47,744 nt of DNA. Origin: a virus. The position numbers were made by a program, and so were the translations under genes. Below, one piece after another: positions 1 through 47,744 of this stretch; the stretch's first letter is position 1, and each line of letters begins with the position of its first letter. The stretch is taken from the IMG/VR virus record IMGVR_UViG_3300024959_000040, positions 1 through 47,744 of that record; one strand, written 5' to 3'. Under the pieces are notes generated by a model. It saw only the letters and a list, made by a program, of their open reading frames with translations, was not told where the DNA came from and did no database searches.

Positions 1-891
1 TCAGCAGCCTGCTAGGGCCGAGTGAGGCCTGCGGGTGTTGTAGTAAGTCAAGAAGGATGGCAGCCAGGCGGTGCGCTCGGTGCTGTGCTGCCACGTTCTG
101 CCGTAGGCCCATTCGCGCAGACAGGTCTGGATGAATCGCTCGGCCTTGCCATTGGTTTGTGGGTGGTAGGGCTTGGTGAAGCAGTGCTTGATACCCAACG
201 CCTGACAGGTCTTGGCGAACAGACGCGAGCGGTAGGCCGAGCCGTTGTCGGTCAGCAGGCGCTCGATGCGCACGCCCAGCGCGGCATAGTGGGCAACGGC
301 GGCTTGCAGGAAGTCCACCGCCGAGCCCTTGCGCTCATCGGCATGCATCTGCACGAAGCCCACCCGACTGTGGTCATCGATGGCCACGTGGGCGAACTCC
401 CAGCCGGCGCCATCGACGGAGTCGCGGCGGTTGCCGGTGACACGGTGGCTGGGTCGCTCGATGCGCCCGAGCTTCTTGGTGTCCATGTGCAGCATGGCCC
501 CGGGAGTATCGTGTTCGTAGCGAAAAACGGGCGCAGCGGGCTGCAGCGCCTTCAGGCTGGAGAGGCCAAGCTTGGCCAACCAGCGACTGATGGTGGCCAC
601 GCTGCGCCCGACCACCGCAGCGATGCGGCGCATGGGCATACGGCTGCGCCGCAACTGCTCGATGCGCTGGCCGAGTGCCTCATCAATGGTGCTGCGTGTC
701 TTGGCGGGGCGTGAGCTGCAGTCCATGAGGCCATCGACTCCGCCCACTTCGAAGCGACGGCGCCACTTACGGGCGGTCCGCACGCTGATGCCAGCGGCCT
801 CGGCCGCTGGCATCAGCCCCAGGACGGCAATGCGCTCGATGAGCAATTTGCGTCCTTCAAACGTCAATCTGGCAGTCTTGTGGCTGTTCAT
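1..891 (-). CDS. IS481-family transposase
   Basis: This 296-residue DDE integrase-type transposase moves the insertion sequence by cut-and-paste or related chemistry. An N-terminal helix-turn-helix region (about residues 10-110, with VRTARKWRRRFEVGG) precedes an rve catalytic core. The likely catalytic triad is D137 (HMDTKK), D215 (LLTDNGSAY) and E251 (HPQTNGKAERF). The ORF is open up to 960, but the ATG at 891 has an AGAGGA Shine-Dalgarno about 11 bases upstream, so I prefer that start. The gene looks intact, with its stop at the first bases of the window. The family assignment rests on the motif pattern and is strong. Confidence 0.9.
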   Translation of the reverse strand: MNSHKTARLTFEGRKLLIERIAVLGLMPAAEAAGISVRTARKWRRRFEVGGVDGLMDCSSRPAKTRSTIDEALGQRIEQLRRSRMPMRRIAAVVGRSVATISRWLAKLGLSSLKALQPAAPVFRYEHDTPGAMLHMDTKKLGRIERPSHRVTGNRRDSVDGAGWEFAHVAIDDHSRVGFVQMHADERKGSAVDFLQAAVAHYAALGVRIERLLTDNGSAYRSRLFAKTCQALGIKHCFTKPYHPQTNGKAERFIQTCLREWAYGRTWQHSTERTAWLPSFLTYYNTRRPHSALAGC

Positions 892-977
892 CCGGCGGGT
901 TTCCTCTGTGAGTGCTGAAGCGTGGTAACTCCAGTCTCCCAGATGCCGTCGGGTGAACAACCTATTGCAACATCACA
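1..977 (-). mobile_element. IS481-family insertion sequence (one end visible)
   Basis: The element carries a single IS481-type DDE transposase. On the minus strand its 5' terminus reads TGTGATGTTGCAATAGG from position 977 inward, which has the 5'-TGT end and AATAGG-like inner bases expected of IS481-family inverted repeats. The other terminus lies left of the window, because the transposase stop codon is at bases 1-3. The boundary at 977 is supported because the LysR reading frame entering from the right is natural up to about 978 and then runs into IS sequence. Confidence 0.8.
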
Positions 978-1345
978 ACTAGGGCCACCAACTGACCCAT
1001 GAGCAACTCCCTGAGCACTTCAGGAAACCAGGTGGCCAGGGAGTCGGCATTCACCGCAATGGCCAGGGAGACGGGTGCGTGTGGTTTAGCGGTTGGCGCA
1101 AGTTCTTGGAGTGCCGATCCTTCAAGGATGCGCAGCGCCTTCACATGGCGCAGCAGCACTTCACCGGCATGCGTAGCCGCCACCGGCCGTTCGCGCTTGA
1201 CCAGTACCGTGGACAGCGATTCTTCCAGCGCCTTGATGCGTTGGGAGACAGCGCCCCTCGTGATGCTGAGCACGCTGGCCGCGCGATCAAAGCTTTGCTG
1301 CTCGACCACAGTGGCAAACGTTTCCAACTGATCACGATCCAGCAT
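962..1345 (-). pseudogene. LysR-family regulator (ArgP-like), cut by the IS
   Basis: About 122 N-terminal residues of a LysR-type transcription factor remain. The winged HTH (MLDRDQLETFATVVEQQSF, then ITRGAVSQRIKALEESL) is followed by the start of the effector domain (NADSLATWFPEVL). The NADSLATWF motif is typical of ArgP/IciA, which controls lysine and arginine export in related bacteria. The start at 1345 has GGAG about 10 bases upstream; an open extension to 1396 looks less likely. Natural coding ends near 978, where the IS begins, and the last residues to 962 are IS-derived. The rest of the gene should lie left of the window. It is almost certainly inactive. Confidence 0.8.
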
Positions 1346-1396
1346 ATGGGGCGGCTCCGGCAGTGCCAGCGAAGGCAGATCGCTGTCTGCATCCAT

Positions 1397-2092
1397 TTAG
1401 CTGGGAGCTGCGAAATCCTGTCTAGATGGCGCGGGTATCGTGCGCGTCTCAATGGTTTCCAGTCGTTTCCGTCCGTCTGAGCTTCTTGGAACGAATTTAT
1501 GGCACGCGGCGTTTCACGAACCGAGACTCATGGAGTTGCGTTTCCGATTTGTGGATGGTCCTTCGGATAGTCTCCACAAGGTGCCGCTCCTCAAAATTCG
1601 CCGCTCGCCGACTTGCGAACCATAGCGCTGCTGGCGCATTCGCCAAGGCCTTTCGCGGCATAAACGGCCGCCTTCCCACCGCCGTTTCACTCTGGTGGGC
1701 CCCTTCCATTTATTCCACGGTGCCCAGGCGTTCGCGCCTAGACGCAGCGCTTTGGGTTTCGCACGGCGACCGACGAATGCGGGGCAGGGTGCAAACCTGA
1801 GCAGACTCGATGACCGGGGGACGGATTCCCAATCCAGCTCCCTCGGAAATTGGGGCAGTGTTCCTTGGGGCGCAGACGACACGACTTTTTTGGATCACTG
1901 GGCAGGCCCTGAGGCCGCGATCGATGAAACATCTTTTACGGTTGTTTGCCGTGTGGATTCAATCACCGGGTGCGATCTGGCAATCTTTGAGCATTTGTCG
2001 GTTGCCTTTCAATTCAGGACTGTCCCGTGGTCCAAAAGGACGAGAAGAACAGTGGATTGGATCTGTGAAGCATGAAGTGACTGGAGGTTGGT
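1397..2092. other. No supportable gene
   Basis: About 700 bases contain only short, poorly organised ORFs on both strands. None has a recognisable domain or a good ribosome-binding site. The argO/LysE-type exporter gene often found divergent from argP is absent here. This is probably degraded or rearranged DNA at an island edge. Confidence 0.5.
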
Positions 2093-2398
2093 ATGTGGCT
2101 GCTCGTTGCGCGTGAACCCCGGGCAAATGCACCGCACTGGACCGGTCGACGATGGCTCGCGGCCATCGATGCAGTGGTCTGGCCGCTGTTCTGGGTATTC
2201 CTGCTGGGCCAGATCGATGCACCCGTCGGGATCGTCGGCCCCATGGTCGTTGCGATTGCGCTCCTGGCCTCAGCAGAGCGAATCCATCGCGCGGTGTGGG
2301 TCAATCACCGCTACTGGTTCACCACCTGGCGCTGGGGTCGTATCGCTGCCTCGCTGTTCGTGATCGGGGTGGTTCTGAAGCTTGCTGTTTCGGTTTGA
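2093..2398 (+). CDS. Small membrane protein, unknown function
   Basis: This 101-residue protein has three hydrophobic stretches (about residues 24-38, 44-60 and 82-100) separated by basic and aromatic segments (WVNHRYWFTTWRWGR), so it is probably an inner-membrane protein. A GGAGG Shine-Dalgarno lies 6 bases before the ATG, which supports both the gene and its start. It converges on the CoiA-like gene. I recall similar small proteins in integrative elements of betaproteobacteria, but I cannot assign a function. Confidence 0.65.
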   Translation: MWLLVAREPRANAPHWTGRRWLAAIDAVVWPLFWVFLLGQIDAPVGIVGPMVVAIALLASAERIHRAVWVNHRYWFTTWRWGRIAASLFVIGVVLKLAVSV

Positions 2399-2414
2399 CC
2401 CCAGGTTTCCTGTG

Positions 2415-3590
2415 CTATCTGTTCGAAAACTCCGCTGGATCGTTGGCCGTGTGGGTCCCTTTGGAGCGGGGGCTGAGGAAGGTCACCGCCGTGATGTGGT
2501 CACGCACCCAGTAGATGCCGAGTTCGGCATCGGCAGAGCCCACGCTGGGCGGAAAGCACTCATCCCACCCTTCGCGTGGGCCGCCCACTGGCGCAATCGC
2601 CCAGAGCTTGGTTGGCAGCGGCTGTGCGACGTTGGCCATCTTCACGTGCTCGTTGATGAAGGCGACATCCATCGGATAGAACACCCACGCCTCATCTGCC
2701 CCCAGCCGGAAGAACTGGAAGTTGCATCCCAGCGCGTGGCCTGGATAGGCGGGAAAACGGGTTCCACTGGGCAGGGTGCTTGCAGTGGGTTTCGGCTCTG
2801 GGGATGCCTGTTGGCCTACATCACGCAGTACAGGGGGGACATCGTAAGGTCGCTCCAGACGTTTGCCGATTTCAGCCCATCGTCTCCCCGCTGCGTTGGC
2901 GCGCTCGCGCTGCAATGCCTCGGTGCGCTGTCGCACGGCACTCACTTCGGCCTCTATGGCGGCTTGTGCGGCGGCCCGGAGACCCAGCGTGTCGAGGTGA
3001 TACCTCCAGCGAAAGCTCACCGTCTGCTTGAGAATGGCCATGGCGTCCTCGCGCGTGCGGGTGCCTGATGGCCATGCGGCTGAGACCACCAGTGAGCCGT
3101 ACGCGCAGTGCTCAGGCTGGTCGTCGACCTGAGGGACGCCCGCGTCGTCCACCTGGACGAACAGCGCAAAGGCAGCACCCGTGTCCAGCGCACCGGTGGC
3201 CACCACCTTGGACTTCGGGGGATGCTCTCTCCATGCGAGAGGGCCTGAAATCTGAGCGTTCCACTCTACGGCCTGTGAGCGGTCCAGCCACGCCGAGATA
3301 ACGCCTGCCGAGGTCCTGTATTCGGGCAACACGAGCGCCCCACGCTCGGCCAACTCGCGTGCAAATTCGATGCCCAGGCTTCTGGCGAGGTTCTCCGCAC
3401 CGGCTTCGCACTCGGGGCGCTCCTGTGAGGCCTCGTGTGAGAAGTGCCACTCGTTGGTGTCTCCCTGTTTGGCCACCAGCGGGCTCTTGCACATGGGGCA
3501 GAAACATCCGCACGTAGCCCCTCGTAAGACTTCGCCGACGAAGCGTATGGCTCCGCTGGCATCAATCGCCATGATCTGGATGCTGGACAT
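2415..3590 (-). CDS. CoiA-like zinc-finger protein
   Basis: This 391-residue protein has an N-terminal zinc site of the competence-CoiA type: C31-x2-C34 (CPMCKSPLV), H49 and H52 (WHFSHEA) and C61. CoiA-family proteins couple this zinc finger to a nuclease-like domain and act on incoming or recombining DNA; versions also occur on integrative elements. Residues about 60-110 could hold the nuclease-like core, and the C-terminal half is not recognised. The ATG at 3590 is used; an in-frame ATG at 3572 is possible. It sits with other leftward island genes, so a role in element biology is inferred. Confidence 0.6.
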   Translation of the reverse strand: MSSIQIMAIDASGAIRFVGEVLRGATCGCFCPMCKSPLVAKQGDTNEWHFSHEASQERPECEAGAENLARSLGIEFARELAERGALVLPEYRTSAGVISAWLDRSQAVEWNAQISGPLAWREHPPKSKVVATGALDTGAAFALFVQVDDAGVPQVDDQPEHCAYGSLVVSAAWPSGTRTREDAMAILKQTVSFRWRYHLDTLGLRAAAQAAIEAEVSAVRQRTEALQRERANAAGRRWAEIGKRLERPYDVPPVLRDVGQQASPEPKPTASTLPSGTRFPAYPGHALGCNFQFFRLGADEAWVFYPMDVAFINEHVKMANVAQPLPTKLWAIAPVGGPREGWDECFPPSVGSADAELGIYWVRDHITAVTFLSPRSKGTHTANDPAEFSNR

Positions 3591-3597
3591 GGGTTGC

Positions 3598-3843
3598 TCA
3601 GTCCTCTCGCGCGTACCGAGTCAAAGGTTTCACCAGTGATGCCAGAGGAAGCATGCGTTTGCAGTCCTCGTCCAGCGGCAAGCCCTGGTACAACCCCACT
3701 AGATCCAGCAGCTCGGACACGGCTCCGTTTTCCACGCCTGTAGGTTCAAGGTGTTTCATGCACTCCACATCGACCATATCGAGCACGAGGTCCTGGCGAT
3801 CGACCGGGATGGTGCTGCGCTCTTGTGGGCCTTGAGGGCGCAC
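3598..3843 (-). CDS. Small hypothetical protein
   Basis: This 81-residue ORF starts at a GTG with a good GAGGAG Shine-Dalgarno 5 bases upstream and ends 7 bases before the CoiA-like gene, which suggests a leftward operon. The C-terminal half (SELLDLVGLYQGLPLD) vaguely resembles a bacterial transcriptional-activation-domain helix pair, but this is too weak to call. No upstream in-frame ATG exists before a stop near 3915. The protein could be a remnant of a larger one. Confidence 0.4.
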   Translation of the reverse strand: MRPQGPQERSTIPVDRQDLVLDMVDVECMKHLEPTGVENGAVSELLDLVGLYQGLPLDEDCKRMLPLASLVKPLTRYARED

Positions 3844-4002
3844 TTGCGCTCCTCGATAGGCTATGAAGAATGCATTTTGACCCTGAAGTCGGCGACTCGA
3901 AGGGGCTCGGACTCATTGAGCAGGCAATCCAGCTTCAAAAGCTTGAGGACTCGAATGCCTGACTATCCTCTCCGAGTCGTCCCGATGGAGAACCTGTCCG
4001 TT

Positions 4003-4230
4003 TCAGTGCGATGTCGCTGGGCGTGACTGGCTCCACAGATCCAGTTCGCTGCGGCGCCAGGCCACTGCGCGCACACCGAGACGAACGGGGCAGGGGAACT
4101 GTTGTTGGGCGATGAGCCTGTATATCGTCGATCGACCCAAGCCCGTCATCTGTATGACGGATGGCATGCGCAGAAACACGGTCGAAACTTGATCCTGTGT
4201 TTCCGGGGGTGGGGCAGAGGTCTGTTGCAC
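4003..4230 (-). CDS. AlpA-family regulator / excisionase-like protein
   Basis: This 75-residue MerR-type winged-helix protein has the AlpA signature: VFLRMPSVIQMTGLGRSTIY, then FPCPVRLGVRAVAWRRSELDLW. AlpA proteins activate integrase expression or help excision of prophages and genomic islands. The GTG at 4230 has GGGAG 6 bases upstream and is preferred over an extended TTG start at 4260. It is the first gene of a leftward cluster beginning about 260 bases from the tRNA-derived attachment site, the usual place for such a gene. No integrase accompanies it here. Confidence 0.8.
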   Translation of the reverse strand: MQQTSAPPPETQDQVSTVFLRMPSVIQMTGLGRSTIYRLIAQQQFPCPVRLGVRAVAWRRSELDLWSQSRPATSH

Positions 4231-4373
4231 GGCAATCTCCCGGTGGAGGCATGTAGGCAACTGTAGGGCGCTGCGGGCGCCTCGGTCATGCTGGATTCGC
4301 TGACAAATCTAGCGCATAGAGTTGTATCACCGAGCTTCTCGACGTCTTAGATGCCGTCTTGGCAAGACCGGTC

Positions 4374-4440
4374 TGTTGCGATCCGGACACATGCATGTTT
4401 CCGCGGAGAATTTCGGACACGTGTCGGACACGGCGTATCC
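4374..4440. repeat. GGACAC-repeat segment, possible IS end remnant
   Basis: The motif GGACAC occurs at 4385-4390, 4415-4420 and 4426-4431, and the segment starts TGTTGCGATCCGGACAC at 4374. Repeated CGGACAC motifs behind a TGT end resemble termini of IS21-type elements. There is no transposase here, so this could be a solo end or chance. Confidence 0.25.
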
Positions 4441-4450
4441 AGAAAGCAAA

Positions 4451-4480
4451 AGAGTCAGCAGGCGCTAACCTGCTGACTCT
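4451..4480. terminator. Perfect 12-bp hairpin downstream of the tRNA remnant
   Basis: AGAGTCAGCAGG (4451-4462) pairs perfectly with CCTGCTGACTCT (4469-4480) around a 6-base loop. On the minus strand it lies about 10 bases after the tRNA-like 3' end and is followed by a TTTTGC stretch, so it looks like the rho-independent terminator of the original tRNA gene. Confidence 0.6.
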
Positions 4481-4489
4481 TGATTTACT

Positions 4490-4509
4490 TGGCTCCCCGT
4501 GCTGGGCTC
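4490..4509 (-). other. tRNA 3'-end remnant (tRNA-Asn-like): prophage attachment site
   Basis: Read on the minus strand, GAGCCCAGCACGGGGAGCCA is the 3' half of a T-arm, the acceptor strand, a G discriminator and CCA. A 3' end of ..GGGGAGCCA fits betaproteobacterial tRNA-Asn. The rest of the tRNA is missing on the right side (4510 onward), while a tRNA-type terminator follows on the left. This is the geometry of an att site where DNA to the right is the integrated element and the intact tRNA lies at its other end, outside the window. The tRNA identity is tentative. Confidence 0.55.
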
Positions 4510-4647
4510 ACTGCGAACCGTGCGGCTTAGCCTGGTGCGGCCCGCGACGTTCTACGGAAAAGATCGGGCGGGGCTGTTGACATTGGCGGCTTGATCTGGG
4601 ACTGTGCGGCCTGCGTCGTTGCGGGCGCGGACATGGAACTCCCTTTT

Positions 4648-4677
4648 GGGCCGGCCTCACAGCCGGCCCTTTTTCTT
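4648..4677 (+). terminator. Rho-independent terminator
   Basis: GGGCCGGC (4648-4655) pairs with GCCGGCCC (4662-4669) around CTCACA, followed by TTTTTCTT. This is a textbook terminator pointing right. No convincing gene precedes it (4510-4647), so it may insulate the packaging genes from host or att-proximal transcription. Confidence 0.7.
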
Positions 4678-4725
4678 GAAATCCGCACGCGTGCCACTGC
4701 GTGTTTTGCGTTAAAGGGTAGGTAG

Positions 4726-4755
4726 AATTCCTCAAAATCCATAGCAAAAGGGGCA
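4726..4755 (+). repeat. Direct repeat copy 1 (half-REP-like)
   Basis: Bases 4726-4755 match 5104-5133 at 29 of 30 positions; the first 23 are identical and include CTCAAAATCCATAGC. The same core occurs in the palindromic element near 16950. The AAAAGGGG at its right end probably serves as ribosome-binding site of the zinc-ribbon gene that follows. Confidence 0.8.
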
Positions 4756-4764
4756 TCTGTGGCA

Positions 4765-5103
4765 ATGGTGATGTGCAAAAAATGTGGGCGAGACATCAGC
4801 GATGAAGTGAAGACCTGCCCATTTTGTGGCGCGCCGCGCGAGAAGCCAAAAAGCAGTCTGGTGTTTTGGGTGTTCGTTATCCTGGGGGTGGGGTTCGTAG
4901 TGGTGTTGGCCGCGCGAGAGCCAAATCGGGCCGTGCAGGACCACTCGATTCCGCCGCAAACGATGGACCAACGGGCTTACGAGCTGTGCCTGTCCGAGCT
5001 GGCCTCTGCCGATCGAGCACGCAATGGCACAGGCAACTTCATTGCGGGTACGTGCGAGATGATGCGCAAGAAGTACATCGAGAAGTACCGATCAACGCCG
5101 TAA
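4765..5103 (+). CDS. Zinc-ribbon, single-pass membrane protein
   Basis: This 112-residue protein begins with a zinc ribbon (MCKKCGRD...CPFCGAP, two CxxC pairs). A basic linker and one hydrophobic segment (about residues 29-48, VFWVFVILGVGFVVVLAA) follow, then a polar domain of about 60 residues with two cysteines. The topology suggests a cytoplasmic zinc domain tethered to the inner membrane. Starts at GTG 4759, ATG 4765 and ATG 4771 are all possible; AAAAGGGG lies just upstream. The gene is framed exactly by two copies of a 30-base repeat and closed by a terminator, like an added cargo (moron) gene. The function is unknown. Confidence 0.6.
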   Translation: MVMCKKCGRDISDEVKTCPFCGAPREKPKSSLVFWVFVILGVGFVVVLAAREPNRAVQDHSIPPQTMDQRAYELCLSELASADRARNGTGNFIAGTCEMMRKKYIEKYRSTP

Positions 5104-5133
5104 AATTCCTCAAAATCCATAGCAAAGGGGGCA
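5104..5133 (+). repeat. Direct repeat copy 2 (half-REP-like)
   Basis: Second copy of the 30-base repeat seen at 4726-4755, with one mismatch at the 24th base. It starts directly at the end of the zinc-ribbon gene, and its last bases (GGGGGCA) form the left arm of the following terminator. Confidence 0.8.
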
Positions 5134-5162
5134 AGCCGCAAGCCGGTTTGCCCCCTTTTTTT
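5127..5162 (+). terminator. Rho-independent terminator
   Basis: GGGGGCAA (5127-5134) pairs with TTGCCCCC (5148-5155), followed by seven T. It ends the zinc-ribbon gene and lies just before the terminase genes. Confidence 0.8.
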
Positions 5163-5190
5163 GCGCCTGTGTTTGGCCGCACTATGGAGC

Positions 5191-6141
5191 ATGCCCAAGG
5201 ATTGGTCCGCGAAGATTTCCACCGTCAATTTCCGTTGCACGAAGTGCCGTGCGGCGTTTGAGGGTGAGCCGGACCTGATTGAGGACGATGCGGAGCAGGC
5301 GCACCACCCGTTTCGCTATTTCGCCCATTGCCCCGAGTGCGGGGCGCAGCATCAGCCGCAGGCTTCGTGGGAGCGGGCGCTGCTCAAGGCGCACCAGCAT
5401 TCGACGGGGCCCAAGACCGAGCAGGGGAAGGCGGCGAGCGGCGCGAACCTTGATGGCCACCCGACGCCGACCGAGGCGCTGCGCACCCGCTTCAACGCGA
5501 TGAAGCACGGGGCGGCGGCGCGCACTGCCACTTACTTTCCGGCCAAGCCTGACGGCTATGCGTTTTGTGCGCGCTGCGATGTGGACCGCGCCTGGTGCGC
5601 GCAGCAGCCGGCGTGCGTGAAGCAGACCGAGATTTTCATGCTGCACCACGCGGCGTTCGAGCAGCGCAACCCGCGCGTGCTCTCGGCCATGCACGCCGAT
5701 ATGCACGCGGCGTTGATGGCCACGCTGCAAATGTGTATCCAAGAGGTGCTTGGGCTGGGCGTGCTGATCAAGGCGCCGAAGGTGGAGCTCGACCGCGAGG
5801 GCAACCCGGTCACGCTGACCTACACGGCCGAGGATGGCAGCAAGCGCTACATCTACAACTACACCAGCAATCCGGCGTTCAAGCCGCTGACCGAGCTGAT
5901 TTCGCGCCTGGGGCTGTCGATGAGCGACCTGGGCATGACGGTGCGCGCCGCCGAAGACGACGAGGAGCGCAGCCTGGGCAAGCTGCAGTTGGGCGAGGAC
6001 ACCCGCGAGACGTTGAACTCCTTTGGCGCCCGCATGCTGGAGGCGACCGAGAACGCGCGCCTGCTGATCACCAAGGCTGCGAAGGCGACGGCGGCAGACC
6101 CGGTGCTGGTGGAGCACAAAGCGCGCGGGGGTGACCAGTGA
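5191..6141 (+). CDS. Zinc-ribbon protein in the small-terminase position
   Basis: This 316-residue protein lies directly upstream of, and overlaps, the large terminase gene (GTGA overlap), so a DNA-recognition or packaging role as small terminase is inferred from position. It has an N-terminal zinc ribbon (C16-x2-C19, C47-x2-C50), a basic histidine-rich stretch (about 68-115) and a second cysteine cluster (CARCDVDRAWCAQQPAC, about 130-150). The C-terminal half is helical. The ATG at 5191 is chosen because the family-like start MPKDW begins there; GGAG is unusually close (1 base), and a TTG at 5161 is an alternative. It is larger than most small terminases. Confidence 0.6.
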   Translation: MPKDWSAKISTVNFRCTKCRAAFEGEPDLIEDDAEQAHHPFRYFAHCPECGAQHQPQASWERALLKAHQHSTGPKTEQGKAASGANLDGHPTPTEALRTRFNAMKHGAAARTATYFPAKPDGYAFCARCDVDRAWCAQQPACVKQTEIFMLHHAAFEQRNPRVLSAMHADMHAALMATLQMCIQEVLGLGVLIKAPKVELDREGNPVTLTYTAEDGSKRYIYNYTSNPAFKPLTELISRLGLSMSDLGMTVRAAEDDEERSLGKLQLGEDTRETLNSFGARMLEATENARLLITKAAKATAADPVLVEHKARGGDQ

Positions 6142-7742
6142 GCCGCACCAGTGCCGCCCAGCGCGCCAAGAGCAGCCTGGTGGCTGAGCGCGAAATCATG
6201 CGGTTTGCGGTGCCTGACCCGGCGACCGGCATCCGCCCGCATGCGCTGTGGCACAAGCACGTGCACAACGTGGAGCTGGACCCGATTCAGTGCCTGAAGA
6301 TGCAGGAGATGGACGCCCACCCCAATACGGTGGACTTCAGCTGCCGGCGCACGGGCAAAACGGCGGTGAAGGAGTGGCACAACCTGGAAGAGCTGGCGAC
6401 TTCGCCCTTCCAGGAATGCGGCATCGTCGCGCCGCGCTTGCAGCAGAGCCAGAACAACCTGAACTACCTGGTGGACGCCGTTCGGCGCAGCGAGATGTTG
6501 AGTGCCTTCATTGCCCACCGGCAAGGGCGCCCGCAGCTCAAGGACACCAGCTTTCAGTTCGTGAACGGCAGCAAAACCACTGCCTTCGGGATCATGAGCC
6601 AGATCGACGGCGAATCGATCACTATTGCCGACCTCGAAGAAGCCGACGACATGCCGCAAGACCGGCTGATGTCGCGCTTTATGCCCATGCTGGGATCCTC
6701 TCGCCGTGCCGGTGTGGATCCACGCGAACAGCAATTCAAACCGCGCATCCGCATTACCGGCGTGTACAAGGGCGCGGACGTGCTGCAGTCGCTCATCAAC
6801 ACGGGTGAATACCACGTGCTGCCCGCGGTGGACGTGCACCTGGGCGTGCAGCTGGGCATGGTGAACGCCGATTGGGCCAAAAGCATGCAACTGCAGATGC
6901 CGCCCGATGAGTACATCCGGCAGTTCCTGTGCAAGAACATCCGTGCGCGCAACTGGATCTGGGAAGAGCACATTCGCCGCGCCAGCGCCCTGGGGCTCGA
7001 AGCCGGCCTGGAGCGCGCCTGCCCGGTACCGGGGCAGCGCTACAAGCGGCGCGGCCTGCTCAGCCTGGGCTACGACCACACCGGCCACGGCGAAGACCCG
7101 GCGGCGTCGAAAAGCGCGCTGGTGATCTGCGAGCAGCTCGGCAACTGGGTGACCTTCCCGTTCGTGAAGATTTGGGCCGCTGGCGTGAGCGACAGCGCGC
7201 TGGCGAATGACCTGGTGGCGATCTGGGACTACTTCCGCCCCGACTACGGCATCGGCGACGCCTACGGCGTGGGCATGCTGACCGGCGTGAACGATGCGCT
7301 GTACCGCAAGGGCCTGACGCACATCAACCGCGAGGTGGTGGCCGATGGCCAGAGCACCGCCAGCGCCTGGAACGAGTGGGCCTTTGCCCCCATGCGCTTC
7401 GAGGGCATGACGAAACACGTGATGGCCAGCGCACTGCGCCAGGCCTTCCACCACAACCTGGCCGCCTTCCCCTATGTGGACGTGGCCGACGAGCGCGAGC
7501 CCGAGGAGTGGCTGGCCTTCGTGCGCCAGATGGGGAACATGAAGGCCACCCCCACGCAGGCGAGCTACAGCAGCTTTTCGATGGTGGACCGCAAGGTGGG
7601 CGACGACTTGTTCGACGCCGCCTGCGCCGCCGTGTACGCCCTGCTGACGCGCGGCCTGGCCGATGCCCCGGCCGTCATCCAAAGCCGCAAACAAAGCCGC
7701 GAGAGCCTGCTGGCCGGGCCCGGCGTGCTGCTGCCGGCCTGA
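6138..7742 (+). CDS. Phage terminase large subunit
   Basis: This 534-residue DNA-packaging motor ATPase and nuclease cuts concatemeric phage DNA and pumps it into proheads through the portal. A Walker A-like motif CRRTGKTA (about residue 72) and a Walker B-like ITIADLEEADD (about 160) mark the ATPase. Acidic nuclease residues are visible at GYDHTGHGED, GIGDAYGVGM and the C-terminal KVGDDLFDAACAA. It starts with GTG overlapping the upstream stop. Portal follows 18 bases later, the normal packaging order. Confidence 0.9.
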   Translation: MSRTSAAQRAKSSLVAEREIMRFAVPDPATGIRPHALWHKHVHNVELDPIQCLKMQEMDAHPNTVDFSCRRTGKTAVKEWHNLEELATSPFQECGIVAPRLQQSQNNLNYLVDAVRRSEMLSAFIAHRQGRPQLKDTSFQFVNGSKTTAFGIMSQIDGESITIADLEEADDMPQDRLMSRFMPMLGSSRRAGVDPREQQFKPRIRITGVYKGADVLQSLINTGEYHVLPAVDVHLGVQLGMVNADWAKSMQLQMPPDEYIRQFLCKNIRARNWIWEEHIRRASALGLEAGLERACPVPGQRYKRRGLLSLGYDHTGHGEDPAASKSALVICEQLGNWVTFPFVKIWAAGVSDSALANDLVAIWDYFRPDYGIGDAYGVGMLTGVNDALYRKGLTHINREVVADGQSTASAWNEWAFAPMRFEGMTKHVMASALRQAFHHNLAAFPYVDVADEREPEEWLAFVRQMGNMKATPTQASYSSFSMVDRKVGDDLFDAACAAVYALLTRGLADAPAVIQSRKQSRESLLAGPGVLLPA

Positions 7743-7760
7743 TCGCACAAGGAACCCGAC

Positions 7761-9155
7761 ATGCGCAAAACCCTTTCCCTGCTGCCCAGCGCCGCCTTGG
7801 CCCGGCTGACCACCATGTGGCGCGATGTGTATCCGTCGACCACGCCGCTCAAGCAAGAAACCGGTGTGCGCGTGGCAGGCGACGAAGCCATCAAGCGCCT
7901 GTACGCCAACATGTGGCTGGACACCGAGCGCCGCGCCATGGTGCAGACCGTGCGCGACATGGACCGGCGCGACGGCCGCGTGAAGCAAATCCACAACCGC
8001 CTGGCACGCGACTGCATTCGTGGCGGCCTGGTGCTGCAGGTGAACGAGAAGGCCAGCAGCGAGGTGCTCAAGCGCGAATGGCGCGCCCTGCAGGGGCGCC
8101 TGCAGCTTGAGATGGGCGAGAAGCTCAAAAGCGACGCGCGCGGCTTTGTGATGGAGGGCAACCTGCCGCTGCAGCTCGTGCTGAACGACACGCAAGACGT
8201 GGTGGCCGCCATCCGCATGCCGAGCGAAACCCTGGTACCCATCACCGACATCGGCGGGCGCTTCAAGAACCCGGCGGCGGCCTGGGAGCAGCGCGACGTG
8301 ATGACTGGCACCACGCTGGCCAGCTGGGCCGCCTGGCAGATGAGCGTGGCGCGACTGGACCCCGACAACTTTGACGACCTGGGCAGCATGGGCCGGCCAT
8401 TCCTCGATTCGTGTGCCCACGTCTGGCAGAAGCTGGTGATGACCGAAGAGGATTTGGTGCTGCGCCGGCGCATGCGTGCCCCGCTGCGCATGGCCCACGT
8501 GCTGGAGGGCGCCGACGACATTGCGCTCGGCGCCTACCGCAAGACGGTGGAAGGCGAGCGCGGCGAAATCACCACCGACTACTACCTCAACCGCAAAGGC
8601 GGCGTCACGGCCGTGCAGGGCGACGCCACCCTGGGCGACATTGCCGACGTGGTGCACCTGCTCGACACCTTCTATGCCGGCAGCCCAGCGCCCAAGGGCC
8701 TGTTTGGCTACACCGAAGGCATGGCGCGCGACATTCTTGAAGACTTGAAGCGCAGCTATTACGACGAGGTGGACAGCCTGCAAGACGCCATGGCCGCCAG
8801 CTACACGGTGGCCTTCCGCATCCACCTGCTGTTCAAAGGCCTTGACCCCGACGTGGGCGAATTCACCCTGCGCTTTGCCCAGCGCCGCACCGAGACGCCG
8901 AACCAGGTGGCCGACCTGGCCCTGAAGTACATGGCCCTGGGCCTGCCCGACGACATGGTGTACGCCGACATGGGGCTGGACCCGGACTACGTGCGCCAAA
9001 AGCGCATCGAGCAGGCCGCGCGCAACGACCCGTACCCACCAGCCGCGCAGGGCGCCGGCGGGCGTGTGAGCGTGACGCCGGGGAATGCGCCCAAGGGCGA
9101 GAGCGCGACGGCTATTGGCGTTGCGGGTAGCAATGGCGGCAAAGGCCGCTCTTAA
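7761..9155 (+). CDS. Phage portal protein
   Basis: This 464-residue protein between terminase and the head genes has portal features: an N-terminal region with DMDRRDGRVKQIHNRLARDCIRGGLVLQV, and a central wing/stem region ending in FTLRFAQRRTETPNQVADLALKYMALGLPDDMVYADMGLD, as portals often do near the C terminus. Twelve copies form the ring at the capsid vertex through which DNA passes. The start has AAGGAA about 7 bases upstream. I call it on pattern and position; the subfamily is not resolved. Confidence 0.8.
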   Translation: MRKTLSLLPSAALARLTTMWRDVYPSTTPLKQETGVRVAGDEAIKRLYANMWLDTERRAMVQTVRDMDRRDGRVKQIHNRLARDCIRGGLVLQVNEKASSEVLKREWRALQGRLQLEMGEKLKSDARGFVMEGNLPLQLVLNDTQDVVAAIRMPSETLVPITDIGGRFKNPAAAWEQRDVMTGTTLASWAAWQMSVARLDPDNFDDLGSMGRPFLDSCAHVWQKLVMTEEDLVLRRRMRAPLRMAHVLEGADDIALGAYRKTVEGERGEITTDYYLNRKGGVTAVQGDATLGDIADVVHLLDTFYAGSPAPKGLFGYTEGMARDILEDLKRSYYDEVDSLQDAMAASYTVAFRIHLLFKGLDPDVGEFTLRFAQRRTETPNQVADLALKYMALGLPDDMVYADMGLDPDYVRQKRIEQAARNDPYPPAAQGAGGRVSVTPGNAPKGESATAIGVAGSNGGKGRS

Positions 9156-9172
9156 ATCAGGAGCAAAACAGC

Positions 9173-9679
9173 ATGACAACGAAATACATCGGCGTAAAAC
9201 TCATCAACGCCACCCCGATGGACCGGGCGCAATACAACATCTATCGCGGATGGCAATTGCCTGCTGATGAAGACGGCAGCGACCCCGGTTTTCTGGTTGA
9301 GTACCTGGACGGCGGCAAGGCCAACATGCCAGACCGAGCGGGCTATGTGAGCTGGTCACCGGCTGACGTGTTCCAGCGGGCCTATCGGCAGTGCTCCGGG
9401 CTGACCTTTGGTCTGGCCATTGAAGCGCTCAAGGCGGGCCAGCGCGTGGCTCGCGCGGGCTGGAATGGAAAGGGCATGTGGCTCTGCCTGACCTTGAGCA
9501 TTCACGATATTCCGCGTCAGGGAACGTCCTGCCCGGTTTACCGGCTGACCCTCGACGACGAGGGTGCGGGCGCGACAGCGTTGCCATGGATTGGCATGAA
9601 GACCGCCGATAACAAGTTTGTCCCGTGGCTCGCCAGCCAGACGGACATGCTGGCCGAAGACTGGGTGACTTTGGAGTGA
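9173..9679 (+). CDS. DUF2829 protein, Tad2-like (putative anti-Thoeris)
   Basis: Residues about 75-168 (FGLAIEALKAGQRVARAGWNGKG, then LPWIGMKTADNKFVPWLASQTDMLAEDWV) match the DUF2829 domain. Members of this family (Thoeris anti-defence 2, Tad2) bind and sequester the cyclic signal made by the bacterial Thoeris immune system. An N-terminal module of about 70 residues (KYIGVKLINATPMDRAQYN, YLDGGKANMPDRAGYVSWSP) is commonly fused to this domain in phage proteins and contributes no known activity. GGAG precedes the ATG. It lies between portal and MuF genes, an accessory slot. Domain identity is fairly sure; activity here is inferred. Confidence 0.75.
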   Translation: MTTKYIGVKLINATPMDRAQYNIYRGWQLPADEDGSDPGFLVEYLDGGKANMPDRAGYVSWSPADVFQRAYRQCSGLTFGLAIEALKAGQRVARAGWNGKGMWLCLTLSIHDIPRQGTSCPVYRLTLDDEGAGATALPWIGMKTADNKFVPWLASQTDMLAEDWVTLE

Positions 9680-9683
9680 TGCC

Positions 9684-10127
9684 ATGAAAGTCGAAATCGA
9701 CAAAGTTCTTGATGCGCGCGACCCGGCGACACGCTTGCGTGACATTCGCGCAATGGCGGGCCGGGCCATGTTGGACGGTCCCCACGACTACAAGACAGAA
9801 GAACTTGAAGGCCCGTTGTTGGATCTGGCGGTATCGAAGGCCATCGGCCTACAAGCCGTGATCAACAAGGTTGACAACGCTGTCGCGCCCTTCTTCGAGT
9901 GCTGCGTGTTGAATGCTTGTGGGCGGTTGCAATACCAGTACCTGCCATCCCGTTTCTGGGCTCAGGGGGGCCCTTTGGTGGAGGAGTACTGCATCAGCCT
10001 CACGCATCGTGGAGCCGACAAATGGGCGGCAGATGCACCTGGCGTCTTTGTGGAAGCCCCTTCGCCATTGCTGGCCGCTATGCGTGCGCTGGTGGCCAGT
10101 CGGCTGGGCGACGTTGTGCGCATGTAG
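9684..10127 (+). CDS. NinX-like (DUF2591) phage protein
   Basis: This 147-residue protein has the DUF2591 pattern: an N-terminal LLDLAVSKAIGLQAV, a middle YLPSRFWAQGGPLVEEYCISL, and a C-terminal SPLLAAMRALVASRLGD. Such proteins are common in temperate phages (NinX) and their function is unknown. The gene starts 5 bases after the Tad2-like gene and may be co-translated with it. It ends 2 bases before the MuF gene start. Confidence 0.7.
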   Translation: MKVEIDKVLDARDPATRLRDIRAMAGRAMLDGPHDYKTEELEGPLLDLAVSKAIGLQAVINKVDNAVAPFFECCVLNACGRLQYQYLPSRFWAQGGPLVEEYCISLTHRGADKWAADAPGVFVEAPSPLLAAMRALVASRLGDVVRM

Positions 10128-10129
10128 CC

Positions 10130-11272
10130 ATGAACCAAGCCGCTGCCATTCGCCGCGCCAGCCGCCAGGCGCGCAACGCCATGCAGGAACTTGACCGCCG
10201 GGGCGTCGAGGACTTGCTGGTGCTCTATGGCCGGGCGGCCGAAGAGGTGCGGGCGCGCATTGCGGCGGCGGTGGATGCGCAGCAAGAGGTGCCGCAGCAC
10301 CGCCTGCGTGAGCTGCTCGCGCAGATCGAGGCGGTGGTGGATGGCCTGAGCGCGGCGCGCGATGCGCTGGTGGCGCAAGCCATCGACCGCGCCGCCGAGC
10401 TGGGCGTGCGGCCCTACACCGTGCAGGGCCTGGGGGCCGTTGGTGCACTCGATGGCGCAGGCAGCGCAAGTGCCGCAGGTGCCACCGGCAGCGCGCAGGC
10501 CGTGCTCGACAGCAGCGCCGCCATGCGCGTGCACCAGGCGGCGGTGCAGTTTGTGCGCGAGTTCACTCTGGCCGATGGCCTGACCCTTTCGGACCGCCTG
10601 TGGCGCGTGGACCTGGGCGCCAAGCAGGCGCTCACCCGCGCCATAGGCCAGGCCGTGGTGATGGGGCAGAGCGCAGCCCGGGCGGCGCAAGACTTCATCC
10701 TGGCCGGCGACAAGGTGCCGGGCGACGTGATGGCCCGCGTGGTGGCAGGCCGCGCGGGGGCGTTGGCGCAAGCCGCCGGCACGCTGACCGACCGCGACAA
10801 CGGCGTGTTCCACCAGGTCGAGCGGGTGTTTCGCACCGAAATCAACCGGGCACATGGCGAGGCGTACATGGCGGCGGGCGAGGGCACGCCGGGCTTTGCC
10901 GGGTGGCGCTTTTTGCTGAGCCCCGCGCACCCTAAGCCAGACGTGTGCGACCTGCTGGCATCGCAGAACCTGCACGGCCTGGGCGCTGGCGTGTACCCCG
11001 ACCGCGCAAGCTGCCCCTGGCCAGCGCACCCGAACACGCTGAGCTTCGTGGTGATGGCGTTCCAGGAGGAGGTGACCGACGCCGAGCGCGCCGGCAAGGA
11101 AACCGCCCTGCAGGCCCTGCAACGCCTGGCGCCCGAGGTGCGCGATGGCGTGCTGGGCAAGACCAAGGCCACCTACTTCGACCAGGGCCTGCTGCGCACG
11201 GGGATGATCCGCGCGCCGCTGCGGGCGGTTTCAAGCCGTTTGGCACGCCAGCGCTTGACTGGTAAGGGGTAG
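10130..11272 (+). CDS. MuF/SPP1-gp7-type head morphogenesis protein
   Basis: This 380-residue minor head protein has a helical N-terminal half and the MuF-like C-terminal domain: VFRTEINRAHGEAYMAAGE, WRFLLSPAHPKPDVCDLLASQ, CPWPAHPNTLSFV. MuF-type proteins sit inside or at the base of the capsid and assist portal/head assembly. The open frame reaches 9899, but the ATG at 10130 (MNQAAAIRRASRQ) follows the NinX stop directly and is the sensible start. Two cysteines and conserved H/P residues in the C-terminal region are retained. Confidence 0.8.
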   Translation: MNQAAAIRRASRQARNAMQELDRRGVEDLLVLYGRAAEEVRARIAAAVDAQQEVPQHRLRELLAQIEAVVDGLSAARDALVAQAIDRAAELGVRPYTVQGLGAVGALDGAGSASAAGATGSAQAVLDSSAAMRVHQAAVQFVREFTLADGLTLSDRLWRVDLGAKQALTRAIGQAVVMGQSAARAAQDFILAGDKVPGDVMARVVAGRAGALAQAAGTLTDRDNGVFHQVERVFRTEINRAHGEAYMAAGEGTPGFAGWRFLLSPAHPKPDVCDLLASQNLHGLGAGVYPDRASCPWPAHPNTLSFVVMAFQEEVTDAERAGKETALQALQRLAPEVRDGVLGKTKATYFDQGLLRTGMIRAPLRAVSSRLARQRLTGKG

Positions 11273-11277
11273 CAGCT

Positions 11278-11619
11278 ATGAATTTTGATGACCTCTTGCA
11301 GCAGTACAAGGACAACCCGCGCCGGGAGAGCACGGCGCTGCTGCTGGAAGATGCGCGCCTGCTGCGCTACTGCGTGGTGTTCAAACAGGTCAAACCCCGA
11401 CGCCTGTATGACTACCCCATCGAGCGCACCTGGGAGGCGCTGTGGGACTGCGTGCAGGTGGATACCGAGCGCCTGGCCATCCTGGCCGACGATGTTCCCG
11501 CCGTGGCGCTGCGCAACCTGGAACGCATCAAGGGGCTGCGGCTGGTGTACCCGGATGGGACGGTGCAACCCATGGTGGACAAAGTCATTGTGAAAAAAAT
11601 CACGGATGCGCTTTCATAG
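11278..11619 (+). CDS. Hypothetical phage protein
   Basis: This 113-residue, soluble-looking protein (MNFDDLLQQYKDNPRRES...) starts 5 bases after the MuF stop and is probably cotranscribed with it. No known domain is recognised. It is the last gene before the accessory block that interrupts the head module. Charge and hydrophobic patterns suggest a compact folded protein. Confidence 0.65.
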   Translation: MNFDDLLQQYKDNPRRESTALLLEDARLLRYCVVFKQVKPRRLYDYPIERTWEALWDCVQVDTERLAILADDVPAVALRNLERIKGLRLVYPDGTVQPMVDKVIVKKITDALS

Positions 11620-11683
11620 CCGCTGGCTGTGGGCGCCCTTGTGTAAAACGCCGTCCGTTGACGGGGAAAGGAGGTGAAAAATT

Positions 11684-11827
11684 ATGGCAACACGTTTGCG
11701 TCGTGGCCGCGCTGAAGGGCGCCCCACTCGAAACCAGTTCAACCGTGCGAGCAAGGCTACCAAGTCGAGCTACGCTCAGTTGACCCGCGCCGCCGGCTTG
11801 TCCGGTGGTCGTTCTTCGGGTTCGTGA
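11684..11827 (+). CDS. Very basic 47-residue protein with strong RBS
   Basis: The ORF encodes MATRLRRGRAEGRPTRNQFN and 27 further residues, ending GLSGGRSSGS. Nine Arg and two Lys against a single Glu give a strongly positive charge. AAGGAGGTG, close to a full anti-ribosomal match, lies 7 bases upstream of the ATG, preceded by a CCGTC-CGTT-GACGG hairpin. A terminator follows 7 bases after the stop. The translation signal is stronger than any neighbour's, so high expression is inferred. Nucleic-acid binding is plausible, but no family is recognised. Confidence 0.6.
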   Translation: MATRLRRGRAEGRPTRNQFNRASKATKSSYAQLTRAAGLSGGRSSGS

Positions 11828-11834
11828 TAACCCT

Positions 11835-11866
11835 AATACCCGGCCTTATCAGTCGGGTATTTTTTG
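11835..11866 (+). terminator. Rho-independent terminator
   Basis: AATACCCG (11835-11842) pairs with CGGGTATT (11854-11861), followed by TTTTTG on the transcript side. It closes the head-gene transcript and the small basic gene, and separates them from the promoter at 11871. Confidence 0.75.
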
Positions 11867-11870
11867 GGTA

Positions 11871-11899
11871 TTGTTGATATTAGAAAATGATGCTACTAT
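11871..11899 (+). promoter_or_regulatory. Putative sigma-70 promoter with extended -10
   Basis: TTGTTG (11871-11876) and TACTAT (11894-11899) are 17 bases apart, with TG at 11891-11892 giving an extended -10. The local DNA is AT-rich in an otherwise GC-rich region. Transcription would start near 11906, directly before the first structured leader, and would serve the accessory block. Confidence 0.5.
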
Positions 11900-11923
11900 A
11901 GGGCATCGATTGAATAAATCGGT

Positions 11924-11958
11924 CCCCGCACCTCGGGGGTTTGCAGAGGTTTTTGGAG
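11924..11958 (+). promoter_or_regulatory. Structured 5' leader, copy 1 (pseudoknot-capable)
   Basis: CCCC (11924-11927) can pair with GGGG (11935-11938), and ACCTC (11930-11934) with GAGGT (11946-11950). The order is that of an H-type pseudoknot. GGAG (11955-11958) follows after TTTT, with the ATG 7 bases further on. The layout matches two further leaders at 12531 and 14497. Confidence 0.6.
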
Positions 11959-11965
11959 AATCAAT

Positions 11966-12478
11966 ATGCGTAAAAGCATTATCCGCACCATTGAAGCCGT
12001 GCGCCCCTTTATTCCCCGTATGCAGTTGATGACCATGGCCGATGGCCTGCGCTCAGAAGAGCGTGGTTTTTTCCGGGAGAAGTTCCGGGAGCTGGAATCC
12101 ACCATTGCCGCCATGCCGGTGACTTATGAGCAGTCGGAACTGGGCGAAGCCGCCCTGGTGTACTTGCATTACTTCGCGGGTGGGGCCGATTGGTGGATCA
12201 CTGAGAAGGATGTGGAGGGCGGCACACAGCAAGCCTTCGGCCTGGTCGACTTGGGCCATGGGCCTGAGCTGGGTTACATCAGCATTGCCGAGCTGGTGAA
12301 CCTGCGCAGCTTGAATATCGATCTGCACTGGAAGCCCTGCACCCTGGCCGCATTGAAAGAGGGCAAATATGGGGCCCGGCCTGAGCCTAAGCCTGAGCCG
12401 GCCCGGTTCAGCATGGAAATGATCGTGAGCCCTGCCGAGTGCCTGGCCAATGCCCCGGCCAATGGGGTGTATCACTGA
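11966..12478 (+). CDS. DUF2958-like protein
   Basis: This 170-residue protein has a central region resembling DUF2958: ALVYLHYFAGGADWWITEKD, QQAFGLVDLGHGPELGYISI, LNIDLHWKPCTLAALKEG. The family occurs on plasmids and mobile elements and has no established function. A Pro/Glu linker (PEPKPEPA) separates a short tail. The start is fixed by GGAG 7 bases upstream within the structured leader. It is the first gene after the promoter at 11871. Confidence 0.55.
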   Translation: MRKSIIRTIEAVRPFIPRMQLMTMADGLRSEERGFFREKFRELESTIAAMPVTYEQSELGEAALVYLHYFAGGADWWITEKDVEGGTQQAFGLVDLGHGPELGYISIAELVNLRSLNIDLHWKPCTLAALKEGKYGARPEPKPEPARFSMEMIVSPAECLANAPANGVYH

Positions 12479-12488
12479 CAGATTCAGT

Positions 12489-12512
12489 CACTGCCTGGCG
12501 TGCCGGGCAGTG
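12489..12512 (+). other. Intergenic hairpin
   Basis: CACTGCC (12489-12495) pairs with GGCAGTG (12506-12512); the loop can itself pair GGC with GCC. There is no T-run, so termination is uncertain. It lies between the DUF2958-like gene and the second structured leader and could be an mRNA processing or stability element. Confidence 0.4.
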
Positions 12513-12530
12513 GCGGGAGTTGTCCCGAAA

Positions 12531-12563
12531 CCCGCGCCTCGGGGTAGCTGAGGTCTTTTGGAG
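12531..12563 (+). promoter_or_regulatory. Structured 5' leader, copy 2 (pseudoknot-capable)
   Basis: CCC (12531-12533) can pair with GGG in 12541-12544, and GCCTC (12536-12540) with GAGGT (12550-12554). GGAG at 12560-12563 follows after CTTTT, and the sliding-clamp ATG is 7 bases on. Spacing and order match copy 1. Confidence 0.6.
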
Positions 12564-12570
12564 AAGTGCA

Positions 12571-13878
12571 ATGCTGAAGATCAATGACGTGCTGAAACTG
12601 GCCCGCGCAAAAAGCCCCCTGGCTGCCCTGCGCTCCGTGGTGTTCGATGGCCAGAGTGCCATTTGCGCAAGCGAGCTGGACTGGATGGTGGGCGTGCCCT
12701 GCCCACAGCCGCACCTGGCCGGCCCGGTGGTGGTGCCCGTGGAAGCTGTTTTGTCGCACCTGGCCAAAAGCCGCCACCTGGTGGTGATGCCCGATCATTT
12801 GAGCAATGGGCAGGGCCTGGTAACCCCGTTCGGCAAGGATGGCGGCGTGGATTACGACAGCGTGCTGGCCATGCTGCCGCGCCCGCCCGCCGGCCCGGTG
12901 GTGTCGTTTGACCTGGAGCTCAACGCCCTGGACCGTGTGCTGGTGGCTTCTGGCGTGCAGGACATTCGCTACTACCTCAACGGCGTGCTGTTTGACCTGA
13001 CGGATGGCGTGCTGGTGGGCACCGATGGCCACCGCCTGCACCTGTACCGCAACCGGGTTCCCCAGGTGTTCGGCCGCGAGCTTGTGGACGGCGTGGCGAC
13101 CCGCGCCCCGGTGCAGTTGATCCTGCCCCGTGACCCGCTGTACTGGGTGCTTGGCAGCCAGGGCGAGAGCGTGAAGGTCAGCATCTGGAATGCCCAGGCG
13201 GACACCAGAAACGACGAAGCCCCTGCACAGATCCTGCTGCAGGGGCAAGACTGCTTTGTGTGGATTCGCAAGCCCATCGAAGGCCAGTACCCCGACTGGG
13301 CGCGCGTGGTGCCCGCCGTGGTCAGCCGGCCGGTGTGGGCCCGCCTGAACCCGATTGCCCTGGCCGATGGCGCCGACGCCATGGGCAAGGCCATCACCCT
13401 GGCCAACCCGAAAGAGTTCCCGTCCGTGCGGATTGACTTCGGGGGTGGGCAGATTCGGGGCCATCGCCCGGAGGATGTTTTGCCCTTGGGTGTGCAGGTG
13501 CACAGCGACGATGCCAGCGTAGCGCCCGAAAGCCTGAGCGATGGGCTGCAGCTTTGCGTGAATGCCCGCTATTTGCAGGATGCCGCCGATTGTGTGACCC
13601 GCAATGCCCAGTGGCGCCCGGACTATTTGAACCCGACCATGGGCGCCTTGCTGGTGGTCGATGGGGACTTTTCGGGGGTGGTGATGCCGTACCGTGACCT
13701 GGCAAAGCCTGCCGACAATCCCGCAGAGCCTGCCGAGCAGGAAGCCCCGGAAGAGGCCGAACCCTGCCCCGCTGCCGTGGCTGCCCTGGCCGATCAGTTG
13801 ATGGGCAAGGCCCGCCAATCGGCCCAGCAAGCCCCGGCAAAGGCCCGTAGCAAGCCCCGCCGCCTGGTGGCAGCCTGA
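12571..13878 (+). CDS. DnaN-like DNA polymerase sliding clamp
   Basis: This 435-residue protein has the landmarks of bacterial beta clamps: VVVPVEAVLSHL (about 53-64, domain 1), VGTDGHRLHLY (149-159, compare ATDGHRLA), PIEGQYPDWARVVP (235-248, compare IEGRYPDYRRVLP), KEFPSVRIDF (281-290), NARYLQDAAD (331-340) and VMPYR (371-375, compare the terminal MPMRL). Clamps encircle DNA and tether polymerases and repair or late-transcription factors. An acidic, then basic tail (about 376-435) is extra. The start at 12571 is set by the leader GGAG. It lies among late genes with no phage DNA polymerase in view, so a regulatory or host-hijacking role is possible. Confidence 0.85.
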   Translation: MLKINDVLKLARAKSPLAALRSVVFDGQSAICASELDWMVGVPCPQPHLAGPVVVPVEAVLSHLAKSRHLVVMPDHLSNGQGLVTPFGKDGGVDYDSVLAMLPRPPAGPVVSFDLELNALDRVLVASGVQDIRYYLNGVLFDLTDGVLVGTDGHRLHLYRNRVPQVFGRELVDGVATRAPVQLILPRDPLYWVLGSQGESVKVSIWNAQADTRNDEAPAQILLQGQDCFVWIRKPIEGQYPDWARVVPAVVSRPVWARLNPIALADGADAMGKAITLANPKEFPSVRIDFGGGQIRGHRPEDVLPLGVQVHSDDASVAPESLSDGLQLCVNARYLQDAADCVTRNAQWRPDYLNPTMGALLVVDGDFSGVVMPYRDLAKPADNPAEPAEQEAPEEAEPCPAAVAALADQLMGKARQSAQQAPAKARSKPRRLVAA

Positions 13879-13884
13879 CCCCTT

Positions 13885-13902
13885 GCCCGGCCCCGGCCGG
13901 GC
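13885..13902 (+). terminator. Hairpin after the clamp gene, probable terminator
   Basis: GCCCGGC and GCCGGGC pair around CCCG, followed by TTCTC. The stem is strong but the T-run is weak. It lies 7 bases after the clamp stop codon. Confidence 0.5.
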
Positions 13903-13929
13903 TTCTCAACCCCAAAAAATGAGCCTATC

Positions 13930-14181
13930 ATGCCGCCCATGAATCCAAAAATGGACAAGTCCTTGCGGCTACTGGCTGCCCTGGACCGCCGCCCCCAGTC
14001 AAGCCATGAGCTGGCATCGAACCTGGCCACTAGTCGGCCCACTGTGATTCGCCTGGTCGAGGACTTGCGGGGCATGGGCTGCCAGATTGAGGCCGTGCGA
14101 GAGGGCCGGGCCGATTGGGCTTACCACTTGCGGGATTGGGGCTTATTCAACGCCGAGCGGGTGCTCCGGCATTTTGAGTGA
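13930..14181 (+). CDS. HTH (type 11-like) DNA-binding protein
   Basis: This 83-residue protein is nearly all winged-helix: DKSLRLLAALDRRPQSSHEL, then ATSRPTVIRLVEDLRGMGCQI, as in HTH_11/DeoR-type N-terminal domains, with a short wing (ADWAYHLRDWG). It is probably a small repressor or activator for the accessory block. ATGs at 13930, 13939 and 13951 are possible; none has a clear Shine-Dalgarno. A TATCAT box overlaps 13926-13931, so a leaderless message is possible. Confidence 0.6.
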   Translation: MPPMNPKMDKSLRLLAALDRRPQSSHELASNLATSRPTVIRLVEDLRGMGCQIEAVREGRADWAYHLRDWGLFNAERVLRHFE

Positions 14182-14192
14182 AGGAGTCTGTG

Positions 14193-14474
14193 ATGAAAAC
14201 TGCAAGCCATGAATTCGACACAGTGCACGGCAAGGTGACCGTGGATCTGGAAATTTTCGACATGGACGCCGTGGAAGCGGTGGACGTGTACGAGCAAGAC
14301 CGCAACTGGTTTGGCCTGGGCGGCTGGCGCATTGAGGGCATGGTGAACAGCACCCCGCGTGGCACCCGGTTCTACGGGCGCAGCAAGCTGGGAGCCGCTT
14401 ACTTCGGGAAGGGCACCGAGGACGCGGCGCGGGAGTTCCTGGCCGCCGCGCACCAGGATGGTTTTTTCGCCTAA
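14193..14474 (+). CDS. Hypothetical protein
   Basis: This 93-residue protein is unrecognised. The ATG at 14193 has AAGGAG 6 bases upstream and is preferred to a GTG at 14178. The N-terminal half is strand-rich and acidic (GKVTVDLEIFDMDAVEAVDV). The C-terminal part (FYGRSKLGAAYFGKGTEDAA) looks like a compact mixed fold. It sits between the HTH gene and the third structured leader. Confidence 0.55.
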   Translation: MKTASHEFDTVHGKVTVDLEIFDMDAVEAVDVYEQDRNWFGLGGWRIEGMVNSTPRGTRFYGRSKLGAAYFGKGTEDAAREFLAAAHQDGFFA

Positions 14475-14496
14475 GAGATGGGGCATGGTGCCCCGG

Positions 14497-14528
14497 CCCG
14501 CTCCGCTGGGTAGACGCGGACTTTGGAG
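14497..14528 (+). promoter_or_regulatory. Structured 5' leader, copy 3 (pseudoknot-capable)
   Basis: CCC (14497-14499) can pair with GGG (14508-14510), and TCCGC (14502-14506) with GCGGA (14516-14520). GGAG (14525-14528) follows after CTTT. The second stem has compensatory changes relative to copies 1 and 2, while the GC spacer and loop TAG are kept. Confidence 0.6.
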
Positions 14529-14534
14529 ATGGAA

Positions 14535-14846
14535 ATGAAAAAAGTGATCAATGGCAAGGTTTACAACACCGAAACAGCTACCCAGATTGCCAACTGGGAC
14601 AACGGGATTTATGGGAGCGACTTTCACGCCTGCGAAGAGACTCTATATGTCACCAGCAAGGGGGCCTACTTCGTTCATGGCGATGGCGGACCTGCAACCA
14701 GGTGGGCTCGTCCGGTAGGCAGCAATGGTCGTTGCGGCGGCAGTGGCATCGAGGTCTTGAGTCAAAGGGAAGCCTTGCAGTGGTGCGAGAACCACGCGGT
14801 TGATGCCGACGTGATCTCCGAGCACTTCTCCGTTGAGGAGGGCTGA
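14535..14846 (+). CDS. Hypothetical phage protein
   Basis: This 103-residue protein begins MKKVINGKVYNTETATQIA and has a central SKGAYFVHGDGGPATRWA motif and a C-terminal SQREALQWCENH helix. The pattern recurs in short phage and mobile-element proteins of unknown function. The start at 14535 is chosen because GGAG ends 6 bases before it; the ATG at 14529 touches the GGAG. It is translated from the third structured leader. Confidence 0.65.
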   Translation: MKKVINGKVYNTETATQIANWDNGIYGSDFHACEETLYVTSKGAYFVHGDGGPATRWARPVGSNGRCGGSGIEVLSQREALQWCENHAVDADVISEHFSVEEG

Positions 14847-14848
14847 TC

Positions 14849-15175
14849 GTGGATGAAAAAATGGTCCGTATCCATATCCCGCAAGGGCTCGACTTTGCGG
14901 CACTGAAGCTGAGCCGAGACCCGGTGACCCTGGATGTTGAGTTCGACTGGGCGCCGATCGAGGCCATTTGCCGGGAGTCGGGAATTGACATTGCCCTCTT
15001 CAGAGATCAGCCAGAGGACAACCTGGCGGCGCTGATTCACCAGTGGTATCTGGAGCACCTGGAGCGCGGCGGTGCGCCGGACCCGGTGCAGGAAGCGTTG
15101 CAGGCCGAGGTGCAAGCCGAGGCTGCTGCTGGTGGGCAGGCGGGGGTGATCAACCACGCTGGAAAGTTGCAATGA
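14849..15175 (+). CDS. Hypothetical protein
   Basis: This 108-residue protein starts at GTG 14849, with GAGGAGGG about 8 bases upstream and 2 bases after the preceding stop. It is acidic, with an Ala/Glu-rich C terminus (LQAEVQAEAAAGGQ). Its end overlaps the start of the PP-loop gene (ATGA), so the two are probably translationally coupled. No domain is recognised. Confidence 0.6.
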   Translation: MDEKMVRIHIPQGLDFAALKLSRDPVTLDVEFDWAPIEAICRESGIDIALFRDQPEDNLAALIHQWYLEHLERGGAPDPVQEALQAEVQAEAAAGGQAGVINHAGKLQ

Positions 15176-15906
15176 CCAACCCCGTCTGCGAGGTGGTGCG
15201 CGCCGCCACCGGCCACGACAAGGCCCTGCTGTCGTTTTCCCTGGGGAAAGACAGCTGGGCTGCCTGGCTGAGTGCGCGCGACTACTTCGACTTCACGCCG
15301 TATTACCTGTACCTCGTGCCCGGCCTGGAGTTCGTGCAGGACTACATCGGCTATGCGGAGCAGAAGCTGGGTAAGCACATCGTGCAGTTGCCGCACCCTG
15401 CTTTTTATCGGTGGATCAACCATGCCACCTACCAGGCGCCGGAGCGGCTGCGCATCATTGCGGCGGTAGGTTGGCCAGACTTTCAGTACGACGACATTCG
15501 GGGTGCGGTGATCGAGGATTGCAAGCTGCCCGAGGATGTGTGGACTGCCACGGGGGTTCGGGCTGCTGACAGCCCGATGCGCCGGGCTTCGCTGATCAAG
15601 AACCAAGGGGTGAATGCGAAGCGCCAGTATTTTTACCCGTGCTGGGACTGGAAAAAGGAGCAGCTGCTGGCTGAGCTGATCAAGAACGACATCAAGCTGC
15701 CGGTGGATTACAAGGTGTTCGGGCGCTCGTTTGACGGCCTGGACTTGCGCTTTCTGATCAAGATCAGGGAGCATTTCCCCAGGGACTACCAGACCATCCT
15801 GGACTGGTTCCCGCTCGTGGATATGGAGATTGCCCGCTATGAATTCGCCCAACGCAACGGCACCGCACGGCTCGCTGGAGAGCGCCACCGAGCTGTCAGC
15901 GCTTGA
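15172..15906 (+). CDS. PP-loop ATPase, PAPS-reductase-like
   Basis: This 244-residue enzyme of the adenine-nucleotide alpha-hydrolase superfamily has the PP-loop LLSFSLGKDSWAAW (about residues 19-32), which binds the phosphates of ATP or a nucleotide substrate. A second motif, TGVRAADSPMRR (about 128-139), fits phage PAPS-reductase-like proteins. Relatives reduce PAPS, activate tRNA or modify DNA (for example DndC in phosphorothioation). No Fe-S CC motif of assimilatory reductases is seen, only isolated cysteines (IEDCKL, YPCWDW). The open frame extends to 15043, but the ATG at 15172 fits the domain start. The substrate is unknown. Confidence 0.75.
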   Translation: MTNPVCEVVRAATGHDKALLSFSLGKDSWAAWLSARDYFDFTPYYLYLVPGLEFVQDYIGYAEQKLGKHIVQLPHPAFYRWINHATYQAPERLRIIAAVGWPDFQYDDIRGAVIEDCKLPEDVWTATGVRAADSPMRRASLIKNQGVNAKRQYFYPCWDWKKEQLLAELIKNDIKLPVDYKVFGRSFDGLDLRFLIKIREHFPRDYQTILDWFPLVDMEIARYEFAQRNGTARLAGERHRAVSA

Positions 15907-16342
15907 CGGCCTGGACGATCTGGACGGTGGCGGCCTGGACGGGCTCGACGGCCTGGGCGGGCTGGATGCGCTGGACGCCGACGATGGCCCGGACATGGAA
16001 GACCCGATTGGTGAGCTGGACTACGACAACCTGACCAATGAGGAAGTGGCACACAAGGAAACCAGCGCGGTGCTCGAAGCCTTCAAGGCACGCGCCCAGG
16101 CCGAGCAGGAACGCTTCAAGCTGGCCACCGACAGCGAGTATTGGGTGGGGCTGTGCTTTCAGACGCGGGCGCAGAAAGAGGCGTTTCTGAAGGCGGCCAA
16201 GCTGATCCAGCATGGCGACAAGTACATCGACGGCCAGCTGCTGGCGCAGCGCATGGGCATCGAGCTGCCGCCTGCGGCCGTGCCCTACAACGTGAGCGCC
16301 AAGGTGGATGCTAAGTACGCGGCGCTGGTGAAGGATCTGTGA
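15839..16342 (+). CDS. Acidic repeat N-terminus, hypothetical protein
   Basis: This 167-residue protein has a low-complexity N-terminal region of Leu-Asp-Gly repeats (about residues 22-50, e.g. GLDDLDGGGLDGLDGLGGLD), then a helical domain (KARAQAEQERFKLATDSEYW, QTRAQKEAFLKAAKLI). It overlaps the end of the PP-loop gene by 68 bases in another frame, with GGAG about 10 bases before its ATG. Tight overlap suggests a partner of the PP-loop protein. No family is recognised. Confidence 0.6.
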   Translation: MNSPNATAPHGSLESATELSALDGLDDLDGGGLDGLDGLGGLDALDADDGPDMEDPIGELDYDNLTNEEVAHKETSAVLEAFKARAQAEQERFKLATDSEYWVGLCFQTRAQKEAFLKAAKLIQHGDKYIDGQLLAQRMGIELPPAAVPYNVSAKVDAKYAALVKDL

Positions 16343-16629
16343 TGGCAACCCAATTGGAAATGGACGCCCGGGTTAAGACCTTACGGGACGATGTGTTGAA
16401 GGCCATGCATGCGCACTCCCAGCCAATCAGGGTCACCCTGTATTGGGCGTGGGCCCGCCGTTTTACGGAGTTCGATGAGTTCATTGCCTACGGACCTCCA
16501 GGGCCGCATGCGGGGCCGGAGCTATTCAACGGTGTGGAACTGGAGATGGGCGAAGACTCCGACTTGGCCGTCGTCATGTTTGCCGACGGTAGCTCGAAGA
16601 GCGTTACCTTGGGTTCACCATGGATCTAG
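16342..16629 (+). CDS. Hypothetical protein
   Basis: This 95-residue protein starts at the ATG of an overlapping TGATG junction. It combines a helical N terminus with a C-terminal strand-rich part (DLAVVMFADGSSKSVTLG). It is unrecognised. It overlaps the next gene by 10 bases, consistent with one operon. Confidence 0.55.
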   Translation: MATQLEMDARVKTLRDDVLKAMHAHSQPIRVTLYWAWARRFTEFDEFIAYGPPGPHAGPELFNGVELEMGEDSDLAVVMFADGSSKSVTLGSPWI

Positions 16630-16904
16630 CATTCCCCTATGGCGACGGCAACCACCACCGCATGAGCTGGCGGCGGGCGTGGGATGTGGACGTGGACGGG
16701 CTGACCGCCACGCACCGCGAGACTGGGTTTGTGGTGGCGTTCGAGCCGAGCCCGGCGGGCGGGTATACCGCACGCATTGGGTGCACACTGCCGCCGTTCG
16801 GGCCTGACGGCGAGCAGGCCATGGCGCAGATGTTCGGGCTGCGGCAACTGCTCAAGGATGGGTGGGACATTTTCCACACGGTGGCGCGCAAAGCGCTGGC
16901 GTAA
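16620..16904 (+). CDS. Hypothetical protein
   Basis: This 94-residue protein is the last gene of the accessory block. It has an amphipathic C-terminal helix (EQAMAQMFGLRQLLKDGWDIF) and a middle segment rich in Thr and Gly. No family is recognised. It is followed by two hairpins, so the transcript probably ends here. Confidence 0.55.
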   Translation: MDLAFPYGDGNHHRMSWRRAWDVDVDGLTATHRETGFVVAFEPSPAGGYTARIGCTLPPFGPDGEQAMAQMFGLRQLLKDGWDIFHTVARKALA

Positions 16905-16912
16905 CGCCCCCC

Positions 16913-16934
16913 CGATACGGGAATCCCCGTATCG
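16913..16934 (+). terminator. 9-bp hairpin after the accessory block
   Basis: CGATACGGG (16913-16921) pairs perfectly with CCCGTATCG (16926-16934) around AATC. No T-run follows directly, but a second hairpin and two T-runs come within 70 bases. Confidence 0.5.
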
Positions 16935-16945
16935 CCCCAAAACCG

Positions 16946-16992
16946 CTCCAAAATCCATAGCTGCCAGCGCTTGCCATTCAAGCGCTAGGCGC
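16946..16992. repeat. REP-like palindromic element
   Basis: The core CAAAATCCATAGC (16949-16961) is followed by CCAGCGCTTG (16964-16973) pairing with CAAGCGCTAGG (16979-16989), with one unpaired A. Elements with an ATAGC head and an AGCGCTT stem are frequent between genes in Comamonadaceae. The same head occurs at 4733 and 5111, and an inverted version at 44825. T-runs at 16994-16998 and 17005-17011 could make it act as a terminator. Confidence 0.6.
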
Positions 16993-17066
16993 GCTTTTTG
17001 CCCCCTTTTTTCGCGCGCCTGAAACGCTGAAGATGCCCACGCGGACAACCCCGCGTCAGAGGCACC

Positions 17067-19736
17067 ATGAAGCGTTTCACCCTTATTGCTCTTGCAGTCA
17101 TGGCCGTGTCGGTGGTGGCTGCGTGGAAGGCGCCGCCGGCAGGGCGGCACATTCGCCTGGGGCATGAGGATGGGGTCCCTGGGCGGGTGCGGTTCCTGTC
17201 GCAAAGCATTTCGCTGGCCGAGGGCGCCAAGACTTCGTGGATCACGCTGACCCGTGTCGGGCAGTTCCACGACCCGCGCTATGGCGACTTTGCGATCACC
17301 CACGCCATGCTGGCGCAGATGGTGCAGAACTTCGATGGCCGCGTGCTGGGGCAGGACGTGTTCATTGACGTGGCGCACCGGCCAGACGATGGCGCTGCGG
17401 CCAAGGTGCTGCGGCTGTCGGTCGAAGACGGGCGGCTGCGCGCGCTGGTGGAGTGGACGCCGTTTGGCGTGCAGTCCGTCAAGGAACGGGGCTTCACCTA
17501 CCTGTCGGCCGAGTACCACGAAGCGTGGCAGGACAACGAAAAGAAGCAGCAGCACGGCTGCGTGCTGCTGGGTGCGGGCCTGACGAACCGGCCCGTGATT
17601 TCGCGCCTGGACGGCATCGACCCCAAATCCCTTTCGCAGGACAACGACCACGACGCGAGCGTGCGCGTGGCCGTGTCCCACCAACTTCTCAAAGAACTGC
17701 AGGAGCAGGACACCATGAACTTCATTGAACAACTCAAGGCGCACTACAAGGCGCTGGGCCTGTCCGACGCTGTGGCCACCAAGCTGCTGGCCGAGGCGCA
17801 AAAGCAACTCGACGTCGCTGCCGCCGACCAGGTGAAGTGCCTGGCGCTGGTGGAAACGTGGAAGGCGAACGGCGCCGCAGTGCACGAGCAAATCAAGGCG
17901 CTGGCCGTTGCCAGCCCCGGCCAACCGCAGAACGTGACGATCACCCTGGCCACGCCCGCCGTGGACGTGGACGCCGCCGTGAAGCTGGCGATGAAGGCGG
18001 CAGATGACGCCAAGACGCTGGCGCAGACCACCATTGCGGCCAAACACAAGCTGCTGGCCACCACCATTGCCGAGGGCAACAAGGATCTTGACGAGGCCGC
18101 CGCGCGTCAGCTTTGCGCGAATGTGGAGCCTTTGATTACCGCCGACACCACCGACGAGCAGGTCAAGGCCCTGGCGCAAATGCAGATCGACCACGTGCAG
18201 CAGCTCAGCGCACAGGCCAAGCTGCAGGGCATGGGCTATGTGCAGATTGCGGGCAATGCGCGCATCACGGTGGACAGCAGCAACAGCATCAAGAGCCTGC
18301 AGGCCACCATTGACAAGCGCCTGGGCTACGAGGGCATGAACGAGGCCAAGCGCTTCGAGAAGACGGGCGGCAAGCTGCTCGCGGTGAACAAGGACTTTGC
18401 CGAGAAGGCGCTGGCCCAGTTCGATGCAGCCAACGGCCAGCGCCTGGACGCCGAGCACAAGATGCTCGCCGCCGGTACCGGCACGATCAGCGACGTGGCC
18501 GTGCCCGTGGTGGCCGAGCGCACGGTGCTGCGCGAAGCGCTGTACAACCTGACCAGCCTGGCCTTTGTGAACGCCGGCACGGCCCCGTTTGCCAACGTGC
18601 TGACGGTGCCTTACAGCTACCGCGACCAGACCGCTGCTGGTGTGGGCGCGCTGCGCCGCTATGAAGGCCAGGGCATTCGCCGCGCCGGGGTGATCCAGAC
18701 GCAGGAAGAGGCCCGCCCGATTCCGCAAAAGCTGGCCTACCTGCTTTCGAGCGAGCTGCGCCTGCTGATGAGCGCATCGCCGATTGACTTTGACCCGCTG
18801 GCCGAGAACATCCGCAACATCGTGCGGATCGTGGGCGAGGACACCGAGGCGATCAACTACAACGAAATGGTCTTCTCGGCCGACGAGTCGGGCGCCACGG
18901 CGTTCAGCGACACGCTGACGGCCCAGTGCAACGGCACCAATAAGGTGTTTGTCACCAGCGTGTTCCCGGTGGTGCGCCCGCGCCAGGCCTACGACCTCAA
19001 GGGCAATGCCGTGGGCAGCCCGACCAACCCGCTGACCATTACCTATGACGGCACGGTGCGCACCGAGTACGCGCTGCCGGCCGATGGCAGCGCGCTGCCC
19101 GCAGGCATTTACTACGCCATGGACTGGAACCTGGGCGAATTCCGCCTGCTGGACCAAACCGGCGCGGCCGTCTTGCCGGCCAACGGCAAGGTGCTGACGG
19201 TGACGGGCTCGCGCGCCACGAACCGCTCGATCTGGAACGTGGATGTGGTGGGCACGGAAAACATTCGCGACCGCTACGACCGCCTGCTGACCGAGATTGG
19301 CAACCGCAAGGTGGTGATCGAGAACGACCGCTACTACACCGCCAACTTCGCGCTGATGAGCGGCGCCATGGACAACGCGCTGTCGCAGGCCGAGAGCTTC
19401 CGCTCCAGCAGCTCGCGCGTGGCCACTGGCCTCGCGGCGGACGGCAGCCTGGGCTTTACCAAGGGCATTCCCACCTTCAACCCCAGCGCGCCGGGGCTGG
19501 TGCTGGGCGACAGCCGCATTCTGGTGGGCGAGCGGGCGAACACGCGCTTTCGCATGGTGAAGGCTTTTGCCATGAACCCACCCGAGCAGGCGCGCAACTC
19601 GAACGGCCTGTACACCGACCAGCAGGAAGGCTTTGGCACGCAGTACATCGTGAGCCACACGCCGACGCAGCTGAAAAACAGTCTGACCTCGATCGTCGTC
19701 TACAGCTCGACCGGGCGTGTAGCTCGCGCTGCCTGA
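17067..19736 (+). CDS. Fused maturation protease, scaffold and major capsid protein
   Basis: This 889-residue polyprotein has three parts. Residues about 56-195 resemble Mu protein-I-type prohead proteases; H104 (DVAHRP) and S147 (TYLSAEY) are likely catalytic. Residues about 217-385 are helical and Lys/Ala/Gln-rich, like a scaffold. Residues about 390-889 look like a major capsid protein (EGMNEAKRFEKTGGKLLAVN, NRKVVIENDRYYTANFALMSGAMDNALSQAE). These are usually two or three genes. The first 20 residues are hydrophobic, an odd feature. An internal ATG at 17715 with AGGAG 9 bases upstream could give a separate scaffold-capsid product. A small hairpin (17039-17056) precedes the start. Confidence 0.8.
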   Translation: MKRFTLIALAVMAVSVVAAWKAPPAGRHIRLGHEDGVPGRVRFLSQSISLAEGAKTSWITLTRVGQFHDPRYGDFAITHAMLAQMVQNFDGRVLGQDVFIDVAHRPDDGAAAKVLRLSVEDGRLRALVEWTPFGVQSVKERGFTYLSAEYHEAWQDNEKKQQHGCVLLGAGLTNRPVISRLDGIDPKSLSQDNDHDASVRVAVSHQLLKELQEQDTMNFIEQLKAHYKALGLSDAVATKLLAEAQKQLDVAAADQVKCLALVETWKANGAAVHEQIKALAVASPGQPQNVTITLATPAVDVDAAVKLAMKAADDAKTLAQTTIAAKHKLLATTIAEGNKDLDEAAARQLCANVEPLITADTTDEQVKALAQMQIDHVQQLSAQAKLQGMGYVQIAGNARITVDSSNSIKSLQATIDKRLGYEGMNEAKRFEKTGGKLLAVNKDFAEKALAQFDAANGQRLDAEHKMLAAGTGTISDVAVPVVAERTVLREALYNLTSLAFVNAGTAPFANVLTVPYSYRDQTAAGVGALRRYEGQGIRRAGVIQTQEEARPIPQKLAYLLSSELRLLMSASPIDFDPLAENIRNIVRIVGEDTEAINYNEMVFSADESGATAFSDTLTAQCNGTNKVFVTSVFPVVRPRQAYDLKGNAVGSPTNPLTITYDGTVRTEYALPADGSALPAGIYYAMDWNLGEFRLLDQTGAAVLPANGKVLTVTGSRATNRSIWNVDVVGTENIRDRYDRLLTEIGNRKVVIENDRYYTANFALMSGAMDNALSQAESFRSSSSRVATGLAADGSLGFTKGIPTFNPSAPGLVLGDSRILVGERANTRFRMVKAFAMNPPEQARNSNGLYTDQQEGFGTQYIVSHTPTQLKNSLTSIVVYSSTGRVARAA
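17715..19736 (+). CDS. Possible internal-start product: scaffold plus capsid
   Basis: The in-frame ATG at 17715 (MNFIEQLKAHYKAL) has AGGAG at 17701-17705 and would yield 673 residues lacking the protease. Nested in-frame scaffold or capsid genes are known in lambda-type head modules (C/Nu3). It falls exactly at the domain boundary, which is the main support; expression is unproven. Confidence 0.45.
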   Translation: MNFIEQLKAHYKALGLSDAVATKLLAEAQKQLDVAAADQVKCLALVETWKANGAAVHEQIKALAVASPGQPQNVTITLATPAVDVDAAVKLAMKAADDAKTLAQTTIAAKHKLLATTIAEGNKDLDEAAARQLCANVEPLITADTTDEQVKALAQMQIDHVQQLSAQAKLQGMGYVQIAGNARITVDSSNSIKSLQATIDKRLGYEGMNEAKRFEKTGGKLLAVNKDFAEKALAQFDAANGQRLDAEHKMLAAGTGTISDVAVPVVAERTVLREALYNLTSLAFVNAGTAPFANVLTVPYSYRDQTAAGVGALRRYEGQGIRRAGVIQTQEEARPIPQKLAYLLSSELRLLMSASPIDFDPLAENIRNIVRIVGEDTEAINYNEMVFSADESGATAFSDTLTAQCNGTNKVFVTSVFPVVRPRQAYDLKGNAVGSPTNPLTITYDGTVRTEYALPADGSALPAGIYYAMDWNLGEFRLLDQTGAAVLPANGKVLTVTGSRATNRSIWNVDVVGTENIRDRYDRLLTEIGNRKVVIENDRYYTANFALMSGAMDNALSQAESFRSSSSRVATGLAADGSLGFTKGIPTFNPSAPGLVLGDSRILVGERANTRFRMVKAFAMNPPEQARNSNGLYTDQQEGFGTQYIVSHTPTQLKNSLTSIVVYSSTGRVARAA

Positions 19737-19759
19737 ATAACCCCCACCGCACCTGTAGC

Positions 19760-19793
19760 CCCCTGAGCGCGCCCATTGGCGGCGCGCCAGGGG
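19760..19793 (+). other. Strong hairpin after the capsid gene
   Basis: CCCCTG (19760-19765) pairs with CAGGGG (19788-19793), and GCGCGCC (19767-19773) with GGCGCGC (19781-19787), with a single bulged A. It has 13 base pairs and no T-run. It sits between the capsid stop and the next gene's AAGGAG, and may stabilise the capsid message or reduce read-through. Confidence 0.55.
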
Positions 19794-19815
19794 CGCAGCG
19801 GCGAAGGAGAACCCC

Positions 19816-20277
19816 ATGGGCACCCGACACATCGAGAACCACACGGCCAATGCCATCTTCGTGGGTGGCAAGCTGATCCCCCCTGGATCTGGCCGCGACA
19901 TTGACGAAGCCTTGCTGCCGCCTGAGCGGCGCGGCGCGCCTGAGCAGGACGGCGCACCGGCAGAGCCCACGCTGGCCGAGCTTGTGGCCGAGCTGCATGG
20001 GCGCAGCGTGAAAGACATTGCCGCCGAGCTGCCCAACCTGAAGCAGGAAGCGCTCGACATGCTGCGCGAGGCCGAGAACGCTTCGACCAAACCGCGCACC
20101 AGCCTGCTGGCCGCGCTGGACGCCGAGCGCCTGCGCCGGGCGGATGAGCAGTTGCAGGCGGATGCCGACGCGGCTTACCAGGCGCAGCTGGCCGGGCTGA
20201 CGCCTGAGCAGCTTGCCGCCATTGGTGAAGGCGCCCCGGCTGGTACGCCGGGCACGGGCGAGAAGCCGCAGGCATAA
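19816..20277 (+). CDS. Putative head protein after the capsid gene
   Basis: This 153-residue acidic protein has an N-terminal segment (ENHTANAIFVGGKLIPPGSG) resembling short phage proteins that follow the capsid gene. Helical, charged middle and C-terminal parts follow (KDIAAELPNLKQEALDMLRE, LRRADEQLQADADAAY). AAGGAG precedes the ATG. A head-decoration or completion role is inferred from position only. Confidence 0.6.
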   Translation: MGTRHIENHTANAIFVGGKLIPPGSGRDIDEALLPPERRGAPEQDGAPAEPTLAELVAELHGRSVKDIAAELPNLKQEALDMLREAENASTKPRTSLLAALDAERLRRADEQLQADADAAYQAQLAGLTPEQLAAIGEGAPAGTPGTGEKPQA

Positions 20278-20292
20278 GGGCAGCACGCAGCC

Positions 20293-20913
20293 ATGGCCTT
20301 GCTTTTGTCATCGGTGGTAGCGGCCCTGAAGGCTTCGCTGGGCGAGGCTGCGGCGCAGTTTCGCGCGGCGCAGGACGCCGACTTTGTGCGCATGCTGCAA
20401 CTGGTGCTGCCCGACATGCAGGCCAAGCGCCCGGTGACGCGGCCGGGCGAGGTGGAGCTGTTTGCCTACCAGCCCAGCTATTTGCTGGCGTACCCCGACT
20501 TTGCCGCGTTCAAGACCCATTTGTGGGCCAACCCCGCGCAGACCCCCAAGCCGTGGGATGCGTGCTGGCCCGGCGCCGTGCCGCGCGTGGCGGCGCAGCG
20601 CGACGGCACCGATTGGTATCTGGAGCTGAGCCCGGCGCCTACGCCGCGCCAGTTGTCCGTGTGGGGCAGCACGCTGCGGTTTTGGTACTTCGCCCGCCAT
20701 GTGCTGACCGACACGCCGGGCGAGAGCACCGTGAACGACAACGACCTGGGCCTGCTCGTGCTGCGCGCGCAGGCCGAGGCCATGCGCGAGCTGGCGCTGC
20801 GCAACGTGGTGAAGACCACCCAGATGCGCGACGGCTACAGCGGCACGCCGCGCAACGGCACGCCCAGCGCGCTGTTCGAGCTGCTGCTGCAAGAGTTCAA
20901 GGAGGCGCGCTAG
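20293..20913 (+). CDS. Putative head-tail connector
   Basis: This 206-residue protein lies between the capsid and the gp10-like gene, the usual place for head-completion and connector proteins. It has an N-terminal helix pair (VVAALKASLGEAAAQFRAAQ), a central aromatic-rich part (WDACWPGAVP, DWYLELSP) and a C-terminal helical part (ALRNVVKTTQMRDGYSG). The specific family is not recognised. Confidence 0.55.
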   Translation: MALLLSSVVAALKASLGEAAAQFRAAQDADFVRMLQLVLPDMQAKRPVTRPGEVELFAYQPSYLLAYPDFAAFKTHLWANPAQTPKPWDACWPGAVPRVAAQRDGTDWYLELSPAPTPRQLSVWGSTLRFWYFARHVLTDTPGESTVNDNDLGLLVLRAQAEAMRELALRNVVKTTQMRDGYSGTPRNGTPSALFELLLQEFKEAR

Positions 20914-20915
20914 CC

Positions 20916-21461
20916 ATGGCGACTTCCAACGTGCATGTGGTGAGCGCGCAGATGCGCGCGCAGGGCGCAGGGCTGGAGCAGGCGCTGAGTGCCGAGCTGG
21001 CCGACATTGCGCAGCACGCCGCGGTGCTGATGAAGAACCGGGCGCCGAAGTTTCGCAGCACGCTGACCAATTCGATTCACGCCGAAAAAACCGGCGAGCT
21101 CGAATGGAGCGTGGGGCCCGGTGTGGCCTACGCCCTGCCGGTGGAAGAGGGCCGCAAACCCGGCAAGGGCTTGCCGCGCTGGAGCGACCCCGAGGCGGCG
21201 GACATCAAGGCCTGGCTGACCTCCAAGGCGTTTGCCGGGCGCCGGCGTGCACGCAAGAACACCACGGGCGCGCTGCAGGAGAACCTGGAGCTGCGCGACC
21301 GCTACGAGGGCCTGGCCTGGCATGTGCGGCATTTCGGCGTCAAGGCGCAGCCCTTTGTGGGGCCGGTGGCCGCGCAGATGCAGCGCATCTTCCCCGCCCG
21401 CATGGAGCAGGCGGGGCGCGAATTTCTTGCCAGCAGCGGCGCGGCAGGGGGTGCAGCGTGA
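20916..21461 (+). CDS. HK97-gp10-like head-tail joining protein
   Basis: This 181-residue protein fits the gp10 family, a neck or head-tail joining protein. Evidence is VLMKNRAPKFRSTLTNSIHAE and the later VGPGVAYALPVEEGRKPGKG, a pattern seen where the family has a conserved Y..YVEFGT segment, plus the C-terminal KAQPFVGPVAAQMQRIF. The ATG at 20916, with GGAGG upstream, replaces the longer open frame from 20523. A basic stretch (AGRRRARKN) is notable. It overlaps the next gene by GTGA. Confidence 0.7.
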   Translation: MATSNVHVVSAQMRAQGAGLEQALSAELADIAQHAAVLMKNRAPKFRSTLTNSIHAEKTGELEWSVGPGVAYALPVEEGRKPGKGLPRWSDPEAADIKAWLTSKAFAGRRRARKNTTGALQENLELRDRYEGLAWHVRHFGVKAQPFVGPVAAQMQRIFPARMEQAGREFLASSGAAGGAA

Positions 21462-21889
21462 ACGAACTTGATACGGCCCTGGAGGCCATCAAAACCAGCC
21501 TGGCCGCCGCGCTCCCACTGCGCGTGGTGCAGCGCAGCCTGGTGCTCGACCCCATGAACCACGACCCCGCCGCGCTGGAGCGGGGCGTGATCTGCCTGGT
21601 GGCCGGTGGTGGTGGGCGTTTTGCCAACTACCGCGGCCGCGAGGCGCAACTGGGCCACTGCACGCTGGGAGTGGTGGGCTTTGTGAAGGTGGCCGAAGGG
21701 AGCGACGCGCTGGCGGTGGAGCAGGCGGAACTTGCCCTGCTGGCCGATGTGCTCGCCTGGGTGGCCGCGCCTGTGGCCCCCGGTGCGCCCAAGCCCTGGG
21801 ACAGCGCCTTGCCGCAGGACTGGCGCTGCAGCCGGCAGATGGAACACCCCTACGGCTGGATGGTGCTGGACCTGGACGTGCGGCCGTGA
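21458..21889 (+). CDS. Putative tail terminator / completion protein
   Basis: This 143-residue protein starts at GTG overlapping the previous stop. Its position directly before the tail genes and its fold-like pattern (ELDTALEAIKTSLAAALPLR at the start, then a strand-rich middle, ending YGWMVLDLDVRP) suit a tail terminator (lambda U or HK97 gp17-like). This is a positional inference; no strong motif is present. Confidence 0.5.
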   Translation: MNELDTALEAIKTSLAAALPLRVVQRSLVLDPMNHDPAALERGVICLVAGGGGRFANYRGREAQLGHCTLGVVGFVKVAEGSDALAVEQAELALLADVLAWVAAPVAPGAPKPWDSALPQDWRCSRQMEHPYGWMVLDLDVRP

Positions 21890-21923
21890 GCAGCGAGCAA
21901 CCCATTTTCAAAGGACGAAAGCC

Positions 21924-22121
21924 ATGAACGAAAAAGTGACCAAGCCCAAGGGCGAATCTGAAGCCGCCGAGGCACCGCGCCAGCCCATGCCCATGCCCGA
22001 AGGCGGCTGGCCAGCGGACGAGTTCAGCGGCCAGGCCGGCAGCTTTGCCCGCGACCCCTACACGGGCAAGCGCACCCGGCTCGAAGACCCCACCGGCCCC
22101 CGGCCCGGCGCGATCGTCTGA
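21924..22121 (+). CDS. Small hypothetical phage protein
   Basis: This 65-residue polar protein is rich in Pro, Glu and Lys, with DPYTGKRTRLEDPTGPRPG at the end, and is probably largely unfolded. AAGGA lies upstream of the ATG at 21924. It sits just before the tail tube gene. The longer open frame from 21732 overlaps the previous gene and is rejected. Confidence 0.55.
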   Translation: MNEKVTKPKGESEAAEAPRQPMPMPEGGWPADEFSGQAGSFARDPYTGKRTRLEDPTGPRPGAIV

Positions 22122-22152
22122 GCCAACCCAACCCCATTCCTAGGAGAACGAC

Positions 22153-23088
22153 ATGGCATTGAAGATGAGCAACATGGTGCTGCTGGCAATGAAGCAGACC
22201 GCTCTGGGCACGCCGGCCGCGCCGGTACCGGGCACGAACGCGATCCTGTGCCGGGGCCTGACGCCCCAGGTGATCAAGGGCAAGTTCGTGGAGCGCAACC
22301 TGATTCGCGGCGCCAAGGGCAACTACGGCGCCATCGTGGCGGGCGAGCACCGGGTGTTCGAGTTCGAGGTGGAGCTGGCGGGCAGCGGCGCGGCCGGTAC
22401 CGCGCCCAAGTTCGCCCCGCTGCTGCTGGGCTGCGACTTTGCCGAGACGATCAGCGCCGGGGTGAGCGCGGCCTACCAGCCGCACGGGGCCGAGGGCGAC
22501 TACATCACCCTGTTTGCCTACCTGGACGGCATGCTGTTCAAGCTGACGGATGCCAAGGGCACGATGAGCTTCGCGCTGAATGCCGAAGACATTCCGGTGA
22601 TGAAGTTCACCTACTTCGGCAAGTATGAGACGCCGACCGATGTGACGTTCCCCACGGGCATGGTGTTCACGGGCTTCCAGAAGCCGCTCACGGTGGGCAA
22701 CACGAACACGGCCACGTTCACGATTGCCGGGCTGTCGTTGGTGACGCAGAGCTTCTCGCTCGACCTGGCCAACCAGGCGGCGTGGAAAGACATGATCGGC
22801 CGCGCCGGCGTGCGCAGCCCCGACCGCAAGCCCACGGCCAGCGCCGTCTTCGAGATGACCACGGTGGCCACCAAGAACTGGGCCGAAGACGTGCGCCTGG
22901 GCACCGAGATGGCGCTGGCCATCGTGCACGGCACGGTGGCGGGCAACAAGGTGGGCATTACCTGCCCGAAGCTGCAGTTCAACGCCGAGCCCAGCCTGAG
23001 CGACGCGGACCGCGTGGCCATGCTGAACGCGAGCTTTGCCGTGATGCCGAGCGCCGGCAACGACGAAGTGGTGCTGACCTTCACCTGA
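22153..23088 (+). CDS. Tail tube (major tail) protein
   Basis: This 311-residue protein precedes the tail-assembly chaperone pair and tape measure, the standard place for the tail tube. Family-like features include KMSNMVLLAMKQTALGTPAAP at the start, then RGLTPQVIKGKFVERNLIRG, and strand-rich repeats (FEFEVELAGSG, TFTIAGLSLVTQSFSLDL) as in phage tube proteins. It polymerises in hexameric rings around the tape measure. TAGGAG lies upstream. Confidence 0.75.
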   Translation: MALKMSNMVLLAMKQTALGTPAAPVPGTNAILCRGLTPQVIKGKFVERNLIRGAKGNYGAIVAGEHRVFEFEVELAGSGAAGTAPKFAPLLLGCDFAETISAGVSAAYQPHGAEGDYITLFAYLDGMLFKLTDAKGTMSFALNAEDIPVMKFTYFGKYETPTDVTFPTGMVFTGFQKPLTVGNTNTATFTIAGLSLVTQSFSLDLANQAAWKDMIGRAGVRSPDRKPTASAVFEMTTVATKNWAEDVRLGTEMALAIVHGTVAGNKVGITCPKLQFNAEPSLSDADRVAMLNASFAVMPSAGNDEVVLTFT

Positions 23089-23102
23089 AGCGCGGCCCAT
23101 CG

Positions 23103-23132
23103 CCCCAATCGACCCCAATCGACCCCAATCCA
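23103..23132 (+). repeat. Three tandem 10-base repeats
   Basis: CCCCAATCGA occurs at 23103-23112 and 23113-23122, followed by a diverged copy to 23132. They lie between the tail tube and chaperone genes with no obvious pairing partner, and may be slippage products. Confidence 0.6.
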
Positions 23133-23154
23133 TCCCCCAATTCAAGGCTTAGCC

Positions 23155-23475
23155 ATGGCATTCAAACGCTCAATTTCCCCCACCTTTTCCCGCGAGGCCA
23201 CGGTGATGGTGGCCAACGAACGCGGCTCGGCCGACAAAAACACCCTGATGTGCGAGTTCAAACGTGCCACGCCTGACGAGCTGAAGACGCTGCGCGACGT
23301 GCCACATGCCGACGTGGTGCGCGGCCAGCTGGTGAACTGGGAGCTGATCGACAAGGACACGAACACGAAAGTGCCTTTCAGCATCGAGGAGCTGGAAGCC
23401 ATTTTGTCGATCAGCTCGGCGCCTGCGGGCATTGCTGCCGCCTTCTGGGAAGGCAGCGCCGGCGCAAAAAACTGA
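23155..23475 (+). CDS. Tail assembly chaperone, G-type
   Basis: This 106-residue protein (MAFKRSISPTFSREATVMVA ...) precedes the tape measure as lambda gpG does. Such chaperones coat the tape measure during tail assembly. Its last codons, GCA AAA AAC, form the slippery heptamer A AAA AAC (23466-23472) just before the TGA, so part of the ribosomes should shift by -1 and continue into the T frame. The fold is predicted alpha/beta with an acidic helix (SIEELEAIL). Confidence 0.75.
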   Translation: MAFKRSISPTFSREATVMVANERGSADKNTLMCEFKRATPDELKTLRDVPHADVVRGQLVNWELIDKDTNTKVPFSIEELEAILSISSAPAGIAAAFWEGSAGAKN

Positions 23476-23927
23476 ACCTCGCCGGCGCTGCTGCGCACTG
23501 GGCACGCCTGACCGCTGGCGTACCCGAGAAGCGCCGCCAGGCGGTGCCGGTGGACGAGGCGGTGGAAGCGGCCATGCGGGCCATGGGCGCCACCGACGAA
23601 GAGGTGGAGCAGGCCCGGGCCGAGCGGGCGGGCGAACAGGAGGCCGCCGACGAAGAGCAGGACGCCTTCGAGGTGTACGAGGACAACTGGGAGGACTGGA
23701 TGTTCTTTTTGCGGGTGCAGGTGCAGTGGGTGCATGCCGGGCTGGACGGGCGCAGGGTGTGCCTGAACTGGGCCGGCATTGCCGCGTTTGCCGGCATGGC
23801 CGGTGTGCGCCACCGGCGCCTGGCACGCCGCACCGAGGCGCTGGGCGTCATTGAGAAGGCGGTGCTGCGCGAAGACAACCTGATTGCGGCCGAGGCCGAA
23901 CGAACCAAGAAAAGTCGCACGCGATGA
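23472..23927 (+). CDS. T part of the G-T frameshift protein (DUF1799-like)
   Basis: The -1 frame is open from the AAAAAAC site (first new codon CTG at 23472) to the TGA at 23925-23927, adding about 151 residues to the 106 of G. It has acidic helices (DEEVEQARAERAGEQEAADE) and EDNWEDWMFFLRVQVQW, which resembles DUF1799 T-domains. A GTG at 23544 could allow independent start but has no good Shine-Dalgarno. A bulged stem (about 23510-23519 with 23534-23544) lies about 40 bases downstream of the slip site. The end overlaps the tape measure start by ATGA. Confidence 0.7.
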   Translation: MNLAGAAAHWARLTAGVPEKRRQAVPVDEAVEAAMRAMGATDEEVEQARAERAGEQEAADEEQDAFEVYEDNWEDWMFFLRVQVQWVHAGLDGRRVCLNWAGIAAFAGMAGVRHRRLARRTEALGVIEKAVLREDNLIAAEAERTKKSRTR

Positions 23928-26900
23928 ACACGAACCTGGGCGCCCTGGTGATGCGGCTGGTGCTGGAAGCACGCCAGTTTCGCCAAGACCTGGACAAGGA
24001 AGTGAGCCAGACCGAGGCGGCAGTGGGGCGGCTGGAGAAGTCCACCACTTCCATGGGTGGGGCCGTGAAAGATGTGGTGGCCGGCCAGAGCACGGCGGCG
24101 GCGTCAGCCACGCGGGCGCTGGCGGTGCTGGGGCCGGTGGCCGCTGGCCTGACCGTGGCGGTGGGTGCAGCAGCCATTGCCTACATGCAGGGCACCAAGG
24201 AGTCGCAGGCGTTTGAGAAATCCATCACCCTGACCGGCAACGCCGCAGGCGTGACGGTGGGGCAGCTGGGCGACATGGCCCGCGCGGTGGACAAGGTGGT
24301 GGGCACGCAGGGCCAGGCGGCGGCCACGCTGGCGCAGATGGTGGGCAGCGGGCGCATTGCGGGGGAGAACCTGCAGAAGTTCACGATCACCGCGCAGGAG
24401 ATGGAGCGCAGCGTGGGCACCGCCGTGGGCGACACCGTGAAGCAGTTCGCCGAGCTGGGCGAAGCGCCGGTAAAGGCCAGCCTGAAGCTCAACGAGAGCA
24501 TGAATTACCTGACGGCCAGCACCTACGCGCAGATCAAGGCGGCGATGGAGCTGGGCGACGAGGAACGGGCGGCGTCGATTGCGCAGAACGCGTATGCCGA
24601 TGCGATGGTGCCGCGCATTGCCACCATTGAGCAGAGCCTGGGCTTGCTCGAGCGCGCCTGGCGCGGCGTGAAGGGCATGGCCCGCGAGGCGTGGGATTCC
24701 ATGCTTAACGTGGGCCGGCCCGACACCATGGCGGACCAGATTGCCAACGTGCGCGCCAAGATTGAGCAGGCGCAGGGGCAAGACAAGAACCGCCCGTTCA
24801 GTCTGCCGTGGGACACGCCTTTGGCGGATCTGCAGCAGCAGCTTTCGTTCCTGACGGAGCAGGAACGAATGATCAAGCGCGGCACCGAGGCCCAGACCGA
24901 GCGCAACCGGGTGAACAAGGACGCAATTGCGGCGCTGGACGAAGTGGGCAAGGCGAACGAGCGCGCACTGACCAAGCAGCAGCAAGCCGACAAGGCGCTG
25001 GCTGACTACCGCAAGAACCTGGCCGCTATTCGGGCTGCCAACAACGATTCGCCCAGCGATGCGCTGGCGAAGATGCTCGACCCGACCGTGATCGCCCAGA
25101 CCGAGGCCGCCATCAAGCAGCGCGGCGAAACAGCGGTGAAGAGCACGCGCGCAGTGGCCACCGAGCAGGAGAAGCTGGCCAAGTCGGGCGAGGCGCTGGC
25201 CGCTTCGCTGCTGGCGCAGGACGCGGGGCTTTCTGGCGACTTTCAGAAGAAATGGGACAGCCTGAATGCCGCGCGCGCGGCGGGCGCGATCAGCGCTGAT
25301 GAGCTGGTGGCTGCGCAGGCCAAGCTGCTGGCCCAGCAACCGGCGATGAAAGCGGGGTTGGATGCAGAGACCAAGGCTGCAGCCGACCTGGCCAAAACCA
25401 TGGATGCCTACGCCAAGGCCAATGCTGCCGGCGTGGCCGAGGGCGCGCGCGCCGCCACGCAGGCCGAGCAGCAGCTGGCGAACTACGGCCTGCTCAAGAG
25501 CGAGGTGCAGGAGCTGACACTGGAGATGATGAAGCAGGCGCGCGAGTCTGCCGCGCTGGCGGGTGAGGATGTGTCGAACATTGAAGAGCGCATCAAGTGG
25601 CAAAAGCGCTTGGTCGACGCCACCCGTGGCATTGAGCAGCGCCAGGCGGTGGATCAGGCCACCAAGGAATCCACCGACGCCGCGCAGAAGATGGCCGACA
25701 GCATCAATGGCAGCCTGACCGACGCGCTGATGCGCGGGTTCGAGAGCGGCAAGGGGTTCGCGGCGAACCTGGGCGACACCGTTGAAAACATGTTCAAGAC
25801 GATGGTGCTGCGGCCCATCGTCAGCTTCATCTTGAGCCCCATTTCTGGCGCGCTGGGCGGGTTGTTTGGCATGGGTGGGGCGATGGCCGGACAGGGCGGT
25901 ACCGGCAGCACACTTGGAACGGTGGCCAGTGGCGCATCGCTATTTGGAAGCTTTGGCGGCGCAATGGCCGGCGGTGCTGGCTGGCTCACTGGTGCGACGA
26001 CGCTGGGCGGGTCTTTGAGTGCTGGTGCGTCGCTCATTGGCACCGGATCGATGGCTGGAATCGGGGCGGGTCTTGGCATGCTGGCCGGCGCCCTTGGCCC
26101 CATCGCCCTGGGGATCTCCCTGCTCGGCAGCCTCTTTGGCCGCAAGCTCAAGGACTCGGGCATCGAAGGCACCTTCGGCGGCGACAAAGGGTTCGAAGGC
26201 CGCAGCTACAAGTTCTATGAAGGCAGCTTGTTCAGCAGCGACAAAACCACCTACAGCGACCTGGACGAACAAGTCCGCAAAACCCTGGGCGACACGTTCA
26301 AGGGCATGAAGGACCAGGTAACCGACTTTGCCGACGCGCTGGGCCTCACCACCGACCGCCTCACCGGCTACACCAGCACGATCAAGCTGTCGCTCCACGG
26401 CCTGTCTGACGCCGACGCGCAAAAGAAAATTCAGGAAGCCCTGGCCACCGCCAACGACGAACTGGCCCAGCAAGTGATTGGCACCTGGACGGACGTGACC
26501 GAAACCGTCAAGCGCCAGGTGGCCAGCACGGCAATCGAAATGGAAGCCGGCGCCGATTCGTTCCGCGAGATTGAAGAGACGATCACGCGCAGCACCTACA
26601 AGGCCAGCGAATTCGCCCGCGAGGGCGAGAAGGCAATCGACACGCTGACCCGCCTGGCCACCAGCCTGACCCTGGCAAACACATGGTTCGCACGCTTTGG
26701 CGCAACGCTGTTTGATGCCAGCCTGGGCGGGGGCGACAAGGCGTCGAGCTTCATTGATGCCGCAGGCGGGGCCGATGCGTTCAACCAGCAGGCCAGCAGC
26801 TACTTCAACAACTTCTTCACCAGCAACCAACGCAGCGGCGCGATGCGCAGCGAGATTGAGGACAAGCTGGGCAAAGCGGGCGTGGCCATGCCGCAGACAG

Positions 26901-28513
26901 CGGCAGAGTTCCGCAAAGCCATGGATGCATTCCTGGCCATGGGCGAAGCGGGCAAGGAAGGCGCTGCCGCACTGTTCAGCGTGGCGGACGCGTTCGCGCA
27001 GGTCAACGGCAGCGTGGGCGACCTTGAGCAGGCCATGGGCATCAGTGCGCAGAGCATCAAGGGCATCCTCGACGATGTGCGCAAGGGCGCGGCAACGCCT
27101 GCCGAAGCCGGCAAGCGGCTGGGAGACAGCATTTATGAGGGCCTTGGCAATGCGATGACGCAGGGCCTTAGCCAAATGATCATGAGCGCCGTGGTCGGCC
27201 CCCTGGTTGACGGCCTGCTGACCGGCGCCACGGGCTCTGCTGCGGCGCTGGCTGCGGGCGGCGTGGCGGGCGGTACCGGCGCGGCTGCGGGCGGTGCGGC
27301 AGCGGGCGGCGCGGTGGCTGCGGGCGGCGCTGCGGCGGGGTCTGCCATGGCCCAAGGCGGCGCCATGGCGGGCGCTGCGGTGGCAGCCACCATTGATCAG
27401 GCCCGGGCCTATATGGCCGGGTTCGCCGCGATCATGAATGACCCCGGCGTGCGCGACACCATCCGCGAAATTGCCGATGGGTTCAGCACCATTGCGGGCG
27501 ACCTGGCGGGCGCTACGGGGGGGTTCCAATCCGCCAGCACCGCCATGGCCAGCGCGAGCAGCTCCGCCGGCAGCATGGGCGACAGCATCACCAGCCTTGG
27601 CGACAGCATCGAAGCCGAAGTCAAGCGCCTGCGCGGCCTGATGACTGGCGATTCGCCGCAGAAAGGGCGCGACGCCCTGCTGGCCGAATTCACCACCGCC
27701 ACGGCGCAGGCCCGCGCTGGGGACCAATCGGCCCTGGAAAAACTCCCGGGCCTGAGCCAATCGCTTGAAGAAGCAACGCGCCTGTCCGCTGGCAGCTCGG
27801 TGGAGCTCGCCCGCATGCGCGGCTGGCTGGCCGGGAGCCTGGTGGAAACGCAGAGCAAATTTGCGGTGCAGACCGACGCGCAGTGGCGCGCCGCCCGGGC
27901 CAATATGACGTCGCCCGGCTACGACATTCGCGATACGCCCACGTACAGCAGCTCCTACGACGCGAACCCGGTTTACCACCCGTGGGAGGAGGCCACGGTC
28001 GATTCGCGCTACGCCAACTCGTGGTCCACCACGCCGCTTGCGGGCACGGGCAACCTGCGGGGCACCGACCCCAATGCGATGCCCGACATCCGATACACGG
28101 GCGGCGGCATTGGCGCTGCGCAATACGACGCCCGCGACCCGCGCTATCAAGAGGATTGGCGCTACCGCGACACCTGGAGCGCAGACCCGTACTTGCGCAA
28201 CCCGCGCCCCACTTGGTACGGCCCGAGCTACGAGATTGGCACCAACTACGTGCCAAAAACCGGGCTGGCCATGCTGCACGAAGGCGAGGAAGTGACGCCC
28301 AAGGCCTGGAACCCTGCCGCCGGCGGGCGCGATGGCTGGCGGGAGGTGGTGAGCGAGCTGCAGGCCATGCGCCGCGACATCCAGGCCTTGCAGAAGCCCG
28401 ACCAGCAGGCCCACCAGAAGGACGTCAAACGCCTTGGCGAGCGCCTGCTGCGCGTGGTCGAACGCATGGACGGCGCCGGTATCGCGGTGCGTGCGGAAGG
28501 AGCGCTGGTATGA
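23924..28513 (+). CDS. Tail tape measure protein
   Basis: This 1529-residue protein sets tail length and helps DNA ejection. The N-terminal part (about 85-230) matches the prophage tape-measure family: KESQAFEKSITLTGNAAGVT, and AQMVGSGRIAGENLQKFTIT. Coiled-coil, Ala-rich helices follow. A lambda gpH-C-like segment (about 570-650: MADSINGSLTDALMRGFESG and FKTMVLRPIVSFILSPI) precedes glycine-rich hydrophobic stretches (about 640-745 and 1090-1160). A large extra region (750-1400) ends with NYVPKTGLAMLHEGEEVTP, a usual tape-measure terminus. At about 0.15 nm per residue it would give a tail of up to about 230 nm. Confidence 0.85.
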   Translation: MNTNLGALVMRLVLEARQFRQDLDKEVSQTEAAVGRLEKSTTSMGGAVKDVVAGQSTAAASATRALAVLGPVAAGLTVAVGAAAIAYMQGTKESQAFEKSITLTGNAAGVTVGQLGDMARAVDKVVGTQGQAAATLAQMVGSGRIAGENLQKFTITAQEMERSVGTAVGDTVKQFAELGEAPVKASLKLNESMNYLTASTYAQIKAAMELGDEERAASIAQNAYADAMVPRIATIEQSLGLLERAWRGVKGMAREAWDSMLNVGRPDTMADQIANVRAKIEQAQGQDKNRPFSLPWDTPLADLQQQLSFLTEQERMIKRGTEAQTERNRVNKDAIAALDEVGKANERALTKQQQADKALADYRKNLAAIRAANNDSPSDALAKMLDPTVIAQTEAAIKQRGETAVKSTRAVATEQEKLAKSGEALAASLLAQDAGLSGDFQKKWDSLNAARAAGAISADELVAAQAKLLAQQPAMKAGLDAETKAAADLAKTMDAYAKANAAGVAEGARAATQAEQQLANYGLLKSEVQELTLEMMKQARESAALAGEDVSNIEERIKWQKRLVDATRGIEQRQAVDQATKESTDAAQKMADSINGSLTDALMRGFESGKGFAANLGDTVENMFKTMVLRPIVSFILSPISGALGGLFGMGGAMAGQGGTGSTLGTVASGASLFGSFGGAMAGGAGWLTGATTLGGSLSAGASLIGTGSMAGIGAGLGMLAGALGPIALGISLLGSLFGRKLKDSGIEGTFGGDKGFEGRSYKFYEGSLFSSDKTTYSDLDEQVRKTLGDTFKGMKDQVTDFADALGLTTDRLTGYTSTIKLSLHGLSDADAQKKIQEALATANDELAQQVIGTWTDVTETVKRQVASTAIEMEAGADSFREIEETITRSTYKASEFAREGEKAIDTLTRLATSLTLANTWFARFGATLFDASLGGGDKASSFIDAAGGADAFNQQASSYFNNFFTSNQRSGAMRSEIEDKLGKAGVAMPQTAAEFRKAMDAFLAMGEAGKEGAAALFSVADAFAQVNGSVGDLEQAMGISAQSIKGILDDVRKGAATPAEAGKRLGDSIYEGLGNAMTQGLSQMIMSAVVGPLVDGLLTGATGSAAALAAGGVAGGTGAAAGGAAAGGAVAAGGAAAGSAMAQGGAMAGAAVAATIDQARAYMAGFAAIMNDPGVRDTIREIADGFSTIAGDLAGATGGFQSASTAMASASSSAGSMGDSITSLGDSIEAEVKRLRGLMTGDSPQKGRDALLAEFTTATAQARAGDQSALEKLPGLSQSLEEATRLSAGSSVELARMRGWLAGSLVETQSKFAVQTDAQWRAARANMTSPGYDIRDTPTYSSSYDANPVYHPWEEATVDSRYANSWSTTPLAGTGNLRGTDPNAMPDIRYTGGGIGAAQYDARDPRYQEDWRYRDTWSADPYLRNPRPTWYGPSYEIGTNYVPKTGLAMLHEGEEVTPKAWNPAAGGRDGWREVVSELQAMRRDIQALQKPDQQAHQKDVKRLGERLLRVVERMDGAGIAVRAEGALV

Positions 28514-29436
28514 GCGACTTCTCCGAAGGCGTCGGCCTGCTGATCTTGCGCCCCGTGCGCCCGACCGACGCCATGCTGACCGCGTGCAGCGTGCCCGAAG
28601 ACGATGCGCCCGAATACAACGCCGCCACCACCTACGGCCTGGGCGACATCGTCATGCTCGCGGCGACGCACAGCGTCTACGAGAGCGGCGACCCGGCGAA
28701 CCTTGGCAAGCGCCCCGACCTGTACCCAAATTTGTGGACCCGCATTCGTGCCACCAACCGCTGGCGCCTGTTTGACGGCACGAACAGCAGCCGCACCCAG
28801 CAGGCCACGAGCATCAGCTACACGTTCTTGCCGGGCGCCGCGGTCAATATGGTGGCCGCGCTTGGCCTGGTGGACTGCAGCCAGTTGCGCGTGCGCTTGA
28901 TCGATCCGACCTACGGCACGGTGTACGACCACACCGCGATGACCGGCCCGCTGCCCGTGCTGCCTGACTGGTGGGAATTCTTTTTTGGCACCTGGACCGG
29001 CGGCGTCAAGACGATGCTGCTGTCCGACCTGCCGAGCTTCCCGAACGCCACGCTGCAGATCGACCTCACGGGCCTGGCCACCATGGCGATCAGCCAGCTG
29101 CAGTTTGGCCAGCAGCGCGAGTGGGGAGTGGGCGTGGAATACGGCGCGCGCTTTGGCCGCAAGAGGTACAGCCGCCGCGAGGTAAACGACTACGGCGAGA
29201 TCGATTTCGTCAAGCGCCCATCCAGCAAGCTGTCGAGCTTTGTGCTGTTGCTGCGCAATAGCGAAGTCGATTCGCTGCTTGATTTCCTGGAGGAAGTGGA
29301 CGCCGAACTGTGCCTGTTCGTCATCGCTGCGATGTACGAGAGCGCCATCCTTTTTGGCAGTGCCGAGACCAATGAGGCCCAGCTCGAAAACGCCACCGAA
29401 TCCACCATGCAATTTGAAATTCTTGGAGCGACCTGA
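28510..29436 (+). CDS. Tail tip protein following the tape measure
   Basis: This 308-residue protein overlaps the tape measure end by ATGA, so it is probably a distal tail or baseplate component. Residues about 35-75 (YNAATTYGLGDIVMLAATHS, VYESGDPANLGKRPD) resemble small carbohydrate-binding (CBM5/12-like) modules. The middle is strand-rich and the C terminus helical (NSEVDSLLDFLEEVDAEL). The start is at 28510, not the longer frame from 27883. No lambda M/L/K/I/J set follows, so it may act as the hub. Confidence 0.6.
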   Translation: MSDFSEGVGLLILRPVRPTDAMLTACSVPEDDAPEYNAATTYGLGDIVMLAATHSVYESGDPANLGKRPDLYPNLWTRIRATNRWRLFDGTNSSRTQQATSISYTFLPGAAVNMVAALGLVDCSQLRVRLIDPTYGTVYDHTAMTGPLPVLPDWWEFFFGTWTGGVKTMLLSDLPSFPNATLQIDLTGLATMAISQLQFGQQREWGVGVEYGARFGRKRYSRREVNDYGEIDFVKRPSSKLSSFVLLLRNSEVDSLLDFLEEVDAELCLFVIAAMYESAILFGSAETNEAQLENATESTMQFEILGAT

Positions 29437-29438
29437 TC

Positions 29439-30158
29439 ATGCCCATGACCCCCATGCCGCCCGCGGTGTTGCCCACCGACCCCCGTCCTGTTTTCCTGGG
29501 CAAAGCCTTCGCTACGGTGGCCGCGCAGTCCACCTTCGTCACCGAAGCCAACGCCCTCGAAGCCAACGTAACCGCCCTGGAAGCCGGCGCCCAAGACCAC
29601 GCCGACGATGCCGCCGCAGCCCAGGTAGCAGCAGAAGCCGCCGCCGCGCAGTCTGCCTTTTCTGCAGGCGTCGTGAAGTGGGTCAGCGGCACCACCTACG
29701 CCGAAGGCGTGCAAGCCTGGAGCCCGATCAACAAGGTCACCTACCGCCGCATCATCCCCGGCGCCGGCACCACCGACCCGTCGCTCGACACCACCAACTG
29801 GGCTCCCGTCTGGGCCTCCATTCGCCTCGCCCGCGACCTTGGCCGCGCCCGCGCGCTCGATTGCGTCAGCGGCGCCACCGTGCAGGCCGGGGCCAAGTAC
29901 GCGGCAGACACCAGCGCAGCGGCCATCACGTCTTACCTGCCAGCCATTGCCGACACCGAGCGCGGCGACCGCGTCGAATGGGTCAATGTGCTGATGGCCT
30001 GGGGCAAGCCCTACGCGTTTGTGATCGACCGGCACGAGGCCGGCATCTATATCCAAGGCGCGCCCGCTTCGTTCAACATCGATCTGCCCCTGCCCAGCCT
30101 GGCGCTTGAGTGCACTTACAAAAGCAGCACGCAAGCCTGGTGGGCGCTGGCCTCGTAG
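29439..30158 (+). CDS. Tail fibre / receptor-binding protein 1
   Basis: This 239-residue protein has a helical Ala-rich stem (about 30-75: EANVTALEAGAQDHADDAAA), then a domain beginning VKWVSGTTYAEGVQAWSPIN and ending YIQGAPASFNID...CTYKSSTQAWWALA. Nearly the same domain ends the next protein, so the two are paralogues. The VSGTTYAEGVQAWSP and TTDPSLDTTNWAPV pieces look like a CBM5/12-type binding module. GGAG precedes the start. Confidence 0.65.
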   Translation: MPMTPMPPAVLPTDPRPVFLGKAFATVAAQSTFVTEANALEANVTALEAGAQDHADDAAAAQVAAEAAAAQSAFSAGVVKWVSGTTYAEGVQAWSPINKVTYRRIIPGAGTTDPSLDTTNWAPVWASIRLARDLGRARALDCVSGATVQAGAKYAADTSAAAITSYLPAIADTERGDRVEWVNVLMAWGKPYAFVIDRHEAGIYIQGAPASFNIDLPLPSLALECTYKSSTQAWWALAS

Positions 30159-30167
30159 TACCCCGCC

Positions 30168-31232
30168 ATGACACTCGTTACCCGCACCATCACCAACGCC
30201 GGCGCGCCGCTGGTGTCGCCGGCCGGCGCCCTGCTGGCCAACGCGCTGATCACGTTCACGCTGGTCAACACTATTGGCCTGCCAGCGAACGCGATCGATG
30301 CCATTTCGTTGCAGGACGTGGCGTCCATCCCCATCACCACAACCACCGACGCGCAGGGCGAATTCGCCGTGGCGCTGTGGCCCACGTCGCGCGCCGATCG
30401 CCCGGTGCGCTACCGCGTGGTGGTAGACCACCCTGGCGTCACCCCATTCACCGCGCCGCTGGCCGACGGCGTCACCGACCTTTCCTGGGTGGCATTCATG
30501 CTGGGCGGCGCGCCGCTTACGCCTGCAGAAATCAGCCAGCTCGAACTGCACCTGGCCGAAATCAACGCGCAAAAGCTGGCCGCAGAACAGGCCGCGCAGG
30601 CCGCTGCAGGGTCAGCCGGCACGGCGCACACCGACGCGCTGGCTGCCGATGCCGCCCGCGCCCTGGCCGAAGGCGAAGCAGCCGACGCCCTGGCCGCGCG
30701 CATTGCGGCAGAAGCTGCGGCCACGCAGGCCGCGTTTTCCACGGGCGTCACAAAGTGGGTCAGCGGCACCACGTATGCCGAAGGCGTGCAAGCCTGGAGC
30801 CCGGCGAACAAGATCACCTACCGCCGCATCGTGGCCGGGGCCGGCACCACCGACCCGTCGCTTGACCCCACCAACTGGGCGCCCGTCTGGGCTTCCATTC
30901 TGCTGGCGCGCGACCTGGGCCGTGCCCGCTACCGCCAGGCCTACAGCGGCGACGCGGTGCAGGCCGGCGCCATCTACGACGTGGACACCACCGCCGCCCC
31001 CGTAACGCTGTACCTGCCCCGCATTGCCGAAACCGAGCGCGGCGATGTCATCGAATTCGTGAGCTACGGCGGCGCCTGGGGCGCGCCGTATGCGCCGGTG
31101 CTGGCGCGGCGCGACGCCGGTATCTACATCCAGGGTTCTCCCAGCGACTTTTCTGTGAACTGGCCCGTTCCCGGCATCGCGTTCATTTGCAAGTTCAAAA
31201 CCGCCACCCAGGCGTGGTGGTCCATCGTTTGA
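30168..31232 (+). CDS. Tail fibre / receptor-binding protein 2
   Basis: This 354-residue protein has an N-terminal strand-rich domain (about 1-115: carboxypeptidase-regulatory-like, with ITTTTDAQGEFAVALWP). An Ala-rich helical stem (about 125-190) and a C-terminal domain (about 190-354) paralogous to that of the preceding protein follow (VTKWVSGTTYAEGVQAWSP, DAGIYIQGSPSDFSVNWPV). The N-terminal domain may anchor it to the tail. It starts 9 bases after the previous gene. Confidence 0.65.
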   Translation: MTLVTRTITNAGAPLVSPAGALLANALITFTLVNTIGLPANAIDAISLQDVASIPITTTTDAQGEFAVALWPTSRADRPVRYRVVVDHPGVTPFTAPLADGVTDLSWVAFMLGGAPLTPAEISQLELHLAEINAQKLAAEQAAQAAAGSAGTAHTDALAADAARALAEGEAADALAARIAAEAAATQAAFSTGVTKWVSGTTYAEGVQAWSPANKITYRRIVAGAGTTDPSLDPTNWAPVWASILLARDLGRARYRQAYSGDAVQAGAIYDVDTTAAPVTLYLPRIAETERGDVIEFVSYGGAWGAPYAPVLARRDAGIYIQGSPSDFSVNWPVPGIAFICKFKTATQAWWSIV

Positions 31233-31242
31233 AAGGGTTGAT

Positions 31243-31971
31243 ATGAGCAATTTGTCTGAATTTATCGGCGGCGGCAAGCTGTGCTACCAGGAGTTTTTGG
31301 CTTCTGGAACTTTCACGCCATCCACGCGGCTGCTTGCCCTGGGCGGCGTGGTGCTGGTGGAAATGCAGGCCGCTGGCGGCTCTGGCGCGCTGGTGGACAA
31401 CACGTCCGGCAGCGCGCAATACCCCAGCGGCGGCGACGCCGGCCAGCGCCGCGCTGAGCTGGTCACCGTCACCGGCCCGGTCACGGTGACGATGGGCATC
31501 CCCGGCGCTGCAGCCACCACAACCACGGCTGCAAACCTCAACGGCAACGACGGCGGCGACCTCAGTTTCGGCACGCTGGTGGCTAAAGGCGGGCGCAAGG
31601 GGCTGACGAACAGCGCCGCGCAGTCTGCACGCGGCGGCGACGGCGTGGCTGGCCCTGGCTTGGGGCGCTTCAACAGCGGCGACAGCGCCGCGCGCGACAT
31701 GCGCGGCGGCCGGGGGCTCGACGGCCGGGGCGGCGGCGGCGGCGGCGCCTGCCCCGACGTGCCAGAAAACCAGGTGGCGGTGGACGGCGGCGGCAACGGC
31801 CGCAGCGAAAGCATTACCACGCTGGTGGCCAACGTGGCGGGCTATTCCGCAGCCAACAACAGCGGCGGCGGCGGCGGCGCGCTGCGCCTGATTACCACCA
31901 CGCACGGCGCCTACAGCGCTTCGTCTGGCGCGGGCGGCAGCGCCTGGCTGCGCGTGACCTGGTTTGAATAA
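31243..31971 (+). CDS. Glycine-rich tail fibre adhesin
   Basis: This 242-residue protein has a short N-terminal domain, then long Gly-rich stretches (e.g. GDGVAGPGLGRF, GGRGLDGRGGGGGGACP, NNSGGGGGALRL) and a strand-rich C terminus (SAWLRVTWFE). Gly-rich loops of this kind build polyglycine-helix sandwiches in phage adhesins such as the gp38 type, where they expose variable receptor-binding loops. The fold is inferred from composition only. Confidence 0.55.
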   Translation: MSNLSEFIGGGKLCYQEFLASGTFTPSTRLLALGGVVLVEMQAAGGSGALVDNTSGSAQYPSGGDAGQRRAELVTVTGPVTVTMGIPGAAATTTTAANLNGNDGGDLSFGTLVAKGGRKGLTNSAAQSARGGDGVAGPGLGRFNSGDSAARDMRGGRGLDGRGGGGGGACPDVPENQVAVDGGGNGRSESITTLVANVAGYSAANNSGGGGGALRLITTTHGAYSASSGAGGSAWLRVTWFE

Positions 31972-31986
31972 AGAAAAGAGGCCCCC

Positions 31987-32553
31987 ATGCAGTACGCACT
32001 GATCCGCGATTTCATTGTTCGCAACATCATCGAGGCAGACGAGACTTTTGCCGCCCGCATCGAGCCCGAATGGCAGGCCGTGGAGCCCATGCAACCGGCG
32101 CAGGATGCGGGCCTTGCCGTCGCCATTGGCTGGGGCTGGGCGCCCGGCGAACCCGCGCCCGAACCCGACCCACCAGCAGAAGGCGAACCCACCGACCCCC
32201 CGCCCCCCGCACCGCGCGTGCCCGGCACGTTCATCGCGCCCGAACCCGTGCCCGCGCCCGAGCCCGCGCCCGAGCTGCGCCACATCACCCGCCTGGCATT
32301 CCTCAGCCGCTTTTCTGACCCCGAAGCCATCGCCATTGACCTGGCCAGCATCGGCGCCACGGTCGAAGCGGCGGGCATGCGCCGGTATCTGAGCAAAGTC
32401 AACGCCGCCACCTTCATCGACCTCGACCGCCCCGACACGCGCGCCGGGGTGCTCGCGCTGGAGGCTGCTGGCATCCTGGCCGAAGGCCGCGCGCTGGAGA
32501 TTCTGGACACCCACATCGAGCCGCAAGAGCGCCCGCAAGGGGGTGCGCAATGA
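31987..32553 (+). CDS. Pro-rich tail protein, possible fibre assembly factor
   Basis: This 188-residue protein has an N-terminal domain (QYALIRDFIVRNIIEADETF), a long Pro/Glu/Ala linker (about 53-95, APEPDPPAEGEP), and a helical C-terminal domain (LRHITRLAFLSRFSDPEAI) that resembles small domains in Burkholderiales phage tail proteins. It sits between two fibre genes and overlaps the next (ATGA), so a structural or chaperone role in fibre assembly is inferred. Confidence 0.5.
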   Translation: MQYALIRDFIVRNIIEADETFAARIEPEWQAVEPMQPAQDAGLAVAIGWGWAPGEPAPEPDPPAEGEPTDPPPPAPRVPGTFIAPEPVPAPEPAPELRHITRLAFLSRFSDPEAIAIDLASIGATVEAAGMRRYLSKVNAATFIDLDRPDTRAGVLALEAAGILAEGRALEILDTHIEPQERPQGGAQ

Positions 32554-33635
32554 GCCTGCTGACCAATGTTTTGAAGCTCTGGCGCACGGGGCAATACCTG
32601 CTGCCTGCAGATTCCGGGTTTATGCCGAAACACTTGTTTGCAAACGGAGAGCCGGGTTTCGCCAAACTCGACTTCTCCGGTTTCGCAGGCATGTACCAAG
32701 ACCGTGCCCGGACGGTGCCGTACACCGCAGCCGAGCAACTGCTTGGAAGCTTCACCGGACTTAATGGGGTAACTGCCACTGCGCCTGCTGATGCTAATCG
32801 GGGGGTGGTGAGTGCGCGGGTGAATCTATTGAATGACGTGGCAACACTCGCAACGCAAAGCGTAACCGTTGCCGCTGGCAATTATGTATTGTCATTTACT
32901 GGCGCTGGCAGCGTGACGCTTTCCGGCGCTGCTACAGGCGTAAAAGGCGCTGGAGATAATGCAATCACTTGCACGGATGGTAGCTTGACGCTGACAGTTT
33001 CTGGCGCAGTAAATAACGGATTTTTTCGCAAGGCGTCGGATTCGCATTTGCCGTTTCAATGGGTTAATAGCCCGAGCGATTACGACACCGCAGGCTTCCC
33101 GCATTACATCTTATTCAACGGCACAAACACCGCCTACGTCACGCCAAGCATCGACTTCACCGGCACGGACAAGATGACGGTGTGGGCGGGGGTTACTAAG
33201 TTGAGTGATACCGGGCTGCAAATGATTACGGAGCTGTCTACAAACGCGGGGACCACAAGTGGCAGCTTCTGGTTCCTGGGGGGAGATAACACTACCGGAG
33301 CCCCCGGATGGGGTGGCCGCTCGGGCGGCACAACTCGACCCTTAATGCATGGAGTTGATAGCGCTGCACCGATCAACTCCGTTTTGGTGCTCGCATCCGA
33401 TATAAGCGGCGCAGTATCCAGTCTTCGATCCAATGGCGCGCTAAAAGCGACAGCAACAAGTACACATGGCACGGGATCTTTTGCTTCCGCGCCGCTTTTT
33501 ATCGGCGCACGCGCAGGCACATCTCTCTACTTCAATGGCCGCCTTTACTCACTAATCGTCCGTGGCGCGCAGAGTTCTAAATCACAGATTGAAGCTACCG
33601 AGCTTTACATCAAGCAAAAGATGAGGTTGCCATGA
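32550..33635 (+). CDS. Tail fibre with lectin-like C-terminal domain
   Basis: This 361-residue protein has an N-terminal part of about 65 residues (LWRTGQYLLPADSGFMPKHL) probably for attachment, a strand-rich middle, and a C-terminal region (about 175-361) with concanavalin-A/LamG-like features: YILFNGTNTAYVTPSIDFTG, KMTVWAGVTKL, SLYFNGRLYSLIVRG. From about 32760 the codon choice is visibly more AT-rich than the neighbours, a sign of recent acquisition. It is a likely host-range determinant. Confidence 0.6.
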   Translation: MSLLTNVLKLWRTGQYLLPADSGFMPKHLFANGEPGFAKLDFSGFAGMYQDRARTVPYTAAEQLLGSFTGLNGVTATAPADANRGVVSARVNLLNDVATLATQSVTVAAGNYVLSFTGAGSVTLSGAATGVKGAGDNAITCTDGSLTLTVSGAVNNGFFRKASDSHLPFQWVNSPSDYDTAGFPHYILFNGTNTAYVTPSIDFTGTDKMTVWAGVTKLSDTGLQMITELSTNAGTTSGSFWFLGGDNTTGAPGWGGRSGGTTRPLMHGVDSAAPINSVLVLASDISGAVSSLRSNGALKATATSTHGTGSFASAPLFIGARAGTSLYFNGRLYSLIVRGAQSSKSQIEATELYIKQKMRLP

Positions 33636-34144
33636 AACTAGCCTCATACCACGGCACCCGCGCCGGAATCATGGGCCTGGGCAATATCGCCATTCGCCTG
33701 CGCCTGCGTGGCCAATACAGCCACAGCGAAGTTGTGTTCGAGCCCGGTGACGGGGTGGACCACCTCATGCCAGACGGCACCTGCAATCCCGATGCCGACG
33801 GCGCGCTGTGGTGCGTATCCAGCACGGGGCTGGAAACCCTGCCCGCCTGGAGCCCGCGCCGCGCCGGGCGCATGGGCGGGGTGCGGTTCAAGCGCATCGT
33901 TCTGCACCCCGAAAAGTGGACCCTTGACGCCACCGATGCAGACCCGCTCTACGCCGCCAATTGGGCCGTGGAAAACCAGGGCGTGCTGTACGACTGGCAG
34001 CTCATCTTTGGCTTTGTGGCCTGGCTGATCCCGAACAAGCGCAGCCGAATCATGTGCAGTGAGGCCGCAGCAGAAATGCTTGGTGTGCCCGACGCATGGC
34101 GACTTGACCCGTGCAGCCTGCGCGCAGTGGTTATCTGGAAGTGA
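33632..34144 (+). CDS. NlpC/P60-like (permuted, YiiX-type) hydrolase
   Basis: This 170-residue protein has YSHSEVVFEPG (His near residue 31) and CSEAAAEMLG (Cys near 145), the layout of circularly permuted papain-like YiiX/YebB proteins. Such proteins can cleave cell-wall peptides or amides. It lies between tail fibres and lysis genes and overlaps the fibre gene by ATGA, so a tail-associated or lysis-related role is possible. The His-to-Cys order is the main evidence for permutation. Confidence 0.6.
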   Translation: MKLASYHGTRAGIMGLGNIAIRLRLRGQYSHSEVVFEPGDGVDHLMPDGTCNPDADGALWCVSSTGLETLPAWSPRRAGRMGGVRFKRIVLHPEKWTLDATDADPLYAANWAVENQGVLYDWQLIFGFVAWLIPNKRSRIMCSEAAAEMLGVPDAWRLDPCSLRAVVIWK

Positions 34145-34151
34145 GGCAACT

Positions 34152-34445
34152 GTGAACAATCACGACTACCTTTTTTGGGCGCTTGTGGCCATGCAAGTGG
34201 CTGACGGCTACACCACCATTCAGGCCCTGCGAACCGGTGCCGCGCACGAAGCAAACCCACTGCTTGCCAAGCTGATCGGCAAAGTGGGCAGGGACCGCGC
34301 GGTGGTGGGCGTCAAGCTGCTTTGCATTGCCGGCCTGTGGTACGGGCGCGCAGATACGCCGCTGTGGATGATGGGCGCGCTGGCTGCGCTGTATGCCTAC
34401 ACCATCATCAACAACGTGCGCGTTATGCGCGGGGCGGGCCAATGA
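34152..34445 (+). CDS. Small membrane protein (DUF5658-like)
   Basis: This 97-residue membrane protein starts at GTG 34152 with GAGG upstream. Three hydrophobic helices, an N-terminal HDYLFWALVAMQVADGYTT and EANPLLAKLIGKVGRDRAVV resemble DUF5658-type proteins. It may be part of the lysis cassette as a holin-like or accessory membrane protein. Its TGA overlaps the ATG of a 15-codon mini-ORF (34442-34489). Confidence 0.6.
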   Translation: MNNHDYLFWALVAMQVADGYTTIQALRTGAAHEANPLLAKLIGKVGRDRAVVGVKLLCIAGLWYGRADTPLWMMGALAALYAYTIINNVRVMRGAGQ

Positions 34446-34481
34446 CCCCAGCCCAAGCCCTTGCCCTGGCCGGGGTACCCA

Positions 34482-34904
34482 ATGCCTGAGCCCACCGCCA
34501 CCGTCGCCGCCGTGGTTGGCGTGGCCGCCGCCGCCGCCAGCACCACCGCCATCACCGCATTCGGCGTGCCGCTGGGCCTGCGTGCCGACTTGCTGGTGGC
34601 AGGGTTCGCGGGGTCGCTTGTAGCCATCGTCTTGCTCAATACCGTGCCCAGCACGGGCGACACCTGGCAGCACCTGATCCGCACCACCGTGCGGCGCATG
34701 GCGTTTGCCTGCGCATCGAGCCTGACGGCGGGCTACCTGGCACCGCTGGCCATGCTGGTGGCGCAACTGCCCGAATCGCTGCTGCTTGGCGGCGCGTTCG
34801 CCGTGGGCGGCGGTGCGCAGCAGGTGCTGCTGTTCGCCATCAAACGCCTGAGCGGCACCCCGCCCAGCAACGGCCAAGGCCCCATGCCAGGGGGCACGCC
34901 ATGA
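34482..34904 (+). CDS. Putative holin 1
   Basis: This 140-residue protein has three to four hydrophobic helices (about 8-28, 35-55, 78-98 and 103-123) and a Pro/Gly-rich C-terminal tail (GTPPSNGQGPMPGG), the size and topology of phage holins. It is two genes upstream of the endolysin. The ATG at 34482 is used (TTG at 34461 is open). Translation may be coupled through the mini-ORF whose stop overlaps this start region. It overlaps the next gene by ATGA. Confidence 0.55.
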   Translation: MPEPTATVAAVVGVAAAAASTTAITAFGVPLGLRADLLVAGFAGSLVAIVLLNTVPSTGDTWQHLIRTTVRRMAFACASSLTAGYLAPLAMLVAQLPESLLLGGAFAVGGGAQQVLLFAIKRLSGTPPSNGQGPMPGGTP

Positions 34905-35182
34905 CAGATCTGATGCTGCTGATCCACTGGCTGGCCGGCGTGGTAGTGCTGGCCGAAGCCCTCAACAAACTGGAGCGCACCCAGCCGCTGCGCCGCGGCC
35001 TGCGCCGCCGAGAGCGCGCCACTGAATGGCTCAAAGCCATTGCCTGGGCGCTGCTCGCAATGGGCGGCGCCGGCGCTTTTGTCACCCCGTTTTTACCCAT
35101 GGAAAAACCGACGCTACAGGATATGTGCGTGGTGCTGGGTTTTGCGGTGCTGATTGTTCGGACACGGATTAAAGAGGGCTGA
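34901..35182 (+). CDS. Putative holin 2 / lysis membrane protein
   Basis: This 93-residue protein has an N-terminal hydrophobic helix (about 3-20), a basic linker (RRGLRRRERATEW), and two further hydrophobic segments (about 47-66 and 77-88). Small size and position directly before the endolysin support a holin or antiholin. A class cannot be assigned from sequence. Confidence 0.55.
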   Translation: MTDLMLLIHWLAGVVVLAEALNKLERTQPLRRGLRRRERATEWLKAIAWALLAMGGAGAFVTPFLPMEKPTLQDMCVVLGFAVLIVRTRIKEG

Positions 35183-35185
35183 GCT

Positions 35186-35668
35186 ATGCCGCAATTTTTA
35201 GACTTCATCGACCGCGTGCTGTCGCACGAAGGCGGGTATGTCAACGACCCGCGCGACCCTGGCGGCGAAACCAAATTCGGCATTGCCAAGCGCAGTTACC
35301 CGGCGGTGGATATTCGCAACCTCACGCGAGACGGCGCCATTGCCATCTACGAGCGGGACTTTTGGCAGCGCGTGCAGGGCGACAAGTTGCCGCGCCAGTT
35401 CGCATTCCAAGCGCTCGATGCTGCGGTGAACCACGGTATAGGCAACGCCGTACGCTGGATGCAGCGGGCCGCCGGCGTGGCGGACGATGGGGTGATTGGC
35501 CCCATGACGCTGGCGGCCGTGGCCCGATCTGAGCCCGCAGACCTGGTGCTCGCATTCAACGCCGAGCGCCTTGAGTTCTACGCCAAGCTGCAGACCTTCG
35601 ACACTTTTGGCAGGGGCTGGACGCGCCGTGTGGCGGGCAATCTGCGGTACGCCGCGCAGGACAACTGA
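35186..35668 (+). CDS. Endolysin, glycoside hydrolase 108 family
   Basis: This 160-residue muramidase has the GH108 signature: VLSHEGGYVNDPRDPGGETK, FGIAKRSYP; the Glu of HEGGY (about residue 15) is the expected catalytic acid. A C-terminal peptidoglycan-binding-like part (AAGVADDGVIGPMTLAAV) follows. It cleaves the glycan backbone at lysis. No signal peptide is seen, so release depends on the holin. It lies in a holin-endolysin-spanin order. Confidence 0.85.
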   Translation: MPQFLDFIDRVLSHEGGYVNDPRDPGGETKFGIAKRSYPAVDIRNLTRDGAIAIYERDFWQRVQGDKLPRQFAFQALDAAVNHGIGNAVRWMQRAAGVADDGVIGPMTLAAVARSEPADLVLAFNAERLEFYAKLQTFDTFGRGWTRRVAGNLRYAAQDN

Positions 35669-35670
35669 TC

Positions 35671-35940
35671 ATGAAAATCCATCTCTTGATATTCCTCGCC
35701 TTGATCCTTGCCGGCTGCACGGTGGTCCCCGCTGGTACCGCGCACAGCGCCTGCAACCTACTCGACATTGCCGTGAGTGAAGCTGAGATGGCAGAGGCGT
35801 GGTACTTGGACGCCGGCCAGGTGCTCAAGGCCTGCGGCGTGCCCGATGCCGAGGCGACGGCGGCGCACAAGGCGTGCCACGCGCGCAGGGTCAACGACAA
35901 CACGATTGATTGCGAGGCACCCGATGTTCGGACTGACTGA
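35671..35940 (+). CDS. Small lipoprotein in the lysis cassette
   Basis: This 89-residue protein has a lipoprotein signal MKIHLLIFLALILAGCTVVP with Cys16 as the lipidation site, then a short Cys-containing domain (CNLLDIAVSEAEMAEAWYL). It lies between endolysin and Rz. Because a separate Rz1 is embedded in Rz, this is an additional lipoprotein of unknown role, perhaps a lysis regulator. Its end overlaps the Rz start by 17 bases. Confidence 0.65.
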   Translation: MKIHLLIFLALILAGCTVVPAGTAHSACNLLDIAVSEAEMAEAWYLDAGQVLKACGVPDAEATAAHKACHARRVNDNTIDCEAPDVRTD

Positions 35941-36451
35941 CAAGATCATTTCCGCTATCGCTGGCGGCATCTCCCTGCTGCTGGCCGCCGCCCTGGCGTG
36001 GCAGACCTACCAACTGCACAGCGAGCGCACGGCGCACAGCGCGCTCAAGCTGCAGGTTGCGCAAGACCTGCAGCGGCGCACCGCCGCCGCGCTGACCGAT
36101 GAGCGGCAGACCGCGAGCAAAGAAACCACCCACGCCAGCGCCACCCAGGAGAACAGCGATGCTTTCACCACGACACAACCCGAGCGCGATGCTGCTGTGC
36201 GCACTGACCTTGAGCGCATTGACCGCCTGCGCGTCGCCGCCGAGCGCAGAGCCGCCAGTTATCGCGCGCAAGCCCAGGCCAACGGCGCTGCCTGCCGCGA
36301 TTCAGCGGATCGACTTGCGGCCTTCGACAGCCAGCTTGTCGCAGGGGTTGGAGTGGTCGCAGCGCTCCGAGGCGATCTTGGACGGCGCGATGCCGAAGTA
36401 GTGCTGTTGCACGGGCAGCTGGTGGCGGACAGGGCGCTGATGGCGCCCTGA
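35924..36451 (+). CDS. Rz-type i-spanin
   Basis: This 175-residue inner-membrane spanin has an N-terminal anchor (IISAIAGGISLLLAAALAW) and a long periplasmic helical region (QTYQLHSERTAHSALKLQVA, LERIDRLRVAAERRAASYRA). It pairs with the outer-membrane Rz1 to fuse membranes at lysis. The ATG at 35924 follows the lipoprotein end; the longer frame from 35777 is rejected. Rz1 lies inside this gene in another frame. Confidence 0.75.
   Translation: MFGLTDKIISAIAGGISLLLAAALAWQTYQLHSERTAHSALKLQVAQDLQRRTAAALTDERQTASKETTHASATQENSDAFTTTQPERDAAVRTDLERIDRLRVAAERRAASYRAQAQANGAACRDSADRLAAFDSQLVAGVGVVAALRGDLGRRDAEVVLLHGQLVADRALMAP
36159..36401 (+). CDS. Rz1-type o-spanin lipoprotein, embedded in Rz
   Basis: This 80-residue lipoprotein has MLLCALTLSALTACASPPSA with lipobox LTAC, followed by a Pro-rich mature part (PPVIARKPRPTALPAA), as in Rz1. 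The ATG at 36159 has AGGAG 7 bases upstream; an internal ATG at 36189 is also possible. It lies entirely within Rz in a different frame, a known spanin arrangement. Confidence 0.75.
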   Translation: MLSPRHNPSAMLLCALTLSALTACASPPSAEPPVIARKPRPTALPAAIQRIDLRPSTASLSQGLEWSQRSEAILDGAMPK

Positions 36452-36454
36452 CGC

Positions 36455-36850
36455 TCAGCAGCCCCGATCGGCCCCGATCCAGTTGATGCGCGAGATGATC
36501 ACCAGGTCAGCGCCGGAGAAGCGCAGCGGGTAGCCCTCTGACTGGATGCCGGTATAGCCGCCGTAGGCGTTTTTGGCGTTGTATTCCACGCAGACCAGCC
36601 AGGCCTTTTCGAAGTTCTGGCCGGCGTTGGTGCCGGTGACCAGCTCGGGGCCGGAGAGCACGGCGAAGTCTTTCAAGCTGGCGGGGTCGCGCAGGGCGCG
36701 CTGCAGGTGGGCGTGAATGGCGGCTTCCGCCTGTTCCCTGGTGGGCCGTGGCCCGGCTTCTTGCAGCACCTGGCCGGTGGGGACCGATACGCACCCGGCG
36801 GCCAGGGCGAGCGCTGTGGCCAGTAGCGCTAGCTGTGCGCAGGCTTTCAT
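36455..36850 (-). CDS. Lipoprotein, possible lysogenic-conversion gene
   Basis: This lipoprotein of about 131 residues has signal MKACAQLALLATALALAAGC and Cys20 as the lipidation site. A domain of about 110 residues follows (TREQAEAAIHAHLQRALRDP, KAWLVCVEYNAKNAYGGYTG). It converges with the Rz gene and lies 33 bases after the Arc-like gene on the minus strand. Starts at 36850 and 36868 are possible; neither has a clear Shine-Dalgarno. A leftward unit separate from lysis genes may be expressed in the lysogen, for example for superinfection exclusion; that is inference. Confidence 0.65.
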   Translation of the reverse strand: MKACAQLALLATALALAAGCVSVPTGQVLQEAGPRPTREQAEAAIHAHLQRALRDPASLKDFAVLSGPELVTGTNAGQNFEKAWLVCVEYNAKNAYGGYTGIQSEGYPLRFSGADLVIISRINWIGADRGC

Positions 36851-36882
36851 GGTTTGCAGCTTGATCATGGTGCGAACTATTT

Positions 36883-37206
36883 TTAGCGAAACAAACTGAG
36901 CAGCGCGAGCTGCTTTTCTGCCGGCATGCGGCGGAAGACTTCGAGCATGGCCTGGTCGATTCCCGAGAGGGAGTGGGCCGGGCCATTGTCGTTTGCGGGG
37001 TGGGCTGCGTCTGGGCGGGGGGTGGCGCTGTAGACCAGCAGTGGCGCCTTTCGACTCTGTTCCAGCCGATCTACCACTTCCGAGTTGAGCTTTTGCCCAT
37101 TCATGGCCGCCGCGCGCGCAAGTTCGGCCTTGAGTTCGCTTGGCAGGCGAATCAAAAGCGTTGCGTCGTTGCTGGTGGTTGTGACCATGCGGCAATTCTC
37201 ATTCAT
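36883..37206 (-). CDS. Arc-family DNA-binding protein
   Basis: This 107-residue protein has an N-terminal ribbon-helix-helix domain (DATLLIRLPSELKAELARAA, AMNGQKLNSEVVDRLEQ) as in Arc/Mnt repressors. A Pro-rich linker and a C-terminal helix (DQAMLEVFRRMPAEKQLALL) follow. It is divergent from a second ribbon-helix-helix gene at 37305. The start at 37206 is used; 37188 is also possible. It probably represses the shared intergenic promoters. Confidence 0.75.
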   Translation of the reverse strand: MNENCRMVTTTSNDATLLIRLPSELKAELARAAAMNGQKLNSEVVDRLEQSRKAPLLVYSATPRPDAAHPANDNGPAHSLSGIDQAMLEVFRRMPAEKQLALLSLFR

Positions 37207-37229
37207 AAAAGATTTCGCCCAGTAACTAG

Positions 37230-37259
37230 TTGACACGGATGCTTTCGCCGTGCAATCAT
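37230..37259 (+). promoter_or_regulatory. Putative rightward early promoter
   Basis: TTGACA (37230-37235) is a perfect -35, and AATCAT (37254-37259) an 18-base-spaced -10. It points to the 37305 gene and the early operon. Repeats that could be operators overlap its -10 and start site. Confidence 0.55.
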
Positions 37260-37292
37260 TCGCTCATGAAATGAGATCATTCGATCATTTCG
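37255..37292. promoter_or_regulatory. Operator-like repeats between divergent repressor genes
   Basis: ATCATTCG occurs at 37255-37262 and 37276-37283, and ATCATTTCG at 37284-37292. A palindrome, CTCAT-GAA-ATGAG, lies at 37263-37275. Spaced short repeats suit cooperative binding of ribbon-helix-helix dimers, and two such proteins are encoded on either side. Confidence 0.55.
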
Positions 37293-37304
37293 GAGAGGAA
37301 ACTG

Positions 37305-37478
37305 ATGGCAAAAGAGAAAGTTAAGACGGTTCCGGTGATGGTTCGCATCCCAGAGGATCTTTTGAAAAAGGTGGACACCACTGCCGTGCGAGATGAGCGA
37401 TCGCGTGCTTATGTGGTGGTCGATTCGCTGAAACGCCGGTTCGCCAGGGTGGCGGTGGCCAAGAGTGGTGTTGCATGA
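37305..37478 (+). CDS. Small ribbon-helix-helix (CopG-like) protein
   Basis: This 57-residue ORF (VKTVPVMVRIPEDLLKKVDT, AVRDERSRAYVVVDSLKRRF) has the strand-helix-helix pattern of CopG/Arc repressors. GGAGAGGA lies upstream of the ATG. It is the first gene of the rightward early operon and divergent from the Arc-like gene. Its stop overlaps a 13-codon mini-ORF (37475-37516) leading to the CII-like gene. Confidence 0.65.
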   Translation: MAKEKVKTVPVMVRIPEDLLKKVDTTAVRDERSRAYVVVDSLKRRFARVAVAKSGVA

Positions 37479-37523
37479 GCGCGATGGTGCGCACCGTGCG
37501 CAGCCAAAGCAAGTGAGGCCGCC

Positions 37524-38006
37524 ATGCGCATACCTCGTTTGCCCGTGAACACCGCAGTGCCGGTGAGCCCGTTTGATGCCTTCCGCCTGGTGTGCACCAC
37601 CTACGGCGTGAAGGAGATGGCCGAGCGCATCGGGCGCAAGCCCGGCACGCTGTGGAACAAGTGCGACGCCGATGTGGAGAGCCACCACCAGCCCACCCTG
37701 AGCGATGTGATTGATGTGACCCGCGAGTCGGGCGATATGCGGGTGCTGGAGAGCCTGAACCGGCTGTTTGACCGCGCTTCGTATGACGTGACGCCGGGCG
37801 CGGTGAGCGATGCGGCGCTGCTGGAGCTGCTGTGCAAGGTGGGCAGCGACAGCGGGGCGCTGCATACGGCCGTGGGCACAGCGCTGGCCGATGGGCGGTT
37901 TACCGCCGCCGACCTGCTGGCGGTGCGGGCCGAGGCTTTTGACCTGGTGACGTCGGTGCTGTGCTTTGTGCAGCGGCTGGAGGGGTTGGTCGATGACGCG
38001 GCCTGA
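37524..38006 (+). CDS. CII-like phage regulatory protein
   Basis: This 160-residue protein matches the phage regulatory CII (CP76-type) pattern: DAFRLVCTTYGVKEMAERIG, KPGTLWNKCDADVESHHQPT, LSDVIDVTRESGDMRVLESL. Such proteins steer the lysis-lysogeny decision in P2-like and related phages. The first part is HTH-like and the C terminus helical. It is second in the early operon, as expected of an early control gene. Confidence 0.75.
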   Translation: MRIPRLPVNTAVPVSPFDAFRLVCTTYGVKEMAERIGRKPGTLWNKCDADVESHHQPTLSDVIDVTRESGDMRVLESLNRLFDRASYDVTPGAVSDAALLELLCKVGSDSGALHTAVGTALADGRFTAADLLAVRAEAFDLVTSVLCFVQRLEGLVDDAA

Positions 38007-38319
38007 ATGCCCCCAAGCCCTGGCCTCGGCCCCGGCCGGCATTGGCCGCCCGGCTGTGCACCGCTTGCCCGAGGGCATGGGCCCGGCTGCTGGCAAGGCG
38101 CTGGCGGCGCTGTTTGGCGCTGAGCTTGTCGATGTGCTCATGGCCCGTGCGGCCCGTTCGTCTTCCTCTCTTCCAGGGGGTTGCCATGCGAATCAACCAA
38201 GCCCAGGCGGCGCTGCCGCTGGATTTCGAGCTGAGCGAGGAGCAGGCGATGCGCGCGCTGTTCGAGGCGCAGTGGTCGCGCTGGCACCGCTGCAAGAGCT
38301 ACGAGGCGGCCGTGGCTGA
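37993..38319 (+). CDS. Doubtful small protein
   Basis: This 108-residue ORF starts 14 bases before the CII-like stop. Its N-terminal part (AAGKALAALFGAELVDVLMA) looks natural, but the last 45 residues overlap the next gene out of frame by 134 bases and are Gly/Ala-rich like a shadow frame. It could be a real short gene with a long overlap, or a decayed one. Confidence 0.35.
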   Translation: MTRPECPQALASAPAGIGRPAVHRLPEGMGPAAGKALAALFGAELVDVLMARAARSSSSLPGGCHANQPSPGGAAAGFRAERGAGDARAVRGAVVALAPLQELRGGRG

Positions 38320-38416
38320 CCCGGTGACGGCCCGGCTGCTGCAGTTGGCTGTGCAGCACGGCGCTGTGCATGCGCTGGCGCCGGCAGGGCGGGCGGCGCG
38401 CCGGGGGCGGCGATGA
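38186..38416 (+). CDS. Small hypothetical protein
   Basis: This 76-residue protein has MRINQAQAALPLDFELSEEQ at its start, helical throughout, and a basic C terminus (AGRAARRGRR). CAGGGGG lies upstream of the ATG. Its stop overlaps the next start (ATGA). No family is recognised. Confidence 0.5.
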   Translation: MRINQAQAALPLDFELSEEQAMRALFEAQWSRWHRCKSYEAAVADPVTARLLQLAVQHGAVHALAPAGRAARRGRR

Positions 38417-38784
38417 AGCGCCGCAGTTTTCAAGACCTGACTGGCTTGGCGCCCCTGGACGCTTTGCTGGTGGTGCTGTGGGTGGCTTTGGTGTGCGCCA
38501 GTACCGCAGATTTCGATGAGCACACCGCAACAGAAAAACAAACCATGGAGTTCCGCAATGACAAAGTATTTGACCGAATTGGAGCAGTCACGGCTGCTAG
38601 TTGGGGTATCCAAAGTGGCCGACCCGCTGGCCCAGCGCGACTTTCACTGGATGGCAGCGCTGATTCTGACGGGCATGCGCATTCAGGAGTTTTCGCGCCT
38701 GACGGTGCCGATGGTGCAGCAGGCGCTGGCCAGCGGCTGGCTGGTGAGCCCCAAAGACCACTGCAAAAACAAGCGCGGCAATGA
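38413..38784 (+). CDS. Doubtful small membrane-like ORF
   Basis: This 123-residue ORF overlaps the previous gene by ATGA. Residues 15-32 are hydrophobic (LDALLVVLWVALVCAST). The second half runs out of frame over the recombinase gene for more than 220 bases and looks like a shadow. A shorter functional gene is not possible without an earlier stop, so this may be a relic whose reading runs into the next gene. Confidence 0.35.
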   Translation: MKRRSFQDLTGLAPLDALLVVLWVALVCASTADFDEHTATEKQTMEFRNDKVFDRIGAVTAASWGIQSGRPAGPARLSLDGSADSDGHAHSGVFAPDGADGAAGAGQRLAGEPQRPLQKQARQ

Positions 38785-39220
38785 GTACCTGGTGACCGCC
38801 CGGCTGCGCTCGCACCTGGAAGCCCTGGTGCGCCTGAGCTACGAGTTGGGCGCTGGCTGCGCGGTGCCCGAGGCCGGCCAGCCGTTGGTGTGGGGGCGCG
38901 ATATCGCAGGGATCGCCGGGCCGCTGTCGGTGCGCAGCTATGAGGCGCGGGTGAAGCTGTGGGTGGCGCATGCGGGGCTGGACCAGCGCATCAGCCCGCA
39001 TTGGTTCCGGCACACGCGGGGCATGAACATCATGCGGCGCAGCCGGGGCAACAACCGGTTGAAAGTGGTGCAGCGGGCCCTGAACCATGCCAGCCTGTCC
39101 AGCACCGGCATTTACCTGCAGATGAGCCGCGAGGAGTTCGAGCGCGAGGTGCAGCTGGTGGACGGCGGGCGCGTGCCCAAGGCGATGGCGCGGCGGATGG
39201 CAAGCGGGGTGGCAGCGTGA
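38558..39220 (+). CDS. Short tyrosine recombinase / integrase-like protein
   Basis: This 220-residue protein has the catalytic set of tyrosine recombinases: R41 (TGMRIQEFSRL), H148-x-x-R151 (PHWFRH), H177 (RALNHASL) and nucleophile Y186 (STGIYLQMS). The N-terminal DNA-core-binding domain of usual integrases is missing, making it about half normal size. GGAG 7 bases before the ATG fixes the start. It lies mid-operon among early genes, far from the attachment site at 4490, so it may not be the main integrase. It overlaps the next gene by GTGA. Confidence 0.75.
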   Translation: MTKYLTELEQSRLLVGVSKVADPLAQRDFHWMAALILTGMRIQEFSRLTVPMVQQALASGWLVSPKDHCKNKRGNEYLVTARLRSHLEALVRLSYELGAGCAVPEAGQPLVWGRDIAGIAGPLSVRSYEARVKLWVAHAGLDQRISPHWFRHTRGMNIMRRSRGNNRLKVVQRALNHASLSSTGIYLQMSREEFEREVQLVDGGRVPKAMARRMASGVAA

Positions 39221-39540
39221 GCGCGCCGATGTTTGACCGCGATGGGCGGCACCTTGAACAGCACGGGTTGAGTGTGCGGCTGCAGAGCCGGTTCCCCAAC
39301 CTGAACCCTGGGAGCGAACAGCTGGTGCGGGTTTATACCCGGCGCGATCCGCGCACCTGTGAAGGCCGGGCGGTGGTGGTGCTTGACGTGGCCTTGGAGC
39401 CCTTTTCCTTCACCGGCCACCTGGATACGAGCGCCGCGCGGGTCTTGGGCGAGACGCTGCTGCTGGCTGCACAGCAGGCCGAGGCGGTGCAGGCCGAAGT
39501 GAACGCCAAGGCAGCCAGAACCAAGGCGGAGGCGCCATGA
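39217..39540 (+). CDS. Hypothetical protein
   Basis: This 107-residue protein starts at GTG overlapping the recombinase stop. It has a strand-rich N terminus (LVRVYTRRDPRTCEGRAVVV) and an Ala-rich helical C terminus (LAAQQAEAVQAEVNAKAA). It is unrecognised and translationally coupled to both neighbours. Confidence 0.55.
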   Translation: MSAPMFDRDGRHLEQHGLSVRLQSRFPNLNPGSEQLVRVYTRRDPRTCEGRAVVVLDVALEPFSFTGHLDTSAARVLGETLLLAAQQAEAVQAEVNAKAARTKAEAP

Positions 39541-39689
39541 TTTTCCAAGTCACCCACGTGGCGGCCGATGGCCGCCGGCACCGGCAAGTGGTGCATGCCG
39601 CGAGCAATGCGCTGGCGGTGGCGTTCATGGAGCAGCTCTACGGCATGGCCAGGGCGTTTGCTGCGATTCGGATTGGGGGTGTTGCATGA
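39537..39689 (+). CDS. Small hypothetical protein
   Basis: This 50-residue protein (IFQVTHVAADGRRHRQVVHA, then a helix) starts in an ATGA overlap after GGCGGAGG and ends in another ATGA overlap. The C-terminal GGVA and the following junction match a recurrent gene-boundary motif of this operon. Function unknown. Confidence 0.55.
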   Translation: MIFQVTHVAADGRRHRQVVHAASNALAVAFMEQLYGMARAFAAIRIGGVA

Positions 39690-39940
39690 ACGCGCCCAAG
39701 AAACACCTGGGTTCCATGCTGATCGCTTACCGGCCCTGTGGCTGTGTGGGCGGGTATTCGTGGGATGACGCCGGGCAAGATCGCGCGACGGCACTCTGGG
39801 CGCTAGCGATGCTGCGCGGCAATGCTGGCCTTTCAGTTCGGCGCGTTGAGCGATTCGAGGGCGATGCACAGCCCCGGAGTTCTTGCCCGGTGTGCTTCCG
39901 CCAGGATGTGGACGCCCTGCCCGAAGGCGGTGCCGCATGA
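39686..39940 (+). CDS. Hypothetical protein with two CxC/CxxC pairs
   Basis: This 84-residue protein has YRPCGCVGGYSWDD and RSSCPVCFRQDVD, a possible zinc-binding arrangement. Both ends are ATGA overlaps and it ends EGGAA. Unrecognised. Confidence 0.5.
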   Translation: MNAPKKHLGSMLIAYRPCGCVGGYSWDDAGQDRATALWALAMLRGNAGLSVRRVERFEGDAQPRSSCPVCFRQDVDALPEGGAA

Positions 39941-40149
39941 GGGCGCTGGCGTGGCGCCTTTGGTGGCGTGTGCTGTGCGTGTTGCTGGTGCCGGTGCAAT
40001 GCCTGGTGTGCTGGTCGATCTGGCTGATGCGCCACCTGTCGCGGGCGGCGGACGATGCCGAGTTGGAGATGCTGCTGGCGACTGTGGAGCAGCGCATTGC
40101 AGCCAAGCGCCGGCGCGACCGGCGCGCTGGCGGGCAGGAGCGGCCATGA
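39937..40149 (+). CDS. Small membrane-anchored protein
   Basis: This 70-residue protein has one hydrophobic helix with Trp and Cys (about 4-30: LWWRVLCVLLVPVQCLVCWS) and a basic helical tail (VEQRIAAKRRRDRRAG). Short Cys-rich membrane proteins of this type are frequent in early regions of temperate phages. It is joined by ATGA on both sides. Confidence 0.5.
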   Translation: MRALAWRLWWRVLCVLLVPVQCLVCWSIWLMRHLSRAADDAELEMLLATVEQRIAAKRRRDRRAGGQERP

Positions 40150-40355
40150 AGCAGGCGTTTATTTCGCTGGTGGCCGAGCGCATCGAGCCGGGGCCCTTGC
40201 GCTTCGTGGCTGGGGTGCTGCAGCAGGAGACGCGGCTGTTTGTGGGGCGCGACTGCGTGTGCGCGCTGCTGGTGTCGTTCCCGCCGGGCAGCCCCGAGTG
40301 GGATTTGGCGTGGCAAATGCGGGCGCTGGACGGCGCTGGGCGCGAGGCGGCATGA
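40146..40355 (+). CDS. Small hypothetical protein
   Basis: This 69-residue protein (KQAFISLVAERIEPGPLRFV, then strands and WDLAWQMRAL) has no recognised family. The start is at ATG 40146 in an ATGA overlap; it ends GREAA in another such overlap. Confidence 0.5.
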   Translation: MKQAFISLVAERIEPGPLRFVAGVLQQETRLFVGRDCVCALLVSFPPGSPEWDLAWQMRALDGAGREAA

Positions 40356-40786
40356 CTGCGAGCCTGCAAACCCGCGTGCTGGAGCGTTTGGCCAAGGCCG
40401 GCACGTGGGTGCCGCGCGAGGCGCTGGATGCGCTTACCACCTGCCGCCCAGCGCTGGACGATGTGCTGGCCGACCTGGTGGTGGCCGAGCGCATCGAGCA
40501 CCAGCGGTTTGTGGGCTACCGCCTGGTGCTGAGCCCATTGGCCCGCCAAGCGCTACAAAAATTGCAGCATGAACCGCAATTGCGCCGTGCGGTAGAGGCA
40601 AAAACCATTGAGAAACGCGGCAAGTCGCAAGTGCGCCTTGGCGTGGCCGAGCGCTGCGCGGCGCTGGGCGGGCGGGTGGTGACGTACGAGATGGCCCTGC
40701 CGGTGTGCGAGAGCCCGGCGGCGGCGTTGGCCCAGGCGCAGGCCTGGATGTCTTTTTGTTCACAAGGGGGGTTGATTCATGGCTGA
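40352..40786 (+). CDS. Winged-helix-like regulatory protein
   Basis: This 144-residue protein has an N-terminal winged-helix pattern (VLERLAKAGTWVPREALDAL, LDDVLADLVVAERIEHQRF). A helical C terminus with a basic patch (EKRGKSQVRLGVAERCAALG) follows. It overlaps the next gene, another putative winged-helix protein, by 8 bases. A transcription or replication role is inferred. Confidence 0.5.
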   Translation: MTASLQTRVLERLAKAGTWVPREALDALTTCRPALDDVLADLVVAERIEHQRFVGYRLVLSPLARQALQKLQHEPQLRRAVEAKTIEKRGKSQVRLGVAERCAALGGRVVTYEMALPVCESPAAALAQAQAWMSFCSQGGLIHG

Positions 40787-41072
40787 CGTGGACTATTGGA
40801 AAGCGCGCTGCCGGCGCGCAGAGGGGCTGCTGGCGAAGGCGCGCCAGGGGCTGTCGCAAACGTATGGGCGGGCGCGGGTGCTGGTGGTGCTGGGTGAGCT
40901 GCACGAGGGGCAGTGGATGTCTACCGCCGAGCTGCGCAAGCGTGCACGGGTGAGCTGTGAGCAGCTGCGCCAGTTGGAGCGGCTGGGCATGCTGGTTTCG
41001 CGCTGCGAGCCGGGCCGCATGCGTGATTGGCAACTGGAGCACCTGGTGGTGCCGATGGAAGGGGAGGCGTGA
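40779..41072 (+). CDS. Small winged-helix-like protein
   Basis: This 97-residue protein has a helical coiled start (YWKARCRRAEGLLAKARQGL) and a winged-helix-like part (GQWMSTAELRKRARVSCEQL, RQLERLGMLVSR). It may act with the preceding gene product. Unrecognised by name. Confidence 0.5.
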   Translation: MADVDYWKARCRRAEGLLAKARQGLSQTYGRARVLVVLGELHEGQWMSTAELRKRARVSCEQLRQLERLGMLVSRCEPGRMRDWQLEHLVVPMEGEA

Positions 41073-41530
41073 TGAGCTTGACCACCGTATTTCACCCCGC
41101 AGCGCGCAAGCCCCTGCCCAAGTTCTGGCGCCCGCGCCTGGACGCCGCGCAGAAGCTGGCCTGCCGCACGATTCACTGGGACTTGCTGACCCGCTTTACC
41201 GACGGCAGCGCCGATCGCGATGCGCTGTGGGACTGGATGGAAACCGGGCTGACCTACCACCAGTTCATGCGCTACCTGGACGCGGACGGCACGGCGTTCA
41301 CCGTCGAGGCCATGGAGGCCGTGACGGAGCAGCTGGCCATTTACGAGGGCGTGGTGGCGCGCTTCGCCCGCACCGGGCGGGTGGGCTTTGACGCCGAGCA
41401 GTTGCTGGTGGCCCGCGCTGCGGCGCAGGTGTTCGACAGCCTGCTGGACCTGGACCGCAACGGCTATGCGGAGCAGGCGGCGCGCTGGAGCTGCGCGCAG
41501 ATGGCGAAGATTTGGGGAGGTGTGCGATGA
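41072..41530 (+). CDS. Hypothetical helical protein
   Basis: This 152-residue protein, predicted mostly helical (DAAQKLACRTIHWDLLTRFT, EAVTEQLAIYEGVVARFART), starts at ATG 41072 after GGGGAGG. It is similar in style to uncharacterised early-region proteins of Burkholderiales phages. No domain assigned. Confidence 0.55.
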   Translation: MSLTTVFHPAARKPLPKFWRPRLDAAQKLACRTIHWDLLTRFTDGSADRDALWDWMETGLTYHQFMRYLDADGTAFTVEAMEAVTEQLAIYEGVVARFARTGRVGFDAEQLLVARAAAQVFDSLLDLDRNGYAEQAARWSCAQMAKIWGGVR

Positions 41531-41934
41531 ACGGCCTGCCATATATCGAGTTGTCTGCCGCGTTCTTCGGGGTGCTGGGCACGCTGCTGCTGGCGGGGCG
41601 TTCGCGCTTCGCGGGCTGGGGATTTGTGGCCTATCTGGTGAGCAATGCCGGGTGGCTGTTTTTCAGCGCCGAGCGCGGGCTGTGGGCGCTGTTTGCGCAG
41701 CAGGCGGTGTTTACGCTGGTGAGTGGGTACGGGGTTTGGACGTGGTTGCTGAGGCCGTTGGAAGCCCAAGGCGGCGAGGTGCTGACAGCGCTGCAGGCCT
41801 TGCACGCCAACATGCTGGCCCAGGATCTGGAGATCCAAGCGGACCGGCCGACAGAGGCCGAATACCTGGCGTGCATGGAGGCGGCGCGGGTGGCCATTGA
41901 CAAGGCCGCGTGGCAGAAGGGCGGTGCCGCATGA
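41527..41934 (+). CDS. Small membrane protein, PnuC-like pattern
   Basis: This 135-residue protein has three transmembrane helices (about 8-24, 28-48 and 55-77), with WGFVAYLVSNAGWLFFSAER and SGYGVWTWLL resembling short PnuC/YgjV-like phage membrane proteins. A soluble helical tail (LQALHANMLAQDLEIQADRP) follows, ending KGGAA. PnuC transports nicotinamide riboside, but this is shorter than true PnuC, so the assignment is weak. Confidence 0.45.
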   Translation: MNGLPYIELSAAFFGVLGTLLLAGRSRFAGWGFVAYLVSNAGWLFFSAERGLWALFAQQAVFTLVSGYGVWTWLLRPLEAQGGEVLTALQALHANMLAQDLEIQADRPTEAEYLACMEAARVAIDKAAWQKGGAA

Positions 41935-42569
41935 GCGCCCCGACCCGTTACCCCCTGGCCTGGCCCGCGGGCTGGAAGCGCATGCAGAGCTACCAGCGCA
42001 AGACCGCCACGTTCAGCCGCCAGGGCAAGGCCCTGACCGTGTTCGACGGTGTGCAGCGTGTGCTCGATGAGCTGGAGCGCCTGGGCGTGCACCAGGACGA
42101 TGTGATCGTGTCGACCAACCTGCAGACGCGGCTCGATGGCTTGCCGCGCAGCAACCAGGGGCGGCCCGCCGACCCCGGCGTGTGCGTGTACTGGCAGAAG
42201 TCGGCCAAGGAGCCGATGCGCTGCATGGCGGTGGACCGCTACGACCAGGTGCAGGACAACCTGGCCGCCGTGGCCGCGACGCTGGATGCGATGCGTTCGA
42301 TTGAGCGGCACGGGGGCGCGGCGATTCTGGACCGGGCTTTCACGGGGTTTGCTGCGCTGCCTGCGCCGGTGTCGAGCGCTGCGAAACGGCCCTGGTATGT
42401 GGTGCTCGATTGCAGCCCGAACAGCGGGCGAGAGGCAATCGACTACGCCTACCGGCGCCTGGCCGCGCGGTGCCATCCCGACCGGGGCGGCGATGCGCAG
42501 GCGATGGCGGAACTGAACCTGGCGCGCGATGAGGCGGCGAAGCAATTGCAGGAAGGCGGTGCAGCATGA
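41931..42569 (+). CDS. J-domain (DnaJ-like) protein
   Basis: This 212-residue protein has a C-terminal J-domain (about 155-208: AIDYAYRRLAARCHPDRGGD, MAELNLARDEAAKQL) with an intact HPD motif, so it can probably stimulate host DnaK. The N-terminal 150 residues (FDGVQRVLDELERLGVHQDD, GVCVYWQKSAKEPMRCMAVD) are unrecognised and may recruit the substrate. Phage J-proteins can help replication-complex remodelling, as in lambda's use of DnaJ/DnaK. It ends EGGAA in an ATGA overlap. Confidence 0.75.
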   Translation: MSAPTRYPLAWPAGWKRMQSYQRKTATFSRQGKALTVFDGVQRVLDELERLGVHQDDVIVSTNLQTRLDGLPRSNQGRPADPGVCVYWQKSAKEPMRCMAVDRYDQVQDNLAAVAATLDAMRSIERHGGAAILDRAFTGFAALPAPVSSAAKRPWYVVLDCSPNSGREAIDYAYRRLAARCHPDRGGDAQAMAELNLARDEAAKQLQEGGAA

Positions 42570-43006
42570 GCGATCACCTTTACAAGCCTGTGCCCTGGCA
42601 GTCCGTGATTCAGGCAATTCTGGCAGTGGATGCCGAAGCCAGCCGCAGGGGAGAGATGTTCCCGCAAACCGCTGACGAGCAGCGGGTGGACCGCAAGGCC
42701 GCCACGCGCGTGGTGGAGATGGTGACTTGGTACGCCAACCATGGAGGTTCGGTGGCAGAGAGGCTAAAGGACTGGCCGCAGGAGGCTGTCCCTGTTGTCC
42801 CGGCATGTGCGCCGGGTTTCATCAGCGTGGACGTGTTCGCGCTGGCCAAGCTGTTGGCGGCCTTGACGAGCCCTGATTACTTCATCCGCGAGATGCAGGC
42901 TACGCGCAGCTTGCACAAGCTGGGCCACCCCAACCCCATCGAGACACTGCTGGATCAGGTGAATGCCTGGGCTGAAGCCGATGCGAAGAAGGGCGGTGTC
43001 GCATGA
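42566..43006 (+). CDS. Hypothetical protein
   Basis: This 146-residue, mostly helical protein (WQSVIQAILAVDAEASRRGE, KAATRVVEMVTWYANHGGSV, FALAKLLAALTSPDYF) is unrecognised. Both ends are ATGA overlaps; it ends KGGVA. Confidence 0.55.
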   Translation: MSDHLYKPVPWQSVIQAILAVDAEASRRGEMFPQTADEQRVDRKAATRVVEMVTWYANHGGSVAERLKDWPQEAVPVVPACAPGFISVDVFALAKLLAALTSPDYFIREMQATRSLHKLGHPNPIETLLDQVNAWAEADAKKGGVA

Positions 43007-43236
43007 GGCCAAAACGCCAAACCCGAGAGACGGAACTGGGGCCGGAGATCCAGTGCGTGAAGTGTCAGGAGTTCTGGCCAGCCGACCGCGAGTTTTTCTA
43101 CATGAGCAAAGGCAAGCCGCATTCCTGGTGCAGGGCCTGCTACGACGCATCGCCCAGCGCGCGAGGCCGTCGTGAGAACTGGAACGCAAAGATAAAGGCC
43201 CAGCGCGCTGCAGCGAAGGAAGGGGCTGCAGCATGA
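43003..43236 (+). CDS. Small zinc-ribbon protein
   Basis: This 77-residue protein has QCVKCQEFWPADREFFYMSK and HSWCRACYD, two CxxC pairs forming a likely zinc site of the type found before HNH domains, but the HNH catalytic His is missing. A basic C terminus (RGRRENWNAKIKAQRAAAK) suggests DNA or RNA binding. It ends EGAAA in an ATGA overlap. Confidence 0.6.
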   Translation: MRPKRQTRETELGPEIQCVKCQEFWPADREFFYMSKGKPHSWCRACYDASPSARGRRENWNAKIKAQRAAAKEGAAA

Positions 43237-44258
43237 GCGAAAACACCAAAATCGAGTGGTGCGACCACACCTTCAACCCGTGGGAGGGGTGCCAGAAAGT
43301 CGGCCCGGGCTGTGACAACTGCTACGCCGAAACGCGCAATGCGCGCTTCGCTGGTGGCACTGCTATCAATTGGGGCCCGGGCGCGCCGCGCCGCCGCACC
43401 AGTGCGAGCAACTGGACGCTGCCCAAGCGCTGGAACGCCCAGGCCGCCGCCTTCTTCGCAGAGCACGGCCGACGCCAGCGCGTGTTTTGCGCGTCGCTTG
43501 CCGATGTGTTCGACAACGCTGTGGCCCCACAGTGGCGCGCGGACCTGTTTGCGCTTATCGCGTCCACGCCCAATCTAGACTGGCTGCTGCTGACCAAGCG
43601 CATCGGCAACGTGCAGGGGATGCTGGCCGAACTGGCCCACGGCAACGACCCCGAGCTGTCGCTGCTGGACATGATGCCGCTGCCCAACGTCTGGATCGGC
43701 GCCACCATCGTGAATCAAGAGGAAGCCGACCGCGACATTCCGAAGCTGCTGGCCGTTCCGGCGCGCGTGCGCTTCCTGAGCATGGAGCCACTGCTGGGGC
43801 CGGTCACGCTCCGCGAGGTGCACAGCGACATGTGCGAGATCGACGCCTTGACCGGCGACCATGGCGTACTGCGTCCGCTGCGCGGCCGGTCTGAGGCCAA
43901 GGTGCACTGGGTCATCTGCGGCGGCGAAAGCGGCCCCGGCGCGCGCCCCATGCATCCCGATTGGGCGCGCTCGCTGCGCGATCAGTGCGAAGCGGCAGGG
44001 GTGCCGTTCCTGTTCAAGCAGTGGGGCGAGTGGGCCGACATGGGCGCCGCTGGCCTCGGTGCGAGCGGTCCGGTCACGAATCGTGCGGGTGATGTGAAGG
44101 ATTGGATGCGGCAAGCAGTGACCTTCACCGATGGCGGCAAGGCCACCGTACAGGCCCATAGCTGGACTGCCCATGCCACAGACCTCATGTACCGCGTCAG
44201 CAAGAAAGCCGCAGGCCGCCACCTCGACGGCCGCACCTGGGATGAGGCCCCCGCATGA
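43233..44258 (+). CDS. DUF5131 (Gp37/Gp68 family) protein
   Basis: This 341-residue protein matches the Gp37Gp68/DUF5131 family: TKIEWCDHTFNPWEGCQKVG, PGCDNCYAE (cysteines C10, C20, C27, C30), RVFCASLADVFD, WLLLTKR, VRFLSMEPLLGPV, HWVICGGESGPGARPMHPDW, GVPFLFKQWGEW. The cysteine layout and barrel-like repeats suggest a radical-SAM-like fold, but catalytic function is unknown. It is common in phage early regions and sometimes near DNA-modification genes. Confidence 0.85.
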   Translation: MSENTKIEWCDHTFNPWEGCQKVGPGCDNCYAETRNARFAGGTAINWGPGAPRRRTSASNWTLPKRWNAQAAAFFAEHGRRQRVFCASLADVFDNAVAPQWRADLFALIASTPNLDWLLLTKRIGNVQGMLAELAHGNDPELSLLDMMPLPNVWIGATIVNQEEADRDIPKLLAVPARVRFLSMEPLLGPVTLREVHSDMCEIDALTGDHGVLRPLRGRSEAKVHWVICGGESGPGARPMHPDWARSLRDQCEAAGVPFLFKQWGEWADMGAAGLGASGPVTNRAGDVKDWMRQAVTFTDGGKATVQAHSWTAHATDLMYRVSKKAAGRHLDGRTWDEAPA

Positions 44259-44506
44259 GGCACACCCAACACCCCACGAACAACGATGTACTGCGCGCCC
44301 CGCCGGGCGTGCCCCATGAGGAATGCCAGCCGCTGGCCATCACCCGCATTGGGTACACAGACGGCACGCTGGGCGTGCGCTCGTACTGGCAGCCGAGCAA
44401 GCAGGAGCGTGAGGCGCTGGCTGCGGGTGCATTGGTGTGCTTTGAGTGCTGGGGGACTACGCACCCGCCTGTGGCCTTGTCGGTTGATGGTGTGGCCACG
44501 GCATGA
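44255..44506 (+). CDS. Hypothetical protein
   Basis: This 83-residue protein (NNDVLRAPPGVPHEECQPLA, WQPSKQEREALAAGALVCFE) with several His and Cys is unrecognised. It has the feel of short DUF proteins with a conserved SYWQPS(K)QE segment seen in phages. Joined by ATGA overlaps on both sides. Confidence 0.55.
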   Translation: MRHTQHPTNNDVLRAPPGVPHEECQPLAITRIGYTDGTLGVRSYWQPSKQEREALAAGALVCFECWGTTHPPVALSVDGVATA

Positions 44507-44820
44507 CGCAGCGCATCTACCTCGCCGGCCCGATGACGGGCCTGCCTGATTCCAACTACCCCGCCTTCCATGCCGAAGCGGCCCGTTTGCGGGCGCTGGG
44601 CTTCGCTGTGGAGAACCCGGCCGAGAACCCGGTGCCGCCGTGTGGTTCGTGGAGCGGGTACATGCGGCTGGCGATTGCGCAGCTGGTGACGTGCGATGCC
44701 GTGTGGCTGCTGCCGGGCTGGACGGGTTCGCGCGGCGCGTGCATTGAGCATGCGCTGGCAGAGCACCTGGGGCTGGCGGTGATGTACCACGGCGGGCCGC
44801 AGTTTTCCCCTGTTTTTTGA
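44503..44820 (+). CDS. DUF4406 protein (nucleoside deoxyribosyltransferase-like)
   Basis: This 105-residue protein has QRIYLAGPMTGLPDSNYPAF, HAEAARLRALGFAVENPAEN and GWTGSRGACIEHALAEHLGL, the DUF4406 pattern. The fold is related to nucleoside 2-deoxyribosyltransferases, which exchange bases on nucleosides. Enzymatic activity in phages is unproven. It is the last gene of the coupled early operon before the REP-like hairpin and the primase gene. Confidence 0.8.
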   Translation: MTQRIYLAGPMTGLPDSNYPAFHAEAARLRALGFAVENPAENPVPPCGSWSGYMRLAIAQLVTCDAVWLLPGWTGSRGACIEHALAEHLGLAVMYHGGPQFSPVF

Positions 44821-44824
44821 CTCC

Positions 44825-44855
44825 AGCGCTTACGGGGTAAGCGCTGATAGCTATA
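44825..44855. repeat. REP-like palindrome before the primase gene
   Basis: AGCGCTTAC (44825-44833) pairs with GTAAGCGCT (44837-44845) around GGG, followed by GATAGCTAT. This is the same ATAGC plus AGCGCTT architecture as the element at 16946, inverted. It has no T-run. Confidence 0.6.
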
Positions 44856-44867
44856 AGAAGTAGAGCA

Positions 44868-47744
44868 ATGAATTACCCAACGCAAGGGGGAGCGGGCAAG
44901 CGGCCTGACCTGGCCGCGAAGCTGAATGCCGAGATTTGCTGCGAGGACGTGGCCGAGCGGCTGGGGCTGGTGCGGCCGCAGCAGAACGGCAATTACCGCA
45001 GCCCGCACCACCCGGACCAGAGCCCGAGCATTTCGGTGTACCAGCCAGACGGCGGGGGGCCCAAGCGCTGGAAGGATTGGAGCCAGGAGGGCATTGGCGG
45101 CGGGCCGGTGGACATGCTGATGTGGGCGCGGGGGCTGGAGTTCCCCGAGGCGGTGAAGGAGCTGGCGCGCATGTTTGCGATCAGCGTGCCGGCGCCGGCG
45201 AGCGCGCCGGGCCCGCGCGTGCAGCCGACGCTGGCCGAGTGGATTGGCCAGCGCTGCCTGGATGCCGCCAAGACCGACCAGCGGGAGCTGCTGATTGACT
45301 ACCTGTGCGGCAAGGAAGAGGGGCAGCGCCATTTGAATGTGGCGGTGGTGGAGGCGGCGATCAAGCGCGGGACGGTGGGGCTGAACACGTACACGAACCC
45401 GAAGTTTGCGCCGGGCGAGCTGGGCTATGGGGGGCTGGCGGCGGCGTTCCTGGCGCGCTCGCGGCTCGATGGCAAGGTGGAGGGGGTGGATATGCGCTAC
45501 CTGGACCCGCAGGCCAACGGCGGGGGCAAGACGCAGAGCCAGGGCGACAAGGTGAACGCGCCGTGGACGGCAGACTGGCGCCGGTTGCTGGCGGCGCGCA
45601 CGGTGGTGGTGGTGGAGAGCGCGATCAATGCCCTCTCAGTCGATTCGTGCCGGCTGCCGCAGACGGCGGCGCTGGCGGTGCGGGGAGTGGCCACGCTAGA
45701 GGGTGGCGATTGGTCGTTTTTGCGGGGCAAGCAGGTGGTGCTGGCGTTTGACAACGACCACAAGCCGATGACCGAGGGCAAGAACAAGGGCTATTGCCCG
45801 GGGCCGCTGGCGGCGTGGCGGATGCACGAGATCCTCACGGGCCTCGATGTGAGCTGCCTGCTGGTGGAGCAGGCGCTGTGGACGCATGGGGATGAGCCGA
45901 TCAACGACCTGAACGACTTGCTGCAGCTGCGCGGAGAGACGGGCCTGGCCGAGGCCTTGAAGGTGCTGGAAGAGTGCGCGATTCCGGGCCTGGCCACGCG
46001 CAGTTACCGGCCGGGGCGCTCGCGCCTGTTCTTGCCGACGCACGATTTCAGCGCGTACTGCAAATACCGGGTGGAGCCGGACTTTACCCGGGCGGTGAAG
46101 GCGGTGGAGCGCGACGAGGAGGGGAACGAGAAGACTTCGTACGCCGACATTTGCGGCTTTCGCATTGCGGCGGTGAGCCGGGTGCAGATTGCATCGCCCA
46201 CGTCGACCATGACGGGCGATGCGGACAACAGCCCGCGCACGGTGTTTGCGCTGAGCGTGCAGGTGGCGCGGCACGGCCCGGTGCTGCAGCGGCGGGTGGT
46301 GGACGATGAGCGGCTGCACAACCAGGATGTGTGGAAGAAGCTGGGCCCGATCTACGCGCCGACGCCGTTCGCCCGGCTGGTGAACGTGTGGGAGCGGGCG
46401 AGCAGCATTGGGGCGCGCGAGGCCATCAACTTCGTGGGGCTGGCCTGGCGCGATGGGCGGCCGGTGGTGAACGAGGGGCCGGACTGCTTTTTTGTGGATG
46501 CGCGGCAGCAGTGCCCGTACAGCGACCTGGTGTTCCCGAGCGGGACGATGGACGATGCCCGCGAGGTGCTGGCGCAGTTCCAAAGCACGTTTGCCGAGAA
46601 CGCGGCGATGCTGACGCTGGTGTGGGGCCTGGGCGCGCACCTGAAGGCGTTTTTGGGGTTCTGGCCGCACTTTGTGATGCAGGCCGAGAAGGGCACAGGC
46701 AAGAGCACGCTGGTCAAGCGCCTGGAGCGCGCCATTGCCATGGTGATGAGCAGCCGGCAGAGCCTGCAGACCGAGTTCAGGCAGTTGACGAGCCTGAGCT
46801 ACACCAGCCACCCGGTGGGCTGGGGCGAGATGAGCGCGAACAAGCAGGACATCATCAACAAGGCGGTGCACAACCTGCAGGAGAGCTACCAGTACGAGCA
46901 CACGCGCCGCGGGGCCGAGCTGATCGACTTTCTGCTGTGCGCACCCGTGCTGCTGGCCGGCGAGGACGTACCGGTGCAGAGCCTGCAGGGCAAGGTGGTG
47001 CGCAGCGAGCTGACGAAGGCCCGGCGCGGCAAGGAGATGGGGCAGGACTTGCCGGTGTTCCCGGTGAAGCAGTGGCTGCAGTTCCTGGCCCGCCAGGACA
47101 AGACGCGCGTGAAGGCGCTGCACGCGGCCATGGTGGACGAGCTGGCCGCCAACTGCGTGGCCAGCACGCAGGACGCCGGCGCCGAGCGCATGGTGCACAA
47201 CTACGCCGCCCTGGCGGCCGCGTGGCATTTGCTGTGCGAGTTTGCCGGGCTGCGGGTGGAGCAGGGCAACTTCATCTACGACCTGACGGCGGAAATGAAC
47301 AGCCACATCGGCGAGAGCGTGAGCGACCGCCAGCCGTGGGCCTGGATCACCGACAAGCTGCTGAGCGAGATTGCGCAGCGCAACTTCCGCTACCCGTTCG
47401 TGTTCGACGAGATCGACATGGTGCCGGTGCTGTGCGTGCGCACCGCCCACGTGATGAGCCACATGAGCACCACGGCGACGCTGCGCGAGTTCTGGGACGC
47501 CCTGCCGGTGAAGAGCGATCGGGTCTACAAAAAGCAGCTGGCCAGCGCCGGCGTGCTGATGGAAGACGAGAAAGGCCAGCCGCTGGCGGTGGAACGCACC
47601 GTGGTGCACACGCGGGTGTCGAACATGGTGGCGTTCAAGCTGGAGGGGCTGCGGCAGTACGGGCTGCATGCGGCGGTGCCGAGCAAGGGGCATGCGCATG
47701 CGGGGGATGGCTACGGCGACGAACTGGGGGCGTTTGGTGTCTGA
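44868..47744 (+). CDS. Primase/helicase (toprim plus RecA-like/DUF927-type ATPase)
   Basis: This 958-residue protein ends exactly at the window edge (TGA 47742-47744). The N-terminal part (about 20-90: NGNYRSPHHPDQSPSISVYQ, GGGPVDMLMWARGLEF) resembles a CHC2-like primase zinc domain without its cysteines. A toprim-like core (about 245-300: VVVVESAINALS, RGKQVVLAFDNDHKP) follows. The C-terminal ATPase has Walker A EKGTGKST (about 608-615), preceded by LVWGLGAHLKAFLGFWPHFV as in DUF927-type helicases. It probably unwinds and primes phage DNA at the origin. Confidence 0.8.
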   Translation: MNYPTQGGAGKRPDLAAKLNAEICCEDVAERLGLVRPQQNGNYRSPHHPDQSPSISVYQPDGGGPKRWKDWSQEGIGGGPVDMLMWARGLEFPEAVKELARMFAISVPAPASAPGPRVQPTLAEWIGQRCLDAAKTDQRELLIDYLCGKEEGQRHLNVAVVEAAIKRGTVGLNTYTNPKFAPGELGYGGLAAAFLARSRLDGKVEGVDMRYLDPQANGGGKTQSQGDKVNAPWTADWRRLLAARTVVVVESAINALSVDSCRLPQTAALAVRGVATLEGGDWSFLRGKQVVLAFDNDHKPMTEGKNKGYCPGPLAAWRMHEILTGLDVSCLLVEQALWTHGDEPINDLNDLLQLRGETGLAEALKVLEECAIPGLATRSYRPGRSRLFLPTHDFSAYCKYRVEPDFTRAVKAVERDEEGNEKTSYADICGFRIAAVSRVQIASPTSTMTGDADNSPRTVFALSVQVARHGPVLQRRVVDDERLHNQDVWKKLGPIYAPTPFARLVNVWERASSIGAREAINFVGLAWRDGRPVVNEGPDCFFVDARQQCPYSDLVFPSGTMDDAREVLAQFQSTFAENAAMLTLVWGLGAHLKAFLGFWPHFVMQAEKGTGKSTLVKRLERAIAMVMSSRQSLQTEFRQLTSLSYTSHPVGWGEMSANKQDIINKAVHNLQESYQYEHTRRGAELIDFLLCAPVLLAGEDVPVQSLQGKVVRSELTKARRGKEMGQDLPVFPVKQWLQFLARQDKTRVKALHAAMVDELAANCVASTQDAGAERMVHNYAALAAAWHLLCEFAGLRVEQGNFIYDLTAEMNSHIGESVSDRQPWAWITDKLLSEIAQRNFRYPFVFDEIDMVPVLCVRTAHVMSHMSTTATLREFWDALPVKSDRVYKKQLASAGVLMEDEKGQPLAVERTVVHTRVSNMVAFKLEGLRQYGLHAAVPSKGHAHAGDGYGDELGAFGV

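Follow-up and report, generated by a model that had tools for sequence, protein, structure and literature searches.

A conserved in-frame start nested within a phage gene for a protease-scaffold-capsid fusion

The window, i.e., the entire stretch of viral DNA analyzed here (47,744 nucleotides; IMG/VR record IMGVR_UViG_3300024959_000040), contains a single uninterrupted frame on the plus strand (17067-19736) that begins with ATG and encodes an 889-residue fusion of a protease, a scaffold and a capsid protein. At the border between protease and scaffold lies an in-frame ATG with its own Shine-Dalgarno (SD) sequence, and a start codon is present at this border far beyond chance among homologues. 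Initiation there would very likely yield a second, protease-free product. We consider it highly probable that two nested, co-terminal products are made and assemble together, that protease number is set by how often each start is used relative to the other, and that the internal start corresponds to that of the I/Z genes of phage Mu.

The fused gene and its parts

A sequence-only reading of this DNA had proposed a frame of 889 residues in three parts, and the open reading frame, the domain matches of its homologues and the modeled folds all bear this out; the single-frame fusion is likewise kept in homologues. The full-length start is preceded by a probable SD (AGAGG, 17058-17062). Since the 889-residue protein by itself matched no Pfam, PHROG or NCBIfam model, assignment of its domains needed relatives and structure; sequence searches of the PDB, with either the protein or profiles built from it, also returned nothing useful. 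Homologues were obtained from 80 loci on viral contigs and 19 on genome contigs, mostly betaproteobacterial, and from Microcystis phage yong1. Acidovorax sp. sif1233 (L084) and Pseudacidovorax intermedius DSM 21352 (L085) are examples of bacteria that carry a homologous prophage. Among 49 diverse homologues, 43 matched PF10123 (Mu-like_Pro; E<=0.1, best 3.1e-16) and 45 matched PHROG 328 (head maturation protease), and several homologues scored above the curated PF10123 cut-off. When the family profile was aligned with Mu gpI, H104 and S147 paired with the DYEH and YLSA motifs of Mu. Both residues are invariant across the 49 homologues, and D101, H104 and S147 (DxxH and YLS motifs) were all invariant after two unfused Mu-type I proteins were added. 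The modeled domain weakly resembled herpesvirus proteases and T4 gp21 in the PDB (best E 0.011) and showed clear prohead-protease resemblance when compared with predicted phage proteins (best E 3.6e-11). By these alignments, the N-terminal domain (residues 56-173, 17232-17585) is homologous to the Mu gpI protease, in agreement with the earlier suggestion of a Mu-I-like protease with H104 and S147.

Residues 1-45 (17067-17201) form a leader that varies within the family and was modeled with low confidence. It is Ala-rich, hydrophobic and signal-peptide-like (MKRFTLIALAVMAVSVVAAWK), which is odd on a capsid protease; members of the same clade as the window (L002, L003, L006, L084 and L088) have comparable leaders, which are absent from most of the family.

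Downstream of the protease, residues 205-468 form long helices in the AlphaFold model, and we take residues 217-468 (17715-18470) as the scaffold part. Residues 471-889 (18477-19733) adopt the HK97 fold, as judged from the AlphaFold model and from Foldseek matches to many phage capsids (E 4e-8 to 1e-6); the HK97 entry 1ohg matched at E 1.3e-6. A conserved E-x-K-x-L-A-x-G stretch at the junction (residues 463-470, 18453-18476) is a candidate region for cleavage between scaffold and capsid. No sequence relation between the capsid part and Mu T (gpT, PF10124) was detected (hhalign probability 0.3%), and PF10124 was absent from the families matched by the homologues. A search among homologues for a third conserved start at the scaffold-capsid junction found none that was comparably conserved; therefore, the capsid protein is probably made only joined to the scaffold.

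Two features of the surroundings may be recorded here. Between the portal and head-morphogenesis genes and the capsid gene lie genes of non-structural appearance (11966-16904), with matches to DUF2958, sliding-clamp/RusA-like, PAPS reductase-like and, weakly, RNase H-like proteins. On the minus strand, an open frame of 1157 codons (16626-20099) runs antisense to the capsid gene, and antisense frames of 818-941 codons are also found in L002, L003 and L005; the antisense frame is probably a by-product of high G+C content and codon bias.

Conservation of the internal start

The gene contains 78 in-frame ATG, GTG or TTG codons, three of which have a 5-nt SD match, and codon 217 (17715-17717) is the sole ATG of those. 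The position of this ATG and the AGGAG 9 nt upstream (17701-17705) had been correctly given in the sequence-only reading; the predicted scaffold-capsid product would be 673 residues long. In a set of 80 non-redundant homologues (<90% identity), a start codon was found within two residues of position 217 in every gene (76 ATG and 4 GTG), and an SD match of 4 nt or longer preceded it in 91%, as opposed to 11% of 1172 other in-frame ATGs. Because related sequences are not independent, separate events are fewer than these counts suggest. Identity inside the set extends down to about 34%. The residues encoded by the SD vary among lineages, and the SD occurs at two main spacings, one codon apart. 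When codons were resampled with the amino acids held fixed, 41±3.4 genes were expected to carry an SD, with a maximum of 52 in 1000 trials; 73 were observed. The observed SDs thus exceed the synonymous-codon null, which argues that selection acts on the nucleotide signal, and conservation of a methionine or linker by itself would not account for the excess. Taken together, the universal start codons, the frequency of SDs and the resampling lend very strong comparative support to the internal in-frame start that had been proposed.

Apparent split genes among the homologues were checked individually. One is a truncated copy (L101), two have frame changes (L076 and L082), one is fused as far as the end of its locus (L077) and one is fused (L044). 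In L049 and L076, ~80 additional residues are present directly upstream of the internal start, and the SD and ATG are retained there.

The two SDs of the window gene are similar in predicted strength (upstream, -5.8; internal, -6.6 kcal/mol), so the ratio of the two products cannot be predicted. Folding over 60 nt is stronger at the upstream start (-15.1 kcal/mol) than at the internal one (-6.8 kcal/mol), and over 35 nt the respective values are -4.9 and -5.1 kcal/mol. The spacer of the upstream SD is short (4 nt); together with the 60-nt folding, it hints at more internal than full-length product.

Origin, recurrence and rival explanations

The sequence-only reading had offered lambda C/Nu3 as the precedent. 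However, Mu I/Z proved closer, with a homologous protease, an aligned Z start, and unfused genes that have both start and SD. In the annotated Mu record, scaffold Z (p20) begins inside I with a ribosome-binding site, the DNA at the Z start being CAGGAGAACAAACCCATG, and, in the protein alignment, the methionine of Z lies no more than one residue from M217. Alignment at this place was possible for 17 distinct unfused Mu-type I genes, that of Mu included (L125 and L126/L136 failed to align there and were not counted). Of these 17, 16 have ATG, GTG or TTG with an SD of 4 nt or longer; the SD of the sole exception, L135, is 3 nt. PF10123 matches were found in 24 of 301 genomes of the host's bacterial family, and, apart from a few fragments, the proteins fall into two size classes, about 340-440 residues (unfused) and 856-946 residues (fused). 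In a tree, a branch with 100/100 support separates the fused from the unfused proteases. It is likely that the nested I/Z start came first and that the capsid gene was later joined downstream. A candidate internal start (Val 177) with an SD has also been described in the protease-scaffold gene of the Mu-like Pseudomonas phage PaMx73 (PMC4378225), which shares this feature with the window; its capsid gene, unlike that of the window, is separate.

The nested start is not unique to this phage, since the same kind of arrangement recurs in other protease-capsid fusions. Curated fusions with other proteases are described by NF045540 (scaf_prot_MCP1) and NF045541 (scaf_prot_MCP2), and we sampled four families from genomes and viral contigs, comprising these types and two further groups. 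An internal start was present in 65 of 67 genes of the family with S78 and PF25209 (SD in 85% of those), 30 of 45 with ClpP and PF25209 (87%), 48 of 48 with an unassigned N-terminal domain and PF25209 (98%), and 47 of 62 with S78 and PF05065 (85%); start codons are least frequent in the ClpP group, and three of the four families have the same capsid family, so they are not fully independent. Other in-frame ATGs of these genes have an SD in 9-16%. Aligned-column tests placed the conserved starts of all four families after the N-terminal domain. Each family exceeded all 500 synonymous-codon resamples, with a narrow margin for S78/PF25209 (55 versus a maximum of 54), and the Fisher and P values are optimistic because the best site per family was picked. 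A cruder test based on distance from the stop, which the aligned-column tests superseded, had put the top bins modestly above the null, and within its range in two of the four families. In a literature search limited to open-licence papers, no report of nested starts inside capsid-fusion genes came to light. We lean, with reservations, toward initiation at the border being a design rule that holds generally for protease-scaffold-capsid fusions of phages, extending over three or more protease types (Mu gpI, S78 and ClpP), by which a fraction of the lattice would carry a covalently tethered protease at a dose given by the ratio of two starts in one gene.

Two side observations concern these families. 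The ~795-residue fusions of group B (L363-L440) have a PF25209 capsid and ~300 N-terminal residues without a Pfam match, and this N-terminal part may be an undescribed prohead protease. Bacterial genome G194 has three head systems (L112, L138 and L151): two are fusions, one Mu-type and one ClpP-type, and the third has a Mu-type protease gene that is unfused.

Other explanations of the internal signal can be weighed against these results. If the full-length polyprotein alone were made, the SD-like stretch might act as a translational pause that aids folding, with Met217 merely conserved and a protease-free protein arising by cleavage. Pausing between domains is conceivable, and the codon resampling is compatible with selection for nothing more than an SD-like sequence. 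However, a pause requires no start codon, yet one is present in all 80 genes, with GTG in place of ATG in four, and the aligned start in Mu is annotated as that of a distinct protein, Z; we regard this explanation as very unlikely. Still less credible, indeed scarcely tenable, is the idea that the start and SD are a functionless relic of a once-separate downstream gene that became fused by loss of a stop codon. Such an origin is plausible and would account for the occurrence of these starts in several fusion families, but a functionless start would decay, and homologues with as little as about 34% identity have retained it. Codon choice, moreover, maintains the SD, and genes of the Mu lineage that lack the capsid fusion have the start as well.

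The internal start might instead be used to supply additional scaffold-capsid protein or to suit lattice geometry, rather than to control the copy number of the protease. Since the capsid is on both products, the short form may be the main building block, and of the two SDs the internal one is slightly the stronger. Nonetheless, the conserved start directly follows the N-terminal protease across different protease types, so omission of the protease is the factor common to these families. We therefore think it unlikely that supply or geometry is the role in place of copy-number control, and the two roles are not mutually exclusive.

Proposed mechanism and comparison with known systems

In the mechanism that we favor, i.e., control of protease dose by two nested starts, initiation at 17067 would give the protease-scaffold-capsid protein and initiation at 17715 the scaffold-capsid protein, and both forms would join the procapsid through their common scaffold and capsid parts. 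If the long form enters the lattice, some shell subunits would therefore hold a tethered protease inside. Following assembly, the protease would cut the capsid from the scaffold and remove itself; a cut near residue 470 would produce the mature capsid protein, and scaffold and protease would be degraded or exit. The relative use of the two starts would determine how many proteases each procapsid receives, and it is likely that the product ratio sets the protease copy number. The share of long product might also limit crowding within the shell. The nested start would be the Mu I/Z start, retained once the capsid gene had been joined downstream.

Lambda C/Nu3 and herpesvirus UL26/UL26.5, like Mu I/Z, meet the same need with a capsid protein that is separate; their nested in-frame products consist of a protease-scaffold and the scaffold alone. 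The likeness to lambda is one of analogy only, lambda C being S49-type, whereas the protease of the window proved to be Mu-type. The nested products of the herpesviruses are alike, and the modeled protease of the window weakly resembles theirs in fold. In phage HK97, gp5 consists of a scaffold domain fused to the HK97-fold capsid and later cleaved off, and the protease is in a separate gene; the window gene shares the scaffold-capsid fusion and differs in including the protease.

Mu I/Z and T are closest, with a homologous protease and, where the two align, an SD-preceded internal start in frame. However, T is a separate ORF in Mu whose overlap with the end of I/Z amounts to a few bases, whereas in the window the capsid is fused onto I/Z, so that both products carry it. 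Since the capsid is in the same frame, the window gene is a variant of the Mu I/Z arrangement and not a plain member. An equivalent fused protein (QNL13339.1, 37% identical and with boundary start codons) occurs in Microcystis phage vB_MaeS-yong1, where it is annotated as a hypothetical protein with the note 'Mu-like prophage I protein'. In the same phage (L005, MT855965.1; 19663-19896 and 19947-22493), a 77-residue protein (QNL13340.1) is named major head protein, and the HK97-type capsid apparently forms the C-terminal portion of the neighboring QNL13339.1 rather than QNL13340.1. The scaf_prot_MCP1 and scaf_prot_MCP2 proteins are like that of the window in having protease and major capsid in one gene and an internal start with SD after the protease, but they combine ClpP- or S78-type proteases with a PF25209 capsid. 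The window protein gave no match at the curated cut-offs of NF045540 and NF045541; it works alike and is not a member.

The occurrence of the signature in four further fusion families points to a shared constraint, in that a protease is probably unwanted on every shell subunit. Annotation of such fused genes currently overlooks what may be their main structural product, and the fused gene offers a directly testable system for how phages control protease dose. In previously known nested protease-scaffold genes the capsid is separate; what is new here is that the nesting takes in the capsid, and therefore there would be two kinds of shell subunit, with protease number linked to the composition of the lattice.
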